Part shown: positions 1 through 64,000 of the stretch, one piece after another
Layout of the letters: every line of letters starts with the position of its first letter
Numbering within the stretch: the stretch's first letter is position 1
NCBI RefSeq assembly: GCF_030814215.1
Contig: NZ_JAUSUT010000001.1
Location: 4,650,001-4,714,000, forward strand
Origin: Amycolatopsis thermophila
GTDB taxonomy: Bacteria; Actinomycetota; Actinomycetes; Mycobacteriales; Pseudonocardiaceae
Reading direction: 5' to 3'
DNA length: 64,000 nt
Notes under the pieces: generated by a model
Told to the model about the DNA's origin: nothing
Database searches by the model: none
The model's input: only the letters and a program-made list of their open reading frames with translations
Program-made: the position numbers and the translations under genes

Positions 1-103
1 CCTCACCCCGCACCACGTGAAGGTCTGGTACTCGACGGTCTTCGCGTTCCTCGCCCACCACGTGCTGGGCAAGGACTGGGAGCGGCCCGGCCTGCTGGGC
101 TGA
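1..103 (+). CDS. S9-family peptidase, C-terminal fragment
   Basis: Only the last 33 codons are in the window, read in the frame starting at base 2 and ending at TGA 101-103. The tail reads ...WYSTVFAFLAHHVLGKDWERP..., which matches the usual C-terminus of prolyl-oligopeptidase/acylaminoacyl-peptidase (S9) enzymes, where an amphipathic helix ending in GK-W-RP-LL closes the alpha/beta-hydrolase domain. The catalytic residues lie upstream of the window, so the assignment rests on this tail alone. A strong hairpin follows at 129-164. Confidence 0.6.
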   Translation, partial: LTPHHVKVWYSTVFAFLAHHVLGKDWERPGLLG

Positions 104-128
104 CCGGTCAAGGCCGCGGAACCGGAAC

Positions 129-164
129 GTCCTCCCTCGCCCGTCACCGCCGGCGAGGGAGGAC
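129..164 (+). terminator. Hairpin terminator after the S9 peptidase
   Basis: A perfect 13-bp stem (GTCCTCCCTCGCC paired with GGCGAGGGAGGAC) encloses a 10-nt loop, 26 bases after the stop codon. No T-run follows, which is usual for actinomycete intrinsic terminators. Confidence 0.7.
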
Positions 165-659
165 GCCGGTGCGCCGTCTCGCCCACTCGAGGACGCCACG
201 GCCGCCGAGGCCCGGGGCCGCCTGCAGACCGCCCGGCTCCACACCACGACCCGACGACCCGGGCGTGAGGGACATGCTCAAGCTCGACCCCGCCCGCGAC
301 GCCGTCCGGCGATCTCACCGGGGCGACGTCGAGACCTCCTAGGGCGGACGGGCCGTGGGACGCGCCCGCAGCGCGAGCCGCCACGCCGGTGCCGCGGGGC
401 TGCATCTGCGCTGGTAGGGCACGGTCGCGGCGCCTCGACGGTGAGTGGCCCCGCCAGCCAGCGAAATGGCCGAGATTCGATGGCCAGGGGCCCAGAATTG
501 CAGAGTCGTCTCGAAGTGGGACGCAGCGCGACTGGGCGCCACCGCAGTGCGATGACCTGCGAAACGCGGCCTGAGGTTTCCACCTCAGCGGTCTCCCCGG
601 ACGGTTGAGCACCTCTGCGCACACACCCGCCCGGCTGACGATGATGTCGTGCCACGGCC
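165..659. other. Intergenic stretch without a supported gene
   Basis: About 500 bases with only short overlapping open frames on both strands, none with a recognisable domain or convincing ribosome binding site. The right end merges into the ligase relic at 660-905. It probably contains further decayed sequence, but I can identify nothing in it. Confidence 0.5.
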
Positions 660-905
660 GGAACCGCCCATCAAGCCGAGGCCGAGGTCGCCGCGGCGTT
701 GCCGAGTGGGCCCGGCTGGCGGTTCGAACCGACGATGGACGGCTTCCGCGGCCTGATTCACGTGCCCTCGGGGCTGGTGCACTCCTGCACCGGGGCCGAT
801 CTCAGGGCCGCTTCCCGGGCCTGGTCGAGGACGCCATCGAGCTGGGCGAGGTCGTGCTCGACGGCGAGATCGCCGAGGTCCAGGCCGGCGGCCAGGGCCG
901 GCGCG
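660..905 (+). pseudogene. ATP-dependent DNA ligase relic (frameshifted)
   Basis: Frame 699 reads LPSGPGWRFEPTMDGFRGL, the signature before and around motif I of ATP-dependent DNA ligases (normally GW-FEPKWDGFR). The catalytic lysine that becomes adenylated is replaced by Thr. Around base 812-815 the homology moves to the next frame, continuing RFPGLVEDAIELGEVVLDGEIAEV, which matches the ligase segment FPELVEA...VLDGEI containing the motif III region. The rest of the adenylation domain and the OB fold are missing. A frameshift plus loss of the nucleophile makes this a non-functional remnant of a LigC/LigD-type gene. The boundaries are approximate. Confidence 0.75.
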
Positions 906-1079
906 CAACGCCGAACGCCACGGCTACCGTCAGTGAGCACGCAACCGAGGTGACCACCATCGAATGCACTTCGCGCGATGTCCACTCGAAAGGGTGGCCG
1001 AGGCCGTGCGCCCGGCACCGGAACTGGCTAGCTTTTGCCCCTCGTCGAACAACGGATGTCCCGAGGGAAGGAAAGCTCA

Positions 1080-1331
1080 GTGTCGCGCACACTTCGTGCT
1101 GGTGTCATGGGTCTCGCGGCCGCCTCGGCGGTTCTGGCCGGGACGGGCGCCGCGCAGGCCGATGTCGGTACGCCACAGCTCAAGGCTGTCGGCATGACGG
1201 TCAACGGCCTGATGGGCGCGGGCGGCACCCCCAGCGTGCTCAGCGCCGTCACGGGCAAGGAGAGCGCGGTCTCGCCGATCACCGGCGGCAACCCGCTCCG
1301 GTTGGTGACGGGCAAGCTGCCGATCCGCTGA
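1080..1331 (+). CDS. Small secreted protein of unknown function
   Basis: An 83-residue protein begins at GTG 1080, about 8 nt after a purine-rich AAGGAAAG box. The N-terminus is a typical Sec signal: VSRTLRAG, a hydrophobic core (VMGLAAASAVLAGTG), then an AQA|D cleavage site near residue 26. The mature part is about 57 residues, rich in Gly/Val/Thr and without cysteine, so it is neither a short chaplin nor a lipoprotein. An ATG at 1056 in the same frame would add residues before the signal and is less likely. A strong terminator follows 9 bases after the stop. The function is not recognised. Confidence 0.75.
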   Translation: MSRTLRAGVMGLAAASAVLAGTGAAQADVGTPQLKAVGMTVNGLMGAGGTPSVLSAVTGKESAVSPITGGNPLRLVTGKLPIR

Positions 1332-1339
1332 ACCCGAAC

Positions 1340-1374
1340 AAGCGCGCCACGGAAAACCCTTCCGTGGCGCGCTT
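1340..1374. terminator. Bidirectional hairpin terminator
   Basis: A perfect 15-bp stem (AAGCGCGCCACGGAA with TTCCGTGGCGCGCTT) surrounds a 5-nt loop. It lies between two convergent genes, ending 9 bases before the stop codon of the GAF-ANTAR gene, so it can terminate both transcripts. Confidence 0.85.
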
Positions 1375-1382
1375 CTTCGCGT

Positions 1383-2123
1383 TCAGCGCTGCAGTGACTC
1401 GAGCAGGTTGCGGGCCACCACGGCGAGCTTGGTGTTCGTCCGCTGCGACTCCTCGACGAGCCGGGTGAACGCCTCCTCGGCGGTGCACCCGTGGATCGCC
1501 ATCAGCACACCCTTGGCCTGGTCGATCTCGGCCCGCGAGGTCAGCGCGGTCTCCAGCTGCCCGATCTTGCGGTTGGTCGCCTGCCAGCGGCGGGCGTTGG
1601 CGAAGGCGTCGCAGGCGGCGGTGACGAACAGGCGCATCACCTGCTCGTCGTAGGTGTCGAAGGCCTGCGCGGTGAAGCTGTACATGTCCAGGCCGCCGAC
1701 CACCTCGTCCTCGCCGGACTCACCGGACAGCAGCAGGGGCACCGACAGGTAGGTGTTGACGCCGGCCGCCTTCGACGCGGCGGTGAACTCCGGCCACTCC
1801 GCCTCGTGTTCGCCGACGACGGCGCGCACCGGGTGACGCCGGGTGGCCGCCTCGACGCACGGGCCACGGCGGGACGCGTACTGGACCTTGTCGATCTGGA
1901 CGACGCTGTCGTCGGTGGCCGCGAGGGTGTACAGGTGGCCGTCCTCGGCGAGGGCCGTGATCGTCGCGGCGTCGGCGTCCGGCACGGTCGCGATGGCCCC
2001 CTCGAGAATGCCGCGCACGGCTTCGTCGAGCGGCTGCTCGGCGGCCTGATCGCGCAGGTCCTCCAGCGCCGCCGCGATGTGGTCGAGGCGGGCGAGGTGG
2101 TCGTCGCGGCCTTCGTCGCTCAT
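1383..2123 (-). CDS. GAF-ANTAR domain RNA-binding regulator
   Basis: A 246-residue protein. Residues about 15-170 form a GAF sensor domain. Residues about 185-244 form an ANTAR domain with the conserved core AEIDQAKGVLMAIHGCTAEEAF followed by L...NTKLAVVARNLL. ANTAR domains bind paired hairpins in mRNA leaders and act by antitermination; the GAF domain presumably senses a small ligand or redox state. The ATG start (2121-2123) overlaps the stop codon of the upstream methyltransferase gene as ATGA, so the two are translationally coupled. The N-terminus (MSDEGRDDHLARLDHIAAALEDL) is short and helical. A second GAF-ANTAR gene lies at 10457-11146. Confidence 0.9.
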   Translation of the reverse strand: MSDEGRDDHLARLDHIAAALEDLRDQAAEQPLDEAVRGILEGAIATVPDADAATITALAEDGHLYTLAATDDSVVQIDKVQYASRRGPCVEAATRRHPVRAVVGEHEAEWPEFTAASKAAGVNTYLSVPLLLSGESGEDEVVGGLDMYSFTAQAFDTYDEQVMRLFVTAACDAFANARRWQATNRKIGQLETALTSRAEIDQAKGVLMAIHGCTAEEAFTRLVEESQRTNTKLAVVARNLLESLQR

Positions 2124-3112
2124 GCCGGGCGGGTACCCGAGGCGCCGGAGGCGCAACCGGGAGCCGTGCGCAACCAGATGTTGCCGCCCGGGTTGTGCGC
2201 CATGTCCGGAATCGCGGACTCCAGCAGGTCGCGGTGCCTCGTCCACATGTACTGCTGGAACCAGCGGACCTCGAAGCGCGGGTTGTGCGTCAGGAACGAC
2301 CGCAGCAGGTAGATCTCCTGCCAGGCCCGGCCCTCGGTCACCCAGTCCAGCGGGTACTCGAACGGGAAGAACACGTCGTGCACGTGGATCCACACCCCGT
2401 CGGGGAGCCGGGGGAGCACCTCGAAGAACAGGTGGTTGACGTCGGAGCCGGCCTTGACGACGTGCGTGGAGTCGATGAACAGCACGTCCCCGGCTTCCAG
2501 CGCGAGGAACGTCTCCAGCGGCACGTCCTGCACCGGCCGGGCGAGCACCGTCACGCGCTCGTCGTCGCCGGGTCGCATCAGCGACCGCAGCCGGTCCGGG
2601 TAGGGCTCGACGAAGGTCAGCTCGACCGCACCGTCCAGCCAGTGCTCGACGGTGTCCAGCGTCATCGCCGAGGAGTAGCCGGACCCGATCTCCACGAGCC
2701 GGCGCGGCCGCAGGTGGCGCAGCATCGCGTGCAGGACGAGCGCGTCGGACCAGGAGTACTCGGGGTTGCCGAAGAAGTACCGGTACCGAGGCGACCGCTC
2801 CGCCGGGAAGGGGTGGTCCCGCAGCAGTTCGGTGAGGGTGCTCAGCAGTGCGAGCTGGTCGCCCTCGCGCAGGTCGATGCCCACCGGGTCGCGGGTGGTG
2901 TCGAACAGCTCCGGGGACCGGGCGGCCACCTGTGCCGGGTCCGGGTGGGGCGAGTAGAAGTGACCCGGCGGCACCCACGTGCGGTAGGTGGCGGCCAGCT
3001 CGTCCCGCTCGGCTGCCAGCGCCGCGTACCGCGCGAGCAGGTCGTCGTGCGTCCGGCGCGACACCGCGTAGCGCCTGGCCAGCCTGCGCAGCGGCTCACC
3101 GATCATGGGCAC
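2120..3112 (-). CDS. Class I SAM-dependent methyltransferase (Methyltransf_24-like)
   Basis: 330 residues. The central part holds RRLVEIGSGYSSAMTLDTV, the SAM-binding motif I (E-x-G-x-G), followed by LTFVEPYP (motif II) and GDVLFIDSTHVVKAGSDV (acidic post-motif). This is the arrangement of class I methyltransferases of the Methyltransf_24 type often found with glycan or surface-polymer modification genes. The first 50 residues are basic and helical. The start used is GTG 3110-3112; an ATG two codons downstream (3104-3106) is equally possible. The last four bases overlap the GAF-ANTAR start. The substrate cannot be read from the sequence. Confidence 0.85.
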   Translation of the reverse strand: MPMIGEPLRRLARRYAVSRRTHDDLLARYAALAAERDELAATYRTWVPPGHFYSPHPDPAQVAARSPELFDTTRDPVGIDLREGDQLALLSTLTELLRDHPFPAERSPRYRYFFGNPEYSWSDALVLHAMLRHLRPRRLVEIGSGYSSAMTLDTVEHWLDGAVELTFVEPYPDRLRSLMRPGDDERVTVLARPVQDVPLETFLALEAGDVLFIDSTHVVKAGSDVNHLFFEVLPRLPDGVWIHVHDVFFPFEYPLDWVTEGRAWQEIYLLRSFLTHNPRFEVRWFQQYMWTRHRDLLESAIPDMAHNPGGNIWLRTAPGCASGASGTRPA

Positions 3113-3151
3113 CGCGGCAGTCTAGACACCGGCGGCGCCTACCCTGGAGTC

Positions 3152-3742
3152 GTGTTCGTCAAGATCTGTGGCCTGCGCACGGAGGCCGACGTGGAGTGCG
3201 CGGTGACGGCCGGTGCCGACGCGGTCGGGTTCGTCCTGACGCCGAGCCCGCGGCAGGTCACCGTCGCGGAGGCCACCCGGCTGGTGGCCGCGGTCCCGCC
3301 CGGGGTGCTCAGCGTCGGGGTGTTCCTCGGCATGCCCGTCGCCGAGGTCCGGGACGTGGCCGTCAAGACCGGGCTGGGCGCGGTCCAGCTGCACGGCGAC
3401 GGCTACACGGCCGGCGACTTCGCCGCCCTCACGGACCTGGGCGTGCGGCTGGTGCGGGCCACGTCCACCGCCGGTGAGCGGGTCGAGGTCGGCACGTTCG
3501 GCGAGGAGATGCTGATCCTGGACTCGCCGCGGGCCGGCTCGGGTGAGCAGTGGGGGTGGTCGGAGCTGCGCGGGCAGACCGGGCGGTGGCTGCTCGCCGG
3601 CGGGCTGCGGCCGGGCAACGTGGCCGAGGCGGTCGAGACCGTGCGGCCGTGGGGCGTGGACGTCTCGAGCGGGGTGGAGTCCGCGCGCGGGACCAAGGAT
3701 CATGGGCTGATCCGCGAATTTCTCGCCGCCGCGCGTCCCTGA
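3152..3742 (+). CDS. trpF: Phosphoribosylanthranilate isomerase
   Basis: A 196-residue (beta/alpha)8-barrel protein that isomerises N-(5'-phosphoribosyl)anthranilate to CdRP in tryptophan synthesis. The catalytic Cys is in VKICGLR (Cys6) and the catalytic Asp is in LILDSPRAGSG (Asp124). Also conserved are VQLHG (residues 78-82), GGLRPGNV and the terminal phosphate-binding GVDVSSGVE. The GTG start at 3152 is preceded by CTGGAGT. No other trp genes are nearby, so it is a stand-alone trpF, which fits actinomycetes that otherwise use the dual-function PriA; a complementary or older role is possible. Confidence 0.93.
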   Translation: MFVKICGLRTEADVECAVTAGADAVGFVLTPSPRQVTVAEATRLVAAVPPGVLSVGVFLGMPVAEVRDVAVKTGLGAVQLHGDGYTAGDFAALTDLGVRLVRATSTAGERVEVGTFGEEMLILDSPRAGSGEQWGWSELRGQTGRWLLAGGLRPGNVAEAVETVRPWGVDVSSGVESARGTKDHGLIREFLAAARP

Positions 3743-3797
3743 GCGCGCGTCCCGTTCGTCGGTGTGGTGAGAACACAGACCGGCGAGGAGGACCGAC

Positions 3798-4121
3798 ATG
3801 CAGTACATGCTTCTGATCTGCGGGGGCCCGGAGGCCGCCGAGCACGCCGAGGACGGCTGCGGCGGCTGGAGCGAGGAGATGGCCGAGCGGGGTGTCCTGC
3901 GGGGCGGGGCGGGCCTGCGGCCGCCGCAGGAGGCGACCACGGTGCGGGTCCGGTCGGACGAGGTGCTGCTGTCCGACGGGCCGTTCGCCGAGACCAGGGA
4001 ACAGGTCGGCGGGTTCTGCCTGATCGAGTGCGCCGACCTGGACGAGGCGGTCGAGATCGCGTCCAAGCACCCGGCCGCGACCTACGGCTCGATCGAGGTC
4101 CGGCCGCTCTGGCAGCCGTGA
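3798..4121 (+). CDS. YCII/DGPF-domain protein, partner of ECF42 sigma factor
   Basis: 107 residues forming one YCII-like ferredoxin-fold domain. It begins MQYMLLICGG and carries the diagnostic DGPF motif in LLSDGPFAETREQVGGF (about residues 57-72). DGPF proteins are the conserved neighbours and targets of ECF42 sigma factors in actinobacteria, and this gene overlaps such a sigma gene by GTGA (4118-4121). A clear GAGGAGG box precedes ATG 3798. The biochemical role of the family is unresolved. Confidence 0.88.
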   Translation: MQYMLLICGGPEAAEHAEDGCGGWSEEMAERGVLRGGAGLRPPQEATTVRVRSDEVLLSDGPFAETREQVGGFCLIECADLDEAVEIASKHPAATYGSIEVRPLWQP

Positions 4122-5344
4122 CCGACGTCCACGCCGCGCTCGTCCGGGCCTTCCGCGACGAGTGGGGCCAGGTGGTCGCGACCCTGATCCGGCTCACCGG
4201 TGACTGGGACCTCGCCGAGGAGTGCGCGCAGGACGCGTTCGCCCGTGCCGTCCGGTCCTGGCCCCGGGACGGCGTGCCGCGCCGCCCCGGGGCCTGGCTC
4301 ACCACCGCCGCCCGCCACCGCGCGCTCGACCGGCTGCGCCGGGACGTGGTGGGGGAGGCCAAGCTGCGGGAGGTCGCGGCGATGACGTTTCCCGATGACG
4401 AGGACTTCGACGACAGCGGCGTGCCCGACGACCGGCTGCGGCTCATGTTCACCTGTTGCCACCCGGCGTTGTCGCTGGACTCGCAGGTGGCGCTCACGTT
4501 GCGCACACTGGCCGGGCTCACGCCGGCGGAGATCGCGCGGGCGCTGCTGGTCGCCGAGCCCGCGCTGAAGAAGCGGCTGGTGCGGGCGAAGCAGAAGATC
4601 CGGCACGCCGGGATCCCGTACCGGGTGCCGCCGGCGCACCTGCTGCCCGAGCGCACCCCGGCCGTGCTGGCGGTGCTGTACCTGCTGTTCAACGAGGGCT
4701 ACTCGGCGACGGCGGGTGCGGACCTACTGCGGCGCGAGCTGTCGGCCGAGGCGATCCGGCTGGCGCGGGTGCTGCACCGGCTGATGCCGGACGAGCCGGA
4801 GGCGGCGGGTCTGCTGGCGCTGCTGTTGCTGCAGGACGCCCGGCGGGATGCGCGGGTGGACGACCACGGGGACCTGGTGCTGCTGGAGGACCAGGACCGC
4901 GCCCGGTGGGACCACGCGGAGATCGACGAGGGCGTCGCGCTGCTGGACGCCGCGTTGCGGCGGGGCGCGCCGGGGCCGTACCAGGTCCAGGCGGCGATCG
5001 CGGCGTGTCACGACCGCGCGGCGCGCGCCCAGGACACCGACTGGCCGCAGATCGCCGCGTTGTACGGGCGGCTGGCGTCGATGACCCGGTCGCCGGTGGT
5101 GGAGCTGAACCGCGCGGTGGCCGTGGGCATGGCCGCCGGGCCGGCCGCCGGCCTGCGTGCGCTGTCCGATGTGGACCTGCCGGGGTACCACCTGCTGCCG
5201 GCGACGCGGGCGGAGTTCCTGCGACGGCTGGGGCGGCGCTCGGAGGCGGCCGACGCGTACCGGGAAGCGCTGCGGCTGGTGACGTCGGACGCCGAGCGGC
5301 GCTTCCTGACCCGGCGGCTCGCGGAGGTGGGATGCGCTCCCTGA
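4118..5344 (+). CDS. ECF42-type RNA polymerase sigma factor (with DUF6596/TPR-like C-terminus)
   Basis: 408 residues, about twice a minimal ECF sigma. Residues about 5-80 are region 2 (VRAFRDEWGQVVATLIRLTGDWDLAEECAQDAFARA) and about 110-170 are region 4 (LTLRTLAGLTPAEIARALLVAEPALKKRLVRAKQKI). The remaining 230 residues are the alpha-helical DUF6596 extension (LYLLFNEGYSA...RLARVLHRLMPDEPEAAGLLALLLL). This build defines group ECF42, which lacks an anti-sigma partner and is instead linked to DGPF proteins. The GTG start overlaps the stop of the DGPF gene. By family knowledge the extension regulates the sigma factor. Confidence 0.92.
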   Translation: MTDVHAALVRAFRDEWGQVVATLIRLTGDWDLAEECAQDAFARAVRSWPRDGVPRRPGAWLTTAARHRALDRLRRDVVGEAKLREVAAMTFPDDEDFDDSGVPDDRLRLMFTCCHPALSLDSQVALTLRTLAGLTPAEIARALLVAEPALKKRLVRAKQKIRHAGIPYRVPPAHLLPERTPAVLAVLYLLFNEGYSATAGADLLRRELSAEAIRLARVLHRLMPDEPEAAGLLALLLLQDARRDARVDDHGDLVLLEDQDRARWDHAEIDEGVALLDAALRRGAPGPYQVQAAIAACHDRAARAQDTDWPQIAALYGRLASMTRSPVVELNRAVAVGMAAGPAAGLRALSDVDLPGYHLLPATRAEFLRRLGRRSEAADAYREALRLVTSDAERRFLTRRLAEVGCAP

Positions 5345-5411
5345 GCGCACCTGCTCATCCGCGAGCCGGGGACAGTGGTCACGGGCGGGATCAGCCGCCG
5401 CTGAGGACGCG

Positions 5412-5702
5412 TCAGCGGAGCAGACGCGCGACGAAACCGGTCACGACGAGCCAGAAGACCGCCGCCACCCCGTAGTTGATCAGCACGTTGAGCTGCGGGT
5501 TCGCCACCGGGAAGAGCCCGGGGAAGAACAGCGCGAGCGGTTGTGCGATCGAGTTGATGAATCGGTAGAAGGCGTTCGCCGCGTTGGCGCCCGCCAGGAC
5601 CAGGACGATGTAGATCGCCTCGACGAGCGCGAAGAGCGCCCCGATCCCGGTGACCACTCTGACGGCTGCGCCCCGTCCACGGTAAATTCCCGTTCTGGTC
5701 AT
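5412..5702 (-). CDS. Small integral membrane protein
   Basis: 96 residues with two clear membrane segments (about 18-40, GIGALFALVEAIYIVLVLAG, and about 70-92, NVLINYGVAAVFWLVVTGFVA) and a less hydrophobic stretch between them (IAQPLALFFPGLFPV). This resembles the general YGGT or two-helix small membrane protein layout, but I do not see the YGGT motif. ATG at 5700-5702. It is convergent with the ECF42 gene. Function unknown. Confidence 0.75.
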   Translation of the reverse strand: MTRTGIYRGRGAAVRVVTGIGALFALVEAIYIVLVLAGANAANAFYRFINSIAQPLALFFPGLFPVANPQLNVLINYGVAAVFWLVVTGFVARLLR

Positions 5703-5777
5703 ACGAAGGAGTGACCGGATCGGGGATTTTCAAACCCGTTCGGGTGGCCTCCGCCGGGGCGCGTTCGGCCGTGCCGG

Positions 5778-5972
5778 TCAGCGGCGTTCGCTGGGGATGA
5801 TGACCCACAGCACGAGGTAGACCAGGAACTGCGGGCCGGGCAGCAGGCAGGACAGCACGAACAGCCAGCGCATCGTGCTGGGCTTCCAGCCGAGGCGGTG
5901 GGCCAGGCCGGCGCACACCCCGGCGATCACGCGATCGTGGCGGGACCTCGTCAGGGTCGTCGTTGTCGTCAT
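5778..5972 (-). CDS. PspC-domain small membrane protein
   Basis: 64 residues. The PspC signature is complete: R-SRHDRVIAGVCAGLAHRLGW, then PSTMRWLFVLSCLLPGPQFLVYLVLWVIIPSE, which has one long membrane segment with the usual P/G break. PspC domains take part in envelope-stress sensing; in actinomycetes such stand-alone copies are common and their partners are mostly unknown. ATG is at 5970-5972. The neighbour at 6032-6415 is in the same orientation, 59 bases upstream. Confidence 0.88.
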   Translation of the reverse strand: MTTTTTLTRSRHDRVIAGVCAGLAHRLGWKPSTMRWLFVLSCLLPGPQFLVYLVLWVIIPSERR

Positions 5973-6031
5973 GCCTCCACGATGCCCCTGCCCGGCGCCG
6001 TCCGCATCGGTGGAAACCCCGGATCCGACCC

Positions 6032-6415
6032 TCAGATGTCGGCGCACGCGCCGCGGGCGCGGGTCATCGCCGCGTCGAACTCGGGACCGTCCGCCCTGAA
6101 GGTGGCCTGCACGATCTCGATCGGCCTGCGCAGCGCGTCCGCGAGCGCCTGGCGCCGCGGGTCCTGCTCGGCGGCGACGGCGGCGAGCTCGGCCGCCGCG
6201 GCCCAGCGGCGGTACTGCGCGTAGTCGGCCTCCGGGTCGAGCCGGGTGGTGCGGCCGACGATCGCGCAGGCGGTTTCCACGTCCGGCGAACCGGCCGCGG
6301 ACCCCAGCCACACCAGTCCCACCGCCCCGCCGCCGACGACGAGCCCGGCCACCAGTGCGGCCACGGGCAACCGCCAGCGGCCGCGGGCCGGCGGAACGGG
6401 TTGGGGGTGGGTCAT
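6032..6415 (-). CDS. Hypothetical membrane-anchored protein
   Basis: 127 residues: a short basic cytoplasmic N-terminus (MTHPQPVPPARGRWRL), one membrane helix (about residues 17-40, PVAALVAGLVVGGGAVGLVWLGSAAG), then an external helical domain of about 85 residues with two cysteines (ETACAIV near the start, RGACADI at the end) that could form a disulfide. No family is recognised. It is probably transcribed with the PspC gene downstream. The 244 bases upstream contain a run of nine C's at about 6462 and no gene. Confidence 0.7.
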   Translation of the reverse strand: MTHPQPVPPARGRWRLPVAALVAGLVVGGGAVGLVWLGSAAGSPDVETACAIVGRTTRLDPEADYAQYRRWAAAAELAAVAAEQDPRRQALADALRRPIEIVQATFRADGPEFDAAMTRARGACADI

Positions 6416-6659
6416 GGGAAGTCCTTTCCGTCGCGGGTGGAGTCACCACATCGACGCGCGCCCCCCCCCGCACCCGGTTCCGGCCGGTGCTCGGCGCGAC
6501 GCCCGCGCGGACACCCGGCTCGTCGCGGGCCGCGGACGTGAACCGCCCGTGGCGAACCATTCTCCGGCGAAATCGGCGAAACACTGCCCGGTCTGCTCGA
6601 GTTCGTGCTCACCGTGCCGTCTAGGCTCGCCCGGTGACGACGAGACCGGCGGACCGCCC

Positions 6660-8174
6660 GTGAAGCGATGGGTGCTCCTGCTCGCCCTCCTTCTGGTGGC
6701 GTGTGGAGCGCCGGTGCCCGCCCCGGCGCAGGACGTGGTGTCCCTGGGCGCCGGGCGCCTGCGCGGCACCGTGGCCGCGGATCACCGGTTGTTCCAGGGA
6801 ATTCCGTACGCGGCCCCGCCGATCGGCCCGCTGCGCTGGCGCCCGCCGCAACCCGTCGCGGCCTGGACCGGGGTGCGGGACGCGACCGCGCCCGGCGCGC
6901 GCTGCCCCCAGCCCGGCGCGGAGGGCAGCGAGGACTGCCTGTTCCTCAACGTCACCACGCCCGCCGACACCCACGAGCGGCACCCCGTGCTGGTGTGGGT
7001 CCACGGCGGCGCGTTCCTGGGCGGCAGCGGGGACACCTACGACGCGCGCGAGCTGGCCGCCCGCGGCGACCTGGTCGTGGTCACCCTCAACTACCGGCTC
7101 GGCGCGCTCGGCTGGCTGGCGCACCCCGCGCTCGCGCACGAGGGCGGGGCGGGCAATTTCGGCCTGCTCGACCAGCAGGCCGCGCTGCGGTGGGTGCGGG
7201 ACAACATCGCCGCGTTCGGCGGCGACCCGGCGCGCGTGACGGTCGCGGGCGAGTCCGCGGGCGCGATGTCGGTGTGCGACCACCTGGTGTCACCCGGATC
7301 GGCCGGGCTGTTCCGCGCCGCCATCGTCCAGAGTGGACCTTGCCAGGCGCACGCGACCGCCGCGGCCGCGGCGCAGGCCAGCACCGCCTACGCGGCGAAC
7401 GTCGGCTGTGCCGACCCGGCCACCGCGGCGAGCTGCCTGCGTGCCCTGCCGTTCGCCGCCCTGCTGACCGCACCGCGGTACTACGACCTGGCCGGGGTGC
7501 CGGTAGCGGGACCGGTGACCGGCGAGGCGCTGCTGCCCGCCAACCCGGTCGACGCGATCGCCTCCGGTGCCGCGGCGCGCGTTCCGGTGATGGTGGGCGT
7601 GACGCGAGACGAGTTCACCCTGTTCCTGGCTCAGCAGTACGCGGCGACCGGGAAGACGGTGACGGCGGCGGACTACCCGCCGGCACTGGCGAAGGTGTTC
7701 GGCGCCGGTGCGCCCGCGGTGGCCGGCGAATACCCGCTCGCCGCCTACGACTCCGCGCCGCGGGCGCTGGCCGCGGCGCTCACCGATTCGGCTTTCGCCT
7801 GCGTGGCCAGGGACATGGCGTCGTCGCTGTCGCGCACCGCGCCGGTGTACGCCTACGAGTTCGACGACCCGCACGCGCCGGCACCGGACTCGTTGTCGCG
7901 CACGCCGTTCCCACTGGGCGCGGCGCACAGCCTGGAACTGCCGTACCTGTTCGGCGACGGCCGGTCGCTGGACGACGGGCAGCGGCAGCTGTCGGCGGAG
8001 ATGATCGCCGACTGGGCGGCGTTCGTGCGCACCGGCGCGCCCGGCCCGGGCTGGCCCCGCTTCGACCCCGCCCACGAACAGGTCCGCACCCTCGCGCCCG
8101 GCGAGACCCAGGTGAGCGCCGGCTACGCGACGGCCCACCACTGTGATTTCTGGGCGGCTCACCGGCTCCGCTGA
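6660..8174 (+). CDS. Type B carboxylesterase lipoprotein
   Basis: 504 residues. The signal ends in a lipobox (VKRWVLLLALLLVAC, Cys15-16 region), so the enzyme is probably lipid-anchored outside the cell. The body is a type B carboxylesterase: oxyanion motif WVHGGAFLGGS, nucleophile elbow GESAGAMS, acid residue in RDEFTLF, and catalytic His in PLGAAHSLELPYLFG. EDCLFLNV is the family signature 2. The GTG 6660 start gives a proper signal sequence; earlier in-frame starts would place the signal internally. It hydrolyses carboxylic esters; the natural substrate is unknown. Confidence 0.92.
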   Translation: MKRWVLLLALLLVACGAPVPAPAQDVVSLGAGRLRGTVAADHRLFQGIPYAAPPIGPLRWRPPQPVAAWTGVRDATAPGARCPQPGAEGSEDCLFLNVTTPADTHERHPVLVWVHGGAFLGGSGDTYDARELAARGDLVVVTLNYRLGALGWLAHPALAHEGGAGNFGLLDQQAALRWVRDNIAAFGGDPARVTVAGESAGAMSVCDHLVSPGSAGLFRAAIVQSGPCQAHATAAAAAQASTAYAANVGCADPATAASCLRALPFAALLTAPRYYDLAGVPVAGPVTGEALLPANPVDAIASGAAARVPVMVGVTRDEFTLFLAQQYAATGKTVTAADYPPALAKVFGAGAPAVAGEYPLAAYDSAPRALAAALTDSAFACVARDMASSLSRTAPVYAYEFDDPHAPAPDSLSRTPFPLGAAHSLELPYLFGDGRSLDDGQRQLSAEMIADWAAFVRTGAPGPGWPRFDPAHEQVRTLAPGETQVSAGYATAHHCDFWAAHRLR

Positions 8175-8268
8175 GCTCCTCGGAACGGGCGCGCCGAACG
8201 TCGTTCGGTCCGCCGGGGCGACAGTTGTCACGCTGCGACGAAGTCCGGCGTTCGATAGGTTGTCCGGC

Positions 8269-9015
8269 GTGCGAAAGCGGATTCTGATCACGGGCGCCAG
8301 CGCCGGGCTCGGCGAGGAGATGGCGCGCCAGTTCGCGGCGCTGGGCCGGGACCTCGCGCTGTGCGCCCGGCGCGTCGACCGCCTGGAGGCCCTGCGCGAC
8401 GAACTGACGTCGGCGCATTCCGGTGTCGCAGTGGCGGTTCGCGGTCTGGACGTCACCGATCACGACGCGGTGTTCCGGGTTTTCCGTGAACTGCGCGACG
8501 AACTGGGCGGGCTGGACCGGATCGTCGTCAACGCCGGATCGGGCAAGGGGCAGCCGCTCGGGACCGGATATTTCGCCGCGAACAAGCAGACGGCGGAAAC
8601 GAACTTCGTCGCCGCACTGGCCCAGTGCGAGGCCGCGATGGAGATCTTCCGCGAGCAGGGCGCCGGGCACCTGGTGGTGATCTCGTCGATGAGCGCGATG
8701 CGCGGGCTGCCGCGCAACCTGACGACCTACGCGGCCAGCAAGGCCGGAGTGGCGGCGCTCGCCGAGGGCATCCGCGCGGACACCCTCGGCACGGGCATCA
8801 AGGTGACGACGGTGTTCCCCGGCTACATCCGCAGCGAGATGAACGCGCGGGTGGCGAAGACGCCCCTGCTGGTCGACACGAGGCCCGGCGTGCGCTCGAT
8901 GGTGAAGGCCATCGAGCGCGAACGCACGCAGGCCTACACGCCGGCCTGGCCATGGACGCCGCTCAGCCTGGCCATGCGGCACCTGCCACTCCGCTGGGTC
9001 GCGAAGTTCTCCTGA
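8269..9015 (+). CDS. Short-chain dehydrogenase/reductase
   Basis: 248 residues. The N-terminus has the cofactor motif LITGASAGLGEEMARQF (TGxxxGxG), then NAGS. The active site is ISSMSAMRG with YAASKAGVAALAEGI (Tyr-x-x-x-Lys), followed by FPGYIRSEMN. An Arg after the glycine motif region (CARRVDRLE) suggests NADP(H) preference. The basic C-terminus (PLSLAMRHLPLRWVAKFS) resembles the ends of the SDR group related to fatty-acyl or keto reductases. The start is GTG 8269; a TTG at 8260 is an alternative. It stands alone, 94 bases after the esterase. Confidence 0.88.
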   Translation: MRKRILITGASAGLGEEMARQFAALGRDLALCARRVDRLEALRDELTSAHSGVAVAVRGLDVTDHDAVFRVFRELRDELGGLDRIVVNAGSGKGQPLGTGYFAANKQTAETNFVAALAQCEAAMEIFREQGAGHLVVISSMSAMRGLPRNLTTYAASKAGVAALAEGIRADTLGTGIKVTTVFPGYIRSEMNARVAKTPLLVDTRPGVRSMVKAIERERTQAYTPAWPWTPLSLAMRHLPLRWVAKFS

Positions 9016-9179
9016 CCGGGGCGCGCCGGCGCCGTACCCGTGGATCCTTGAGGCCGCGCCCCACCCGGCGGGTATCACACCCGGGCGTCGGCCGGGTCGC
9101 GTCACCCGGTGCGGAGCCGCCCGGGCTGAGCGCGCGCCGCCGGCACCGCAAGGAGCATCGGTGGGCACTGGTCACCGCG

Positions 9180-10150
9180 TCAGGACCGGCTCCGGCCGCA
9201 GCGCCCGTCCCACGATCCGCGTGTCCCCGAGCCACCCGCAGTACCCCTGCCCGTACTGCTCGGCGAACCGGGTTCCGCCGGTCCCGCGCCGCGGTTGGGC
9301 CGCCGGCCGACCGAAGGCCGGCGTGGCCGGGTGCGGCGCGTGAGGCCGTCGCCGTCGCCGGGCAGCGGCTCGTGAAGTCGATCTCGACGGTGAACCGGTC
9401 GGTGTCGCGGGACAGTTCGCGTGTTTCGGCCTCCAGGGCGGTCGGATCGCGCCGCGCCCAGCCGGGGCGAGAAGGTGCCGACGTCGATCACGCCGCGCAC
9501 CAGGTCGAAGGCGCAGTAGCGGAGCATGCCCGCGCCGCCGTAGCAGCGGTCCTGGTGGTTCGTGATGTGCAGGTGAACCGGGTTGCTGTGGTCATCGAGC
9601 AGCGTCGGGCGCCCGGTCGGCCAGTACAGACCGCCCTTGGCGAGGAAGATCGGGTCGAAGCGGCGGATGACCTGGTCTCCGTGGTCGGACAGGGCCGCGC
9701 CGCCGTTGCTCTCGCGGTGGATGAGGTCGTGCGTCGTCAGGATCGCCGGCAGCCCGGGGGGCGCGTCGAGCACGCCGCGCGTCCAGGCGATGCCCTCGTC
9801 GGACCCGCGCCAGTCCAGCGCGAGCAGCAGTCGCCGCCCGCAGGACGTGGAAGCTGTGGTACCCGTCGTGCGAGGCGCCGCCCTAGTGCTGGACCGGGCG
9901 AAAGCGGCGCGGCCCGAACGCCCGCATGGTCGTCGCCGGAGACGCAGGTCTCGCGCAGCGGGTCGCGGTCGGAACCGGGCTCTCGGTACCCGCCGGGACT
10001 GGAGCACGGGCCGCCAGGGCGGGCTGCGCGCCGAGCACGGCCGAAGCCGCGACGGGGGCGCCCAGGCCTCCGGCAACCGGGTCCGGCGAGCGAGAGTCGG
10101 ACTGGGCCGCGCCCAGCCTGGAGCGCACGTCCGACGTCCCGATGTCACCC
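9180..10150 (-). pseudogene. Metallophosphoesterase/LamG-domain protein, degenerate
   Basis: Reading leftwards, homologous pieces occur in different frames. About 10020-10128 reads like a signal (GGLGAPVAASAVLGAQPALAA). About 9838-9882 reads GASHDGYHSFHVLRA. About 9475-9840 reads ALDWRGSDEGIAWTRGVLDA, then ILTTHDLIH...NPVHLHITNHQDRCYGGAGM...FDLVRGVIDVGTFSP. About 9360-9460 reads LEAETRELSRDTDRFTVEID. At 9182-9250 comes GYCGWLGDTRIVGRALRP up to the stop. These pieces match a secreted calcineurin-type phosphoesterase followed by a LamG jelly-roll domain. At least three frame changes and loss of most of the N-terminal metal-binding domain (no GDxxD/GNHD) make it non-functional. Confidence 0.8.
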
Positions 10151-10200
10151 CGCGAAACGGTCGCCCACCTGGGGCGGCACCTGGTCCATCGCCGCGCGGC

Positions 10201-10401
10201 TCAGCCGTCCGTGCCGCGCCCGGTCTTCTCCTGTAGCCGGTCGATGAGCTGCGACGCTTCCGCCTTGGTCAGGTCCTCCGGCAGCTCCTCACCCGCCTCG
10301 CGGGCGAGTGTCTGCAGGTAGGAACGCTGTGGGCCGGTCATCTGCTCCTCGCCCGTGGTCCACTCCCGCGGGTCCTTCTCCGGGTTCTGCGGTCCGGTCA
10401 C
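10201..10401 (-). CDS. DUF3072 small protein
   Basis: 66 residues, highly charged, with the DUF3072 core MTGPQRSYLQTLAREAGEELPEDLTKAEASQLIDRLQ. The core has a helix-loop-helix look comparable to SAP/Rho-N-like modules. The start is GTG at 10399-10401; the internal ATG at residue 21 (start of the core) is an alternative. Function unknown. It lies 55 bases downstream of a GAF-ANTAR gene on the same strand. Confidence 0.82.
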   Translation of the reverse strand: MTGPQNPEKDPREWTTGEEQMTGPQRSYLQTLAREAGEELPEDLTKAEASQLIDRLQEKTGRGTDG

Positions 10402-10456
10402 CCCTGCCTCCGTTCGCCGGTGTGTTCGAAACCGGCTTACCCAGGGCGGGCCCCGC

Positions 10457-11146
10457 TCATGCGCCGGACGCCTCCCGGATCAGCCAGGCCGCGACGTCCC
10501 GCAACTTGACGTTGGCGTGCTGGGACGCCTCGACGAGCATGTCGAACGCCCGGTCGCCGTCGACGTGGTGGCGCTCGACGAGGATGCCCTTGGCCATGCC
10601 GATGGTGTCCCGCGTGTCCAGCGCGTCCACCAGCTGGGCCTGCTTGCGCGACCCGGACAGCGCGACCGCCGCGTGCGCCGCGAACATGCCCGCGACGGTC
10701 TCGGCGTCGTCGTCGAACGCGTCCGTCTTGCCCGAGTACAGGTTCAGCGCGCCGAGCACCGTGCGTTCGGTGTACAGGCGGACCGCCAGCATTGAGACCA
10801 CACCGAGCTCGGTGGCGGCGACGGTGAACTTCGGCCACCGGTCGTCGCGGTTGAGGTCGCCGCTGCGGTACAGGTCGCCCTCGAACGCGGCGTCGGTGCA
10901 CGGCCCCTCGCACAGTTCGTGCTGGACCTGGTCGAGCTTGGCGACCCGTTCGCTGCTCGGCCCGACCGAGCGCACCCGGCCGCGCTCCAGCAGCGTCACG
11001 CCCGCGTCTTCGGCGCCGGGCACCATCGTGATGGCCGCCCGCACCAGGCGGCCCACGGTCTTCGTCACGTCCGGTTCCGGTTCCAGGCGCCGGGCGACCG
11101 CGGCGAAGGCCGTGGCGAGGTCGGCGGTCTCGTCGTGGGCGGTCAT
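10457..11146 (-). CDS. GAF-ANTAR domain regulator (second copy)
   Basis: 229 residues. The GAF domain spans about 20-160 (LVRAAITMVPGAEDAGVTLLERGRV ... LNLYSGKTDAFDDDAETVAGMFAAHAAVAL). The ANTAR domain spans about 170-225 (ALDTRDTIGMAKGILVERHHVDGDRAFDMLVEASQHANVKLRDVAAWLI). The ATG at 11144-11146 with a GAGGGG box is preferred over the upstream open frame. Like the copy at 1383-2123 it is expected to bind RNA hairpins and antiterminate, but the two GAF domains are clearly different in sequence. No obvious target leader is adjacent. Confidence 0.9.
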   Translation of the reverse strand: MTAHDETADLATAFAAVARRLEPEPDVTKTVGRLVRAAITMVPGAEDAGVTLLERGRVRSVGPSSERVAKLDQVQHELCEGPCTDAAFEGDLYRSGDLNRDDRWPKFTVAATELGVVSMLAVRLYTERTVLGALNLYSGKTDAFDDDAETVAGMFAAHAAVALSGSRKQAQLVDALDTRDTIGMAKGILVERHHVDGDRAFDMLVEASQHANVKLRDVAAWLIREASGA

Positions 11147-11182
11147 CCCCTCACTGTCCCCGCGCGAGGACCCCCCGTCCAC

Positions 11183-12904
11183 TCAGGCGCGGATTTCGTT
11201 GAGGTAGTTGTAGATCGTGTAGCGGGTGACCTCGAGCTCGGCCGCGAGGAAGTCGACCGCGTCCTTGATGAGGAAGAACCCGGCCTCGTCCAGCTCGCGC
11301 ACCACCGCCGCCTTGTGCTTCTTCTTCATCAGCCCGACCGGGATCCCGGTCTGCGCCACGGCCCGGTCGACCAGGAACCGCTGCAGGCTGTCCACGTCGG
11401 GCGGGAAGCTCTCCGCCCGCACCTCGGCCGCGGCACCGCGGCTGACCTCGCTGTTCACGCACAGGCAGCCGATCGCCACGCCGTCGGGGTCGCGCAGGAA
11501 GATCGTCGACGACCGGATCGGCCTGCCGTCGGGGCCGTGGGTCTCGTAGTTGGTCAGGTCGTGCGTGGTGCCCCGCCGCACCAGCCCGAGCAGCAGGTCG
11601 GTCATCGGCCCGCCGGGCTCCCGCCCGGTGATGCCGCCCGCGATCGCCACGATCGAGTCCGGCAGCTTGGACAGGTCGTGCAGCACCACCTCGTTGCCCG
11701 GCCCGAGCATGGCGGCCAGCCCGTCCACGGCCGGGACCAGCGCGGACAGCACCGAGCCGGCCGCCTGCGCGGCGGTCCGCGGCCGGGACGGCAGCGGCCG
11801 GGACAGGTGCTCCAGCGCGGTGCGGACGGCCTCGGCGGCCGACGCGGGCGTGGACGCGTGCGGGGACAACCGCACGTGGTCGGTGCGGACGGTCGCCGCG
11901 ATGCCCTCCGCCGCCAGCACCGCCCCGACCCGCTCCGCGGAATGCCCGGGCAGGGCGAACGCGAGGATCCCGGCGCGGCGGTCGACCGCGGAGACGATCT
12001 CCGCGCCCAGCGAGCGCAGCATTTCCTCCAGCTCACCGACCCGGTCGGCGATCCGGGCCTCGATGGCCGCCACCCCGGCCTCCTCGACCAGTTCGAGCGC
12101 CGCCGCGAACGCGCCCGAGGTGACCGGGCTGAGGTTGCTCACCGACCACGACGCGGCGAACTCGGCCGGCGGGTGGATCTCGTCGTCGAACAGGCCCGCG
12201 TCGTGCGCGCCCGTCCAGCCGGACAGCACCGGCCGCATGCGTTCCAGCGCCCGGTCCGACAGCACCGCGAACCCGGTTCCCCAGCCGGCGCGCAGCCACT
12301 TCTGCCCGCCGACGACCAGCACGTCGGCCGCGTCCCACGGCGCGTCGACCACGCCGAAACCCTGGATGCCGTCGACCACGAGCAGGCGGTCGCCGACCGT
12401 CTCCCGCAACGCGGCGAGGTCGGCTCGGTAGCCGGTGCGGAAGTCGACCGCGCTGACCGACACCACCGCGGTGTCCGGCCCCAGCTCCGCGGCGACGGCC
12501 TCCGGCGTGACGTACCCGTCCTCCGGCCGCATCCGGCGCAGCGTGACCCGCCCGGCCTCGTGGGCGCGCGCCCACGGGTAGGTGTTGGCCGGGAACTCGG
12601 CTGCCGACACCAGCACCTCGCCGGGCGGGGCGTTGAACGCGGCCTGGAACAGGCCCTGGCTGGTGTTGGGCAGCAGCACCACGTGATCGGTGTCGGTGCC
12701 GCACAACCGGGCCACCGCGGCCTTCGCGCGGACCTCCTGCCGCATCAGATCGTCCACAGTGGAGGGACCGGCCTTGGCCGAGGAGTTCAGCAGGCGCGCG
12801 GTGGTGTCCACGACCGCGTGCGAGGGCGGGCCGTAGCGGGCGAAGTCCAGGTAGCCCGCGGGCTCGTCGAACTGGAGCAGGTAGCTGGGCGGGATCCTGG
12901 CCAT
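11183..12904 (-). CDS. Class V aminotransferase fused to a YheO/DauR-type PAS-HTH regulator
   Basis: 573 residues. Residues 1-378 form a fold-type I PLP enzyme of the class V (isopenicillin-N epimerase/CsdA-like) group, with the PLP-aspartate in LLVVDGIQGFG (Asp178) and the Schiff-base lysine in GGQKWLRAG (Lys202). Residues about 385-500 are a YheO-like PAS domain (VLHDLSKLPDSIVAIAGGITGR). The C-terminus is the DauR-type HTH (DAVDFLAAELEVTRYTIYNYLNEI). The start overlaps the stop of the ABC ATPase gene by one base, so it is the last gene of an amino-acid uptake operon. The fusion suggests an enzyme that also controls transcription of the operon; that link is inference. Confidence 0.9.
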   Translation of the reverse strand: MARIPPSYLLQFDEPAGYLDFARYGPPSHAVVDTTARLLNSSAKAGPSTVDDLMRQEVRAKAAVARLCGTDTDHVVLLPNTSQGLFQAAFNAPPGEVLVSAAEFPANTYPWARAHEAGRVTLRRMRPEDGYVTPEAVAAELGPDTAVVSVSAVDFRTGYRADLAALRETVGDRLLVVDGIQGFGVVDAPWDAADVLVVGGQKWLRAGWGTGFAVLSDRALERMRPVLSGWTGAHDAGLFDDEIHPPAEFAASWSVSNLSPVTSGAFAAALELVEEAGVAAIEARIADRVGELEEMLRSLGAEIVSAVDRRAGILAFALPGHSAERVGAVLAAEGIAATVRTDHVRLSPHASTPASAAEAVRTALEHLSRPLPSRPRTAAQAAGSVLSALVPAVDGLAAMLGPGNEVVLHDLSKLPDSIVAIAGGITGREPGGPMTDLLLGLVRRGTTHDLTNYETHGPDGRPIRSSTIFLRDPDGVAIGCLCVNSEVSRGAAAEVRAESFPPDVDSLQRFLVDRAVAQTGIPVGLMKKKHKAAVVRELDEAGFFLIKDAVDFLAAELEVTRYTIYNYLNEIRA

Positions 12905-13668
12905 CAGAGGATGCGCGCCAGGAACTGCCGGGTGCGCTCGTGCCGGGGCGCGCCGAGGACCTGCGCGGGCGGCCCGGTCTCGACGACCGCGCCGTCGGCC
13001 ATGAAGACGACCTCGTCGGCCACCTCCCGCGCGAACCCCATCTCGTGTGTCACGACCACCATTGTCATCCCTTCGGCCGCGAGCGAGGTCATCACCTCCA
13101 GGACCTCGCCGACCAGTTCCGGGTCCAGCGCCGAGGTCGGCTCGTCGAACAGCATCAGCTTCGGTTTCATCGCCAGCGCCCGCGCGATCGCGACCCGCTG
13201 CTGCTGGCCGCCGGAGAGCTGGTCGGGGTGGGCGTCCGCGCGGTGGGCGAGACCGACCCGGTCGAGCAGGTCCATCGCCGTCCGGCGGGCTTCGGCCTGG
13301 TCGAGCCCGCGCACCCGCACCGGGCCCTCGGTGACGTTCTGCAGCACGGTCCGGTGCGCGAACAGGTTGAACCGCTGGAACACCATGCCGATGTCCCGGC
13401 GCTGGCGGGCGACCTCCCGCTCGCGCAGCTCGTGCAGCTTCCCGCCGCGCAACCGGAACCCGATCGGCTCACCGTCCACCCACACCTGACCGCCGTCGAT
13501 GGTCTCCAGGTGGTTGACGCAGCGCAGGAACGTGCTCTTGCCCGCACCGGACGGCCCGAGCAGGCACACCACCTGTCCCTTGTGGACCGACAGGTCGATC
13601 CCGCGCAGCACCTCGGTGCCGGCGAAGTGCTTGCGCACGTTGACCGCGCGCAGCAGCGGCTCGGTCAT
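12904..13668 (-). CDS. Polar amino-acid ABC transporter ATP-binding protein
   Basis: 254 residues with all ABC motifs: Walker [12 protein letters not shown]-loop [13 protein letters not shown], signature [15 protein letters not shown], Walker [17 protein letters not shown] and H-loop [10 protein letters not shown]. The [11 protein letters not shown] and [17 protein letters not shown] strings are typical of the PAAT (GlnQ/HisP) subfamily. It energises the permease encoded one base upstream (13670-14581). The order substrate-binding protein, permease, ATPase, aminotransferase-regulator indicates one operon. Confidence 0.95.
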
Positions 13669-13669
13669 G

Positions 13670-14581
13670 TCAGGCCCTCCGCAGCGTCGTCAGCGCCCGG
13701 CCGACCCGCGACCACGGCCGTGCCGCGGGCGTCTCGGACGCGAACGCGCGTTCCAGGTAGTGCTGGCCGATGCTGGCCACGGTGACCACGACCATGTACC
13801 AGATCGCCGCGGCCAGCAGCGTCTCCATCACCAGCAGGTTGTTCGACGAGATGTTGTTGGCCGCGTGGATGAGCTCGGTCACGCCGATCACCGATGCCAT
13901 CGACGTCCCCTTGAGCATGTTGATGAAGTCGTTGCCGGTGGGCGGGATGATCACGCGCATGGCCTGCGGCAGCACGATCCGGCGCAGCGTCGTGGCCGGG
14001 GTCATGCCGATCGACTTCGCCGCCTCGGTCTGCCCGCGGTCCACGCTGTTCAGGCCCGCCCGCACGATCTCGGCCATGTAAGCGCTCTCGTTGAGCGCGA
14101 GCCCGAGCAGGGCGGCGACGAACGCGCTGACGATGACGTTGGTCGGCTCGTGCACCAGGTAGCCGCCGCCGAAGGGCAGCGGGATCGACACGAACTCGAA
14201 CACCAGCGCGAGGTTGAACCAGATCAGGATCTGCAACAGCACGGGCAGGCCGCGGAACAGCCAGATGTAGACCGCGGCCACGACGCGGGCGACGGGGTTG
14301 GCCGAGCGGCGCATCAGCGCGATCACGACACCGATGACGATCGCGGCGGCCTGTGCGATCACGGCGAGCAGCACCGTGTTGAGCAGGCCGACGGCCATCA
14401 CGCGGTACCAGAGGAACTCCGGCACGGTGTCGTAGGCGATCTTCGCCCGGGCCAGCACCACCCCGATCCCGGCCAGCAGCGCCAGGATGACCACCGCCGA
14501 CACCCACCGGCCCCAGTGCCGCAGGCGCACGATGGGAAGCTCGGCCGGTGGCGTGCGGGTGGACAGGTCAGCTTCCGGCAT
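13670..14581 (-). CDS. Polar amino-acid ABC transporter permease
   Basis: 303 residues. A cytoplasmic N-terminus precedes about five or six membrane helices (first about 27-44). The HisM/GlnP-type BPD motif is near residues 180-215 ([42 protein letters not shown]), the EAA loop that docks onto the ATPase. It overlaps the 3' end of the substrate-binding protein gene by 14 bases (14568-14581). The single permease presumably acts as a homodimer. Confidence 0.94.
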
Positions 14582-15521
14582 TGACGGTCACCTTCGTGAT
14601 CGCGCCCTGCTCGACGCCCCACGCGTCGAGGATCTTGCCGTAGGTGCCGTCGGCGACCAGCGCGGACAGCGCCTTCTCGACCGCGTCGCGCAGCTGCGGG
14701 TTCGCCTTGTTCACACCGATGCCGTACGGGCCGCCGTTGATCGGCTCGCCCGGTACGACCTCGAAGAACTCCCCGTTGCCCGCGTTCTTCGAGACGTAGG
14801 CGGCGGTCGGCAGGTCGTTGAGGATGGCGGCGACGCGGCCGGTGCGCAGCTGGTTCTGGTTCTGCGAGTCGCTGTCGGTGGCCGTCGTGGTGATCGCCGG
14901 CTTGCCCGCCTGCACGCACCGGGTGCTCTGCTCGGCGGCGAAGGTCTGGTGGCTGGTGCCCTGGACGACCGCGACCGTCTTGCCGCACAGCGAATCCGGC
15001 CCGGTGATGCCGTCCGGGTTGCCCTTGCGCACCATGATCGTGATGCCCGAGGTGAAGTAGTCCACGAAGTCGATCTGCGCCTGGCGCGCCTTCGTGTCGT
15101 TCATCCCGGCCATCGTGAGGTCGAGCCGGCCGGACTGCAGGCTCGTGATCAGCGAGCCGAACGCCATGTCCGTGTGGTGCGCGGTGACGCCCAGTTTGGC
15201 CGCGACGGCCTTCGCGATGTCCACCTCGAAGCCGACCGGCGTCTTGCCGTCCGCGGAGTAGAAGTTGTTCGGCGCGGACTGGATGTTCGAGCCGATGTTG
15301 AGGGCGCCGGCCTGCGCGATCTGGGCCGGCAGCGCGGCGGCGAGCTGCGGGTCCTTCGTGACGGCCTGCAGGATCGCCGTGGTGTCGGGCACGTCCGAAC
15401 CGGTCGCGGCGGCGCCCCCGGTGCCCCCGGCTCCGTCGGACCCGCCGCCGCAGGCCGCCGTGAGCAGCAGACAGCCGACGACCAGCGCGCCCCAGCGCGT
15501 CACCCGTGCCCTCGCAGACAT
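14568..15521 (-). CDS. Amino-acid ABC transporter substrate-binding lipoprotein
   Basis: 317 residues. The signal has a lipobox (GCLLLTAAC, Cys24 region) followed by a Gly/Ser-rich linker. The rest is a family 3 solute-binding protein: FYSADGKTPVGFEVDIAKAVAAKLG, then SGRLDLTMAGMNDTKARQAQIDFVDYFTSGITIMV, then KTVAVVQGTSHQ and a C-terminal AYVSKNAGNGEFF...PYGIGVNKANPQLRDAVEKAL. A GAGGAG box sits just upstream of ATG 15519-15521. It is the first gene of the operon, so the tandem repeats at 15562-15596 lie in its promoter region. The amino acid bound cannot be deduced. Confidence 0.93.
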   Translation of the reverse strand: MSARARVTRWGALVVGCLLLTAACGGGSDGAGGTGGAAATGSDVPDTTAILQAVTKDPQLAAALPAQIAQAGALNIGSNIQSAPNNFYSADGKTPVGFEVDIAKAVAAKLGVTAHHTDMAFGSLITSLQSGRLDLTMAGMNDTKARQAQIDFVDYFTSGITIMVRKGNPDGITGPDSLCGKTVAVVQGTSHQTFAAEQSTRCVQAGKPAITTTATDSDSQNQNQLRTGRVAAILNDLPTAAYVSKNAGNGEFFEVVPGEPINGGPYGIGVNKANPQLRDAVEKALSALVADGTYGKILDAWGVEQGAITKVTVNAGS

Positions 15522-15561
15522 CGCATCTCCTCACCCGTTCGAATGATGAGGACGGACGCTA

Positions 15562-15596
15562 CAACTGCTTGTTGAAGACGTCAACTGCCGGTTGAA
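15562..15596. promoter_or_regulatory. Tandem operator-like repeats upstream of the amino-acid ABC operon
   Basis: Two 15-bp direct repeats, CAACTGCTTGTTGAA (15562-15576) and CAACTGCCGGTTGAA (15582-15596), are spaced exactly 20 bp apart, about two helical turns. Each is itself an inverted repeat (CAAC-N5-GTTG). They lie 41-75 bases upstream of the start of the substrate-binding protein gene. A natural candidate ligand is the YheO-type HTH of the last gene in the operon (inference). Confidence 0.7.
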
Positions 15597-15605
15597 ACAT
15601 GCTGG

Positions 15606-16397
15606 TCAAGTGGCGGGGAAGTCGAACTGGTAGCCCTGCCCGACCAGCCAGGGCAGCAGCTCGGCGAGCGCGTCGACGGTCTGCCCCCGCTGGCCGCCGC
15701 CGTCGTGGAGGAGGATCACCGCGCCCGGCTGGACCGCCTGCTCGACCGTCGCCACGATCGCGGGCGCGCCGGGCAGGGTCCAGTCGCGGGAATCGACCGA
15801 CCACCCCAGGGGCGTCATTCCGGCGCGGGACGCGATGGTGGTGATCGTTTCCGACCAGTTGCCGCCGGGCGCGCGAAAATAGGGAACCGCAACGTCGCCG
15901 TCGGCGGCCAGTCGCAGATCCGCCTGGGCGCCGGTGATGTCCGCGGAAATGCGCGCCTCGTTTCGCCGCGCCAGTTGTTCGTCGTGGCTGACCGTGTGGT
16001 CGCACAGCCGCATTCCGCGTCGCACGACCTGCGCCACCAGTTCCGGGTGGCGGCGCACCTGGGTGCCGACCATGCAGAACGTGGCGACCGCGCCGTGCTG
16101 CGCCAGCAGGTCCAGGATCTGCGGCGTGTAGGCCGGATCGGGGCCGTCGTCGAAGGTCAGCGCCACGAACCTGCCCTGCCGTGCCGTGGTCCGGACCGGC
16201 GCGTGGGCCGGCGCGGCGGGCGCTTGCGGGCCGGGCGCCGCCTGAACCGGTTGCGCGGACGGCGGTTGCGATCCGGCGGGTGTGCCCTCGGCGCCGGCCC
16301 AGGACAGGGAAATGATCAACGAAACCGTCACGAGCACAATGGAGATCAGGACCGCCCACCGATAGCAGTACGGCGGGCGCAGCACCTGATAGCGCAT
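15606..16397 (-). CDS. Membrane-anchored polysaccharide deacetylase
   Basis: 263 residues. A membrane anchor (about residues 12-34, YRWAVLISIVLVTVSLIISLSWA) is followed by a Pro/Ala/Gln-rich linker and a NodB (CE4) domain from about residue 76. The catalytic motifs are intact: motif 1 LTFDDGPD (Asp81-Asp85 region), motif 2 H-TVSH, motif 3 RAPGGNW, motif 4 GWSVDSRDW and motif 5 LLHDGGG. It should remove acetyl groups from peptidoglycan or another N-acetylated glycan outside the cell. ATG 16395-16397 is preceded by GGAGGTG, which decides the start. Confidence 0.92.
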   Translation of the reverse strand: MRYQVLRPPYCYRWAVLISIVLVTVSLIISLSWAGAEGTPAGSQPPSAQPVQAAPGPQAPAAPAHAPVRTTARQGRFVALTFDDGPDPAYTPQILDLLAQHGAVATFCMVGTQVRRHPELVAQVVRRGMRLCDHTVSHDEQLARRNEARISADITGAQADLRLAADGDVAVPYFRAPGGNWSETITTIASRAGMTPLGWSVDSRDWTLPGAPAIVATVEQAVQPGAVILLHDGGGQRGQTVDALAELLPWLVGQGYQFDFPAT

Positions 16398-16958
16398 GGG
16401 CACCTCCACGAATCGCGACGTCGCCCGCGCACGATAGAGTGAAAAGTGCCTCGATCGGGGGAATTCCGCGCGTGTCCGAAATGGTTGCCGAGGCGAAGTG
16501 CCGCAGGTGCGGCCAGAGCGCCGGCCTCGTTGTGTCAACGGCGCGCACAGCGTCGCGACTGTCCTGCTCGTCGTTGCCCGGCGTTCGGTCGGGGGTCGTG
16601 TCCGGCGCCGGCTGGAGCGGGGGCCGCGCGGACAACACGGTGAGCAGGGTGAGCACGACGCCGACCGGTCCCGCCGCGAACTGCGGGAGGGGCTGGGTTC
16701 TCAGGGGCGTCCCGTGCGCGGCGGTGCCGGTCATGTCGAGCTCCGACAGTGGGAGCGGCAGGGCGGGGTGTACGGCGAGTGCGGACGGCCGGACGCGGGG
16801 TGGCGCCCGGGATGCGGGCTGGATGCTGGGAGCGAGGCCGGACGCGGGGTGGCGCTGGTGCCAGGTTCGGCGGTCGCTTCGGGCACCCGGACAGGGCCGG
16901 CGCACGCAGGTCGTGATCGGACAGTCACGGTGCGCCTTTTCGTCAAGGACGCTTCCTC
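16398..16958. other. Intergenic region without a supported gene
   Basis: 561 bases between two genes on the minus strand. Several short frames exist on both strands. One on the plus strand near 16472 starts VSEMVAEAKCRRCGQ and has a single CxxC; one on the minus strand near 16733 has a possible membrane stretch. None has a full domain or good coding context. It holds the promoter of the deacetylase gene and possibly decayed sequence. Confidence 0.4.
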
Positions 16959-18155
16959 CTAATCGGGCAGCAGGGGCACCGACGGACCGTCGTCCCGCCC
17001 GAGGAGCATCGCGCGCGTCACCGCGGACGAGCCGTAGCGGTCACGCACCCGGTCCAGCGCCGCGTCGAGGGCGTCCGGCGGGTGGGCGTCGAACGGCAGC
17101 TCCAGTTGGCGCGGCGTGTCGTTGTCCAGGTTGGACAGCGCGACCCCGATCAGCGTGATCCCCTGCGCGTGGATCATCGGCATGGCCGCGGCCAGCAGCC
17201 CGCGCGCGGTCGCCAGGATGTCCTCCGTGTGCGCCGTCGCGTGGGACACCGTCTGCGACCGCGTCGCCCGGCTGAAATCGGCGAACCGCAGTCGCAGCAC
17301 CACCGTCCGGCACACGCGGTGCGCCGCGCGCAGCCGCCGGGCCAGCCGGTCGACCAGCGCGGCCAGGATCTCGTCCAGCTCCGCGGGGGAGCGCTGCCGT
17401 CGCCCCAGCGCCCGCTGCGCCCCCATCGACCGCCGCCGCCTGCCGACGACCACCGGCCGCGGATCGCGGTTGTGCGCGAGCGCGTACAGGTGCCGCCCGC
17501 TCGCCCGGCCGAGCAGCGCCACCAGCTCGGCCTCGCCCCGCTCGGCGACCTGGCCCACCGTCCTGATGCCGCGCGCGTTCAGCTTCTCGGCCGTCACAGT
17601 CCCCACGCCCCACAGCCGCTCGACCGGCAGCGGGTGCAGGAACTCCAGCTCGCGGTCGTGCGGGACGACGAGCAGCCCGTCCGGTTTCGCCACGCCGCTG
17701 GCGACCTTGGCGAGGAACTTCGTGCGCGCCACGCCGACCGTGATGGGCAGACCGACCTGTTCGACCACCGCGCGCCGCAGGCCGGCGGCGATCCGGCTCG
17801 GCGTGCCGGCGATCCGGGCCAGACCGCCGACGTCGAGGAACGCCTCGTCGATGGACAGCCCCTCGACGACCGGCGTGGTCTGCTCGAACACGGCGAACAC
17901 CGCCTTGCTGGCGGTGCTGTAGGCCGACATCCGCGGCGGCACCACGACGGCCGACGGGCACAGCCGCAGCGCCTGCGCGCAGCCCATCGCGGTGCGGACG
18001 CCGCGCGCCTTGGCCTCGTAGCTCGCCGCCAGCACCACACCCCCGCCGACGATGACCGGCCGCCCGCGCAACGACGGGTCGTCACGCTGCTCGACCGACG
18101 CGTAGAACGCGTCCAGGTCGGCGTGCAGGATCGGGCCCTCGTTCGTCACGAACAC
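16959..18155 (-). CDS. dinB: Y-family DNA polymerase IV
   Basis: 398 residues. The palm motif ILHADLDAFYASVEQRD is at the N-terminus, with SIDEAFLDV (second carboxylate pair) near residue 100. GVARTKFLAKVASGVAKPDGLLVV and the HhH region (LWGVGTVTAEKLNARGIRTVGQVA) follow, then a little-finger domain (RALGRRQRSPAELDEILAALVDRLARRLRAA). It performs error-prone translesion synthesis. The C-terminal LELPFDAH resembles a beta-clamp-binding QLxLPF box. The start is GTG at 18153-18155; a GTG two codons later is also possible. Confidence 0.95.
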   Translation of the reverse strand: MFVTNEGPILHADLDAFYASVEQRDDPSLRGRPVIVGGGVVLAASYEAKARGVRTAMGCAQALRLCPSAVVVPPRMSAYSTASKAVFAVFEQTTPVVEGLSIDEAFLDVGGLARIAGTPSRIAAGLRRAVVEQVGLPITVGVARTKFLAKVASGVAKPDGLLVVPHDRELEFLHPLPVERLWGVGTVTAEKLNARGIRTVGQVAERGEAELVALLGRASGRHLYALAHNRDPRPVVVGRRRRSMGAQRALGRRQRSPAELDEILAALVDRLARRLRAAHRVCRTVVLRLRFADFSRATRSQTVSHATAHTEDILATARGLLAAAMPMIHAQGITLIGVALSNLDNDTPRQLELPFDAHPPDALDAALDRVRDRYGSSAVTRAMLLGRDDGPSVPLLPD

Positions 18156-18214
18156 ATGTTCGCACCCGCCTCCGACATTTTCCGGATCCGCGACGGCGGT
18201 GGAAGGCTGTGCGC

Positions 18215-18790
18215 ATGGACGATCCGAAGGCCGACCTGCACCGCTACCTGCAGACCGCGCGCGACGCGATGCTGTGGAAGCTCGAGGGGCTGTCCGAATA
18301 CGACCTGCGCCGCCCGATGACGCCGACAGGCACGAACCTGCTCGGGCTGGTCAAGCACCTCATCGGCTGCGAGATCGGCTACTTCGGCGCGACCTTCGGC
18401 CGGCCGTTCGGGCGCGAGCTGCCCTGGCTGTCGGAGACCGAGCCGAACGCCGACATGTGGGCGCGGCCGGACGAGTCCAGCGCGGAGATCGTCGCCCTCT
18501 ACCGCCAGGCCTGTGCGCACGCAGACGCCACCATCGACGCCCTGGCCCTGGACGCGGTCGGGCACATCCCGGCGTGGGACGGCGGCACCGAGGTCACCCT
18601 CCACCGGATCCTGGTGCACATGACCGCCGAGACCCACCGCCACGCCGGGCACGCCGACATCGTGCGCGAGCTCGTCGACGGCGCCGCCGGCCTGCGCCGC
18701 GACCACGGCAACCTGCCCGACGCCGGCGAGCAGTGGTGGGCGGACTACCGGGACCGGCTCGAGCGGGTCGCCCGCGAATCCTTGCCTTGA
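18215..18790 (+). CDS. DinB-fold protein (DUF664-like, putative mycothiol-dependent transferase)
   Basis: 191 residues, four-helix DinB/YfiT-like fold. The metal-binding His pattern is visible: LVKHLIGCEIGYFG (first His), then LHRILVHMTAETHRHAGHADIVRELVDG (second and third His), which matches the DUF664 subgroup. Related actinobacterial proteins act with mycothiol or bacillithiol. The N-terminus MDDPKADLHRYLQTARDAMLWKLEGLSEYDLRRPM is typical. The ATG at 18215 has GGAAGG at the correct distance; a GTG two codons earlier is too close to it. It is unrelated to the adjacent polymerase despite the shared DinB name. Confidence 0.87.
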   Translation: MDDPKADLHRYLQTARDAMLWKLEGLSEYDLRRPMTPTGTNLLGLVKHLIGCEIGYFGATFGRPFGRELPWLSETEPNADMWARPDESSAEIVALYRQACAHADATIDALALDAVGHIPAWDGGTEVTLHRILVHMTAETHRHAGHADIVRELVDGAAGLRRDHGNLPDAGEQWWADYRDRLERVARESLP

Positions 18791-18803
18791 CGTCAGCGTC
18801 AAG
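18786..18803 (+). promoter_or_regulatory. MerR-type operator
   Basis: CTTGACG-TCAG-CGTCAAG is a perfect 7-bp-arm inverted repeat lying between TTGCCT (18782-18787) and TACGCT (18807-18812). Those hexamers are 19 bp apart, the long spacer expected for MerR-controlled promoters. The -10 is only 6 bases from the ATG at 18819, so the transcript would be nearly leaderless. Promoter elements are inference. Confidence 0.65.
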
Positions 18804-18818
18804 CTTTACGCTCGCCGG

Positions 18819-19217
18819 ATGCGAATCGGCGAGCTGGCGGAGCGGGCCGGGACGACCACGCGGGCGTTGCGGTTCTACGAGTCACAGGGGCTGCTGTCCG
18901 CCCGGCGGGCGGCCAACGGCTACCGCGAGTACGGCGAGGAGGACTTCCGGCTGGTCCGGGAGATCCAGGCGCTGCAGGCGGTCGGGTTCAGCCTCGACGA
19001 CACGCGTCCGTTCGTCGACTGCCTGCGCGCCGGCCACCGGACCGGCGACTCGTGCGCGGACTCGATCGAGGTGTACGAGCGCAAGCTCGCCGAGGTCGAG
19101 GCCTGCCTGGACCGGCTGCGGGCCGTGCGCGACGACCTGCGCGCCAAGCTCACCGAGGCGCTGGACCGAGAACCCGGCCCGTGCCGGGTCACCACCGCGT
19201 TCGAGGAGCCCAGATGA
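18819..19217 (+). CDS. MerR-family transcriptional regulator
   Basis: 132 residues. The N-terminal winged helix is canonical (MRIGELAERAGTTTRALRFYESQGLL, then NGYREYGEEDFRLVREIQALQAVGFSLDDTRPFV). A coiled-coil dimerisation helix follows (SIEVYERKLAEVEACLDRLRAVRDDLRAKL). Cysteines lie at FVDCL, DSCAD, EACLD and GPCRV; they could sense thiol stress or metal, but the spacing is not the SoxR 2Fe-2S pattern. It overlaps trxA by ATGA and lies just downstream of a palindromic operator, so autoregulated control of thioredoxin is likely (inference). Confidence 0.9.
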   Translation: MRIGELAERAGTTTRALRFYESQGLLSARRAANGYREYGEEDFRLVREIQALQAVGFSLDDTRPFVDCLRAGHRTGDSCADSIEVYERKLAEVEACLDRLRAVRDDLRAKLTEALDREPGPCRVTTAFEEPR

Positions 19218-19561
19218 CGTCCACGCACCTTCCCGGCGAACTGCTCGCCGTCACCGACGAGACCTTCGAGGCGGAGGTGCTGCGCCACGACGGACCCGTG
19301 CTCGTCGACTTCTGGGCGCAGTGGTGCCCGCCGTGCCACATGATCGCGCCGGTGCTCGCGCAGATCGCCGAGGAGCGGGCCGGCAGCCTGACCATCCGCA
19401 AGATCAACTCCGACGAGAACCCCCGCACCGCGCGGGACCACCAGGTGATGTCGCTGCCCACGCTGATCCTGTTCGACGGCGGGCGGCCGGTCGCGCAGTG
19501 GGTGGGGGCGCGGCCCAAGGCCCGCCTGCTCGCCGACCTCGACGCCGCGCTGGAGGCGTAG
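19214..19561 (+). CDS. trxA: Thioredoxin
   Basis: 115 residues. It has the thioredoxin fold with VLVDFWAQWCPPCHMIAPVLAQIAEE, where the active site is WCPPC instead of the usual WCGPC. The conserved cis-proline is in VMSLPTLILFDGG. A Pro in the CxxC makes the protein more like some resA/TlpA or actinobacterial Trx variants and should change its redox potential (family knowledge). The start overlaps the MerR gene stop. The stop codon TAG (19559-19561) is formed by the TA target site plus the first base of an inserted IS remnant. Confidence 0.93.
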   Translation: MTSTHLPGELLAVTDETFEAEVLRHDGPVLVDFWAQWCPPCHMIAPVLAQIAEERAGSLTIRKINSDENPRTARDHQVMSLPTLILFDGGRPVAQWVGARPKARLLADLDAALEA

Positions 19562-20106
19562 GGCGTGTCTGGCAACGCGTTTGTCCAGGTGATGGCGTCG
19601 ACGATGAGGATGGCGGCGCGGTAGACGGTGGCGAGTTGGTCGTAGCGGGTGGGATGCCGCGCGATTGTTTGAGCTGGATGAAGCTGCGTTCGATGGCGTT
19701 GCGGCCGCGGTAGTCCCCGCAGGTGGGCCATGAGCGGTGTGAACATCGGCGGGTCCCCCGCTTGCCCGGCGGTCAGCAGCGTGACCAGCGGGCGGCCGTC
19801 GCCGTCGGCCAGACGGTGGATCTGGGTGGTAGGGCCGCCGCGGGAGCGGCCGATGGCGTGATCAGGCGGCTCGATCCCGGGTCCGGACCTGGCATCGCCG
19901 CCTGGCGCGAGAGGGCACCTGGGACGTGGTGCTGCAGCGGTTGCTCGCGACGGCTGACGCGGCCGGGCAAACGGCCGCCCGGGTATCCCGTGGGCGCCGG
20001 CAACACGTCCTTGATCAACGCCCGCTGCTCATCCGCGAGCAACTCACACCGCGACACGACCAGCAGCATCCCAAAAACCAGCCACGACCTTCTATCAGAC
20101 ACGGCC
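19561..20106 (-). mobile_element. IS5-family insertion sequence remnant, internally deleted
   Basis: The ends are imperfect inverted repeats, GGGCGTGTCTG at the left and CAGACACGGCC at the right (10 of 11 matching), flanked by TA on both sides (19559-19560 and 20107-20108), the target duplication typical of IS5-type elements. Inside, on the minus strand, are transposase pieces in different frames. About 20000-20060 gives CELLADEQRALIKDVLPAP (N-terminus). About 19760-19860 gives HAIGRSRGGPTTQIHRLADG and LVTLLTAGQAGDPPMF (catalytic-core region). About 19570-19690 gives RNAIERSFIQLKQ/ARHPTRYDQLATVYRAAIL (C-terminus). The element is about 546 bases, shorter than an intact one, and frameshifted. 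Confidence 0.85.
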
Positions 20107-20188
20107 TAGGGGCGACGCCGTTTAGTCCACTTCGGACGCCGGGGCGTGCCCGGCGTCCGGTTCGCGACCGTGCCCGGGACGGCCGGCG

Positions 20189-20623
20189 TCAGTCCCGCAG
20201 GCGCGCACGAGCGAGCAGCGTGGACGCGCCGGTGACGACGGCCTTCCCGGCGCCGCGCACGCTCGAGGCGAGGAACGTGGCCCAGTCGAAGTAGTCCCGC
20301 CACAGCACGATCCCGCCCTCGCGCACCTCGAAGGTGCCGCAGACCCAGAACCGCGCGTCCCAGGCGCCCGCACGCAGCACGTCGGTGCGCTCGGTCAGCA
20401 CGATCGGGCCGTCGGCGGCGATGTGGTGCACCCGCGCCTCGAACCCGATGCGGTAGCGGGTGAGCAGCCGCAACTGCTTCTCCACGGCCGCGATCCCGCG
20501 CGCCGGGGGGAGCGGCACGTTCTGGTACACGACACCGGGGTCGACGAAGGTCAGCGCGCCTTCGACGTCGCCGCGCTCGAGGGCCGTCAGGAACGAGGTC
20601 ACCGTGCTCTTCGGGTCCGCCAT
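20189..20623 (-). CDS. Limonene-1,2-epoxide hydrolase-like (SnoaL/NTF2 fold) protein
   Basis: 144 residues. The fold is NTF2-like: STVTSFLTALERGDVEGALTFVDPGVVYQNVPLPPARG. The LEH catalytic Asp-Arg-Asp set appears as ERTDVLRAGAWDARFWVCGTFEV and IVLWRDYFDWATF, matching limonene-epoxide hydrolases, which open epoxides by a one-step push-pull mechanism. Many homologues act on other epoxides or polyketide intermediates, so the substrate is uncertain. ATG at 20621-20623. A TauD-like dioxygenase gene lies upstream on the same strand. Confidence 0.85.
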   Translation of the reverse strand: MADPKSTVTSFLTALERGDVEGALTFVDPGVVYQNVPLPPARGIAAVEKQLRLLTRYRIGFEARVHHIAADGPIVLTERTDVLRAGAWDARFWVCGTFEVREGGIVLWRDYFDWATFLASSVRGAGKAVVTGASTLLARARLRD

Positions 20624-20652
20624 GGGATCAGGCTAGTGGCGGGAGGTGCTCG

Positions 20653-21585
20653 TCAGAAGGGACGATCACCGGCGATCGCGACGCGTTCGGCGACGCGGAC
20701 GTGCGGGTGGTAGTCGTTGACGGCGTAGTGCTGGGTGGCGCGGTTGTCCCAGAACGCCACGGAGCCGGGCCGCCAGGTGAACCGCACCTGGTACTCCGGA
20801 ACGTGCGCCTGCGCGAACAGCAACCGCAGCAGGCGGTCGCTTTCGTCGCGGTCCAGGCCGGTGATGTGCGTGGTGAAGGCCTGGTTGACGAACAGGGTGC
20901 GGCGCCCGGTCTCCGGGTGCACACGCACCACCGGGTGCTCGACCGGCGGGAAGCGGTCCTGCAGGCGGGCCAGCAGGTCGTGGCCGGCGAAGCGGGCGAA
21001 ACCGGGGACGAAGTCGTGCACCGCGCGACGGCCGTCGATCCGTTCCCGCACGTCGGCCGGCAGGTTGTCGTAGGCGGCGGCCATGTCGGCCCACAGGGTG
21101 TCGCCGCCCAGCGGTGGCACCTCGACCAGGCGCAGCACCGAGCCGAGCGCGGGCGCCGGGCGCCACGTCACGTCGGTGTGCCAGATGTTTTCGAAGCCGG
21201 GCACCCCGGCGCCGCGCGCGAACCGGACCACCTCGGCGGAGTCGCCGGCGGGCAGGAACGGGTTGGTCTCCAGCGGGCCCCAGTTCCGCGCGAACGCCCG
21301 CTGCTGCGCGGAATCGATGTCCTGGTCGCGGAAGAAGAGCACCTTCCACTCCAGCAGCGCGCGGTTCAGTTCGTCGCGCAGCGCGGGGGTGAGGGGCCGT
21401 CCGAGGTCCACGCCCTCGATCTCGGCGCCGATCACCCGTCCCAGCGGGCGCACGTGGAACATCTCGTAGGGGCGCGAGTGGGCATTCTCGTGCAGGCGCG
21501 ACAGGAGACGCGGGCCTTCGAGGATGCCGCCGGCCGGAACCCGGGCCGGACGGAGTCGGACGCGTTCGGGCAGCTCAACGGGCAT
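20653..21585 (-). CDS. TauD/TfdA-family Fe(II)/2-oxoglutarate dioxygenase
   Basis: 310 residues. The facial triad is visible as IWHTDVTWRP (His-x-Asp) and DNRATQHYAVNDYH (distal His), followed by the 2-oxoglutarate-binding Arg in HVRVAERVAIAGDRP. The N-terminal core GAEIEGVDLGRPLTPALRDELNRALLEWKVLFFRDQ is the TauD signature. Members oxidise taurine, alkyl sulfates, 2,4-D or related compounds; no substrate is implied by the context. ATG 21583-21585 is preceded by GGGAGGTCC at good spacing; the open frame upstream is not used. Confidence 0.92.
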   Translation of the reverse strand: MPVELPERVRLRPARVPAGGILEGPRLLSRLHENAHSRPYEMFHVRPLGRVIGAEIEGVDLGRPLTPALRDELNRALLEWKVLFFRDQDIDSAQQRAFARNWGPLETNPFLPAGDSAEVVRFARGAGVPGFENIWHTDVTWRPAPALGSVLRLVEVPPLGGDTLWADMAAAYDNLPADVRERIDGRRAVHDFVPGFARFAGHDLLARLQDRFPPVEHPVVRVHPETGRRTLFVNQAFTTHITGLDRDESDRLLRLLFAQAHVPEYQVRFTWRPGSVAFWDNRATQHYAVNDYHPHVRVAERVAIAGDRPF

Positions 21586-21728
21586 TTCGCGGACCTCCCG
21601 GGAAGACCTGGCGGACTCCCGGATGATCACCAGGCGTGCCTGGACGCGGCAAGGCACGTCCAGCATGTGGTCCTCTCGTGCGGGAAAGGACTGACCCCGC
21701 TACCGCCTCAGGCCGTAGGGTTTGGGTC

Positions 21729-23387
21729 GTGAGCCTGCCCATCCTCATGACCGTCGACGACGATCCGTCCGTGTCCCGGTCGGTCGCCCGTGACCTCCGC
21801 CGTCGTTACGGCCAGGATTACCGCGTCGTGCGCGCCGCCTCCGGCGCGGACGCGCTCGACGCGCTGCGCGAGATCAAGCTGCGCGGTGACGCGGTCGCCG
21901 CGATCCTCGCCGACTACCGCATGCCGCACATGGACGGCATCACGTTCCTGGAACAGGCGATGGACCTGTTCCCGTCGGCGCGGCGAGCGCTGCTGACCGC
22001 CTACGCCGACACCGACGCGGCCATCCAGGCGATCAACGTCGTCGACGTCGACCACTACCTGCTCAAGCCGTGGGACCCGCCGGAGGAGAAGCTCTACCCG
22101 GTGGTCGACGCGCTCGTGGAGGCCTGGCGCGCGGCCGGTGAGCGCCCGGTCGAGGAGACGAAGGTGATCGGGCACCGGTGGTCCTCGCCGTCCTACAAGG
22201 TGCGGGACTTCCTGGCCCGCAACTCCGTGCCCTACCGCTGGTACTCCGTCGACGAGCCGGAGGCCTGCCGCCTGCTCGAGGCGGCGGAGTGCGCGGCCGA
22301 GGACATCCCGGTGCTGATCACGCCGGACGGCACCGTGCTGCGGAAACCGCAGGGCGAGCAGATCGCCGACGCGGTCGGCCTGTCCACCCGCCCGGCGTCG
22401 GAGTTCTACGACCTGGTGGTCGTCGGTGGCGGCCCGGCGGGGCTGGGCGCGGCGGTCTACGGCGCGTCGGAGGGGCTGCGCACGGTCCTGGTCGAGCGGC
22501 GGGCCACCGGGGGACAGGCCGGGCAGAGCTCGCGGATCGAGAACTACCTCGGCTTCCCGGACGGCGTGTCCGGGGCGCAGCTGACCGACCGGGCCCGGCG
22601 CCAGGCCCAGAAGTTCGGCGCCGAGGTGCTGACCACGCGGGACGTCACCGGCCTGGAAGCGCGCGGTTCGGCGCGGGTGGTGAAGTTCGGCGACGGCAGT
22701 GAGATCGCCGCGCACGCCGTCGTCCTCGCGACCGGTGTGTCCTACCGGGCGCTGGAGGCCGAGGGGGTGGCCGAACTGACCGGGCGCGGCGTGTTCTACG
22801 GCTCGGCGTCCACCGAGGCTCCGGAGTGCGCCGGCGAGCACGTCTACATCGTCGGCGGTGCGAACTCCGCCGGGCAGGCCGCGGTGTTCTTCGCCCGCTA
22901 CGCCAAGGAGGTCTCGATCCTGGTGCGCGGCGCATCGCTGCAGGCGTCGATGTCGCACTACCTGATCGAGCAGATCGAGGGCATCGACAACATCCACGTC
23001 CGCACCCGCACCACCGTGGTGCGCGCGCACGGCACGGACCACCTCGAAGAGCTGACGTTGTGCGACCAGGAGCGGGGTGTCACCGAGACCGTGCCCACCG
23101 GGCACCTGTTCGTGTTCATCGGCGCGGCCCCGCGGACGGAGTGGCTCGGTGACGACGTGCTGCGCGACGAGCACGGGTTCGTGTGCACGGGGCCGGACCT
23201 GGTCGTGGAGGGCAAACGACCACCGGGGTGGACGCTCGACCGCGATCCGCACCACCTGGAGTCGTCGATCCCGGGCGTGTTCGTGGCCGGGGACGTGCGG
23301 TCCCAGTCGGTGAAGCGGGTGGCGTCCGCGGTCGGCGAGGGCGCGATGGCGGTCACGCTCGTGCACCGGTACCTGGAGGCACGATGA
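21729..23387 (+). CDS. Response-regulator receiver fused to a thioredoxin-reductase-like flavoprotein
   Basis: 552 residues. Residues 1-125 are a receiver domain: acidic pair VDDDP (10-13), phosphoacceptor Asp62 in ILADYRMPHMDG, LLTAY and Lys113 in LLKPW. Residues about 150-215 form a glutaredoxin-like linker (VRDFLARNSVPYRWYSVDEPE). Residues 225-552 are a pyridine-nucleotide flavoprotein (DLVVVGGGPAGLGAAVYGASEG, ATGGQAGQSSRIENYLGFPDG, YIVGGANSAGQAA, PGVFVAGDVRSQSVKRVASAVGEG). The redox CxxC of thioredoxin reductase is absent; that position reads GSASTEAPECAG. It overlaps the histidine kinase gene by ATGA, so phosphorylation-controlled flavoprotein activity is the obvious hypothesis. Confidence 0.93.
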   Translation: MSLPILMTVDDDPSVSRSVARDLRRRYGQDYRVVRAASGADALDALREIKLRGDAVAAILADYRMPHMDGITFLEQAMDLFPSARRALLTAYADTDAAIQAINVVDVDHYLLKPWDPPEEKLYPVVDALVEAWRAAGERPVEETKVIGHRWSSPSYKVRDFLARNSVPYRWYSVDEPEACRLLEAAECAAEDIPVLITPDGTVLRKPQGEQIADAVGLSTRPASEFYDLVVVGGGPAGLGAAVYGASEGLRTVLVERRATGGQAGQSSRIENYLGFPDGVSGAQLTDRARRQAQKFGAEVLTTRDVTGLEARGSARVVKFGDGSEIAAHAVVLATGVSYRALEAEGVAELTGRGVFYGSASTEAPECAGEHVYIVGGANSAGQAAVFFARYAKEVSILVRGASLQASMSHYLIEQIEGIDNIHVRTRTTVVRAHGTDHLEELTLCDQERGVTETVPTGHLFVFIGAAPRTEWLGDDVLRDEHGFVCTGPDLVVEGKRPPGWTLDRDPHHLESSIPGVFVAGDVRSQSVKRVASAVGEGAMAVTLVHRYLEAR

Positions 23388-24808
23388 GCGAGCCCCAGCT
23401 GACCCGAGAGTTCCTGCGCGAGCTGTTCCTGTTCACCAGCCTGGAGGACGCCCAGCTCGACTGGATCCTGGACCACGCCAAGATCGAGCACTACCCGGCC
23501 GGCACCGCGATCATCAGCGAGGGCGATCCGGCGACCTGCTTCTACGTGCTGCTGTCGGGTGCGCTGCGGATGACGCGGCTGGTGGGCGGCAGCGAGGTGG
23601 AGACCGTCCGGTCCGATCAGCGCGGCGCCTATTGCGGGGCGACGCAGTTCTTCTACGGGCAACAGGAGCAGGTCTACGGCGCATCGGTGTACGCGGTCAC
23701 CGAGCTGACGTTCCTCACGTTGCCCGCGAAGGAGTTCGCCGAGAAGTTCCGCAGCTGGTTCCCGATGGCGACGCACCTGCTGGAGGGTTCCTACCTGGGC
23801 TGGCGCAACTCGGACGCGCTGATCGGGCAGCGGCGGCGGTTGCTGGCGCTGGGGGAGATGTCCGCGGGGCTGACCCACGAGCTGAACAACCCGGCGGCCG
23901 CGGCGGTGCGGGCCACCGCGGCGTTGCGGGAGCGGGTCGCCGGAATGCGGCACAAGCTGGCGATACTGGCGAAGCGGGACATCGAGCCCGATCTGCTGGA
24001 GTTGCTGCTGGAGGTGCAGGAGCGGCTGGTCAAGCAGGTGGCCGACGCGCCACCGCTGACGGCGATGCAGCAGGCCGACCGCGAGGACGAGATCGGTGAC
24101 TGGCTCGAGGAGCGCGACATCGAGCAGGGCTGGGATCTGGCCCCGATCTTCGTGGCGGCGGGACTGACCGCGGACAGCCTCGACCACGTCCTCGAGTCGG
24201 TGGGCGACGGGCTGCTGGACGGGGCCCTGCGGTGGCTGGCGTACGCGCTGGAGACCGAGATGCTGATGGGGGAGATCGAGGACTCGACGACGCGGATTTC
24301 GGCGCTGGTGGGTGCGGCGAAGCAGTACTCGCAGATGGACCGGGCGCCGCACCAGTGGATCGACGTGCACGACGGTCTGGATTCGACGCTGGTGATGCTC
24401 GCCGGGAAGATCGGCACCGGGGTGGAGGTGGTGAAGGAGTACGACCGCGGCCTGCCGACGGTCCCGGCGTACGCGGGCGAGCTGAACCAGGTGTGGACGA
24501 ACATCATCGACAACGCCGTGAGCGCGATGGGTGGCACGGGCACGCTGACACTGCGCACTTTCCGCGAGGGCGACCGGGTGGTGGTCGAGATCGGCGACAC
24601 CGGGCCGGGCATCTCGGCGGAGACCAAGCAGCGGATCTTCGAACCGTTCTTCACGACGAAGCCCGTCGGCGAGGGGACGGGGCTCGGGCTGGACATCTCG
24701 TGGCGCATCGTGGTGGACCGCCACCGCGGCGACCTGCGAGTGGAGTCGGAACCGGGGAACACGCGGTTCCGGGTCTACCTGCCGACGACGGAGCAAGCCT
24801 CCGAGTAA
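23384..24808 (+). CDS. Cyclic-nucleotide-domain sensor histidine kinase
   Basis: 474 residues, no membrane segment. Residues about 12-125 form a cNMP-binding-like domain (LFTSLEDAQLDWIL, FYVLLSGALRMTRL, YAVTELTFLTLPAKEF). Residues 150-330 hold a divergent dimerisation domain with the H-box LGEMSAGLTHELNNP (His165) interrupted by a long acidic helical insert. The C-terminal ATPase has N-box WTNIIDNAVSAM, G1 GDTGPGIS, F-box RIFEPFFTTK and G2 GTGLGLDIS. It is translationally coupled to the receiver-flavoprotein gene, its evident partner. Its last five codons form the start of a 59-bp repeat. Confidence 0.93.
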   Translation: MSEPQLTREFLRELFLFTSLEDAQLDWILDHAKIEHYPAGTAIISEGDPATCFYVLLSGALRMTRLVGGSEVETVRSDQRGAYCGATQFFYGQQEQVYGASVYAVTELTFLTLPAKEFAEKFRSWFPMATHLLEGSYLGWRNSDALIGQRRRLLALGEMSAGLTHELNNPAAAAVRATAALRERVAGMRHKLAILAKRDIEPDLLELLLEVQERLVKQVADAPPLTAMQQADREDEIGDWLEERDIEQGWDLAPIFVAAGLTADSLDHVLESVGDGLLDGALRWLAYALETEMLMGEIEDSTTRISALVGAAKQYSQMDRAPHQWIDVHDGLDSTLVMLAGKIGTGVEVVKEYDRGLPTVPAYAGELNQVWTNIIDNAVSAMGGTGTLTLRTFREGDRVVVEIGDTGPGISAETKQRIFEPFFTTKPVGEGTGLGLDISWRIVVDRHRGDLRVESEPGNTRFRVYLPTTEQASE

Positions 24809-24908
24809 CGCAGACGCGCTTCTGGGGTGGCGTACGTACCCCGTGGGGGGAGCAAGCGTCCGCGTAACGCCGGCGCCCTTCTGGGGCGGCGCACGTACCC
24901 CGTTGGCC
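24791..24908. repeat. 59-bp tandem duplication at the end of the histidine kinase gene
   Basis: Two copies begin GAGCAAGC at 24791 and 24850, about 83 percent identical by eye, sharing GTAACGC, CTTCTGGGG and ACGTACCCCGT. The first copy contains the last codons and stop of the kinase gene (EQASE-stop); the second repeats the pattern (EQASA-stop) in non-coding sequence. Confidence 0.8.
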
Positions 24909-25438
24909 GAGCGGCGGCCATCGGTGGGGCTGCTCCAGCCCGTCCAGTGCCAAGGGGAGCCCGTCGCCCGGCCGGCGCCTTCCGGCGGCGCCCACCAGCG
25001 CCTACCGGGCGGGCGCCCGAGGCGCCCGCGGCGCAGCTGTCCTCGCGGCGGTCGGTGGGAGCGGCATGCGCGGTGCGGCTGCGGCGCCTGCGGCGCGGTG
25101 CACCTCCGGCGGGTTGCTGTGCGGGCGCGGTCCGCCTGGTGTGCGGTGGCGCCTGCGGCGGGTGCGCCTGGTGCGCGGTGGCGCCTGCGGCGGGTGCGCC
25201 TGGTGCGCCGTGCGTTTGCCGCGGGGTGGGCCTTGCGCCTGCGCCACGGTGCCTGCACCGCGGTGCCTGATGCGCGATGTGCCTGCTGCGCCCCGCGGTG
25301 CTTGCTGCGCGCTGCACCTGCTCGCCTGCTGTGCCGTGCACGTGCTGCCCGGTGCGCCTGCGGCGCCCTGCTCCGCCACTTGCGCTCCTACGGCGCGCAC
25401 CCGGCCGCCGGAGCTGCGTCGGCTACTGGGCTGCCTGG
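24909..25438. repeat. Low-complexity GCC/TGCG-rich non-coding tract
   Basis: About 530 bases made of short reiterations of GCGCCTGCGGCG and TGCGCCTGGTGCG. They include an exact two-copy 32-bp tandem repeat from 25145 (second copy from 25177) and many degenerate copies up to about 25400. All six frames give Arg/Ala/Pro/Cys-rich low-complexity peptides, and 32 is not a multiple of three, so it is not a coding repeat. It separates convergent genes. Confidence 0.7.
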
Positions 25439-26068
25439 CTACTGGAGGCGCGCTGGCTGGAGTTGCCTTCCGGCACCTGGGCCGCCCGCTGCCCGCGCGC
25501 CCGCGCCCTCCGCCTGGGCGGCGCGCGCGTCGGCCGAGACTGGGGCCGTGCCCCTTCCGGCCGCCGCCGTAGCTACCTCCGCCGGAACCGGCGCCATGCC
25601 CCTTCCGGCCGCCGAGGGCTCCGTGGCCACCTCCACCTCCACCGCCGCCGGCGCGGTGGCCACCTCCACCGAAACCGGCGCCGGCCAGCGCATCTGCACC
25701 GTGGTGCCCCGGGGGCCGGGGGAGATTTCCGCGTGCTCGGCCAGTGCGTGGATCAGCGGCAGGCCCCGGCCGTGCAGGGGGCCGGGCTCCGCGGCCGGCT
25801 CGCGCCAGTTGCCCTGGTCGCTCACGGTCACCCGCACCGCGTCCCGGCGCAGCTCCGCGGACAGCTCCAGCGGCCCCTCCTCGCGCACGGGGTAGGCGTG
25901 GGTCACCACGTTGATCATCGCCTCGTACGCCGCCAGCACCATCGCGTCCGCGGTGTCCTCCGGCAGCGCCACGGCGTGCGCCCAGCGGGTGAGTTCGTGT
26001 CGCAGGCTCGTCGCGTTGTGCGACCGGGCCGGCACCAGGTGGTGCAGGCGTTGATCTCCGGCGTCCAT
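25439..26068 (-). CDS. RsbW-like anti-sigma/ATP-binding kinase with repetitive tail
   Basis: 209 residues. Residues 1-135 are a HATPase_c_2 serine-kinase domain: AMVLAAYEAMINVVTHAYP (N-box), VRVTVSDQGNWREP (G1-like) and GRGLPLIHALAEHAEI (G2). Such kinases inhibit sigma factors or phosphorylate STAS partners. The last 75 residues are a repetitive Ala/Pro/Val/Glu tail (VEVATAPAAVEVEVATEPSAAG, GRGMAPVPAEVATAAAGRGTAP) encoded by reiterated DNA bordering the low-complexity tract. ATG 26066-26068 with a GGGGGA box is preferred. The SpoIIE phosphatase gene lies 85 bases upstream, suggesting a partner-switching module. Confidence 0.88.
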   Translation of the reverse strand: MDAGDQRLHHLVPARSHNATSLRHELTRWAHAVALPEDTADAMVLAAYEAMINVVTHAYPVREEGPLELSAELRRDAVRVTVSDQGNWREPAAEPGPLHGRGLPLIHALAEHAEISPGPRGTTVQMRWPAPVSVEVATAPAAVEVEVATEPSAAGRGMAPVPAEVATAAAGRGTAPVSADARAAQAEGAGARAAGGPGAGRQLQPARLQ

Positions 26069-26152
26069 CGAAGTCCCCCTCGGCGTGTGCTCCGTCGCAC
26101 CGGGATTACCCACCGTGCACGGGTTACACACCTGCTGGTCGCCGGATCCGGG

Positions 26153-28303
26153 TCAACCGGTCGTGAGCTCGGCCCACACGACCTTGCCGTCCGGGGTCGT
26201 GCGCGTCCCCCACCTCGTCGCGGCCTCCTCGACCACCTGCAGCCCACGGTGCTCGATCCCGCCGGTCGCCAGGATGTGCGGCAGGGCGCCCGCGCGGTCC
26301 GCGACGTCCACCGTCAACCGCTCCCCGTCGTGGTACAGCCGCAGCGTCAGCGGCGCCGACGCGTGCTTCAGCGCGTTCGTCACCAGCTCGGCCGCCACCT
26401 TCGCGGCGCCCTCGGCCACCTCGTCCAGGCCCCACCCGGCTAGCCGCCCCACCACGAACTCCCGCACGGCCGCGACATCCACCTGCCGCGTCAACGCCAT
26501 CGACGCCACCCGCCGGTGCGCGCCGCGGTGGTCGACGTACAGCAGCGCCACGTCGTCGTCGTGACGCCCGCCCGTCAGCTGCGCGATCAGCGCATCGCAG
26601 CCGGCGTCGAGATCACCGTCCGCGGGCAGCGCCCGCAGCCCGGCCAGCAACTCGTCGATCCCGGCGCCCAGCTCGCGCGTCCGGCTCTCCACCAGCCCGT
26701 CGGTGTACAGCACGAGCCGCATCCCGGGCGGGAACGGCACCTGCTCCTGCGGGTACTGCTCGCCGACCCCCAGCGGCATGCCCAGCGCCTCGGCGATCTG
26801 CCGTGTCGACCCGCCGGCGTCGATCAGCACCGCGGGCAGGTGCCCGGCGTTGGCGTAGGTGAGCGAGTCGTCGATCGGGTCGTGCACCGCGTACAGGCAG
26901 GTGATGAACTTGGCGCCGGGCGTCGACCGCGCCAGCTGCGACACGTTGTGCAGCACATCGGACGGCGGCAGGTCCACCAGCGCGTACGACCGGATCGCGG
27001 TGCGCATCTGGCCCATCACCGCGGCCGCCGGCACCCCGCGCCCCACCACGTCGCCGACCACGAACGCGGTCCGCCCGCCGGGCAGCTGGATCACGTCGAA
27101 CCAGTCGCCGCCCACCTCCGACCCCGCCGCGGCCGGCAGGTAACGCGACACGATCCGCAGGCCCGGGATGTCCGGCACCGCGGGCAGCATGCTGCGCGCC
27201 AGCTCCGTCGCCATCGACCGGTGCCGCGCGAACATCCGCGCGTTGTCCAGCGCGACGGCCGCGTACCCGGCGATCCCGGCCGCGATCTGCTCGTGCCGCA
27301 CGGTGAACCGCCCCGGCTCGGGGTGGGCGAAGAAGAACCCGCCCAGCACCTCGCGCGTCGTCGGCGTGATCACCGGGACGGCCAGGTAGCTGCGCACCGG
27401 CAGGTGACCCTCCGGCATGCCGAAGTGCGGCGCGTTGTGCCCGTAACGCGGATCCTCGGTGATGTCGTCACTGCGCACGATGCCGCTGCCGTTGAACGTC
27501 GGCGCGAACACGCCCGTGTTGCGCGGCATCGGGAAGCCGTCGAAGGTCTCCTTCGGGATCCCGGACAACGTGTAGAGCGTGTAGGACTCGCCGAACTCGT
27601 CGATCAGGTTGTAGAAGAACGCCCCGAACGCGGCCGCGGTGCCGCGGGTGGCCGCGTCGGTGGCCTCCTGGACGAGGGTGTCGATGTCGAGCTGGGCGGT
27701 CAGCCGTAGGCCGATCGCCTGGAGCATGTCGACCAGTTCCGCCTCGGCGCCCACCCGGTCGACGGCCCGTTCGAGCGCCGCGCCCTGCACCCGCGCGACG
27801 TCCTCCAGCATCGCGAGGTAGTCGCGCAGCGCTTCCTCGCGTTCGGCGGCTGTCCCGCGGGACAGCAGCCCCGCCCGCACGCTCACGGCGATCGCGCGGG
27901 CGGTCCGCTCCGGCAAGCCGGCCGGATCGCGCAGCGCGATCCAGAACGACCGTCCACCGGACAGCGGGCCGCCGAAGGCCAGCACCCCGGCCGAACGGGC
28001 CACCGGGAACCGCTCCGCAGGCGGCCGCGGGCCGATCACCCCGTCCAGCGCGGCGCCGGCCGGCGGATCACCGGCCGAAGCGACCAGCACCGGCGACCCG
28101 TCCTCGTCCACTGTGTACAGCTCGGCCGCGGCGGCGAACCCGTCCCGCAACCGGCGGACGACGGCCTGCGCGGCGGTGGCGAGGTCGGGCGCGTGTTCGG
28201 CTTCGGCGCGCAGCGCCGCGGCGACCCGGACGGTGTCCGACAAGCCGAAGACCGGGGGTTCGTGCGCCCCCGCTTCCCCGTGGTCGGCCTGCCGCCCGGT
28301 CAT
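26153..28303 (-). CDS. GAF-SpoIIE (PP2C) phosphatase with C-terminal ATPase domain
   Basis: 716 residues. An N-terminal sensor-like domain (about 1-170) and a GAF domain (about 190-345) are followed by a PP2C/SpoIIE domain from about 370. The metal-binding motifs are AAGSEVGGDWFDVIQLPGGR, FVVGDVVGRGVPAAAVM, YANAGHLPAVLI, LVLYTDGLVES and DDDVALLYV. The final 120 residues are a HATPase_c_2 domain (KVAAELVTNALKHASAPLTLRLY, RGLQVVEEAATRWG). Thus one protein carries both the phosphatase and the anti-sigma-kinase activities used to control STAS-domain antagonists. Soluble; the GAF region probably sets the input. Confidence 0.93.
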   Translation of the reverse strand: MTGRQADHGEAGAHEPPVFGLSDTVRVAAALRAEAEHAPDLATAAQAVVRRLRDGFAAAAELYTVDEDGSPVLVASAGDPPAGAALDGVIGPRPPAERFPVARSAGVLAFGGPLSGGRSFWIALRDPAGLPERTARAIAVSVRAGLLSRGTAAEREEALRDYLAMLEDVARVQGAALERAVDRVGAEAELVDMLQAIGLRLTAQLDIDTLVQEATDAATRGTAAAFGAFFYNLIDEFGESYTLYTLSGIPKETFDGFPMPRNTGVFAPTFNGSGIVRSDDITEDPRYGHNAPHFGMPEGHLPVRSYLAVPVITPTTREVLGGFFFAHPEPGRFTVRHEQIAAGIAGYAAVALDNARMFARHRSMATELARSMLPAVPDIPGLRIVSRYLPAAAGSEVGGDWFDVIQLPGGRTAFVVGDVVGRGVPAAAVMGQMRTAIRSYALVDLPPSDVLHNVSQLARSTPGAKFITCLYAVHDPIDDSLTYANAGHLPAVLIDAGGSTRQIAEALGMPLGVGEQYPQEQVPFPPGMRLVLYTDGLVESRTRELGAGIDELLAGLRALPADGDLDAGCDALIAQLTGGRHDDDVALLYVDHRGAHRRVASMALTRQVDVAAVREFVVGRLAGWGLDEVAEGAAKVAAELVTNALKHASAPLTLRLYHDGERLTVDVADRAGALPHILATGGIEHRGLQVVEEAATRWGTRTTPDGKVVWAELTTG

Positions 28304-28397
28304 CGGTCCGCGCTCCCCTCACGTCGGCGGCTGCCAGCCTAACCCTCGTGACACCGGCGTGACGCGGTTTCGGCCGGATACGACACCGATCCGCTGC

Positions 28398-29432
28398 TCA
28401 GTTCACACATTCCCCCGCCGGCGCCGGGCCTGTCGCGGGCAGGTCCGCCACGAACGTGCGCACCTGGCCGGGATCGAGGCCGAGGGTGCCGGTCCGTTCG
28501 TCGTCGGCGACGGGCACGGTCGCGATCCGCAGCCCGGCGGGCCGGGTCGTGCGCAGGAGAGCGGCGAACCCGGGCAGGTCCCAGCCCGGATCGGTCCGGA
28601 CGGACCGGCCGACGGCGTGGATCAGCGCGGTCACCGACGCGGGGTCGGCGAGCAGGTTCCCGGTGAGCACCTCCTCCGCCGCCGAGCGCAGGAACGCCTG
28701 CAGCCGCACGATCCGGTCCAGGTCCCCGTTGGGCAGGCCGAAGCGTTGCCGCAGGAAGTCCGGCGCCGTCGTCGCGGTCAGGACCTGCCGCCCCGCCGGG
28801 AAGGACGCGCCGGTGCGCGGGTCGTGGGAGGCGGCGCGCAGGCACACCGGCACACCGTGGAGCGCTTGCGCGAGCGCGCCGAACCCGGACATGCCCACCA
28901 GCGCGTAGTGGTCGATGGGCGTGCCGGTCAGCTGCTGCACGGTGTCGACGAGCGTGCGGGCCCCGGCCTCGGTGGCGCTCGCCTCGTCCTGGCCCCGTTC
29001 GCGGGCGGCCGCCTTGGCGCCGGCGTAGGCGGAGTTCAGCCTGCCCTCGCCGAACCCGGGGATGGCCACCCAGGAGTCGCGGGGGATCGAGGCGAGCGCG
29101 GCGGTGCCGTCCGGGCGGAACCGGCCGAGCACCACCGAATCGGCCTGGTCGTGGTCGTCGAGGCCGGCCAGCAGGACGGTCTGGCCCGCGGCGGGCGGCG
29201 TGCCGACCACGGGTTCGGTGCGCTGGAGCACCTTCGGCACCAGGACGGCGGCGACGGCCACGACGACCACCGCCGCGGCGGCCACGACCAGAACCGGGGT
29301 CCGGGCGCGGCGCGGCTGCGCGCGGCGGCGCTCGAGTTCGGCCAGGACGGCCCGCGGGTCCGGGCGCCGGTCCGCTTCGACGGCCAGGGCGGCGCGGATC
29401 AGCTGTTCGGTGCTCGGGCGTTCGGGGGTCAT
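28398..29432 (-). CDS. LytR-CpsA-Psr (LCP) family membrane protein
   Basis: 344 residues. A cytoplasmic N-terminus (about 45 residues, with PSTEQLIRAALAVEADRRPDPRAVLAELERRRA) precedes one membrane helix (about 46-64, VLVVAAAAVVVVAVAAVLV) and an external LCP domain: LLAGLDDHDQADSVVLGRFRPDG, SIPRDSWVAIPGFGEGRLNSAYA, LTGTPIDHYALVGMSGF, and RQRFGLPNGDLDRIVRLQAFLRSA. LCP enzymes attach glycopolymers to peptidoglycan. The gene overlaps the upstream sigma gene by ATGA. The N-terminal region facing the cytoplasm could serve as an anti-sigma contact (inference). Confidence 0.88.
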   Translation of the reverse strand: MTPERPSTEQLIRAALAVEADRRPDPRAVLAELERRRAQPRRARTPVLVVAAAAVVVVAVAAVLVPKVLQRTEPVVGTPPAAGQTVLLAGLDDHDQADSVVLGRFRPDGTAALASIPRDSWVAIPGFGEGRLNSAYAGAKAAARERGQDEASATEAGARTLVDTVQQLTGTPIDHYALVGMSGFGALAQALHGVPVCLRAASHDPRTGASFPAGRQVLTATTAPDFLRQRFGLPNGDLDRIVRLQAFLRSAAEEVLTGNLLADPASVTALIHAVGRSVRTDPGWDLPGFAALLRTTRPAGLRIATVPVADDERTGTLGLDPGQVRTFVADLPATGPAPAGECVN

Positions 29433-29944
29433 GACAGTGCCTCCGTGACGGACACGCGACGGCTGCGCTCGGCGGTGCGCAGTGTGCTCAGGGCGCGGGA
29501 GATGTGGCTGCGGACGGTGCCCGCCGAGCAGCCGAGCACCTCGGCGATCTCGGCGTCGGTGCAGTCGGAGTAGAAGCGGAGCACGATCGCGGCGCGCTGC
29601 TTGCGCGGCAGGGCGGCGATCCGCGAGCGCATGGCGTCGCGTTCGGCGAAGTGCTCGGCGGGGTCGGCGACGGGGGTCGCGAGGGCGTCGAGCGTGCTGT
29701 GCGCGGCGGCCACGTTGCGGGAGGACCGCAGGCGCCGCCACGACAGGTACTCGTTGGTGATCATCTTGCGCACGTAGCTCTCGGGGGCGGCCAGCCCGGC
29801 GATGCGGGACCAGCGGTGCTGGGCGCGCAGCAGCGTCTCCTGCACGACGTCCTGCGCGAGATGCGGATCGCAGGTCAGCGCCGTGGCGTAGCGGAGCAGG
29901 CGGTCGAGGCGTTCGGCCACGAAGTCGTCGAAGCGGTCCCGCAC
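29429..29944 (-). CDS. SigE-family ECF sigma-70 factor
   Basis: 171 residues. Region 2 is RLLRYATALTCDPHLAQDVVQETLLRAQHRWSRI and region 4 is ALPRKQRAAIVLRFYSDCTDAEIAEVLGCSAGTVRSHISRALSTLR. The SDCTDAEIAEVLGCSAGTVRS string is diagnostic of actinobacterial SigE-type factors. It is translationally coupled to the LCP-domain membrane protein, which occupies the place usually taken by an anti-sigma factor. An AAC-N16-GTT promoter candidate upstream suggests autoregulation. Confidence 0.92.
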   Translation of the reverse strand: MRDRFDDFVAERLDRLLRYATALTCDPHLAQDVVQETLLRAQHRWSRIAGLAAPESYVRKMITNEYLSWRRLRSSRNVAAAHSTLDALATPVADPAEHFAERDAMRSRIAALPRKQRAAIVLRFYSDCTDAEIAEVLGCSAGTVRSHISRALSTLRTAERSRRVSVTEALS

Positions 29945-29979
29945 CGGCGCTCCTTTCGGTCTGTCGGGTGTGCGTCCTC

Positions 29980-30001
29980 AACGCTGCGGGACCCCCCGGT
30001 T
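29980..30001 (-). promoter_or_regulatory. Candidate autoregulated ECF promoter of the sigma gene
   Basis: On the minus strand, AAC (-35, 29999-30001) and GTT (-10, 29980-29982) are separated by exactly 16 bp, the SigE-like AAC-N16-GTT pattern. They lie 36 bases before the sigma start codon. Motif match only. Confidence 0.45.
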
Positions 30002-30046
30002 GTTGAATCCGATCCGGAAATCGTCCCAGCCGGTTAGGGTCGGGCC

Positions 30047-30811
30047 ATGTTGCTCCTCGCGCACCTGTCGGACATCCACCTCGACGGTGGCGAACGCAAC
30101 GCCGGGCGCGCGGCGCGGATCGTGCGCTACCTGGCCGACTTGCCGCGGCCGGTGGACGCCGTGCTGGTCACCGGCGACCTGGCCGACCACGGCTCGCCGC
30201 AGGAGTACGGCGAGGTCGCGACGCTGCTGGCCGGGCTGCCCTACCCGGTGTTCCACTGCCCCGGCAACCACGACGCGCGGCCCGCCTACCGGGAGGCGCT
30301 GCTCGGCGAGGCGCCGTCGGACGCGCCGGTCAACCAGGCCCGCCACGCCGGCGGTGCGGTGTTCGCGCTGTGCGACAGCAGCATTCCCGGCAGCGGCGCC
30401 GGACACCTGGCCGACGAGACGCTGGACTGGCTGGACGGCGTGCTGGCCGAGGAGGCGGGGCGGCCCGCGTTCGTGGCCTTCCACCACCCGCCGGTGGTGC
30501 TGCACCACCCGCTGCTCGACGAGATCCGGCAACGGCAGGCGGAGCGGCTCGCCGAGGTCGTCGGCCGCCACCCGGACGTGGTGGCCCTGTTCTGCGGGCA
30601 CGCCCACACCCCGTCGGTGAGCACCTTCGCCGGGCGGCCGCTCGTGGTGGCGCCCGGAGTGGTGTCGACGCTGTCCCTGCCGTGGGAGCCGGGCGGCGAG
30701 GTGGGCTGGGCGGACGGCGGCCCGCTCGACCACGACCGGCCACCGGCGCTGGCGTTCCACGTGGTCGACGACGACCGGCGGCTCACCACGCACTTCCGGC
30801 TCTGCCCGTAG
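30047..30811 (+). CDS. Calcineurin-like metallophosphoesterase (CpdA-type)
   Basis: 254 residues with every metal-binding motif in order: HLSDIHLDGG (D-x-H), LVTGDLADHG (GD), CPGNHDARP (GNHD), FHHPPVVLHH (HH) and FCGHAHTPS (GHxH). The pattern and size match class III cyclic-nucleotide phosphodiesterases (CpdA/Rv0805-like), which cleave 3',5'- or 2',3'-cyclic nucleotides. ATG 30047 follows GGTTAGGGTCGGGCC. It is divergent from the sigma gene and convergent with a small gene at 30830. Confidence 0.9.
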   Translation: MLLLAHLSDIHLDGGERNAGRAARIVRYLADLPRPVDAVLVTGDLADHGSPQEYGEVATLLAGLPYPVFHCPGNHDARPAYREALLGEAPSDAPVNQARHAGGAVFALCDSSIPGSGAGHLADETLDWLDGVLAEEAGRPAFVAFHHPPVVLHHPLLDEIRQRQAERLAEVVGRHPDVVALFCGHAHTPSVSTFAGRPLVVAPGVVSTLSLPWEPGGEVGWADGGPLDHDRPPALAFHVVDDDRRLTTHFRLCP

Positions 30812-30829
30812 CCCGGAACTCCTTGGCGG

Positions 30830-31063
30830 CTAACGGGTTTCCACGCGGTCAGGCGCCCGATGCGGGCCCGGGCACCAGCCGGAGCGGGTCGTGCTGCGGC
30901 GTCCGCTCGGCGGGACGACCGATCCGTGCAGCTCGCCGTCGGCGGCCCAGTGCAGGAACTCCTCTTCCCAGGGCCGGTTCTCCAGGTCGCGGCGCTCGGC
31001 GAGCTCCACCTGCGTCTCGGCGAACTCGCGCAGCGCGGTGAGGATCCGGCTCAACAAGCGCAT
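30830..31063 (-). CDS. Small conserved-looking hypothetical protein
   Basis: 77 residues from ATG 31061-31063: an N-terminal helix MRLLSRILTALREFAETQVELAERRDLENRP, the strikingly acidic-aromatic PWEEEFLHWAADGELHG, then PPSGRRSTTRSGWCPG. The mixture of conserved-type Trp/Gly/Cys positions and a good helix argues that it is real. I recall similar actinobacterial small proteins but cannot verify. The open frame continues upstream with other possible starts (for example ATG near 31134), so the start is uncertain. Confidence 0.6.
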   Translation of the reverse strand: MRLLSRILTALREFAETQVELAERRDLENRPWEEEFLHWAADGELHGSVVPPSGRRSTTRSGWCPGPHRAPDRVETR

Positions 31064-31230
31064 GGCCCGATCGTGCTCCGGCTCACCAGCCCGGACGAGT
31101 GGCAGTACTGCTTGTGTTCGACAAAATTCTGCCATTGACGGCTTTCGCCGCGCGAAAGGACTGCACCCGGGGGTGACTTCGGCCGCCCGTGAAGGCATGA
31201 TCGCGGAGTATCCGTAGTGGGAGGCCAGTT

Positions 31231-33468
31231 TTGAGCATCGTCGGCACCAGGGTGGTCCGCGTCGAGGACCACCAGCTGATCACGCAGGGCGGGACCTACG
31301 TCGAGGATCTGCGGGTGGAGGCGCTGACCGGGGCGGTGCACGCCATGTTCGTGCGCAGCCCGGTCGCGCACGCCCGCGTCACCGTCGACGCGTCCGCCGC
31401 GCTCGAGGCGCCGGGGGTCGTCGCGGTCTACACGGCCGCCGACCTCGACCTCGCGCCGCACAAGGCAGGACCGGTCGTCGAGCCGTGGCTGGCCGACGGT
31501 GTGGTCCGCTACGTGGGCGAGCCGGTCGCGCTCGTGCTCACCGAGGAGCGCTACCAGCTCGCGGACGCCGCCGAGCTGGTCGACGTCGACTACGACCCGC
31601 TCGACGTGGTCGCGAGCATCGACGCCGCGCTGTCCGACGAAACGGTGCTGTTCCCCGACCAGGGCACCAACACGCTGCAGACCACCGGCGGCGAGTTCGA
31701 CGACAAGGCGTTCGACGACTGCGAGGTCGTGGTCACGAAGACGATCCTCAACCAGCGGGTCGCCCCGGCGCCGCTGGAAGTGCGTGGCGCGGCCTGCGCG
31801 TGGGGCGACGACGGCAGGCTGACGCTGTGGTTGTCCACGCAGAACGCGCAGATCTCGCGCGCCACCGTGGCGAAGGGGCTCGGCGTCGACGCCAAGGACG
31901 TCCGGGTGATCACGCCCGACGTCGGCGGCGGGTTCGGTGCGAAGATCGGCACCGACCCGGAGTCGGTGGTGCTGGGCTGGGCGTCGAAGCGGTCCGGCCG
32001 GCCGATCCGCTGGGTGGAGACCCGCAGCGAGAACCTGGTCGCGATGACGCACGGGCGGGCGCAGCAGAACACCGTCACCATCGGCGGGCGCCGCGACGGC
32101 ACCGTGCTCGCGTTCCGGCTGGAGGTCGTGCAGGACGCCGGCGCCTACCCGCGCACGATGTTCCTGCCGACGCTGACCGAGCTGATGGCCACCGGCGTCT
32201 ACCACTTCCCGAAGGTGGAGACGAGCAGCCGCGCGGTCGTCACCAACACGACGCCGATCGCGGCCTACCGGGGCGCGGGCCGCCCGGAGGCGACCGCCGC
32301 GATCGAGCGCGCGATGGACCTCTTCGCCGCCGAGATCGGCGTGGACCCGGCCGAGGTCCGGCGGATCAACTTCATCCGGCCGGAGGAGTTCCCGTACACC
32401 TCGCCGACCGGCGCCAGCTACGACACCGGCGAGTACGCCAAGGCGCTGGACAAGGTCCTGGAGGCGGGCGGGTACGCCGGCCTGCGCGCGGAGCAGGCCC
32501 GGCGCCGCGAATCCGGTGACCCGGTCGCGCTCGGCCTCGGGATCGCCACCTACGTCGAGATCACCGGCGGCGACTCGGGCGGCGAGAGCGGGCGCCTGCT
32601 GATCAACCCCGACGGCTCGGTCACCGCCTACACCGGCTCCTCGCCGCACGGCCAGGGCCTGGACACCACGCTGACCATGCTGCTGTCCGACCAGCTCGGC
32701 GTGCCGATGGAGCGGATCACCGTCCGGCACGGCGACACCGACGAGGTGCCCCGCGCGATCGGCACGTTCGGGTCGCGCTCGCTGCAGCTGGGCGGGTCCG
32801 CGCTGCGCCAGGCCGCCGACCAGGTCATCGACCAGGCCCGTGCGCTGGCGGCCGACCGGCTGGAGGCGAGCCCGGACGACGTCGAGCTCGTCGACGGCGC
32901 CTTCCAGGTGCGGGGCGCGCCCGCGAGCGGGTCGGTCACCTGGGCGCAGCTGGCCGAGGAGGCCGAGCTGACCGCGGACGTGTGGTTCGGCGACGGCAGC
33001 CCGACCTTCCCCTTCGGCGCGCACCTCGCCGTCGTGGAGGTCGACACGCTCACCGGGAAGGTCGTGCTGAAGCGGATCATCGCGTGCGACGACGCCGGCC
33101 CCATCGTCAACCCGCTCGCCTTCCAGGGGCAGCGGCACGGCGGGCTCGGCCAGGGCGCGGCACAGGCGCTGCTGGAGGTCATGAACTACGACGCCGACGG
33201 CAACCCGACGACGGCGACCCTGGCGGACTACTCGTTCGTCACCGCACCCGAGCTGCCCGACTTCGAGCTGGTCGACTCCGAGACCCCGACGACCCGGAAC
33301 CTGCTGGGTGTCAAGGGGATCGGCGAGGCCGCCACGATCGGCTCGACGCCCGCGGTGCACAACGCGGTGGTCGACGCGCTGTCCCACCTGGGCGTGCGTC
33401 ATCTCGACATGCCCACCACCCCGCTGCGGGTGTGGCAGGCGCTCACCGAAGCGAGGAAGGCGAACTGA
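31231..33468 (+). CDS. Molybdenum hydroxylase large subunit (form-II CoxL-like)
   Basis: 745 residues. This is the molybdopterin-cytosine-dinucleotide subunit of the xanthine dehydrogenase/CO dehydrogenase family: QGGTYVEDL at the N-terminus, [11 protein letters not shown] (cofactor loop), [22 protein letters not shown], and the catalytic Glu in [26 protein letters not shown] is the form-II motif, not the AYRCSFR of true CO dehydrogenase, so the substrate is more likely an aldehyde, N-heterocycle or other carbonyl/arene. The start is TTG 31231 with a good GGGAGG box; no ATG/GTG fits better. First gene of a large-small-medium operon. Confidence 0.92.
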
Positions 33469-33469
33469 C

Positions 33470-33940
33470 GTGAAGGTCTCCATCGAGATCAACGGCACGA
33501 CGGTCTCCGAGGAGGTCGAGGACCGGACCCTGCTGGTCCACTTCGTGCGTGAGCAGGCCGGGCTGACGGCCACGAACATCGGGTGCGACACCACGTCGTG
33601 CGGCGCGTGCACCGTCCTGCTGGACGGCGAGTCCGTCAAGTCGTGCACGGTGCTGGCCGCGCAGGCCGACGGGCACCGGGTGACGACGCTGGAGGGCCTG
33701 CGCGGCGAGGGCGGCGACCTGCACCCGGTGCAGCGCGCGTTCCGCGAGGAGCACGGTCTGCAGTGCGGGTTCTGCACACCCGGCATGATCATGGCTTCGG
33801 TGTCGCTGCTGGACCACAACCCGAAGCCGACGCGCCAGGAGGTGCGTGACGGGCTGGAGGGCAACCTGTGCCGCTGCACGGGTTACCACAACATCGTCAA
33901 CGCCGTGATGAACGCGTCCGGTCAGGAGGTGCAGCGGTGA
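33470..33940 (+). CDS. Molybdenum hydroxylase 2Fe-2S small subunit
   Basis: 156 residues. The plant-type 2Fe-2S cluster is C-x4-C-x2-C in [18 protein letters not shown] with a fourth Cys in VKSCTVLA. The C-terminal four-helix domain binds the second cluster ([13 protein letters not shown] and [14 protein letters not shown]). It transfers electrons from the Mo centre to FAD. The GTG start is one base after the large-subunit stop, and its end overlaps the FAD subunit start (GTGA). Confidence 0.95.
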
Positions 33941-34752
33941 TCCCCGCCCGGTTCACCTACCGGCGCGTGTCCTCTGTGGACGAGGCGCTGGCCGCGGTCG
34001 CCGAGCACGGTGACGACGCCAAGCTGCTGGCCGGCGGGCAGTCGCTGTTGCCGTTGATGAAACTGCGGTTCGCCGCGCCGGAGCTGCTGATCGACCTCGG
34101 GCCGCTGGACGAGCTGCGGTACGTGCGGCGGGAGGGCGACGAGATCGCGGTCGGGGCCATGACGCGCTACCACGACCTGCACCACGACGCGGTGCTGGCC
34201 GAGCACGCGCCCCTGCTCGCGCACGTCGCCGGATCGGTGGGCGATCAGCAGGTGCGCCACCGCGGCACCATCGGCGGCTCGCTCGTGCACGCGGATCCGG
34301 CGGCGGACCTGCCCGCGGCGGTCCTGGCCGTGGACGGCGTGCTCGTCGCGCGGGGCCCGGACGGTGAGCGCCGGATTCCCGCGGCGGAGTTCTTCCAGGG
34401 CCCGTTCGAGACGCCGCTGGCGCCGGAGGAGCTGCTGACCGAGGTCCGCGTGCCGGTGCAGGACGGCGCCGGGTGGGGGTTCGAGAAGTTCACGCGCCGG
34501 GCGATCGACTGGGCCATCGTCGGCGTCGTGGTCGCCGGGCGGGCCGTGTCCCTGATCAACATGGGCGGCACGCCGCTGCGGGCGTCCGCTGTCGAGGCGG
34601 CTCTCGCCGAGGGGGCCTCGGCCGCCGAGGCCGCCGCACTGGCCGCGGAGGGAACCTCACCGGCGGACGAGGCGCACGCCACGAGCGAGTACCGGGAGCA
34701 CCTGGCCCGCGTGCTGACCGAGCGGGCCCTGGTGTCGGCCGGGGTGTCGTAG
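33937..34752 (+). CDS. Molybdenum hydroxylase FAD-binding medium subunit
   Basis: 271 residues. FAD motifs are [16 protein letters not shown] and the isoalloxazine loop [17 protein letters not shown], both typical of the CoxM/XdhB family. The C-terminal CO-dehydrogenase flavoprotein domain follows ([16 protein letters not shown] ... [18 protein letters not shown]). Last gene of the three-gene operon; a strong terminator is 26 bases downstream. No maturation genes (xdhC/coxF-like) are adjacent. Confidence 0.94.
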
Positions 34753-34778
34753 CGGGCTTCGCCGCGCGCGGCCGGCCG

Positions 34779-34813
34779 GGCGTGTCAAGGCTGTCGCCCA
34801 GCCTTGACACGCC
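34779..34813. terminator. Hairpin terminator between convergent operons
   Basis: A 15-bp perfect stem (GGCGTGTCAAGGCTG with CAGCCTTGACACGCC) has a 5-nt loop. It sits between the FAD subunit gene and the RraA-like gene, which ends at 34820, and can serve both strands. Confidence 0.85.
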
Positions 34814-34819
34814 TGCCGG

Positions 34820-35293
34820 CTACGAAGCCGCCAGCAGAACAACGCCGTCGTCATCGGCGTACAGCAGATCCCCGGGCCGGAAAGTCACCCCGCCGAAGCC
34901 CACCGGCACGTCCACCGAACCGTCCCCGGCCTTGCTGCTCTTCCGGGGGTTCGTCCCCAGCGCCTTGATCCCGATCGGCAGTCCGGCGAGCACCGCCGAA
35001 TCGCGCACCGCGCCGTTGATCACCAGCCCGGCCCACCCGTTGTCCACCGCGGACCGGGCGATGATGTCGCCCGTCAGGGCCGTGTGCAGTGACCCGCGCC
35101 CGTCGACCACCAGCACCGCGCCGTCACCGGGCGTGGCGAGCAGCTGCTTGACCAGGCCGTTGTCCTGGAAACACGAAACGGTCCGCACGCGCCCGGAAAA
35201 GACGCGAGTCGCCCCGAACTGGCGGAACTGCGTGTCGCACACCCGCAGCTGGTCGCCGTGCTCGTCGACCAGGTCGGCAGTGGAGAAGGTCAC
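34820..35293 (-). CDS. RraA-like protein (4-hydroxy-4-methyl-2-oxoglutarate aldolase/RNase E regulator family)
   Basis: 157 residues. It begins [27 protein letters not shown] and contains the family core [42 protein letters not shown] and [31 protein letters not shown], ending [14 protein letters not shown]. The INGAVRD segment and the Asp/Arg pair match the aldolase active site. Actinobacterial members annotated RraA may be HMG/CHA aldolases rather than RNase regulators. It overlaps the ArsR gene by GTGA and is probably co-transcribed with it. Confidence 0.88.
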
Positions 35294-35592
35294 CCGGATC
35301 GCCTTTCGTCGTGGTGGGCCCGGCGGATCGAGTCCAGCAGGCCGGGGAACCGCGCGGTGATCTCGTTCCGGCGCAGGCGCACGAAACTGCCGTTGCCGGC
35401 GTCGCGCTGCCGGATCAGACCGGCCTGCCGCAGCACCCGCCAGTGGTGGGTGCGCGTCGACTTCGCCAGTGGCAGGTCGAACGACGCGCACGCGTGCTCG
35501 CCGTCGGGCCGGTCCAGCAGGTCGACCACCACCCCGCGCCGATGCGGATCGGCCAGGGCGGACAGCACCGCGCCCAGATCGAGGTCGTCCAT
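35290..35592 (-). CDS. ArsR-family transcriptional regulator
   Basis: 100 residues, a winged helix: [67 protein letters not shown]. The recognition helix is [16 protein letters not shown]. No CxC metal motif is present, so it belongs to the metabolite-responsive branch. A palindrome in the 47-bp divergent gap to the HAD gene (35610-35631) is the likely operator for both directions. Confidence 0.9.
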
Positions 35593-35609
35593 CGCGATCC
35601 CCTTGTCGT

Positions 35610-35631
35610 AGGTACGACGGTGATAGTACCT
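35610..35631. promoter_or_regulatory. Operator palindrome between ArsR and HAD genes
   Basis: AGGTAC-N10-GTACCT is a perfect 6-bp-arm inverted repeat in the middle of the divergent intergenic region, the usual place and size for an ArsR-type site. Confidence 0.6.
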
Positions 35632-35639
35632 TGCCGGAC

Positions 35640-36239
35640 ATGCTGCTCGTCTTCGACATCAACGAAACCCTCCTCGACCTCGCGCCGCTGGACGACGTGC
35701 TCGGCGGCACCGAGGTCCGCACCCGCTGGTTCGACCTGCTCATCCACACCGCGCTGGTGGTCACCGCGAGCGACCGGTACGAGGACTTCGCCAAGCTCGC
35801 CGGGGCCTGCGCCCGCACCGTCGCCCCCGGGGCCGACGTGCCCCAGCTCGCCGAAGCCCTGCGTTCGCTGCCGCCGCACCCGGACGTCGTGCCCGCCCTG
35901 GACGAGCTGCGCGACCAGGGGCACCGGCTGGTCGCACTGGGCAACTCGCCGCAGGCCGTGGTCGAGGCGCAGGTCGCCGACCTCGGGTTCGACGCCGTCT
36001 ACTCGGCGGAGGCGGCGGGTGCGCTCAAGCCGTCCCCGGCGGCGTACGCGCTGGTCGAGCACAGCGGGGAACCGCCGGTGATGATCGCCGCGCACGACTG
36101 GGACATCGCCGGCGCCCAGGCCGCCGGGATGCGCACGGCGTTCGTCACCCGGGACGGCCGCAACCCGCTCCCGGGTCACCCGAGTCCGGATTGGACGGTG
36201 ACCGACCTGGCCGAGTGGGCGCGCTCGCTGCGTCAGTGA
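35640..36239 (+). CDS. HAD-superfamily hydrolase, haloacid dehalogenase type II-like
   Basis: 199 residues. Motif 1 is [11 protein letters not shown], which has Asp then Asn-Glu where phosphatases have D-x-D. That loss of the second Asp is typical of type II haloacid dehalogenases. Motif 2 is LVALGNSP, motif 3 is [12 protein letters not shown], and motif 4 is [23 protein letters not shown] 2-haloacid or related C-X hydrolase activity is predicted from family only. It is divergent from the ArsR gene and its stop overlaps the convergent activator gene by 7 bases. Confidence 0.9.
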
Positions 36240-38029
36240 ACCGGCGTGACGATGCCGTACTCGTGGATCTTGCGGTAGATCGTCGCGCGGGAGATGCCCA
36301 GCAGCTGGGCCGCGCGGACCTTGTTGCCGTCGGCCTCCTCGAGGCTGCGCACGATCGCGTCGCGCTCGACGGCCTCGAACCGGTTCAGCTGGCGGCGGGT
36401 GAGCGTGTGGTACTCGGCGGGCAGGTCGGTCGGGCGGATGGTGCCGGTGCGGCGGCGTTGCGTGACCTCGCGCAGCACCTGGTACAGCTGGGCGGTGTTG
36501 CCCGGCCACGGCGCGCGCATCAGCAGGTGCATCGCCGCGGGTGAGCAGGTGATCTCCCCGCCGTGCGACAGCCTGCTCAGGAACAGCGGCACCAGCTCGG
36601 CCAGGTCTTCCACGTGCCGCCGCAGCGACGGGACGCCGATGGTGCGGGGGAAGAACGCGAGCAGGTCCGCCAGCCGCGGGCTGGTCTCGGCCTCCGGGGT
36701 GAGCGTCAGCGCGATCCACGGCCCGTCCGGCCGCGGCACCTCGCGCAGCACTTCCACCAGCGCGGCCACGTCGTGGTCGCCGAGGCGGTCGGCGTGCCGG
36801 ATCACGAGGGTGTCCACGGGGTCGTCGAGCAGTTCGCGCCGCAGGTCGGCGGCCCACGTCGGTCCGGCGTCGGCGGCGTCCAGGGTGTGCAGGCGCCCGG
36901 CCGGGTTGCGCCGCCGGTGCACGCCCTGGGCGAGCGTGTACTTCCCGACGCCCGGCTCGCCGGCCAGGACGATCCACTCGCCGCGGCAGTAGCTGGTGTC
37001 GACGGCCTGGCTGCTGCGCGTCCACTGCGACGCCGACCCGGCCACCCCGGGCAGGAACATCGGCACGACCGGCAGCGCCGCGCCCTCCTCGTCGTCGGTC
37101 TCGATGAGCTTGACCGTCAGCACCCCGCCGGCGATCTCGCCGGCCCGCTCACCGGGCACGCGGCGGCAGTACATCCGCACCCGGCTGCCGCTGGACAGCA
37201 CGATCGTCTCGGTGGCGCGCCGGTTCGACGACAGCACCTGCGTCGCGTGCCCCAGCACGAGCGCCTGGTCGGCCGGATCCAGGAGGTGGCGGGCGGCGTC
37301 GTTGACCATCACGACGTCGTCGTTGAACGCGATCACGATCCCGGAGGTCCGCCGGCACGCCTGCAGGTAGGACTGGAACAGCACCAGCTCGCGCATGTTG
37401 CTGTGCGTCAGCAGCGCCTGCCGGATCTGCTCGGCCGTGGTGCGGGCGAGCGCGACCAGCAGGCCGCCGGCGTCCTTGCGCCAGCACGTCAGGTCGACCG
37501 CGCCGATGGTCTTGCCGGAGATGGGGTGGTGGATCGGCACACCGGCGCACGCGAGGTTCTCCAGGTTCTCCGCGTAGTGCTCGTGCCCGAACACCTGGGT
37601 GGGCCGGCCGTCGGCGAGCGCGGTGCCGATGCCGTTGGTGCCGACGAACCGTTCGCCGTAGCTGAACCCCGGCGCCAGTTCGACGCTCTGCAGGTGCCGG
37701 TGCAGGTCGTGGTCGCCGGTGCGCTGGCTCAGCACGACGCCGGTCTGGTCGGTGAGGATCATGCTGATGGGCTGGCCCTCGAGCTGGTCGCCGAGGCGTT
37801 CCAGCACCGGTTTCGCGCCGCGGATCAACGGCGTGTCGAGGTCCTGGTCGCCGGCGTAGGGCAGGTCGATCCGGTCGGCGGGCACCCGGAACTCGCGGGA
37901 TCGCCACCACGACGCGAGGATCGCCTCGCGCACCTGCCCGGGTTCGACGGATTCCGAGGTCAGGAACCGGATCCGGGTACGCGCGAGACCGTCGTCGTCG
38001 GCCAGAACCTGAGTCCGGTCGCCGTCCAC
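36233..38029 (-). CDS. AcoR/MimR-like transcriptional activator of the propane monooxygenase operon
   Basis: 598 residues. The N-terminal GAF-type sensor spans about 25-200 (SYGERFVGTNGIGTALADGRPTQVFGHEHY is diagnostic of AcoR-type regulators), then a PAS-like region about 205-300. A degenerate AAA+ domain spans about 340-510 and the C-terminal Fis HTH is VRAAQLLGISRATIYRKIHEYGI. Walker A is GEPGVGKYT (Tyr after Lys), the Walker B Asp-Glu is replaced in TLVIRHADRL, and there is no GAFTGA, so it should not drive sigma-54. GTG 38029 with GGGAGGT at correct spacing decides the start. It is divergent from the prm operon, and closely related palindromes lie at both promoters. Confidence 0.88.
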   Translation of the reverse strand: MDGDRTQVLADDDGLARTRIRFLTSESVEPGQVREAILASWWRSREFRVPADRIDLPYAGDQDLDTPLIRGAKPVLERLGDQLEGQPISMILTDQTGVVLSQRTGDHDLHRHLQSVELAPGFSYGERFVGTNGIGTALADGRPTQVFGHEHYAENLENLACAGVPIHHPISGKTIGAVDLTCWRKDAGGLLVALARTTAEQIRQALLTHSNMRELVLFQSYLQACRRTSGIVIAFNDDVVMVNDAARHLLDPADQALVLGHATQVLSSNRRATETIVLSSGSRVRMYCRRVPGERAGEIAGGVLTVKLIETDDEEGAALPVVPMFLPGVAGSASQWTRSSQAVDTSYCRGEWIVLAGEPGVGKYTLAQGVHRRRNPAGRLHTLDAADAGPTWAADLRRELLDDPVDTLVIRHADRLGDHDVAALVEVLREVPRPDGPWIALTLTPEAETSPRLADLLAFFPRTIGVPSLRRHVEDLAELVPLFLSRLSHGGEITCSPAAMHLLMRAPWPGNTAQLYQVLREVTQRRRTGTIRPTDLPAEYHTLTRRQLNRFEAVERDAIVRSLEEADGNKVRAAQLLGISRATIYRKIHEYGIVTPVH

Positions 38030-38113
38030 GATGACCTCCCGCCGCCTGCCCAGCGCGATACCGGGCACCGCCGTGTGCCCGCACCACACGGTACGCCGGG
38101 CCCGCACGGCCCC

Positions 38114-38132
38114 GTGTCTCAAATTGAGACAC
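38114..38132. promoter_or_regulatory. Palindromic operator near the activator promoter
   Basis: GTGTCTCAA-A-TTGAGACAC is a perfect 19-bp palindrome 85 bases upstream of the activator start and 33 bases before the small ORF at 38165. A nearly identical core recurs at 38400-38414 upstream of prmA. Confidence 0.8.
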
Positions 38133-38164
38133 GCCCCACGTGGGGACAGGCGTGTGATGGGGAG

Positions 38165-38392
38165 ATGTCCGAGGAGACGTACAACCCGTGGACCGTGGTG
38201 AACGTCGTGTTCCACCACCTCGCCGACCAGGGCCTGCACCCGACGCTGGGCGACGGGCACCCGGGGGAGCCGGCCGCGGAACTGCTGCGCGCCCTCGGCA
38301 TCCGCCCGGAGGCCGAGGGCGACACCCGGCAGCGCACCGACGTGCACGATCACCTGGCCGAACTGCGCCGCAGCGTGTTCGGCGAACCCTGA
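38165..38392 (+). CDS. Small protein at the head of the propane monooxygenase locus
   Basis: 75 residues: MSEETYNPWTVVNVVFHHLADQGLHPTL, then HPGEPAAELLRALGI, then a charged helix ending LAELRRSVFGEP. The ordered aromatic/hydrophobic pattern suggests a real folded helical protein. The GGGGAG box is unusually close to ATG 38165. It lies between the two palindromes, so it is probably controlled by the same activator but from its own promoter. No function is recognised. Confidence 0.7.
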   Translation: MSEETYNPWTVVNVVFHHLADQGLHPTLGDGHPGEPAAELLRALGIRPEAEGDTRQRTDVHDHLAELRRSVFGEP

Positions 38393-38399
38393 ACCGCCT

Positions 38400-38414
38400 G
38401 TCTCATATTGAGAC
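38400..38414. promoter_or_regulatory. Palindromic activator site upstream of prmA
   Basis: GTCTCATATTGAGAC carries the same GTCTCA...TGAGAC arms as the site at 38114-38132. Its centre is 72 bases before the prmA ATG and would lie upstream of a -35 element, as expected for an activator site. Confidence 0.8.
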
Positions 38415-38478
38415 CCGCGTCACCCGGCGGCACGCCGTTCAATCGTGATGTAGGACTGGTGCCCACCGAGGAGTGAAC

Positions 38479-40128
38479 ATGAGCCGCCAGAGTGTGGCGA
38501 AAGCCCATCAGAAGATCCAGGAGCTGTCCTGGGAACCGGCCTACCACGAGCCGGTGTCGCAGTACGGGACGGACTACACGTTCCGCAAGGCGAAGAAGAA
38601 GGACCCGCTCAAGCAGGTCCTGCGCTCGTACTTCCCGATGCAAGAGGAAAAGGACCACCGCGTGTACGGCGCCGAGGACGGCGCGATCCGCGGGAACATG
38701 TTCCGGCAGGTCCAGGAACGCTGGCTGGAGTGGCAGAAACTCTTCCTGAGCATCATCCCGCTGCCGGAGATCTCGGCGGCGCGGGCGATGCCGCTGCTGT
38801 TCCGCACGGTGCCCAACCCCGAGCTGCACAACGGCCAGGCGATCCAGATGATCGACGAGGTCCGGCACTCGACGATCCAGCAGAACCTCAAGCGCCTGTA
38901 CATGAACAACTACATCGACCCGGCGGGCTTCAACTCGAGCCTGCGCAACTTCCAGAACGACTACTGCGGCACGATCGGCCGCCAGTTCGCGGAAGGCTTC
39001 ATCACCGGTGACGCGATCACCGCGGCCAGCATCTACCTGACGATCGTCGCCGAGACCGCGTTCACCAACACCCTGTTCGTCGCCATGCCGGCCGAGGCCG
39101 CCGCCAACGGCGACTACCTGCTGCCGACGGTGTTCCACTCGGTGCAGTCCGACGAGTCCCGGCACATCAGCAACGGTTACGCCACCCTGCTGATGGCCCT
39201 GTCCGACGAGAGCAACCACCAGCTGCTCGAACGCGACCTGCGCTACGCGTGGTGGAACAACCACGCCGTCGTCGACGCCGCGATCGGCACGTTCATCGAG
39301 TACGGCACCAAGGACCGCCGCAAGGACCGGGAGAGCTACGCCGAGATGTGGCGCCGCTGGATCTACGACGACTACTACCGCAGCTACCTCGTGCCGCTGG
39401 AGAAGTACGGCCTGGTCATCCCGCACGACCTGATCGAGGAGGCGTGGAACCGGATCTGGAACAAGGGTTACGTGCACGAGGTCGCCCAGTTCTTCGCGAC
39501 CGGGTGGCTGGCCAACTACTGGCGCATCGACCCGATGACCGACGAGGACTTCGAGTGGTTCGAGCACAAGTACCCCGGCTGGTACGACAAGTACGGGAAG
39601 TGGTGGGAGAACTACAACCGGCTGTCCGTACCGAACGGGCATCACCCGATCGTGGCCGAGGACGTCGACTACGTGTACCCGCACCGGTGCTGGACCTGCA
39701 TGGTGCCGTGCCTGATCCGTGAGGACATGGTCACCGACAAGGTGGACGGGCAGTGGCGCACCTACTGCTCCGAGACCTGCCGCTGGACCGACGCCGAGGC
39801 GTTCCGGCCCACCTACCAGGGCCGCCAGACGCCGAACATGGGCCAGCTCGTCGGCGCCCGCGAGTGGGAGACCCTCTACCACGGCTGGAACTGGGCCGAC
39901 GTGGTCGCCGACATGGGATTCGTGCGCGACGACGGCAAGACCATGGTCGCCCAGCCGCACCTGGACCTCGACCCGAAGAAGATGTGGACGCTGGACCACC
40001 TGCGGCGCATGCCGGAGGTGCAGAGCCCCAACGTGCTGCTCAACCAGATGACCGACGACGAGCGGGCGGCCTTCGTGGCCGACTACAACCGCCAGGGCCC
40101 GGCCGGGCGGCCCGCACCGGCGAACTGA
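38479..40128 (+). CDS. prmA: Propane/soluble diiron monooxygenase hydroxylase large (alpha) subunit
   Basis: 549 residues. The diiron ligands follow the soluble methane monooxygenase pattern: Glu97 in [11 protein letters not shown], Glu127-x-x-His130 in IDEVRHS, Glu192 in VAETAF, and Glu226-x-x-His229 in SDESRHIS. A Cys-rich segment near 405-430 ([11 protein letters not shown] ... YCSETCRW) is typical of group 5 PrmA/MimA proteins. It hydroxylates propane (subterminal, giving 2-propanol) and, in mim relatives, acetone or phenol. ATG 38479 with GAGGAG is the start. First gene of the operon. Confidence 0.94.
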
Positions 40129-40131
40129 TCC

Positions 40132-40165
40132 GCGTGGGGCCCCGGTCGTTCCGGGGCCCCCACGC
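40132..40165 (+). other. Intercistronic hairpin between prmA and prmB
   Basis: A 10-bp GC stem (GGGGCCCCGG with CCGGGGCCCC, loop TCGTT) is extended past one bulged C by four more pairs. It lies just 3 bases after the prmA stop and 24 bases before prmB. It may stabilise the prmA message or partially terminate (inference). Confidence 0.75.
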
Positions 40166-40188
40166 ACCGACGACACGAAGGGGTGTCG

Positions 40189-41232
40189 ATGGGCGACAAG
40201 CACTCGGTGCGCTTCGAGCCGGTGGGGATCGAGATCGAGGTCGACGAGGAGCAGACGATCCTGCGGGCCGCGGCCGAGCAGGGCGTCATGCTCATGCACG
40301 GCTGCAAGGAGGGGCAGTGCGCCTCGTGCAAGTCGTTCATCCTCGAGGGCGACGACGTGGAACTCGACAAGTACTCCACGTTCGCGCTGCCCGAGTTCGA
40401 GAAGGACGAGGGGTTCACGCTGCTGTGCCGGGCGCACGCGTACGAGGACCTGACCATCGAGCTGCTCAACTACGACGAGGAGATGATCCACTCCGGACTG
40501 CCGATCCGGACGGCGGTCGCCGAGGTCGTGTCCAACGAGAACGTCACGCACGACATGCGCCACCTCGTGCTGAAGCTCGTCGAACCGGCCGCCCTGAAGT
40601 ACTTCCCCGGCCAGTACCTGGACTTCGCGATCCCCGGCACGGACGAGACGCGCTCGTTCTCCATGGCGGGGATCCCCGACACCGAAGGCGGCCTGCTCGA
40701 GTTCGTCGTGAAGATCTACCCCGGCGGCCTGTTCTCGAACTTCCTGGACACCGGGGTCGCGCCCGGTGACCGTCTCGAGGTGACCGGCCCGTTCGGGGTC
40801 TTCACCCTGCGGGACGCGCCCGGCGCGCCGCTGGTCTTCGTCGGCGGCGGCGCCGGCATGGCGCCGATCCTGGCGCTGCTGCGGTCCATGGCCGACCGGG
40901 GGATCGACCGGAAGACGACCTTCTACTACGGCGCCCGCCGCCGCCGGGACCTGTGTTTCGACAAGGAGCTCCACGAGCTGGAGCAGACCCTGCCGGACTT
41001 CACCTACGTGCCCGCCCTGTCCGAGCCGGGGGACGACGACTGGGACGGCGAGACCGGGATGGTCACCGACGTCCTGCGCCGCCGTGAAACCGATCTCACC
41101 GGGGCCGACGCCTACGTGTGCGGCCCGCCGCCGATGGTCGAGGCGGCGCTGGAACTGCTGCCCGCGCTGGGCGTCGCGGACAAGCGGATCTTCTACGACA
41201 AGTTCACCACCACCGGCGACGCGGACGAGTAA
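40189..41232 (+). CDS. prmB: Propane monooxygenase reductase
   Basis: 347 residues. The N-terminal plant-type ferredoxin domain has Cys39, Cys44, Cys47 and Cys80 (MHGCKEGQCASCKSF ... LLCRAHAY). The FAD domain has RSFSMAGIPD, and the NAD(P)H domain has VFVGGGAGMAPILALLRS and AYVCGPPPMVEAA. It passes electrons from NADH through FAD and 2Fe-2S to the hydroxylase. ATG 40189 follows GAAGGGG at good spacing; the GTG two codons earlier is too close to that box. Confidence 0.95.
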   Translation: MGDKHSVRFEPVGIEIEVDEEQTILRAAAEQGVMLMHGCKEGQCASCKSFILEGDDVELDKYSTFALPEFEKDEGFTLLCRAHAYEDLTIELLNYDEEMIHSGLPIRTAVAEVVSNENVTHDMRHLVLKLVEPAALKYFPGQYLDFAIPGTDETRSFSMAGIPDTEGGLLEFVVKIYPGGLFSNFLDTGVAPGDRLEVTGPFGVFTLRDAPGAPLVFVGGGAGMAPILALLRSMADRGIDRKTTFYYGARRRRDLCFDKELHELEQTLPDFTYVPALSEPGDDDWDGETGMVTDVLRRRETDLTGADAYVCGPPPMVEAALELLPALGVADKRIFYDKFTTTGDADE

Positions 41233-41244
41233 AGGAAGAAGCCG

Positions 41245-42414
41245 ATGACCACGACGCAGGAACGCAGCGTTCCCAAGCCCGTCTTCACCGACGCCGAAGC
41301 GGGCGCCAAGGTGTTCCCGGACTCGGGGGCGCGGCAGTTCAACTACTTCAACCCGGCCAAGCGCAAGCAGAGCCACTACGAGGACGTCACCGTCGAGGTG
41401 CAGCCCGACCCACGGCACTACCTGGCGCAGGGCTGGCTCTACGCCTTCGCCGACGGGCGCGGCGGCTACCCCCTGGAGTGGACGCGGCTCAAGGCGTGGG
41501 GCTCGGACCGGCCGGAACCGCAGCGGGGTCCCGGCTCGGGCGGCCGCGGCTACGACTGGCCTGCCCACGGCTGGCACGAGTTCCGCGACCCCAACGAGGA
41601 ATGGGAGCTGACCCTCTACCGCTACAACGCCAACGTGGTCCGGCAGCTCAACCAGAACGTCGAGGCGGCCCGCCAGTCCAAGGCGTTCGAGCAGTGGAAC
41701 CACAACTGGGTCACCTTCGTCGCGCAGCACGTCGGCGCGTGGATGCACGTCGACCACGGGCTGGGCCTGTACCTGTTCGCCAACGCCAACCGGCGCGCGC
41801 CGACGAACATGCACAACAACGCGATCTCGGTGAACAGCATGCACCGCATCCGCGCGGCGCAGGACCTGGCGCTGTACAACCTGACGCTGTCGGAGGAGAT
41901 CGAGGGCTTCGACGGCACCGCCCACCTGTCCACCTGGAACGACGACCCGGCCTGGCAGGGCGTGCGGGAGACCGCCGAGCAGCTGACCGCGATCGACGAC
42001 TGGTGCGAGGCGGTCTTCGCCGCCAACGTGGTGTTCGAGCCGCTGGTCGGTGAGCTGTTCCGCAGCAACCTCGTGCAGCAGGCGGCGCCGGCCAACGGCG
42101 ACTTCGTCACGCCGACGCTCATCGGCGCCGAGGAGTTCGACTTCGCCGAACGGGACCTGCGCTACACGCGGGTGATGTTCGACCTGCTGGTCAACGACAA
42201 GGAGTTCGCCGAGCACAACACGAAGATCCTGCAGGAGTGGCTGGGCACGTGGGTGCCGCGCTGCCTCAAGGCGGCCCGGACGCTGCAGCCGTTGTGGTCG
42301 CAGCCCGACGCCAAGCCCTCCCGGTTCGAGGACGGGCTCGACCGCGTGAAGAGCCGCTTCGGCGGCATCCTGTCCGACCTGCGTCTGCAGACCCCGAAGG
42401 AGCTGGCCCAGTGA
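41245..42414 (+). CDS. prmC: Propane monooxygenase hydroxylase small (beta) subunit
   Basis: 389 residues. A ferritin-like helical protein of the YHS/phenol-hydroxylase beta family without metal ligands: [33 protein letters not shown], then [24 protein letters not shown] and FERDLRYTR-type sequence ([13 protein letters not shown]). It supports the alpha subunit in the hydroxylase dimer. AAAGGAAG precedes ATG 41245. The stop overlaps the coupling protein start (GTGA). Confidence 0.94.
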
Positions 42415-42782
42415 CCACGTTCAAGAGCGCGGAAAGCCCCTACAAGTCCGACAACACCGCCTCCAACAAGTGCGGCTTCACCCTGATGAACAACCAGGTG
42501 GGCGTGATCGTCGCCGAGGTCATGGGCACCAAGGACAACGTGGAGATCACCCACCTGCCGTCGATGATCCGCGTCGACGCCACCGGCCGGATGGACGTGG
42601 TCTACAGCGAGATCGACGAGGCGGCCGGCGAGGAGGAGGGCTGGTTCAACTCGGCGGAGTTCGAGGAGAGCATGTCCACCCACTACGGGCGCATGGTGCA
42701 CCTCGACGACCGCACGATCATGTTCGCCAACCCGGAGGACGCGGCCGAGTACCTCGACTTCGACCTCAAGCCCATCCGCTGA
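42411..42782 (+). CDS. prmD: Propane monooxygenase coupling (effector) protein
   Basis: 123 residues, MmoB/DmpM family: [53 protein letters not shown]. The small regulatory protein docks on the hydroxylase and controls substrate and oxygen access at the diiron centre. The GTG start at 42411 overlaps the prmC stop, consistent with stoichiometric coupling. Confidence 0.95.
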
Positions 42783-42816
42783 CCCGCCACCACACGAAGC
42801 AAGGGCAGGACAAACC

Positions 42817-43854
42817 ATGTACGAGAAGGATGGCGAGAAGTACTTCGTCGTCGACGGCCACACGCACTTCTGGGACGCGAGCCCGGAGAACTGGGTCGAG
42901 GGGCAGGAGGAATACGCCAAGGGCTGGATCGAGTGCTTCCACGCCTACCAGGGCCTCGGCCCGCAGGACACGCACTGGCCCATCGACCGGTTCCAGAAGT
43001 ACTCCGAGGAACTGATGATGCACGACCTGTTCGAGGCCGGGCACGTCGACGTGGCGATCTTCCAGCCGACGAACCTGCGGCAGTGGTACCGAAACGGGTT
43101 CAACACCACGGAGGCCGACGGTGCGCTGGCCGAGAAGCACCCCGGCAAGTTCCTGGTGAACACCTACTTCGACCCGCGCGAGGGCGACGCCGGCATGAAG
43201 GCGTTCGAGGAACGGGTCAAGCGCTACCACTGCAAGGGCGTCAAGCTGTACACGGCCGAATGGCTGGGCGACTCGCGCGGCTGGTCGCTCAAGGACCCGG
43301 AGGCCTCGCGCTACCTGGAGAAGTGCGAGGAACTCGGGGTCAGGAACGTCCACGTCCACAAGGGCCCGACGATCTGGCCGCTGGACAAGGACGCGTTCGA
43401 CGTGTCCGATGTGGACTACGTGGCGACGAACTTCCAGGGGCTCAACTTCATCGTCGAGCACGTCGGGCTGCCGCGGATCGAGGACTTCTGCTTCATGGCC
43501 ACGCAGGAGCGCAACGTCTACGCCGGCCTCGCGGTCGTCGTCGGCGGGCTCATGCACGCCCGGCCGAAGTTCTTCGCGAAGGTGATGGGCGAGCTGATGT
43601 TCTGGCTCGGCGAGGACAAGCTGATCTTCGGCGCCGACTACGCCATCTGGGAACCGAAGTGGCAGGTCGAGGGGTTCGTCGACTGGACCATGCCCGCCGA
43701 CGACGACCTGTCCGACTTCCCGCCGCTGACGGTCGCGCAGAAGAAGAAGATCCTCGGCCTGAACGCGGCCCGGCTCTACGACATCGAGGTACCCGAGGAG
43801 CTCAAGCTCGAGGCACCGAAGGTGGTCGAGCCGGTCGGCGTGCCGAACCCGTGA
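42817..43854 (+). CDS. Amidohydrolase-fold protein of the propane monooxygenase operon
   Basis: 345 residues, amidohydrolase_2 (TIM-barrel) family. Metal-binding H-x-H is in VVDGHTHFWD, with further ligands at VHVHKGPTIWPL, IVEHVGLPRIEDF and the terminal Asp in IFGADYAIW. Homologues occur in the same place in prm/mim clusters of mycobacteria and rhodococci (recalled, not checked). The reaction is unknown; roles in metabolite processing or in hydroxylase maturation are both possible. It overlaps the next gene by GTGA. Confidence 0.88.
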   Translation: MYEKDGEKYFVVDGHTHFWDASPENWVEGQEEYAKGWIECFHAYQGLGPQDTHWPIDRFQKYSEELMMHDLFEAGHVDVAIFQPTNLRQWYRNGFNTTEADGALAEKHPGKFLVNTYFDPREGDAGMKAFEERVKRYHCKGVKLYTAEWLGDSRGWSLKDPEASRYLEKCEELGVRNVHVHKGPTIWPLDKDAFDVSDVDYVATNFQGLNFIVEHVGLPRIEDFCFMATQERNVYAGLAVVVGGLMHARPKFFAKVMGELMFWLGEDKLIFGADYAIWEPKWQVEGFVDWTMPADDDLSDFPPLTVAQKKKILGLNAARLYDIEVPEELKLEAPKVVEPVGVPNP

Positions 43855-44563
43855 CCGCCCTGGAGGAGGTCCGCGCCTGTCACGCCGCGGTGTGGCAGGC
43901 GCTGGGCACGGTGCGCGACCCCGAGCTGGACGAGCCGCTCACCAGCCTCGGGTTCGTCGCGCGGTGCGCGGTCGAGGACGGCCGCGCCTCGGTCGACCTG
44001 CGGCTGCCGACGTACTTCTGCGCGCCGAACTTCGCGTTCCTCATGGTCGCCGACGCCTACGACGCCGTGTCGGCGGTGCCCGGTGTCGCCACGACCGAGG
44101 TGCGCCTGGTGGATCACTTCGCGGCCGAGGCGATCAACCGGGGAGTGGCCGCACGGGCGGGGTTCGCCGCGTCGTTCGAGGGCGAGGCGACCGGCGAGCT
44201 GGAGGAGCTGCGGGCGACGTTCGTGCGCAAGGCGGTGCTGGCGGGCACCGACCGCGTCGTCCGGGCGCTGCTCGCGTCCGGGGTGGACCGGGCGCGGCTG
44301 GCGGACCTGACGCTCGGCGAGGTGCCCGCGACGGCGGACCGCGAGCGGCTGCGGGACCGGCGCCGCGAGCTGGGACTGCCGTGCGGTGACGGCGATCCGC
44401 TGCTCGTCGACCCGGAGACCGGGCAGCCGGTACCGGCGGGGGAACTGGCCCGGCACCTGGGTTTCGCACGGCTGACGCGGGCCAGTCAGGAGGCCAACTC
44501 CGGGGTGTGCCGCGACATGCTGCGCGTGCGCTACCCGCACATCGGAGAACAGGAGGGCGCACG

Positions 44564-44567
<4 letters not shown>
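43851..44567 (+). CDS. DUF59/MIP18-type iron-sulfur assembly-like protein
   Basis: 238 residues. The N-terminal 100 residues are a MIP18/PaaD-like domain (WQALGTVRDPELDEPLTSLGFVARCAVEDGRASVDLRLPTYFCAPNFAF, with the conserved DPEL and a Cys). The C-terminal 130 residues are an extension found in prm/mim-associated members (FVRKAVLAGTDRVVRALLASG, SGVCRDMLRVRYPHIG). It probably helps metal-centre assembly of the monooxygenase or reductase. GTG 43851 overlaps the amidohydrolase stop; its own stop overlaps the dehydrogenase start. Confidence 0.87.
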
Positions 44568-47310
<2,743 letters not shown>

Positions 47311-47337
47311 TCTCACCGATCTCCGAGGTGGAACGCC

Positions 47338-48030
47338 ATGACTGAGACAACGCAGAGCACCAACGTCCATCCGGAAACCGTGCCGGCGGCCCACGACCTG
47401 CGGGCCATCGTGGAGTCGCCGGGACACCCGGCCGGAGTGGTGGTCGGCGCCGGTGGTGATCCGCTGATCCTGGCGCTGCCGATCTTCGCCGTCGGATCGC
47501 TCGCGCTGGGCGTCACGCTGACCGGGCTGATGTTCCCGGTGGCCTCGCTCGGCGCGGTGATCCCCGTCGTCCTGCTGGCCACCGGGCTGGGCCTGGTGAT
47601 GTCGACGATCTGGGCGGCGCTGCTCGGGCAGACGATGGTCGCCGGGATCACCGGCACGTTCGGCGGGTTCTGGCTCAGCTTCGGGGGCCTGCTGCTCGGG
47701 CTGACGCACAACTGGTTCGGCGTCGACCCGGCCGCGGTGGCGCCGGTGCAGGAGCTGTTCTTCGTCTCCTGGGCGTGCCTGTTCCTGTTCCTGCTGGTGC
47801 CGTGCCTGCGGCTGCCGGCCGTGTACCCGGCCATCGTCGGGCTCGTGGTGGCCACGCTGGCGCTGGCCGCCGCGTCGGCCGCCACCGGCAACGCCACCGT
47901 GCTCAAGATCGCCGGGTACGTGACGCTGGCGTTCGCCTTCCTCGGGTTCTCCGCGTTCGTGAACGTCGGCCTCACCGCGATGGGCGCGCGCAAACCCTTC
48001 CCGCCGTTGGGCAGGCCGCTGATGTCCTGA
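47338..48030 (+). CDS. Acetate-type (GPR1/FUN34/YaaH) membrane transporter
   Basis: 230 residues with about six membrane helices (first around residues 42-62). The fold and positions resemble the acetate/succinate transporter family, but the family signature NPAPLGL is diverged here to GDPLILALPIF, so transport of another small organic acid or alcohol/ketone product is possible. The gene follows groEL after 27 bases and is probably the last gene of the propane operon; acetate is a plausible downstream product of acetone oxidation. Confidence 0.75.
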   Translation: MTETTQSTNVHPETVPAAHDLRAIVESPGHPAGVVVGAGGDPLILALPIFAVGSLALGVTLTGLMFPVASLGAVIPVVLLATGLGLVMSTIWAALLGQTMVAGITGTFGGFWLSFGGLLLGLTHNWFGVDPAAVAPVQELFFVSWACLFLFLLVPCLRLPAVYPAIVGLVVATLALAAASAATGNATVLKIAGYVTLAFAFLGFSAFVNVGLTAMGARKPFPPLGRPLMS

Positions 48031-48150
48031 CGGCGGGCGCGAGCCCCGTGCGCCGGGATTGGGCCGCCACTCCCGGCGCGCGGCGGCCTACCGGGCGACC
48101 GCTCGCCACGGCCCGGGCACCGGCTCGGACCGCGTCGCGGCGGGGGTGGC

Positions 48151-48420
48151 TCAGGCTTCGGGCAGCGGGAGGCGCAGGCTGGACGTTCCGGTCAGGTCCA
48201 GCCACGCCGCTCGCGGTCCGCGCACCAGTTTCAGCACCACCGCGTCACAGCCGGCGCAGCGGGCCACCAGGCCCGGGGCGTGCCGGTACACGCGCAGCGC
48301 CGCCACCGCGTCGACGCGGCCACAGCCCACGCACCGCGTCTCGGCGGCGGTGATGTCCACCGCGAAGATCTCGCCGGCCGGGCCGGCCAGCGCGTTGCCG
48401 TCTTCGAAGAGCTCGCTCAT
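48151..48420 (-). CDS. DUF6510 small zinc-ribbon-like protein
   Basis: 89 residues. Two CxxC pairs (TRCVGCGRVDAVAALRVYRHAPG, VARCAGCDAVVLKLVRGP) make a probable zinc ribbon. The C-terminus WLDLTGTSSLRLPLP matches the DUF6510 family, usually found with a ferredoxin reductase and a sulfite-oxidase-like protein, exactly the genes upstream here. It lies two bases after the reductase stop. Confidence 0.87.
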   Translation of the reverse strand: MSELFEDGNALAGPAGEIFAVDITAAETRCVGCGRVDAVAALRVYRHAPGLVARCAGCDAVVLKLVRGPRAAWLDLTGTSSLRLPLPEA

Positions 48421-48422
48421 GG

Positions 48423-49154
48423 TCAGCTCCCGCTGGGCCCGAAACGTTCGGTCTTGACACGCCGCGCGTCGTGCCCCAGCGCGACGAGGATGTCGGCCAC
48501 CGTCTCCACGAACCCGGTCGGCCCGCAGACGAAACACTGCGGCGAGAACTCCGCGGGCCATCCCGCCGTGTTCACGTCCGCGACGCCGATCCGGTGTGGT
48601 TCGCCCGGCCGGCCGTCCGGGCCCTTGCGCGTGTAGCGGATCGTGACGTCCAGCCCGGGTTCCGGGCGGCGCAGCTCGTCGGCGTAGTACACGTCCTCCG
48701 GGGTGCGCACCGAGTACAGCAGTTTGAACGGCGCCCGGCTGCCCGCGCGGCGCCGGGCGCGGATCATGGCCATCAGCGGCACGATCCCCGCACCGCCCGC
48801 GACCAGCATCACCGGATCGGGTGCCGTCGGCCGCCACACGAACCACCCGCCCACCGGGCCGCGCAGCTCGATCGGATCACCGACGGTGAACACCTCGGTC
48901 AGGTACGGGGACACCTCGCCGTCCGGCACCCGCTGCACGGTCACCTCGACGCGCTCACCCTCGGCGGGCGCGGCCAGCGAGTACGTGCGCGTCGTGCGGT
49001 ACCCGTCCGCGGCGGTGAGGCGGAGGTCGACGTGCTGCCCGGCCAGGTGCCCGGGCCAGCCGGGCACGTCGAGCGCGAGCGTGCGCGCGCTGGGCGTCTC
49101 GTCGCGGACCGCGGCGAGACGGCCCACCCGCCACGCCAGCTTTCCCTGGACCAC
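48423..49154 (-). CDS. Ferredoxin/flavodoxin reductase-type FAD oxidoreductase
   Basis: 243 residues. FAD-binding RTYSLAAPAEG, NAD-binding MLVAGGAGIVPLMAMIRAR and C-terminal FVCGPTGFVETVADILVALG make a ferredoxin-NADP reductase fold. No 2Fe-2S domain is present. It probably delivers electrons to the molybdopterin protein encoded upstream. The start is GTG at 49152-49154, one base from the upstream stop. Confidence 0.9.
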   Translation of the reverse strand: MVQGKLAWRVGRLAAVRDETPSARTLALDVPGWPGHLAGQHVDLRLTAADGYRTTRTYSLAAPAEGERVEVTVQRVPDGEVSPYLTEVFTVGDPIELRGPVGGWFVWRPTAPDPVMLVAGGAGIVPLMAMIRARRRAGSRAPFKLLYSVRTPEDVYYADELRRPEPGLDVTIRYTRKGPDGRPGEPHRIGVADVNTAGWPAEFSPQCFVCGPTGFVETVADILVALGHDARRVKTERFGPSGS

Positions 49155-49155
49155 G

Positions 49156-49755
49156 TCAGTCCCCCTGGTAGCGCTGCTCGCGCCACGGGTCGCCGTACGA
49201 GTGGTAGCCGGCCGCTTCCCAGAACCCGAGGTCGTCGTCCAGCATCAGCCGCAGGCCCTCGACCCACTTGGCGGACTTCCAGAAGTACAGGTGCGGCACC
49301 AGCAGCCGGGCCGGACCGCCGTGCTCGGCCGGCAGGTCCTCGCCCTCGAACTCGTACGCGATCCACGCCTGGCCGTCGAGCAGGTCCTCCAGCGGGAGGT
49401 TCGTCGTGTACCCGCCGTGCGATTCGACCATCACGTGGTCGGCCGCCGTGTCCACGTCCTCCAGCAGCGTGTCGAGCGAGACGCCCCGCCAGGTGGTGGA
49501 CAACTTCGACCACCGCGTCACGCAGTGGATGTCCACGGTGGGGGTCTCGGACGGCAGCGCCACGAGGTCGTCCCACGACCATTCGTGCTTCCGGCCGGCC
49601 TCCGTGGTGACGGTGAAGCGCCAGTTCTCGGTGCGCACCCGCGGCGTCGGCCCGGCGGAGAGGACCGGGAAGTCCTCCACCAGGTACTGCCCGGGCGGCA
49701 GCCGCTCGTCGTCCGACCGTGCGCGCCCCCGGAACCCCGGTGTCACGATGCCCAT
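49156..49755 (-). CDS. Sulfite-oxidase-like molybdopterin oxidoreductase
   Basis: 199 residues, the short Oxidored_molyb (YedY-like) form. The molybdenum ligand is the Cys in VDIHCVTRWSKLSTTWRGV. Other conserved parts are ESHGGYTTNLPLEDLL, EHGGPARLLVPHLYFWKSAKWVEGL and YHSYGDPWREQRYQGD. No Tat signal, so it is cytoplasmic, unlike MsrP. Forms an operon with the reductase and DUF6510 genes. Substrate unknown. Confidence 0.9.
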   Translation of the reverse strand: MGIVTPGFRGRARSDDERLPPGQYLVEDFPVLSAGPTPRVRTENWRFTVTTEAGRKHEWSWDDLVALPSETPTVDIHCVTRWSKLSTTWRGVSLDTLLEDVDTAADHVMVESHGGYTTNLPLEDLLDGQAWIAYEFEGEDLPAEHGGPARLLVPHLYFWKSAKWVEGLRLMLDDDLGFWEAAGYHSYGDPWREQRYQGD

Positions 49756-49810
49756 CCCAACCCCTTCCTCGCCCGGTGAGTCTAAGCGGCCGCGATCTGC
49801 CGTGCTTTAC

Positions 49811-49824
49811 TAGAACGTGTTCTC
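49811..49824. promoter_or_regulatory. KstR-like operator upstream of the LLM gene
   Basis: TAGAAC-GT-GTTCTC fits the consensus T-N2-AAC-N2-GTT-N2-A in all but the last base. That consensus is recalled for KstR, the actinobacterial TetR-type regulator of sterol catabolism. It lies 24 bases before the GTG start of the LLM oxidoreductase gene. Confidence 0.5.
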
Positions 49825-49847
49825 ATCGCCGGAGACGGGAGGCGGCT

Positions 49848-50690
49848 GTGCGCCACGGGGTCGTGCTGTTCACCAGTGACCGCGGGATCACCCCCGCCGC
49901 GGCGGCGCGGGCGGCGGAGGATGCGGGTTTCGACTCGTTCGCGGTGCCGGAGCACACGCACATCCCGGTGCGGCGCGAGGCCGTCCACCCCGGCACCGGC
50001 ACGGCCGACCTGCCCGACGACCGCTACCTGCGCACGCTCGATCCGTGGGTGGCGCTGGCGACCGCCGCCTCGGTCACCAGCCGCATCATGCTGTCGACCG
50101 CGGTCGCCCTGCCCGCCGAGCACGACCCGATCACCCTGGCGAAGACCATCGCCTCGCTCGACTTCCTGTCGGGCGGGCGGGTCGTGCTGGGCGCCGGGTT
50201 CGGGTGGAACGTCGACGAGCTGACCGACCACGGGGTCCCGGCCGGTCAGCGGCGGACGGTGGTGCGTGAGTACCTGGAGGCGATGCGCGCGCTGTGGACC
50301 GCCGAGGAGGCGTCGTACGAGGGAGCGCACGTCCGGTTCGGACCGTCCTGGGCGTACCCGAAGCCCGTGGGGCCGGTGCCGGTGGTGATCGGGGCGGGCG
50401 GCACGGAACGGACGTTCACCTGGATCGCGCGCTCCGCGGACGGCTGGCTGACCACCCCGCGGGACCACGAGCTGGACGACAAGGTGCGGCTGCTGCGCAA
50501 GATCTGGCACGACGCGGGCCGCGAGGGCGAGCCGCAGGTGATCGCGCTGGCCGGCAAACCCGACCCGGCCGTGCTGGCGCACTGGAGTTCGCTCGGGGTG
50601 ACCGAGGTGCTGTTCGGCCTGCCCGACCGGGGCGCCGGCGAGGTGACCGCCTACATCGGGAAGCTGGGGGAGCGGCTGGGGCTGGGGTGA
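49848..50690 (+). CDS. LLM-class F420-dependent oxidoreductase
   Basis: 280 residues, luciferase-like TIM barrel: AAEDAGFDSFAVPEHTHIPV, TLDPWVALATAASVTSRIMLSTAVALPAEHDPITLAKTIASLDFLSGGRVVLGAGFGWNVDE and PVVIGAGGTERTFTWIARSADGW. These are typical of the F420-binding subgroup common in mycobacteria and relatives. GGGAGGCGG sits before GTG 49848, which sets the start. Substrate unknown; the KstR-like site suggests a lipid or sterol link (inference). Confidence 0.9.
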   Translation: MRHGVVLFTSDRGITPAAAARAAEDAGFDSFAVPEHTHIPVRREAVHPGTGTADLPDDRYLRTLDPWVALATAASVTSRIMLSTAVALPAEHDPITLAKTIASLDFLSGGRVVLGAGFGWNVDELTDHGVPAGQRRTVVREYLEAMRALWTAEEASYEGAHVRFGPSWAYPKPVGPVPVVIGAGGTERTFTWIARSADGWLTTPRDHELDDKVRLLRKIWHDAGREGEPQVIALAGKPDPAVLAHWSSLGVTEVLFGLPDRGAGEVTAYIGKLGERLGLG

Positions 50691-50705
50691 CCCACCGGGC
50701 CCTGG

Positions 50706-51221
50706 CTAGCGACGCGAGCGGTAGGTGCGCATCTTGTGCCGCGCGCCGCAGATGTCCATCGTGCACCACACGCCGTTCCCGGCGGGGGAGCGGTCCCAGA
50801 ACAGCCACCGGCACTCCGGCGCCCGGCACGGCTTGAGCCGCCGCGCCCGGCCCGTCACCTCGGCCCGGAACAGGATGTCCAGCAGCCGCGCGATCAGCTC
50901 GTCCCCGCCGGTGCCCGCCGCCGCCAGCGCCGGCCCACCGGCCGACCACCGGGGCCCGGCCACCGCCGCGGCGGCGAACGAATTCAGCGCCGCCGTCACG
51001 TCCTGCCCGCCGAGGTGGTCCCGCAGCGTTTCGCGGAACCGCACCAACCGCTCCAGCGACGGGGAGTCCAGCGCCGGCTCCCCGAACCCGTGCGATGCGA
51101 GCCAGCCGGTGGCCTCGTCCGGCGAACTCAGGTTGTCCTCGTCGTACAGCAACCGCGCCGAGTTGCCGAACAGCTGCAGCGGGAGCAGCTCGGCGGGGGC
51201 GGCGGGACGCGACGAGGCCAT
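50706..51221 (-). CDS. CGNR-type zinc-finger regulator
   Basis: 171 residues. The N-terminal ABATE (DUF1470) domain has LFGNSARLLYDEDNLSSPDEATGWL. The C-terminal zinc finger is LKPCRAPECRWLFWDRSPAGN followed by VWCTMDICGARHKMRTYR, where the usual CGNR reads CGAR. Members are presumed transcriptional regulators. Convergent with the LLM gene (16 bases apart). Confidence 0.88.
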   Translation of the reverse strand: MASSRPAAPAELLPLQLFGNSARLLYDEDNLSSPDEATGWLASHGFGEPALDSPSLERLVRFRETLRDHLGGQDVTAALNSFAAAAVAGPRWSAGGPALAAAGTGGDELIARLLDILFRAEVTGRARRLKPCRAPECRWLFWDRSPAGNGVWCTMDICGARHKMRTYRSRR

Positions 51222-51328
51222 GAACGGCAGGTTACCGAATCAAGGCGGCAAGCGGTAACACGTGCGCCCGGCCGGCGTCAGCACCGCTCGCGGACGGGCT
51301 AACGTGACAGGGGAGCGAGGAGGGGTGC

Positions 51329-52150
51329 ATGGCGAACGAGGACGAGGCCCGCGACTGGAACGGTGCCACCGGGCGGTACTGGGCCGACCACCCCGGCCAC
51401 TACGACGCGATGCTCGCCCGCCTGACCCCGCACCTCATCGAGGCGGCCGGCATCCGGCCGCGGGAGCGGGTGCTCGACATCGGCTGCGGCTTCGGCACCA
51501 CCACGCTGCTCGCCGCCGAGCGGGGCGCGACGGTGCTCGGCGCGGACCTGTCCGGCCCGATGCTCGCCGTGGCCCGCGAACGGGCCGCCGGGCGCGACGG
51601 CGTGCGCTTCGAGCAGACCGACGTCCAGGTCCACGACTTCGGCGCGGACTCCTTCGACGTCGCGCTGAGCCGCTTCGGCGTGATGTTCTTCGACGACCCC
51701 CTCGCCGCGTTCACCAACGTCACGCGCGCGTTGCGTCCCGGCGGCCGGCTGGCGTTCCTGTGCTGGCAGGACCTGCGCGAGAACGAGCACCGCGCGGTCG
51801 CCCTGGACGCCATCGCCCCGCACGTCGACGTCACCGGCGCCGCCCCGGCCGGCCCCGGCCCGTTCTCCTTCGCCCGGCCGGACTACCTGCGCGAGCTGCT
51901 GTCCGGCGCGGGCCTGACCGGGATCGGCGTGGACCCGGTCCGCGAGCCGGTCCGGCTCGGCGCGGACGCGGCCGACGCGGCGGAATTCCTGCGCCACGGC
52001 GCGATGTTCAAGACGATCTTCGCCCGGTACCCGGCCGAGACGGTCGAGCGGGCCGTCGCCGCGCTGATCGAGGCGCTGGTGCCGCACGAAACGCCCGAGG
52101 GGGTGCTGCTGGGCGGGGCCACCTGGCTGGTGACCGCCCGCAAACCCTGA
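51329..52150 (+). CDS. Class I SAM-dependent methyltransferase
   Basis: 273 residues of the UbiE/COQ5-like group. Motif I is VLDIGCGFGTTTLLAAERG, motif II LGADLSGPMLAVARERA, motif III DVALSRFGVMFFDDP, and post-motif ALRPGGRLAFLCWQ. ATG 51329 follows GGAGCGAGGAGGGG. The stop overlaps the start of the next gene (TGATG). The substrate is unknown. Confidence 0.9.
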   Translation: MANEDEARDWNGATGRYWADHPGHYDAMLARLTPHLIEAAGIRPRERVLDIGCGFGTTTLLAAERGATVLGADLSGPMLAVARERAAGRDGVRFEQTDVQVHDFGADSFDVALSRFGVMFFDDPLAAFTNVTRALRPGGRLAFLCWQDLRENEHRAVALDAIAPHVDVTGAAPAGPGPFSFARPDYLRELLSGAGLTGIGVDPVREPVRLGADAADAAEFLRHGAMFKTIFARYPAETVERAVAALIEALVPHETPEGVLLGGATWLVTARKP

Positions 52151-52752
52151 TGGAGACCACGCGACGCTCGCTGCACGGCGTCGCCGAGCTGCTGTTGGCG
52201 GGGCCGCAGTTCCGCGCCGGGCACGGCATCCGGTTGCGCGTCACGCCCGGCGGGTTCGGCACGACCGCCGCGCCGGACCTGCGGCTCGACGGTGACCTGC
52301 TGGTGGCCGGCGCCCTGCGGATCCCGGTCGCCGGGCGGCGCTACACCGATCTCGCGGCCGAAGCCGGGGTCGAGGCGGGCGCACCCGCCGGGTTGTACTC
52401 CGGCGGGTCCGGGGTCTCCCCGGCGGAGGAGGTCGTCCTCGATCCCGAGCCGGCGCGGCTGATCCTGCGCGCGTTCGCCGAGGGCGACGAGGCGCTGCGC
52501 GCGTTCGCGCCCGGCGAGACGCCGGTGCTGTGGCCGGAGCACTTCGACGTCGCGATCACCGTCGACGAGGTGAACTACGGCGTGTCGCCCGGCGACGCCC
52601 ACCTGCCGGAGCCCTACGCCTACGTCGGACCGCACCGGCCGCGGACGGGTCCGTTCTGGACGGCGCCGTTCGGCGCGGCCCGCGCGCTGCGCGAACTCGG
52701 TGGCACCGCGGAGATCCGCCGCTTCTTCGAGGAGGGCCGGGCGGCCCGCTGA
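52150..52752 (+). CDS. Conserved-looking hypothetical protein
   Basis: 200 residues, probably a single alpha/beta domain: TRRSLHGVAELLLAGPQFRAGHGIRLRVTPGGFGTT, then VPVAGRRYTDLAAEAGV, then FDVAITVDEVNYGVSPGDAHLPEPYAYVGPH and FWTAPFGAARALRELG. The sequence has many probably conserved Gly/Pro/Trp positions, but I cannot name a family. It is translationally coupled to the methyltransferase. Confidence 0.75.
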   Translation: METTRRSLHGVAELLLAGPQFRAGHGIRLRVTPGGFGTTAAPDLRLDGDLLVAGALRIPVAGRRYTDLAAEAGVEAGAPAGLYSGGSGVSPAEEVVLDPEPARLILRAFAEGDEALRAFAPGETPVLWPEHFDVAITVDEVNYGVSPGDAHLPEPYAYVGPHRPRTGPFWTAPFGAARALRELGGTAEIRRFFEEGRAAR

Positions 52753-52824
52753 CTCCACAATGGAGGAGTGGGGTTCGTCTCGCCGGGCCGGGAAACCCGC
52801 ACGGCTGCGGTAACCTGGGACAAC

Positions 52825-53601
52825 GTGCCCGCTGATCCCCTCCTGACCCTCGGTCCGTGGCAGCTGGCGTTCCTCGTGGTGGCCGGTGTCGGCGCGGGCC
52901 TGACCGGCTCGATCGCCGGGCTCGCGTCGCTGGTGTCCTACCCGGCGCTGCTGGCGGTCGGCGTGCCCCCGGTCAGCGCGAACGTGACGAACACCGTGGC
53001 ACTGATGGGCAACACGGTCGGCGCCGCCGCGGGGTCGCGCCCGGAGCTGCGCGGGCAGCGGAACCGGTTGCTGCGCCTGTGCGCGATCACCGCCGTCGGC
53101 GGTGCGGCGGGCAGCGCGCTGCTGCTGCTGACCCCCGAGGGCACGTTCGCCTCCATCGTCCCGTTCCTCATCGCCGGTGCCTCGGTGCTGCTGCTGTTCT
53201 CGCCCCGGCTGGCCGAGCGCGCCGCCCGCGGTGACGGCGGGGTGACCGCGGGCACCGGGGTCGGTGCGTTCCTCGTCGCCATTTACGGCGGCTACTTCGG
53301 GGCCGCCGCCGGGGTGGTCATGCTGGCGCTGCTGTCGGCGGCGTGGGCGCAGCCGCTGGCGCGGACGAACGCGGCGAAGAACGTCGTCACCGGCGCCGCG
53401 AACATGGTCGCCGCGCTGGTGTTCGCCTTCACCGGCCCGGTGCTGTGGCCGGCGGCGGCCGCCCTGTGCGTGGGTCTGGTGGCCGGTTCGTTCGCCGGGC
53501 CCGCCGTGGTCCGGCGCCTGCCGCCGGCGCCGCTGCGGATCGCGATCGCCCTGGCCGGACTGGGGCTCGCCGGGGCGCTCGGCTGGCAGGCCTGGGCCTG
53601 A
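52825..53601 (+). CDS. TSUP-family (TauE/SafE) membrane permease
   Basis: 258 residues with about eight membrane segments. The twin repeats are visible: GAGLTGSIAGLASLVSYPALLAVGVPPVSANVTNTVALMGNTVGAAAG in the first half and GVGAFLVAIYGGYFGAAAGVVMLALLSAAWAQPLARTNAAKNVVTGAANM in the second. TSUP permeases export sulfite, sulfonates or other organosulfur anions. The start is taken as GTG 52825; a GTG at 52768 in the same frame would add 19 residues but its GGAGGA box abuts the codon. Confidence 0.88.
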   Translation: MPADPLLTLGPWQLAFLVVAGVGAGLTGSIAGLASLVSYPALLAVGVPPVSANVTNTVALMGNTVGAAAGSRPELRGQRNRLLRLCAITAVGGAAGSALLLLTPEGTFASIVPFLIAGASVLLLFSPRLAERAARGDGGVTAGTGVGAFLVAIYGGYFGAAAGVVMLALLSAAWAQPLARTNAAKNVVTGAANMVAALVFAFTGPVLWPAAAALCVGLVAGSFAGPAVVRRLPPAPLRIAIALAGLGLAGALGWQAWA

Positions 53602-53830
53602 CGCGTCCACAGTGGAGCCGGCGACGGTCGCGACCGCCGACGAGGTCCGGCTCGCACGCTCGACGTGCTCGCCTGCGGCCAGGACTTCGCCGCGGCGCTG
53701 GGGGCGCGCTCACCCGGCCCCCGCCAAGGCTGCCTGCTGCCGGTCGGCGTGGTCACGTCGAGCAGCGGCGTGCCGGCGTTTGTCGCCGTCCTCGACGGCG
53801 GCCGTCCACAACGGACGGTGGGAGGGCGCG
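53602..53830. other. Short intergenic stretch
   Basis: 229 bases between convergent genes; no gene, hairpin or repeat that I can support. Confidence 0.4.
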
Positions 53831-54064
53831 TCAGCGCAGGGCGTCCCGTCCGGCGTCGGTGAGCCGGGCGGGGATCCGCGCGCCGGTGCCGGGGACGCGC
53901 CGGACCAGCCCGGCGTGGATCAGCAGGCGGGCGCTGAACTGATCGCAGCAGGACAGGCCGTCGACGTAGACGTGCGGCTCGCTGCTCGCGGTGAGTTCCA
54001 CGCGGCCGTCGGCAACCGCTTTCAGGAACTCGGCGTCACGGTGGCTCAGGGTGGACGCGGTCAT
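53831..54064 (-). CDS. Small winged-helix-like protein
   Basis: 77 residues: LSHRDAEFLKAVADGRVELTASSEPHVYVDGLSCCDQFSARLLIHAGLVRRVPGTGARIPARLTDAGRDALR. The second half resembles a wing (AGLVRR...ARLTDAGRDAL) as in small winged-helix regulators. ATG 54062-54064 follows GGAAAGG; the open frame extends upstream into the inverted repeat region and is not used. The double Cys (SCCD) is unusual. It may bind the adjacent inverted repeat (inference). Confidence 0.68.
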   Translation of the reverse strand: MTASTLSHRDAEFLKAVADGRVELTASSEPHVYVDGLSCCDQFSARLLIHAGLVRRVPGTGARIPARLTDAGRDALR

Positions 54065-54109
54065 CGCTGGGCACCTTTCCGAGGTGGTGTGGTGCGCCAC
54101 AGAATAGAG

Positions 54110-54156
54110 GATTGTTGAACGATGAGGCAAACGGGTTGACGGATCGTTCAACAATC
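54110..54156. repeat. Long inverted repeat in divergent promoter region
   Basis: Perfect 14-bp arms, GATTGTTGAACGAT and ATCGTTCAACAATC, are separated by 19 bases, 46 bases upstream of the small winged-helix-like gene and 16 bases before a 24-codon ORF. Each arm is itself partly palindromic around GTTGAAC, so this looks like two oppositely oriented operators. Confidence 0.75.
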
Positions 54157-54171
54157 ACTAGTGTTCTGCTC

Positions 54172-54246
54172 ATGCGATCCAGCTCACACGACAGCGGGCA
54201 GACCGTCGCCGCCGGCGTCCCGGACGACATTTCCTGGATTTCCTGA
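54172..54246 (+). CDS. Possible 24-residue peptide
   Basis: ATG 54172 to TGA 54244-54246. The peptide starts MRSSSHDSGQTV and ends DDISWIS: no signal, one Trp, acidic C-terminal half. It lies directly downstream of the inverted repeat and divergent from the small winged-helix-like gene. No clear ribosome binding site, so translation is uncertain. Confidence 0.3.
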   Translation: MRSSSHDSGQTVAAGVPDDISWIS

Positions 54247-54391
54247 GAACTGTTGATGACCTGCCAGTAACGCGCCCCGCTTTCGCCTCGATTCACTGGT
54301 AAGGCCCGCGCGGAGGGTGGGCGTGACACCTCCGGCAATGCCGTCTTGCCCGGCGCTCGAACTCCCCCTCGGAGCGTTGCGGCAGGCGAGT
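54247..54391. other. Non-coding gap
   Basis: 145 bases with nothing recognised, before the terminator at 54392. Confidence 0.4.
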
Positions 54392-54434
54392 GGCCCCCGA
54401 GCGCGGACTCCCAACTGCCCCGCGCTCGGGGGCC
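54392..54434 (-). terminator. Hairpin terminator of the lipoprotein gene
   Basis: A perfect 15-bp GC stem (GGCCCCCGAGCGCGG with CCGCGCTCGGGGGCC) has a 13-nt loop and begins immediately at the stop codon of the minus-strand gene. Confidence 0.85.
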
Positions 54435-55397
54435 CTATTCGTAGACCACGTACGACGGCCGCGGCGTCAACGCGAGCACCTGTTCGGGCGACATCAGGTG
54501 CTGACCGTTGCGCGTGTCTTCCTGGTAGAAGAGCTTGAACCCGGCGTTGACGAACGAGGGACGGCGCTTCATCACCATGTCCCAGGTGGCCTTCTTCGCC
54601 TCGGGGCTGCCGATGCCGTCCACGACGTTGATCACGGCGACCCCGTTGTGCCGCCTCAGGCCCTGGATGTCCTCGACCACCGACACGGCGACCTGGTGGT
54701 AGACCATGATCTTCTCCGGCAGTCCCCGGCGCGCGACGAGCGACGCGAGGTAGGCGGCCACGCCGTCCAGCTCCTGGCCGGTGGTGCGGCCGAACGCCTC
54801 GCCCGGCTCCACACCCGGTTCCACGGCCCACTCCGGATCGAGCGCGACGCCGACGTCCGGTTCGGTCAGCCACCGTTCGTAGGCCTGGACCTCGGGCAGG
54901 AAGTCCGCGCGGCCCGGCTGGATGTTGAGCAGCAACTGCCCGCCCAGCGCCCGCGCCTGGTCCAGGTAGCGCTGGATCGTGCTGTCGTTCGCGCGGCTGC
55001 GGTACATGCCGTCCGGACCCGGCGCCGGGTTCACCGTGGTCGCGATCAGTTCGACGACCGGGACGACCGGCCGGTCCTTCGGGTAGGTGCCGATCAGCTC
55101 ACGCAGCTGCGCGGACGCCTCCCGCAGATCCCCGGTCATGCGGCCCAGCGCCGGGCTGCCGGGCGCGCCGCAGTAGCCGACCAGCAGGTGGTCGGAGACC
55201 ACGCTGTGCGCCGTCACCTGGGCCGGGATCTTGCGCAGCCCGGCCGCCGGCGCGTCCAGCCGGGGCTGCGCCGGATGTCCGGAAAACGTGGGCACGGAAA
55301 AGAAACCGCCACCGCCGCACGCCGTCGTCGCCGCGCCCGCCAGGAGCGCGGTGAGGAACGCCCGCCTGCCCAGTCCGCCAGTCCTGTTCCCCGCCAT
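54435..55397 (-). CDS. Secreted lipoprotein of unknown function
   Basis: 320 residues. The N-terminus has a twin arginine-like GLGRRAFLTALLAGAATTAC with lipobox Cys28, suggesting Tat- or Sec-exported lipoprotein. The rest looks like a TIM-barrel domain: DHLLVGYCGAPGSP, RPVVPVVELIATTVNP, GGQLLLNIQPGRADFLPEVQAYERWLTEPDVGVALDPEWAVEPG, KIMVYHQVAVSVVEDI and YQEDTRNGQHLMSPEQVLAL. The acidic residues on strand ends resemble glycoside-hydrolase-like barrels, but I cannot assign a family. It ends in a strong terminator. Confidence 0.8.
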   Translation of the reverse strand: MAGNRTGGLGRRAFLTALLAGAATTACGGGGFFSVPTFSGHPAQPRLDAPAAGLRKIPAQVTAHSVVSDHLLVGYCGAPGSPALGRMTGDLREASAQLRELIGTYPKDRPVVPVVELIATTVNPAPGPDGMYRSRANDSTIQRYLDQARALGGQLLLNIQPGRADFLPEVQAYERWLTEPDVGVALDPEWAVEPGVEPGEAFGRTTGQELDGVAAYLASLVARRGLPEKIMVYHQVAVSVVEDIQGLRRHNGVAVINVVDGIGSPEAKKATWDMVMKRRPSFVNAGFKLFYQEDTRNGQHLMSPEQVLALTPRPSYVVYE

Positions 55398-55469
55398 GAC
55401 CGCGGGATGCCCGGTGATTCACCGCTTACACGCAGCAGCAGGAAAATCACTGCCCGCGAAACTACTTCG

Positions 55470-56855
55470 TTACCCGGGCAGCAGCTCGGTGACCAGGTGC
55501 GTCAGCTGGCGGAGGTTGCGGCACTCGTGCATCGGCACCACTCGGCCGTACTCGAGGGCGGCGGAATCACCGGTGCCCCAGGAGGAGCGGGCCTCCGGGT
55601 TGAGCCAGTACACGTGCTTGGCCCGGTCGGCGATCCGGCGCACCGCGTCCAGGTTCGGATCGCCGCCGTTGGTGCGGCCGTCACCCAGGATCAGGACCGA
55701 GGTGCGGGGGCCGATCGCGTCGGGCCACCCGTCCACGAAACTCGCCAGCGACCCGCCGTAGTCGCTGCTCATGCCCCAGCGGGTGAGCTTCGCCCGGGTC
55801 AGGATGCGCCGCGCGAGCCCCTCCGGGTCGGCCGCGCCCGCGGGGACCAGGCCGGTGATCTCGTCGGTCAGCTCGACGAACGCGAACGTGCGGATCTTGC
55901 TGAACTGGTCCGACAGCGCCTGCACCAGCAGCAGCGTGAACTGGGCGAAACCGGCGACCGACCCGGACATGTCGCACAGCAGCACCAGTTCCGGGCGGCC
56001 CGGGCGGCGGTCCCGCATCGCCGGGCGCATCGGCACCCCGCCGGTGGCCAGCGACCGCCGCAGCGTGCGGCGCAGGTCGATCTGCCCGCGCCGGGCACGA
56101 CGGCGGCGGGTCGCCAGGCGTGTGGCGAGCTTGCGGGACAGCGGCTGGATCGTGCGGCGCAGCTCGGCGAGCTGGGCGCGGGTGGCGTTGGTGAAGCTGA
56201 CCAGGTCGGTCTGCGGCGGCACCGCGTAGTGGGCGATGCGTTCGCGCCCGCGCAGCTCGGCCGTGCGCCGCCGCGCCTCGGCCTGCACCGCCTCGCGGTA
56301 GCGCGTGATGCGGGACCGCGCCTCGGTGCGCGCGACCGCGTCGCCGAAGGCGCCGGTGTCGGTGCGGATCGCGGCGAGCACCCGGTTCAGCAGCGCCTCC
56401 GGCCGGACCCGGTCCAGCGCCTGGTAGGCCGACCAGCCGCGCATCCCGCCCGCCCCACCGCCACCGGAACCGCCCTGGCCGAAGTTGCCGTAGCGGCCGA
56501 ACTCCTCGACCGCGGCCGCGGCCAGCGACCGCAGCCGCGCCTCGTCGCCCTCGGCGAGCGCGGCCACCAGGGCCTCCCGCAGCTCGGCGGCGTCCAGCGG
56601 CTTGTCCGCCGACTCGGCGGCGCCGACGGCGACCGGGAAGTACAGGTCGAACAGCGCGTCGAAGGTCGCCCGCTGACCCGAACGGCGCAGGACGGTCGCG
56701 GCCAGCGCCGCCCGCAGTTGCTCGCGGTCGGCGAGCCCGAGCACGTCCACCGCGGCGGCCGCGTCGACCGTCTCGCCGGGGCCGACCGGGATGCCGTGCT
56801 CGCGCAGGGAGCCGACGAACTCCACCAGCCGCCCGGGCAGCGCGGACGCGGTCAT
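55470..56855 (-). CDS. VWA-domain (CoxE-like) protein
   Basis: 461 residues. An N-terminal helical region (GRLVEFVGSLREHGIPVGPGETVDAAAAVDVLGLADREQLRAALAATVLR) is the CoxE-like part. The C-terminal VWA domain has the MIDAS motif in LVLLCDMSGSVAGFAQFTLLLVQAL (D-x-S-x-S) and LILGDGRTNGGDPNLDAV. A Gly-rich linker lies near residue 130. It overlaps the MoxR ATPase gene by ATGA; such MoxR-VWA pairs act as chaperone-like machines for metal-enzyme or complex assembly. Confidence 0.9.
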   Translation of the reverse strand: MTASALPGRLVEFVGSLREHGIPVGPGETVDAAAAVDVLGLADREQLRAALAATVLRRSGQRATFDALFDLYFPVAVGAAESADKPLDAAELREALVAALAEGDEARLRSLAAAAVEEFGRYGNFGQGGSGGGGAGGMRGWSAYQALDRVRPEALLNRVLAAIRTDTGAFGDAVARTEARSRITRYREAVQAEARRRTAELRGRERIAHYAVPPQTDLVSFTNATRAQLAELRRTIQPLSRKLATRLATRRRRARRGQIDLRRTLRRSLATGGVPMRPAMRDRRPGRPELVLLCDMSGSVAGFAQFTLLLVQALSDQFSKIRTFAFVELTDEITGLVPAGAADPEGLARRILTRAKLTRWGMSSDYGGSLASFVDGWPDAIGPRTSVLILGDGRTNGGDPNLDAVRRIADRAKHVYWLNPEARSSWGTGDSAALEYGRVVPMHECRNLRQLTHLVTELLPG

Positions 56856-57727
56856 GACAGGAGCGTGTCGAGCCGCAGCTCCGCCGCGGCCTTCCGGTGG
56901 TCGCTCTGGTACTTGAGGATCACGCCGAGGCTGGTCTCGACCACCTGCTCGTCGAGCGTGTCGGCGCCGAGCGCGAGCAGCGTGCGGGCCCAGTCGACCG
57001 TCTCGGCGATCGAGGGGGCCTTGCGCAGCTCCATCGTGCGCAGCGCGCCGACCACGCGCACCACCGAGTCGGCCAGCGTGGCGTCCAGACCGGGCACCTT
57101 GAGGGCGACGATGTCCCGTTCCAGCTCGGGCGAGGGGAAATCCAGGTGCAGGAACAGGCAGCGCCGCTTGAGCGCCTCCGACAGCTCGCGCGTGGCGTTG
57201 GAGGTGAGCAGCACGAACGGGCGGCGCTGCGCGGTGATCGTGCCCAGCTCGGGGACCGTCACCTGGAAGTCGCCCAGGACCTCCAGCAGCAGGCCCTCCA
57301 TCTCGACGTCGGCCTTGTCGGTCTCGTCGATCAGCAGGACGGTCGGGTCCGGGTTGCGGATCGCCTTCAGCAGCGGCCGGGGGAGCAGGAACTCCTCGCT
57401 GAACACCTCGTCGCGGGCCTGGTCCCAGCCCTCGTCGCGGCCGGCGGTGATGCGCAGCAGCTGCTTGGCGTGGTTCCACTCGTAGAGCGCGCGGGCCTCG
57501 TCGATGCCCTCGTAGCACTGCAGCCGGACCAGGTCGCTGCCGGTGGCCTGCGCCAGCGCACGGGCCAGCTCGGTCTTGCCGACGCCCGCCGGGCCCTCGA
57601 CCAGCAGCGGCTTGCCCAGGCGATCGGCGAGGAAGACGGTGGTGGCCACGGCGGTCGACGCCAGGTAACCGGCCCCGGCCAGGCGCTCGACGACCTCGTC
57701 CACCGAGCCGAACAACGGCTCCTGCAT
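56852..57727 (-). CDS. MoxR-family AAA+ ATPase
   Basis: 291 residues. Walker A LLVEGPAGVGKTELARALAQATG, Walker B PTVLLIDETDKADVEMEGLLLEVLGDFQVTVPELG, sensor LLTSNATRELSEALKRRCLFLHLDFPS. The domain arrangement fits the CoxD/MoxR group. ATG 57725-57727 follows GAGGAG. Partner of the VWA protein downstream. MoxR-VWA pairs of this group are linked to CO-dehydrogenase-type enzymes, and one such molybdenum hydroxylase lies at 31-35 kb in this window; a functional link is speculative. Confidence 0.93.
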   Translation of the reverse strand: MQEPLFGSVDEVVERLAGAGYLASTAVATTVFLADRLGKPLLVEGPAGVGKTELARALAQATGSDLVRLQCYEGIDEARALYEWNHAKQLLRITAGRDEGWDQARDEVFSEEFLLPRPLLKAIRNPDPTVLLIDETDKADVEMEGLLLEVLGDFQVTVPELGTITAQRRPFVLLTSNATRELSEALKRRCLFLHLDFPSPELERDIVALKVPGLDATLADSVVRVVGALRTMELRKAPSIAETVDWARTLLALGADTLDEQVVETSLGVILKYQSDHRKAAAELRLDTLLS

Positions 57728-57834
57728 CGGCCACTCCTCTTCCGCGGTGCGTAACCCTCCCATTCTGGACTTCCGAACCGCGTTCGGTCGCCGGGATCGT
57801 GCGCAAGGTCACCCGCGCCGCGCGGAACCGGAGG

Positions 57835-58587
57835 TCACCGGGTGCAGGCGGCCAGCACCCGGCGCAGCACCGCGGCCTCACCGGTGACCTCCAGCGGGTG
57901 CGCCGTGCCCCGGCCCCACAGCCACAGGTACACGTCCGGCGCGTCGCCGGCGACCCGCCCGTCCGCGGCCCCGGCCGCTTCGCGGAGCACGTCCGGATCG
58001 CCCTCCCCGTCGGGCATCCGCACCGTCCACACGCGACCCGGGCACCGCACCTGGATCACCTCGCCCCGGCCGGTGACTGTGACGGCGGGCCCCGGGGCGG
58101 GCCGGTTCGGTTCCGCCAGCCACAACGTCAGGACCTCGTCCACCCCGTCGGCCGCCAGCACCGGGTCGACCACCGGTGGCATGCCCAGCGCCTGCTCCAG
58201 GTCCACCCGGTGCACGGTGAACTCGTGCGCCATCCGGCGCCGCCAGAACCCGAACGTGCGGTCGGCGGGGGACCAGGTCTGGCACGGGAAGCTGGGCGGC
58301 CTGCTGGCGAGGCTGCGGAACAGGCCGTCGGCCGCCGCCCGGAACCACTCCAGCGCGTCCTGCCCCGCGGAGGGTTCCCGCTCCCACTCCAGCGGCGGCG
58401 TCTGGGTGTCCACCCACGCGGTGACCCGGTGGGCGACGCCGCCGAGGTGCTCCACGAGCGTGCCGGTCGTCCACCCCGGACAGGCCGGGACCGGGAGATC
58501 CGGGTCGGCCGGAGTGGCGAGGACCCCGATCCCGTGGATCTCGGCGCGCAGCGTGTCGAGGAGGAACGGCTGATCGGGCTTGGTCAT
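57835..58587 (-). CDS. Maleylpyruvate isomerase-like mycothiol-dependent protein
   Basis: 250 residues. An N-terminal DinB-fold (MDMPI_N) domain has VPACPGWTTGTLVEHLGGVAHRV (first His) and MAHEFTVHRVDLEQAL (second and third metal His), followed by an MDMPI_C domain (VTVTGRGEVIQVRCPGRVW, DAPDVYLWLWGRG). It is the metal/mycothiol-dependent fold of actinobacteria; substrate unknown. Confidence 0.9.
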   Translation of the reverse strand: MTKPDQPFLLDTLRAEIHGIGVLATPADPDLPVPACPGWTTGTLVEHLGGVAHRVTAWVDTQTPPLEWEREPSAGQDALEWFRAAADGLFRSLASRPPSFPCQTWSPADRTFGFWRRRMAHEFTVHRVDLEQALGMPPVVDPVLAADGVDEVLTLWLAEPNRPAPGPAVTVTGRGEVIQVRCPGRVWTVRMPDGEGDPDVLREAAGAADGRVAGDAPDVYLWLWGRGTAHPLEVTGEAAVLRRVLAACTR

Positions 58588-58898
58588 GACCCGGCCGAAG
58601 ATACCGGCCGGCCGATGGACGCGGGGGACGGATTCACTCCGAAGTGGACGTTTCAGGACCGGGTGTCACAGCGGTCGCCGGGCGGCGGTCACCGCACCGT
58701 CGCCACCCGGACGTCCTCCGGGCCCGGCGCGCGACCGCCGGCGGCCCGGGCCGCGGGCGCAGGGCCGTGCCAGGCCGCTCCGGCGGCCGGAACAGCTCCT
58801 CGAGACTGGTGGTGTGCGCCCCGCCGGGTACGCTGGGTTGGAAGCGGTGCGGAACAGCAGCCGCTCACCCAGTGCGCCCGAAGGGCAGGCGAGCGCGC
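58588..58898. other. Intergenic region
   Basis: 311 bases between the divergent isomerase-like and STAS genes. No RNA gene or long repeat seen; it presumably holds both promoters. Confidence 0.45.
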
Positions 58899-59276
58899 AT
58901 GACTCATGCCTCGCACGTCCCCGACGAACCGACCGGACTGCCCCGATCCGCGGCACTCACCGTCCACGCCCGCTGGCCGGACCGGCGGGTCGCGGTCCTC
59001 GCGGTCGCCGGCGAACTGGACCTGGCCACCGCGCCCCGCTTGGAGGCCGCGCTGCGCCGCCTCGCGGCCCGCCGCCCGCGGCTGGTCGTCATCGACCTGA
59101 CCGGCGTGGTGTTCCTCGGCTCCTCCGGCCTGGCGGTGCTCACCGCGGCCGGCACGCTCGGCGTCGTGCTGCGCATCGTCGCGCCCGGGTCGCTGGGCCG
59201 CATCTTCGCGCTCACCGCGCTGGACAAGGTCCTGCACCTCCACGACACCGTCGAAGAGGCGCTGGCCGCGGGCTGA
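58899..59276 (+). CDS. STAS-domain anti-sigma factor antagonist
   Basis: 125 residues. A single STAS domain: VAVLAVAGELDLATAPRLEAALRRLA, RLVVIDLTGVVFLGSSGLAVLTAAGTLG. The phosphorylatable Ser is in FLGSSGLAVL. It should bind RsbW-type kinases such as those at 25439-26068 or in the 26153-28303 phosphatase (inference). ATG 58899 follows AAGGGCAGGCGAG. Confidence 0.93.
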   Translation: MTHASHVPDEPTGLPRSAALTVHARWPDRRVAVLAVAGELDLATAPRLEAALRRLAARRPRLVVIDLTGVVFLGSSGLAVLTAAGTLGVVLRIVAPGSLGRIFALTALDKVLHLHDTVEEALAAG

Positions 59277-59284
59277 GCCGGGGG

Positions 59285-59998
59285 TCACGAGGCGCGCAAC
59301 GCCGCCTCGATCCCGGTGAGCAGGCAGTCCAGGCCGAATTCGAAGCGCGCCGCGGGGTCGGGGTCGCCGGCCTCCAGCACCCGGCGGTTGAAGTGCGGGT
59401 ACCGGCCGGACTCGACCACCTGGCGCACGTAGGCGCCCACCCAGTCGCGCCACTCGTCCTCGGTCATCCCGGTGCGGCGCTGCACCTCCAGCTCGGCCAG
59501 CTCGGCCGACACCGCGCCCAGCACGTGCGTGTTGATCGCGTTCACCACCATCGAGGCCAGGGTCGGATCGTCCGTCACCCGGGACACGATGCCCAGCTCG
59601 TGGTCGGCGCGGGCGATCACGTTGGGTCCGAGCGCGGGCCGTCGGGCCGCCTGCACGGCGAGCCACGGGTGCCGCAGCAGCACGCCACGGTAGTGGCGGG
59701 CCACCGCGGCCAGCTCGTCGCGCCAGCCGCCCGTGGCCTCCGGCAGCGGCTCCGCGCCGAAGATCGCGTCCACCATCAGCTCGATCAGCTCGTCCTTGCT
59801 CGCCACGTACCGGTAGAGGGACGTGGTGCCCGAGCCCATCTCGCTCGCGATGCGGCGCATCGACAGCGCGTCGAGGCCTTCGGCGTCGGCGAGCGCGATG
59901 GCCGTCCGGACGATCTTGTCCTCGGTGACGACCGGACGGGTGCGGGTGGTCCGGTCGCGCATCCAGACGGCGGTGGGCGGGTTCTTCGAGGGCGGCAT
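59285..59998 (-). CDS. TetR-family repressor
   Basis: 237 residues. The HTH is KIVRTAIALADAEGLDALSMRRIASEMGSGTTSLYRYVASKDELIELMVDAIFG; the C-terminal part is TetR_C-like (tetracycline repressor type). ATG 59996-59998 is used; GTG 60002-60004 is the alternative. It is divergent from the FAD monooxygenase, with two palindromes in the 70-bp gap, the standard arrangement for a TetR repressor controlling its neighbour. Confidence 0.92.
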   Translation of the reverse strand: MPPSKNPPTAVWMRDRTTRTRPVVTEDKIVRTAIALADAEGLDALSMRRIASEMGSGTTSLYRYVASKDELIELMVDAIFGAEPLPEATGGWRDELAAVARHYRGVLLRHPWLAVQAARRPALGPNVIARADHELGIVSRVTDDPTLASMVVNAINTHVLGAVSAELAELEVQRRTGMTEDEWRDWVGAYVRQVVESGRYPHFNRRVLEAGDPDPAARFEFGLDCLLTGIEAALRAS

Positions 59999-60053
59999 GG
60001 GCACACCGTACTTCTCGGGTACAGTGTGCCCAGTAGTGGGAACGCTGTTCCCA
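59999..60053. promoter_or_regulatory. Two operator palindromes between the TetR and monooxygenase genes
   Basis: GGGCACACCGTA (59999-60010) pairs with TACAGTGTGCCC (60020-60031), 11 of 12 matching, and TGGGAAC-GCT-GTTCCCA (60037-60053) is a perfect 7-bp-arm repeat. They fill the divergent gap and lie over the expected promoters. Confidence 0.7.
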
Positions 60054-60068
60054 GGGAGGAGAGCGCAC

Positions 60069-61589
60069 ATGCCGGACGTGGTGATCGCCGGTGGCGGGTC
60101 GGTCGGCCTGGCCACCGCCGTGTTCCTCGCGCACCACGGGGTGCGCGCCCACGTGGTCGAGCGCCGGGCGGGTCTGTCCGAGCATCCGCGGGCGCTCGGG
60201 ATCAGCCCGCGCACGCTGGAGTTCTTCCGCGAGACCGGGCTGGGCGAGTCGCTGGAGGCCGTCGCGGTCCGCTCGACGGCGATGTGGAAGGCGAACGCCC
60301 GCACCGTGGCGGAGATCGACCGTGACCGCGCGCCCCGCCGCCCCCCGCTGGTGGTGCCGGAGGTGTCGCCGGAGATGCCGCGCGGGCACTACCCGCAGGA
60401 CCGGCTCGACGCCGTCCTCCTGCCGGCCGCGCGGGAGCGGGGCGCGACGGTGGAGTTCGGGGTCGCCGTCACCGGCGTGGAGCAGGACCCCGACGGGGTG
60501 TCGGTGGCGTTGTCGGACGGGCGGGTGCTGCGCACCCGGTACCTGGTCGGGGCGGACGGGGTGAACACCGCGGTGCGGCCCGCGCTCGGCATCGGCACGA
60601 CCGGGCCCGGCGAGGTGGGGGACCCGGTGCTGAACATCCTGTTCGAAGCCGACCTCGACGCGCGTTTCGGCCTGATGCCGGCGATGACCGAGATCCGGCA
60701 CCCGGACGTCCGCGGGATGCTGATGAGCGTCGGCGAGCGTCGGTGGGTGCTGCACACCGGGGCGCCGGGGACGCCGGAGGAGCTGGTGCGCACGGCGATC
60801 GGCGCCGACGTGCCGGTGACGGTGATCGCCGCCAAGTGGTGGCGGGCGACGCTGCGGATGGCCGAGGAGTTCCGTGCCGGGCGGGCGTTCCTGGTGGGGG
60901 ACGCGGCGCGGGCGATCACGCCGCTGGGGGCGTTCGGGCTCAACACCGGCCTGGCCGACGCGCACAACCTGGCGTGGAAGCTGGCGATGGTGCTCGCCGG
61001 GCGGGCCGGCGAGCGGCTGCTGGACACCTACCACGACGAGCGGCACGCGGTGGCCGAGCTCGTGACGCGGCAGGCGGTGCTGCGGTGGCGGAACCCGCGG
61101 CTGCACTGGGACCCCTCGGCGGTGGCCGAGCGCGCGGCGGTGGGTGCGTGGCACGCGCCGGTGGTCGCGATGGGCTACCGGTACGACTCCGCGGCGGTGA
61201 TCGACGCGGTCGTCGACATGCCGTCCACAGAGGACGTTCTGCTGTCGCTGGACGGCGCCGCGGGGTCCCGGTTGCCGCACCGGTGGGTGTCGGCCGCGGT
61301 ATCCACACTGGACCTGGTGCGGTCGCGGTTCACGGTGTTCGCGGCGGAGGCGGACTGGGCCGAGGTGGACTGGGCCGACGCGGCGGACAAGGCGGGAGCA
61401 CGGCTGGGGTTGACGGTGGGGACGGCCCTGGTCGCCGACCCCGGGTGGCCGGCGCAGGTCGGGCTGTCCGCGGGCGGCGCGCTGCTGGTGCGGCCGGACG
61501 GGTTCGTCGCGTGGCGCTCACCGGTGCCGGTGCCGGAGCCGGACGCCGTGCTGGAGTCGGTGCTGGCGCGTGTCACCGGGTTGCGTTGA
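60069..61589 (+). CDS. FAD-dependent aromatic/polyketide-type monooxygenase
   Basis: 506 residues, class A flavoprotein hydroxylase. FAD motif VVIAGGGSVGLATAVFLAHHG, then DG-type YLVGADGVNTAVRPALGI, then GRAFLVGDAARAITPLGAFGLNTGLADAHNLAWKLAMVLAG. The C-terminal thioredoxin-like domain includes PDGFVAWRSPVP. These enzymes hydroxylate phenols, polyketides or antibiotics such as rifampicin and tetracycline. Control by an adjacent TetR_C-type repressor is consistent with drug or phenol inducibility. GGGAGGAGAG precedes ATG 60069. Confidence 0.92.
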   Translation: MPDVVIAGGGSVGLATAVFLAHHGVRAHVVERRAGLSEHPRALGISPRTLEFFRETGLGESLEAVAVRSTAMWKANARTVAEIDRDRAPRRPPLVVPEVSPEMPRGHYPQDRLDAVLLPAARERGATVEFGVAVTGVEQDPDGVSVALSDGRVLRTRYLVGADGVNTAVRPALGIGTTGPGEVGDPVLNILFEADLDARFGLMPAMTEIRHPDVRGMLMSVGERRWVLHTGAPGTPEELVRTAIGADVPVTVIAAKWWRATLRMAEEFRAGRAFLVGDAARAITPLGAFGLNTGLADAHNLAWKLAMVLAGRAGERLLDTYHDERHAVAELVTRQAVLRWRNPRLHWDPSAVAERAAVGAWHAPVVAMGYRYDSAAVIDAVVDMPSTEDVLLSLDGAAGSRLPHRWVSAAVSTLDLVRSRFTVFAAEADWAEVDWADAADKAGARLGLTVGTALVADPGWPAQVGLSAGGALLVRPDGFVAWRSPVPVPEPDAVLESVLARVTGLR

Positions 61590-61674
61590 TCCGGCCCGCC
61601 ACGACGACGACCGTCGGCGCGCGCCGCCGTGCGCGCGGGGTGGGCGCCACTGGTCTTGCGTGGGACACTGGGGC

Positions 61675-62229
61675 ATGCTCTTCGACCGGAGGGCGATCGA
61701 GGGACTTGCCGACGGCAGCGTCACGGTGGCCTTCCGCCGGTGGGACGCGCCGCGCGTGCGCCCCGGTTCGCGCATGCGCACCGCGGCCGGGGTGGTCGAG
61801 GTGACCTCGGTCGAGGAGGTCGGTTCCGTCACCGACGAGGACGCCCGCGCGGCGGGTGCCGCCTCCGCGGCCGAGGTGGCGGGCCGCGGGACCGGGCGGC
61901 TCTACCGCATCGGTCTGCGTGTCGTGGGCCCGGACCCGCGCGTGGCGCTGCGCTCGTCGGCCGACCTGAGCGACGACGACCGCGCCGGGATCGGCGCCGC
62001 GCTGTGGCGGCTGGACCGCGTGGCGGAGGTGCCGTGGACGGGCGCGCTGCTGCGGCTGATCGCCGAGAACGAGGCGGTGCGGGCGGCCGACCTGGCCGAC
62101 CGGGTGGGCCTGCCCAGGGACGTGTTCAAACGCCGCGTGCGCCGGCTCAAGGAGCTCGGGCTCACGGAGAGCCTGGACATCGGATACCGGATATCGCCAC
62201 GAGGTCGCGCCTTCCTCGCTGGTGGCTGA
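61675..62229 (+). CDS. ASCH/PUA-like and winged-helix protein
   Basis: 184 residues. The N-terminal part MLFDRRAIEGLADGSVTVAFRRWDAPRVRPGSRMRTAAGVVEVTSVEEV resembles ASCH domains, which bind RNA or nucleotides. The C-terminal part is a winged helix (LLRLIAENEAVRAADLADRVGLPRDVFKRRVRRLKELGLTESLDIGYRISPRGRAFL). It may link nucleotide or RNA sensing to DNA binding; the family role is unknown. ATG 61675 has no good ribosome binding site and could be leaderless. Confidence 0.82.
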   Translation: MLFDRRAIEGLADGSVTVAFRRWDAPRVRPGSRMRTAAGVVEVTSVEEVGSVTDEDARAAGAASAAEVAGRGTGRLYRIGLRVVGPDPRVALRSSADLSDDDRAGIGAALWRLDRVAEVPWTGALLRLIAENEAVRAADLADRVGLPRDVFKRRVRRLKELGLTESLDIGYRISPRGRAFLAGG

Positions 62230-62243
62230 TCCCGCTCGCGCGC

Positions 62244-63389
62244 TCAGGCCAGCGCGTGCAGCACCGCCGCGGCCAGGGCGCTTCGTTCCAGCATGCCGTC
62301 GATGCTGATGTGCTCGTGCCGGGCGTGCGCGCCGTCGCCGACCGCGCCGAAGCCGTCGAGCACCGGGATGTCCAGCGCGGCCACGAAGTTGCCGTCGCTG
62401 GCGCCGCCCACCGCGCATTCCCGCAGCGTCACACCCAGCTCCGCGGCGAGGTCCCGGGCCAGCCCGAACAACCGCGCGATCCCCGCGGACCGCTCCATCA
62501 CCGGCCGGTTCCAACCGCCCTCGACCGACACCGTCGCCCGCGGGTCGGCCGCTCCCAGCCCGGCCAGCGCGGCCTCCACCCGCGCCGCCTCCGCCGCGCT
62601 GGACACCCGCACGTCGACCTCGCCCGAGGCGGCCCCGGCGATCACGTTGCCCCGCGACCCGCCGGAAATCACCCCCACGTTCACCGTCGTGCCCGCGCCG
62701 TGATCGGTCAGCCCGTGCAGCGTCAGCACCATCCGCGCGATCTCGTCCACCGCGCTGGCGCCCTTGCCCGGGTCGAGCCCGGCGTGCGCCTCGACCCCCG
62801 TCGCGCTGATCCGGTATATCCCCACGCCCTTGCGGGCGGTCTTCAGCGCGCCGTCGGCCGCCGCCTCGAACACCAGCGCCGCCTGGACACCCGACGCCGA
62901 CGCCTCGATCACCGGCCGCGACACCGGGCTGCCGATCTCCTCGTCGCCGTTGAGCACCAGCCGCACCGGCGGCCGCGGCAACCCGGCCGCCTCCAGCGCC
63001 CGCAGCGCCCACACCGCCTGCACCAGCCCGGACTTCATGTCGAACACACCCGGACCGGTCGCCCGGTCACCGTCCACGGTGAACGGCCAGCCGGCGAGCG
63101 TCCCCTGTGGCCACACCGTGTCGTAGTGGCACAGCAGCAACACCGGCGCGGCACCCGAACCCGGGTAGTCGTACACCCGCACGTCGCCGAAGCGGCCGCC
63201 CTCGGTGACCTGCACCGACGACGGCTCACCCAGCCGCGCCCGCAGCCAGCCGTCCAACCAGGACAGTCCGGCCTCGAGCAGCAACCGGTCGGTGCTCGGG
63301 GTCTCCAGGTCGACGTACCGGCCCAGGTCGTCGACCATCTCCTCGCGGTGTGCCCGCACCCACTCGTGCAACGCCCGGACGTCGCTCAC
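62244..63389 (-). CDS. M20-family metallopeptidase
   Basis: 381 residues, glutamate-carboxypeptidase-like. Metal ligands: LLCHYDTVWP (His, Asp), FDMKSG (bridging Asp), NGDEEIGSP (catalytic and metal Glu), and the C-terminal His in ARHEHISIDGM. The dimerisation domain has VGIYRISATGVEAHAGLDPGKG. GTG 63387-63389 overlaps the ketopantoate-reductase-like gene stop. Confidence 0.91.
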   Translation of the reverse strand: MSDVRALHEWVRAHREEMVDDLGRYVDLETPSTDRLLLEAGLSWLDGWLRARLGEPSSVQVTEGGRFGDVRVYDYPGSGAAPVLLLCHYDTVWPQGTLAGWPFTVDGDRATGPGVFDMKSGLVQAVWALRALEAAGLPRPPVRLVLNGDEEIGSPVSRPVIEASASGVQAALVFEAAADGALKTARKGVGIYRISATGVEAHAGLDPGKGASAVDEIARMVLTLHGLTDHGAGTTVNVGVISGGSRGNVIAGAASGEVDVRVSSAAEAARVEAALAGLGAADPRATVSVEGGWNRPVMERSAGIARLFGLARDLAAELGVTLRECAVGGASDGNFVAALDIPVLDGFGAVGDGAHARHEHISIDGMLERSALAAAVLHALA

Positions 63390-64000
63390 AGCATCCGCTC
63401 CAGTTCCCTCAGGTGATCCTCCGACATGAGCCTGCGTCCGGCCTCGACGTCGCGCAAGAGCGCGAGCATCGCCGTCAGCAGCGGCACACCCACGCCCCGG
63501 GAAGCGGCCTCGGCGAGCACCGGCCGGTAGTGGTGGTGCACCTCGACCGGGCGGTGCCGCACCGCGATGTCCCGCCAGATGCCGCTGCGGTCCTTCGGCT
63601 GGCTCCGCAGCCACGCCACCAGCCGGTCCGTCGCCGCCTCCCGCGCCGCGACCGGCGCCGCCGGCAGGTACGCGGCCGGGTCGAACTGGTCGAACGGCTC
63701 CAGGACCCGGTCACCCGCGACGGCCAGCACCTCCGCCGTGATCGCGTGCATGAGCGGCCGGTGGGCGTCGATCAAGTCCGCCATCGGCGCGTCGGCCAGC
63801 GCGGTCGTGGTCAGCATCGCCCCGAAGCCCAGCTTCGACCACAGGAAGCCCTCGACGTTGGCCGTCGCCTTCGCCGGGCCCCACGCCTGCAGGTCCGCCA
63901 CGATCCGCTCGACCCGCGGCGTGATCCGCCCGTCGGGTTCGCCGACCACCAGGGCGCCGGCGCCACCGTCCCGGATCACGCCCGGCGCGACCACGTCGGC
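63386..64000 (-). CDS. Ketopantoate reductase (ApbA/PanE)-like, N-terminus beyond the window
   Basis: The visible 204 or so residues are the C-terminal half. VIRDGGAGALVVGEPDGR leads into the ApbA_C domain with the catalytic Lys in NVEGFLWSKLGFGAM and the C-terminal helices FDPAAYLP ... HRPVEVHHHYRPVLAEAASRGVGVPLLTAMLALLRDVE. The Rossmann domain (GxGxxG) is cut off by the right edge. It is operonic with the M20 peptidase, so a catabolic rather than pantothenate role is possible. Confidence 0.88.
   Translation of the reverse strand, partial: ADVVAPGVIRDGGAGALVVGEPDGRITPRVERIVADLQAWGPAKATANVEGFLWSKLGFGAMLTTTALADAPMADLIDAHRPLMHAITAEVLAVAGDRVLEPFDQFDPAAYLPAAPVAAREAATDRLVAWLRSQPKDRSGIWRDIAVRHRPVEVHHHYRPVLAEAASRGVGVPLLTAMLALLRDVEAGRRLMSEDHLRELERML

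Follow-up and report, generated by a model that had tools for sequence, protein, structure and literature searches.

The locus studied here raises the question of whether a metabolic enzyme can be built into the regulator that controls the import of its own substrate. It lies in a window of 64,000 nucleotides from Amycolatopsis thermophila, where the original prediction had placed a PLP enzyme and a YheO/DauR-type regulator in one reading frame, within an amino-acid ABC transporter operon. The fusion itself is borne out by a single 573-residue open reading frame, in which three Pfam domains score above their cut-offs:

11183..12904, minus strand: fusion protein, 573 aa, class V PLP enzyme followed by YheO-type PAS_6 and HTH_22 (uninterrupted ORF, Pfam)
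11807..12904, minus strand: PLP-enzyme half, residues about 1-366, with Thr81, Ser82, Phe104, Asp178, Gln181, Lys202 and Arg345 (Pfam, alignment)
11435..11746, minus strand: PAS_6 (YheO-like) domain, residues 387-490 (Pfam)
11198..11374, minus strand: HTH_22 DNA-binding domain, residues 511-569, ending TRYTIYNYLNEIR (Pfam)

When both halves were searched, as had been suggested, Aminotran_5 was matched at residues 30-338 (E 2.4e-27, 96.3 bits against a cut-off of 21.5), followed by PAS_6 at residues 387-490 (E 2.4e-29, 102 bits against 27), its profile covered almost end to end, and HTH_22 at residues 511-569 (E 3.4e-20, 72.3 bits against 29.6). The C-terminal half thus has the order PAS_6 then HTH_22 that marks YheO/DauR proteins, while the Aminotran_5 match and the invariant PLP lysine and aspartate (K202, D178), located just where they had been predicted, place the N-terminal half in class V. 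In a sequence search of the PDB the YheO half found no match at E 0.01, and the predicted structure of the fusion (pTM 0.63) leaves the packing of the domains uncertain.

Is the fusion real? The probability of an artefact, in the form of a frameshift or a chance joining, is close to nil, since 84 distinct full-length fused proteins are known and all three domains are under purifying selection as judged by dN/dS; this confirms the fusion as old and genuine, and an artefact is ruled out. Scanning one genome per species, we found 77 loci, 68 of them with the full-length fusion, and genes for the solute-binding protein (SBP), permease and ATPase (more than 55% identity) lie beside it in 68/68. At the remaining nine (L095-L097, L099, L100, L103, L105-L107) the enzyme is present but these transporter genes are missing. 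Among 43 shorter loci there were 41 full fusions, each with an adjacent ATPase gene (41/41). The proposed survey of fused against split genes thus left the fusion and its linked operon standing, and unfused versions of the enzyme exist widely in other genomes. At the level of the family, 145/297 genomes have some match at E 1e-20 and 84/297 a full fusion, by a hand count that combines 83 near-full-length rows with one genome in two pieces. Among the named genera with full fusions are Amycolatopsis, Pseudonocardia, Saccharothrix, Umezawaea, Kibdelosporangium, Lentzea, Actinosynnema, Herbihabitans, Nocardia and Mycobacterium/Mycolicibacterium. A sample of 396 genomes from across the phylum gave 10 matches besides the source genome, all confined to the enzyme half.

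The three genes that precede the fusion are as follows:

14568..15521, minus strand: solute-binding lipoprotein, SBP_bac_3 (Pfam)
13670..14581, minus strand: ABC permease, BPD_transp_1, HEQRo type (Pfam, NCBIfam)
12904..13668, minus strand: ABC ATPase of a polar amino-acid importer (Pfam, NCBIfam)

The operon therefore reads SBP-permease-ATPase-fusion on one strand, with the fusion as its last gene and its start sharing one base with the ATPase stop. As had been predicted, this is an amino-acid ABC context, with a single permease and a single ATPase accompanying a family 3 SBP; the combination of an SBP_bac_3 protein with a family permease (TIGR01726, 59.5 bits against 42.2) and an ATPase is that of a HAAT importer. 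Polar amino-acid transporter models were the best matches, and every transporter equivalog cut-off was missed, so no substrate is assigned. The nearest solved structures of the SBP are binding proteins of the glutamine/arginine type; its N-lobe carries Asn79, at a position where glutamine- and lysine/arginine-binding proteins have an aspartate. The SBP also has two cysteines (Cys179 and Cys202, hand-counted) that at least 97% of the 73 aligned sequences share and that perhaps form a disulfide. Directly after the fusion lies a GAF-ANTAR gene (Pfam; 10457-11182, minus strand), a neighbour that is present in L010 and L035 and unmatched in L033.

The site that had been proposed at 15562-15596, in front of the SBP gene, turned out to be exactly a tandem palindrome, the predicted operator, which falls on a putative promoter:

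15582..15596, minus strand: operator palindrome O1, TTCAACCGGCAGTTG (motif scan)
15562..15576, minus strand: operator palindrome O2, TTCAACAAGCAGTTG, 20 bp from O1 and inside the promoter spacer (motif scan)
15579..15584, minus strand: probable -35 box TTGACG, overlapping the right arm of O1 (by eye; absent from the consensus promoter scan)
15556..15561, minus strand: probable -10 box TAGCGT, TANNNT type (by eye; conserved in the operator-region matrix, absent from the consensus scan)

With up to 3 mismatches allowed across the 20 fixed positions, the tandem TTCAAC-N5-GTTG was found upstream of the SBP gene in 69/69 regions (the window and 68 loci) compared with 0/4140 controls simulated from a first-order Markov model. 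The repeats are spaced by 20 bp in 64 loci and by 22 bp in five fused loci. In the source genome the exact tandem pair occurs once, the other matches being the same site read on the opposite strand (2 mismatches) and one further match with 3 mismatches. Single palindromes occur 14 times on both strands compared with 7 for a reversed-pattern control, which makes the tandem pair the informative unit.

How the operator is distributed was assessed in 119 loci with context (111 distinct), picked for their resemblance to the window protein; because of their common ancestry, the counts are not independent events. PAS, HTH, transporter and operator occur together in 68 of the 111 distinct loci, and the enzyme alone in 32. 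A further five combine HTH and operator without PAS or transporter, three have transporter and enzyme without HTH or operator, and three (L168, L183, L189) have the operator without HTH or transporter. The operator is thus present in 73/73 distinct loci with an HTH compared with 3/38 without one, implying that it follows the HTH, not the transporter. The PAS domain, by contrast, tracks the transporter, which accompanies 68/68 distinct PAS loci and 0/5 of the HTH loci that lack a PAS. In the enzyme-only locus L168 the exact tandem operator is retained (8143-8330, minus strand), and the ATG behind it opens a sequence resembling the signal peptide of an SBP, as though the transporter genes were excised.

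Taken together, these data indicate that the fused regulator probably switches its own amino-acid import operon. As to the direction, the two boxes are 17 bp apart, with O1 overlapping the -35 box and O2 filling the spacer. An HTH bound at O1/O2 might help RNA polymerase or realign the boxes, and the conserved position of O2 within the spacer could suit a spacer-binding activator; yet with O2 between the boxes and O1 over the -35 box, occlusion is favoured, and the YheO-type protein Cj1387c is described as a repressor of the adjacent RidA-type gene (PMC4519771). We therefore give activation little credence. Repression fits this overlap and the action of Cj1387c, and it is reasonably probable, judging from sequence, that the protein couples a PLP enzyme covalently to a local autorepressor acting on the importer operon. 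Within this reading, we regard the local autorepression as very likely. Against it stand the five fused loci with a spacing of 22 bp, not 20, the retention of the operator without an HTH in L168, L183 and L189, the uncertain domain packing, the possible decay of the short forms described below, and the putative promoter boxes, since the stricter consensus scan listed no promoter at the operator region. The unfused enzyme also counts against it, being widespread and kept where HTH and operator were lost, so that it does not need the regulator.

What does the enzyme half contribute? T81, S82, F104, D178, Q181, K202, R345 and H349 are invariant in 84/84 distinct fused proteins, and the active-site residues are common to the fused and unfused versions of the enzyme. 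Compared over residues 1-377 of the fusion protein, the solved structures that come nearest are those of cysteine desulfurases, C-DES and PvdN. In SufS and CsdA, the active-site cysteine sits on a C-terminal loop and a histidine stacks on PLP. The window enzyme is only about 20% identical to these class V proteins (SufS/CsdA, C-DES, PvdN); the sole cysteine of residues 1-372 is Cys68, the His-His pair of SufS is replaced by Phe104-Pro105 ('EHHAN' aligning with 'EFPAN'), and NCBIfam sufS gives 60.7 bits against a cut-off of 475. We rejected a cysteine desulfurase identity, as the active-site cysteine and the PLP-stacking histidine are absent and the sufS score is below its cut-off. Instead, the N-terminal half looks like a PLP enzyme capable of catalysis; within class V it would fall in the cysteine-desulfurase/lyase-like branch and lack the desulfurase catalytic cysteine. 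An enzyme domain that binds PLP and an amino acid with no turnover has a precedent in EnuR, whose PLP-binding enzyme domain mediates dimerisation and binds the inducer through PLP, and in which Lys302His yields a constitutive repressor (PMC8739950). For the fusion such a dead sensor, as in MocR, seems quite improbable, given that the unfused versions have the same active-site residues and that at three loci the operon carries an unfused enzyme with a LacI-type regulator next to it, suggesting that its activity is what the operon needs. If the fusion is an autorepressor, its enzyme half is likely to be active.

The identity of the substrate was approached from several sides. The link to the D-arginine/DauR pathway suggested by the original prediction did not hold up: the operon contains no such catabolic gene, and neither the SBP comparisons (glutamine/arginine-type structures) nor those of the enzyme (cysteine desulfurases, C-DES, PvdN) gave any sign of it, leaving D-arginine unsupported as a substrate. 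The neighbourhood of unfused enzymes gave no substrate either, the genes beside ten scanned neighbours being mutually unrelated (DUF3500, P450 and FAD oxidoreductase; elsewhere PhoH, undecaprenyl synthase and cholesterol oxidase; and others). Genus g13 has a fusion of this enzyme with another partner, a zinc alcohol dehydrogenase of the HpnZ type (L167, 7004-9223, and L194; in L167, TIGR03366 at 365 bits against a cut-off of 328), at loci without transporter, HTH or operator; the HpnZ cut-off was exceeded in 2/14 genomes searched and was not reached in the source genome.

Natural deletions bear on the roles of the domains. In L166, L182, L184 and L185 a linker, short or repetitive, connects the enzyme directly to HTH_22, and the PAS is missing (Pfam-confirmed for L166, L182 and L184; from tblastn and its sequence for L185) and no transporter nearby. 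In all five transporter-less HTH loci the operator lies 46-136 bases before the enzyme gene; in the fifth, L096, the gene is broken by stops. Since the sequence just upstream of L184 and L185 resembles the pre-SBP region of full-length Saccharothrix relatives, these two lost transporter and PAS while keeping promoter, enzyme and HTH. In a tree of 71 proteins, with seven distant rows left out (another tree used 56/114 distinct proteins), L184/L185 lie apart from the L182/L166 group, each nested among fused proteins, indicating that this loss happened in at least two lineages. The HTH is under purifying selection on dN/dS values of 0-0.12 in four full-length pairs and 0.18-0.38 in three short-form pairs. 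The enzyme gives 0.31-0.34 in short forms compared with 0.18-0.21 in full-length ones, and the linker 0.2-3.9 overall and 0.72-1.17 in short-form pairs. As enzyme and HTH both have higher values in the short forms, these may be decaying, with partial relaxation possible.

A regulator exchange is seen in another family of the order, in one genus of which seven genomes had matches and three were fetched (L160-L162). Here the SBP-permease-ATPase-enzyme order is kept, at 52-74% identity, with an unfused enzyme and without YheO half or operator, and a LacI-type gene comes first (Pfam-confirmed in L161, from sequence in L162, a like-sized ORF in L160). The link between enzyme and importer thus stands without YheO, and in this operon the regulator seems to have been exchanged.

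These variants bear on where the signal is sensed. The PAS alone might sense, as in stand-alone YheO/DauR proteins, with the enzyme attached for co-expression and having no effect on DNA binding. The PAS_6 domain is matched almost end to end and conserved (dN/dS 0.04-0.40), it is found only with the transporter (68/68 against 0/5), and in many genomes the enzyme does without the regulator. Plain tethering is nevertheless rather unlikely in our view, as four enzyme-HTH proteins without a PAS, in which the PAS cannot sense, keep the operator and a conserved HTH. In these the signal could be carried by nothing but the enzyme half, unless they are constitutive repressors. Within the autorepressor reading, we consider the case for and against the enzyme half taking part in sensing to be evenly balanced. 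The enzyme half may be a trigger that senses its own substrate, which the PAS-less forms with enzyme, HTH and operator make likelier. The stronger form of this idea, in which the enzyme half is itself the sensor and substrate on PLP ends repression of the importer, the protein measuring flux through its active site, is a serious but somewhat doubtful possibility. Under it, L166, L182, L184 and L185 would be the minimal sensor form, a MocR-like device of separate origin, built from another class of PLP enzyme and another HTH placed at the opposite end of the protein.

For the autorepressor, we propose the following scheme. HTH dimers would bind O1 and O2 on the same DNA face (20 bp, two turns), covering the -35 box and spacer and so repressing SBP, permease, ATPase and fusion, its own gene included. 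The enzyme half would act on what is imported, whether the amino acid itself or a product formed from it, and import of the substrate would lift repression through the PAS domain, through PLP chemistry in the enzyme half (an external aldimine or a shift in PLP/PMP balance), or through the two together. A fold type I enzyme half should dimerise, so that a ligand-driven change in the dimer could be passed to the paired HTHs: the imported amino acid would go onto PLP in the enzyme half, the dimer would change, the HTH pair would leave O1/O2, and the operon would turn on. The fusion may thus be, in Amycolatopsis and its soil-dwelling relatives, a new combination of parts, a protein that senses what it consumes. 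If so, transcription factors built on PLP enzymes have at least two origins, from different parts, here with an enzyme that seems to retain its catalytic residues. The loci would then offer a natural series for testing the roles of the domains (the enzyme by itself, the enzyme with an HTH, the enzyme-PAS-HTH form with its importer, and the enzyme with importer and a LacI-type regulator), with a single predicted operator in the one genome scanned.

Turning to known systems, the C-terminal 190 residues of the fusion have the PAS_6 and HTH_22 architecture of YheO, Cj1387c and DauR, the last listed as a regulator of dauBAR with the same two Pfam families (PMC7789669). Unlike these, it is fused behind a PLP enzyme, its operon has no gene for RidA or D-arginine dehydrogenase, and its PAS can be lost. 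A class-level search with the YheO half matched 4/345 genomes at E 1e-30, the source genome included. Among nine stand-alone YheO loci (L170, L172-L179), an operator with at most one mismatch was found only in L173, and the more distant L203-L205 had no convincing site. The YheO gene of L173 is 52% identical to the fused half, and a single TTCAAC-N5-GTGG site (5830-5844) lies between it and a divergent SBP_bac_5 gene. In L172 (521-8174), separate neighbouring genes encode a YheO-type regulator, a PLP enzyme of class V (32% identical) and RidA. These three, which are oriented divergently to a dipeptide-type ABC transporter, form a possible split counterpart of the fusion. The source genome has a second YheO-type gene (L170, 2198456-2199073; 45% identical), with a different recognition helix, beside a zinc carboxypeptidase M14 gene. 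In the open-access literature searched, whose coverage is limited, we found no description of a class V enzyme fused to YheO/HTH_22; PMC4519771 gives PAS_6 'five different architectures', among which the present one may be.

A functional parallel is with MocR, GabR and EnuR, in which a DNA-binding domain is coupled to a PLP-enzyme domain of fold type I, the promoter is overlapped by repeated boxes on one DNA face, and the genes often lie beside transport and catabolic genes (PMC5320631, PMC6677901, PMC8739950). The fusion shares the joining of a fold type I PLP enzyme to a DNA-binding domain, the tandem boxes over a putative promoter and the transport genes, and the PLP-lysine is conserved as well (Lys202, 84/84 distinct fused proteins). 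It differs in its predicted palindromic operator and in keeping the catalytic residues. Moreover, whereas MocR proteins have an N-terminal GntR winged helix and a class I (aspartate aminotransferase) domain, the Pfam scan of the fusion gave only Aminotran_5, PAS_6 and HTH_22, with the class V enzyme first and the HTH at the C-terminus, and its best families are Aminotran_5 and cysteine-desulfurase-like. By its domains and predicted operator, then, the fusion is a protein that works like MocR but lacks two of its defining features, the GntR HTH and the class I domain.
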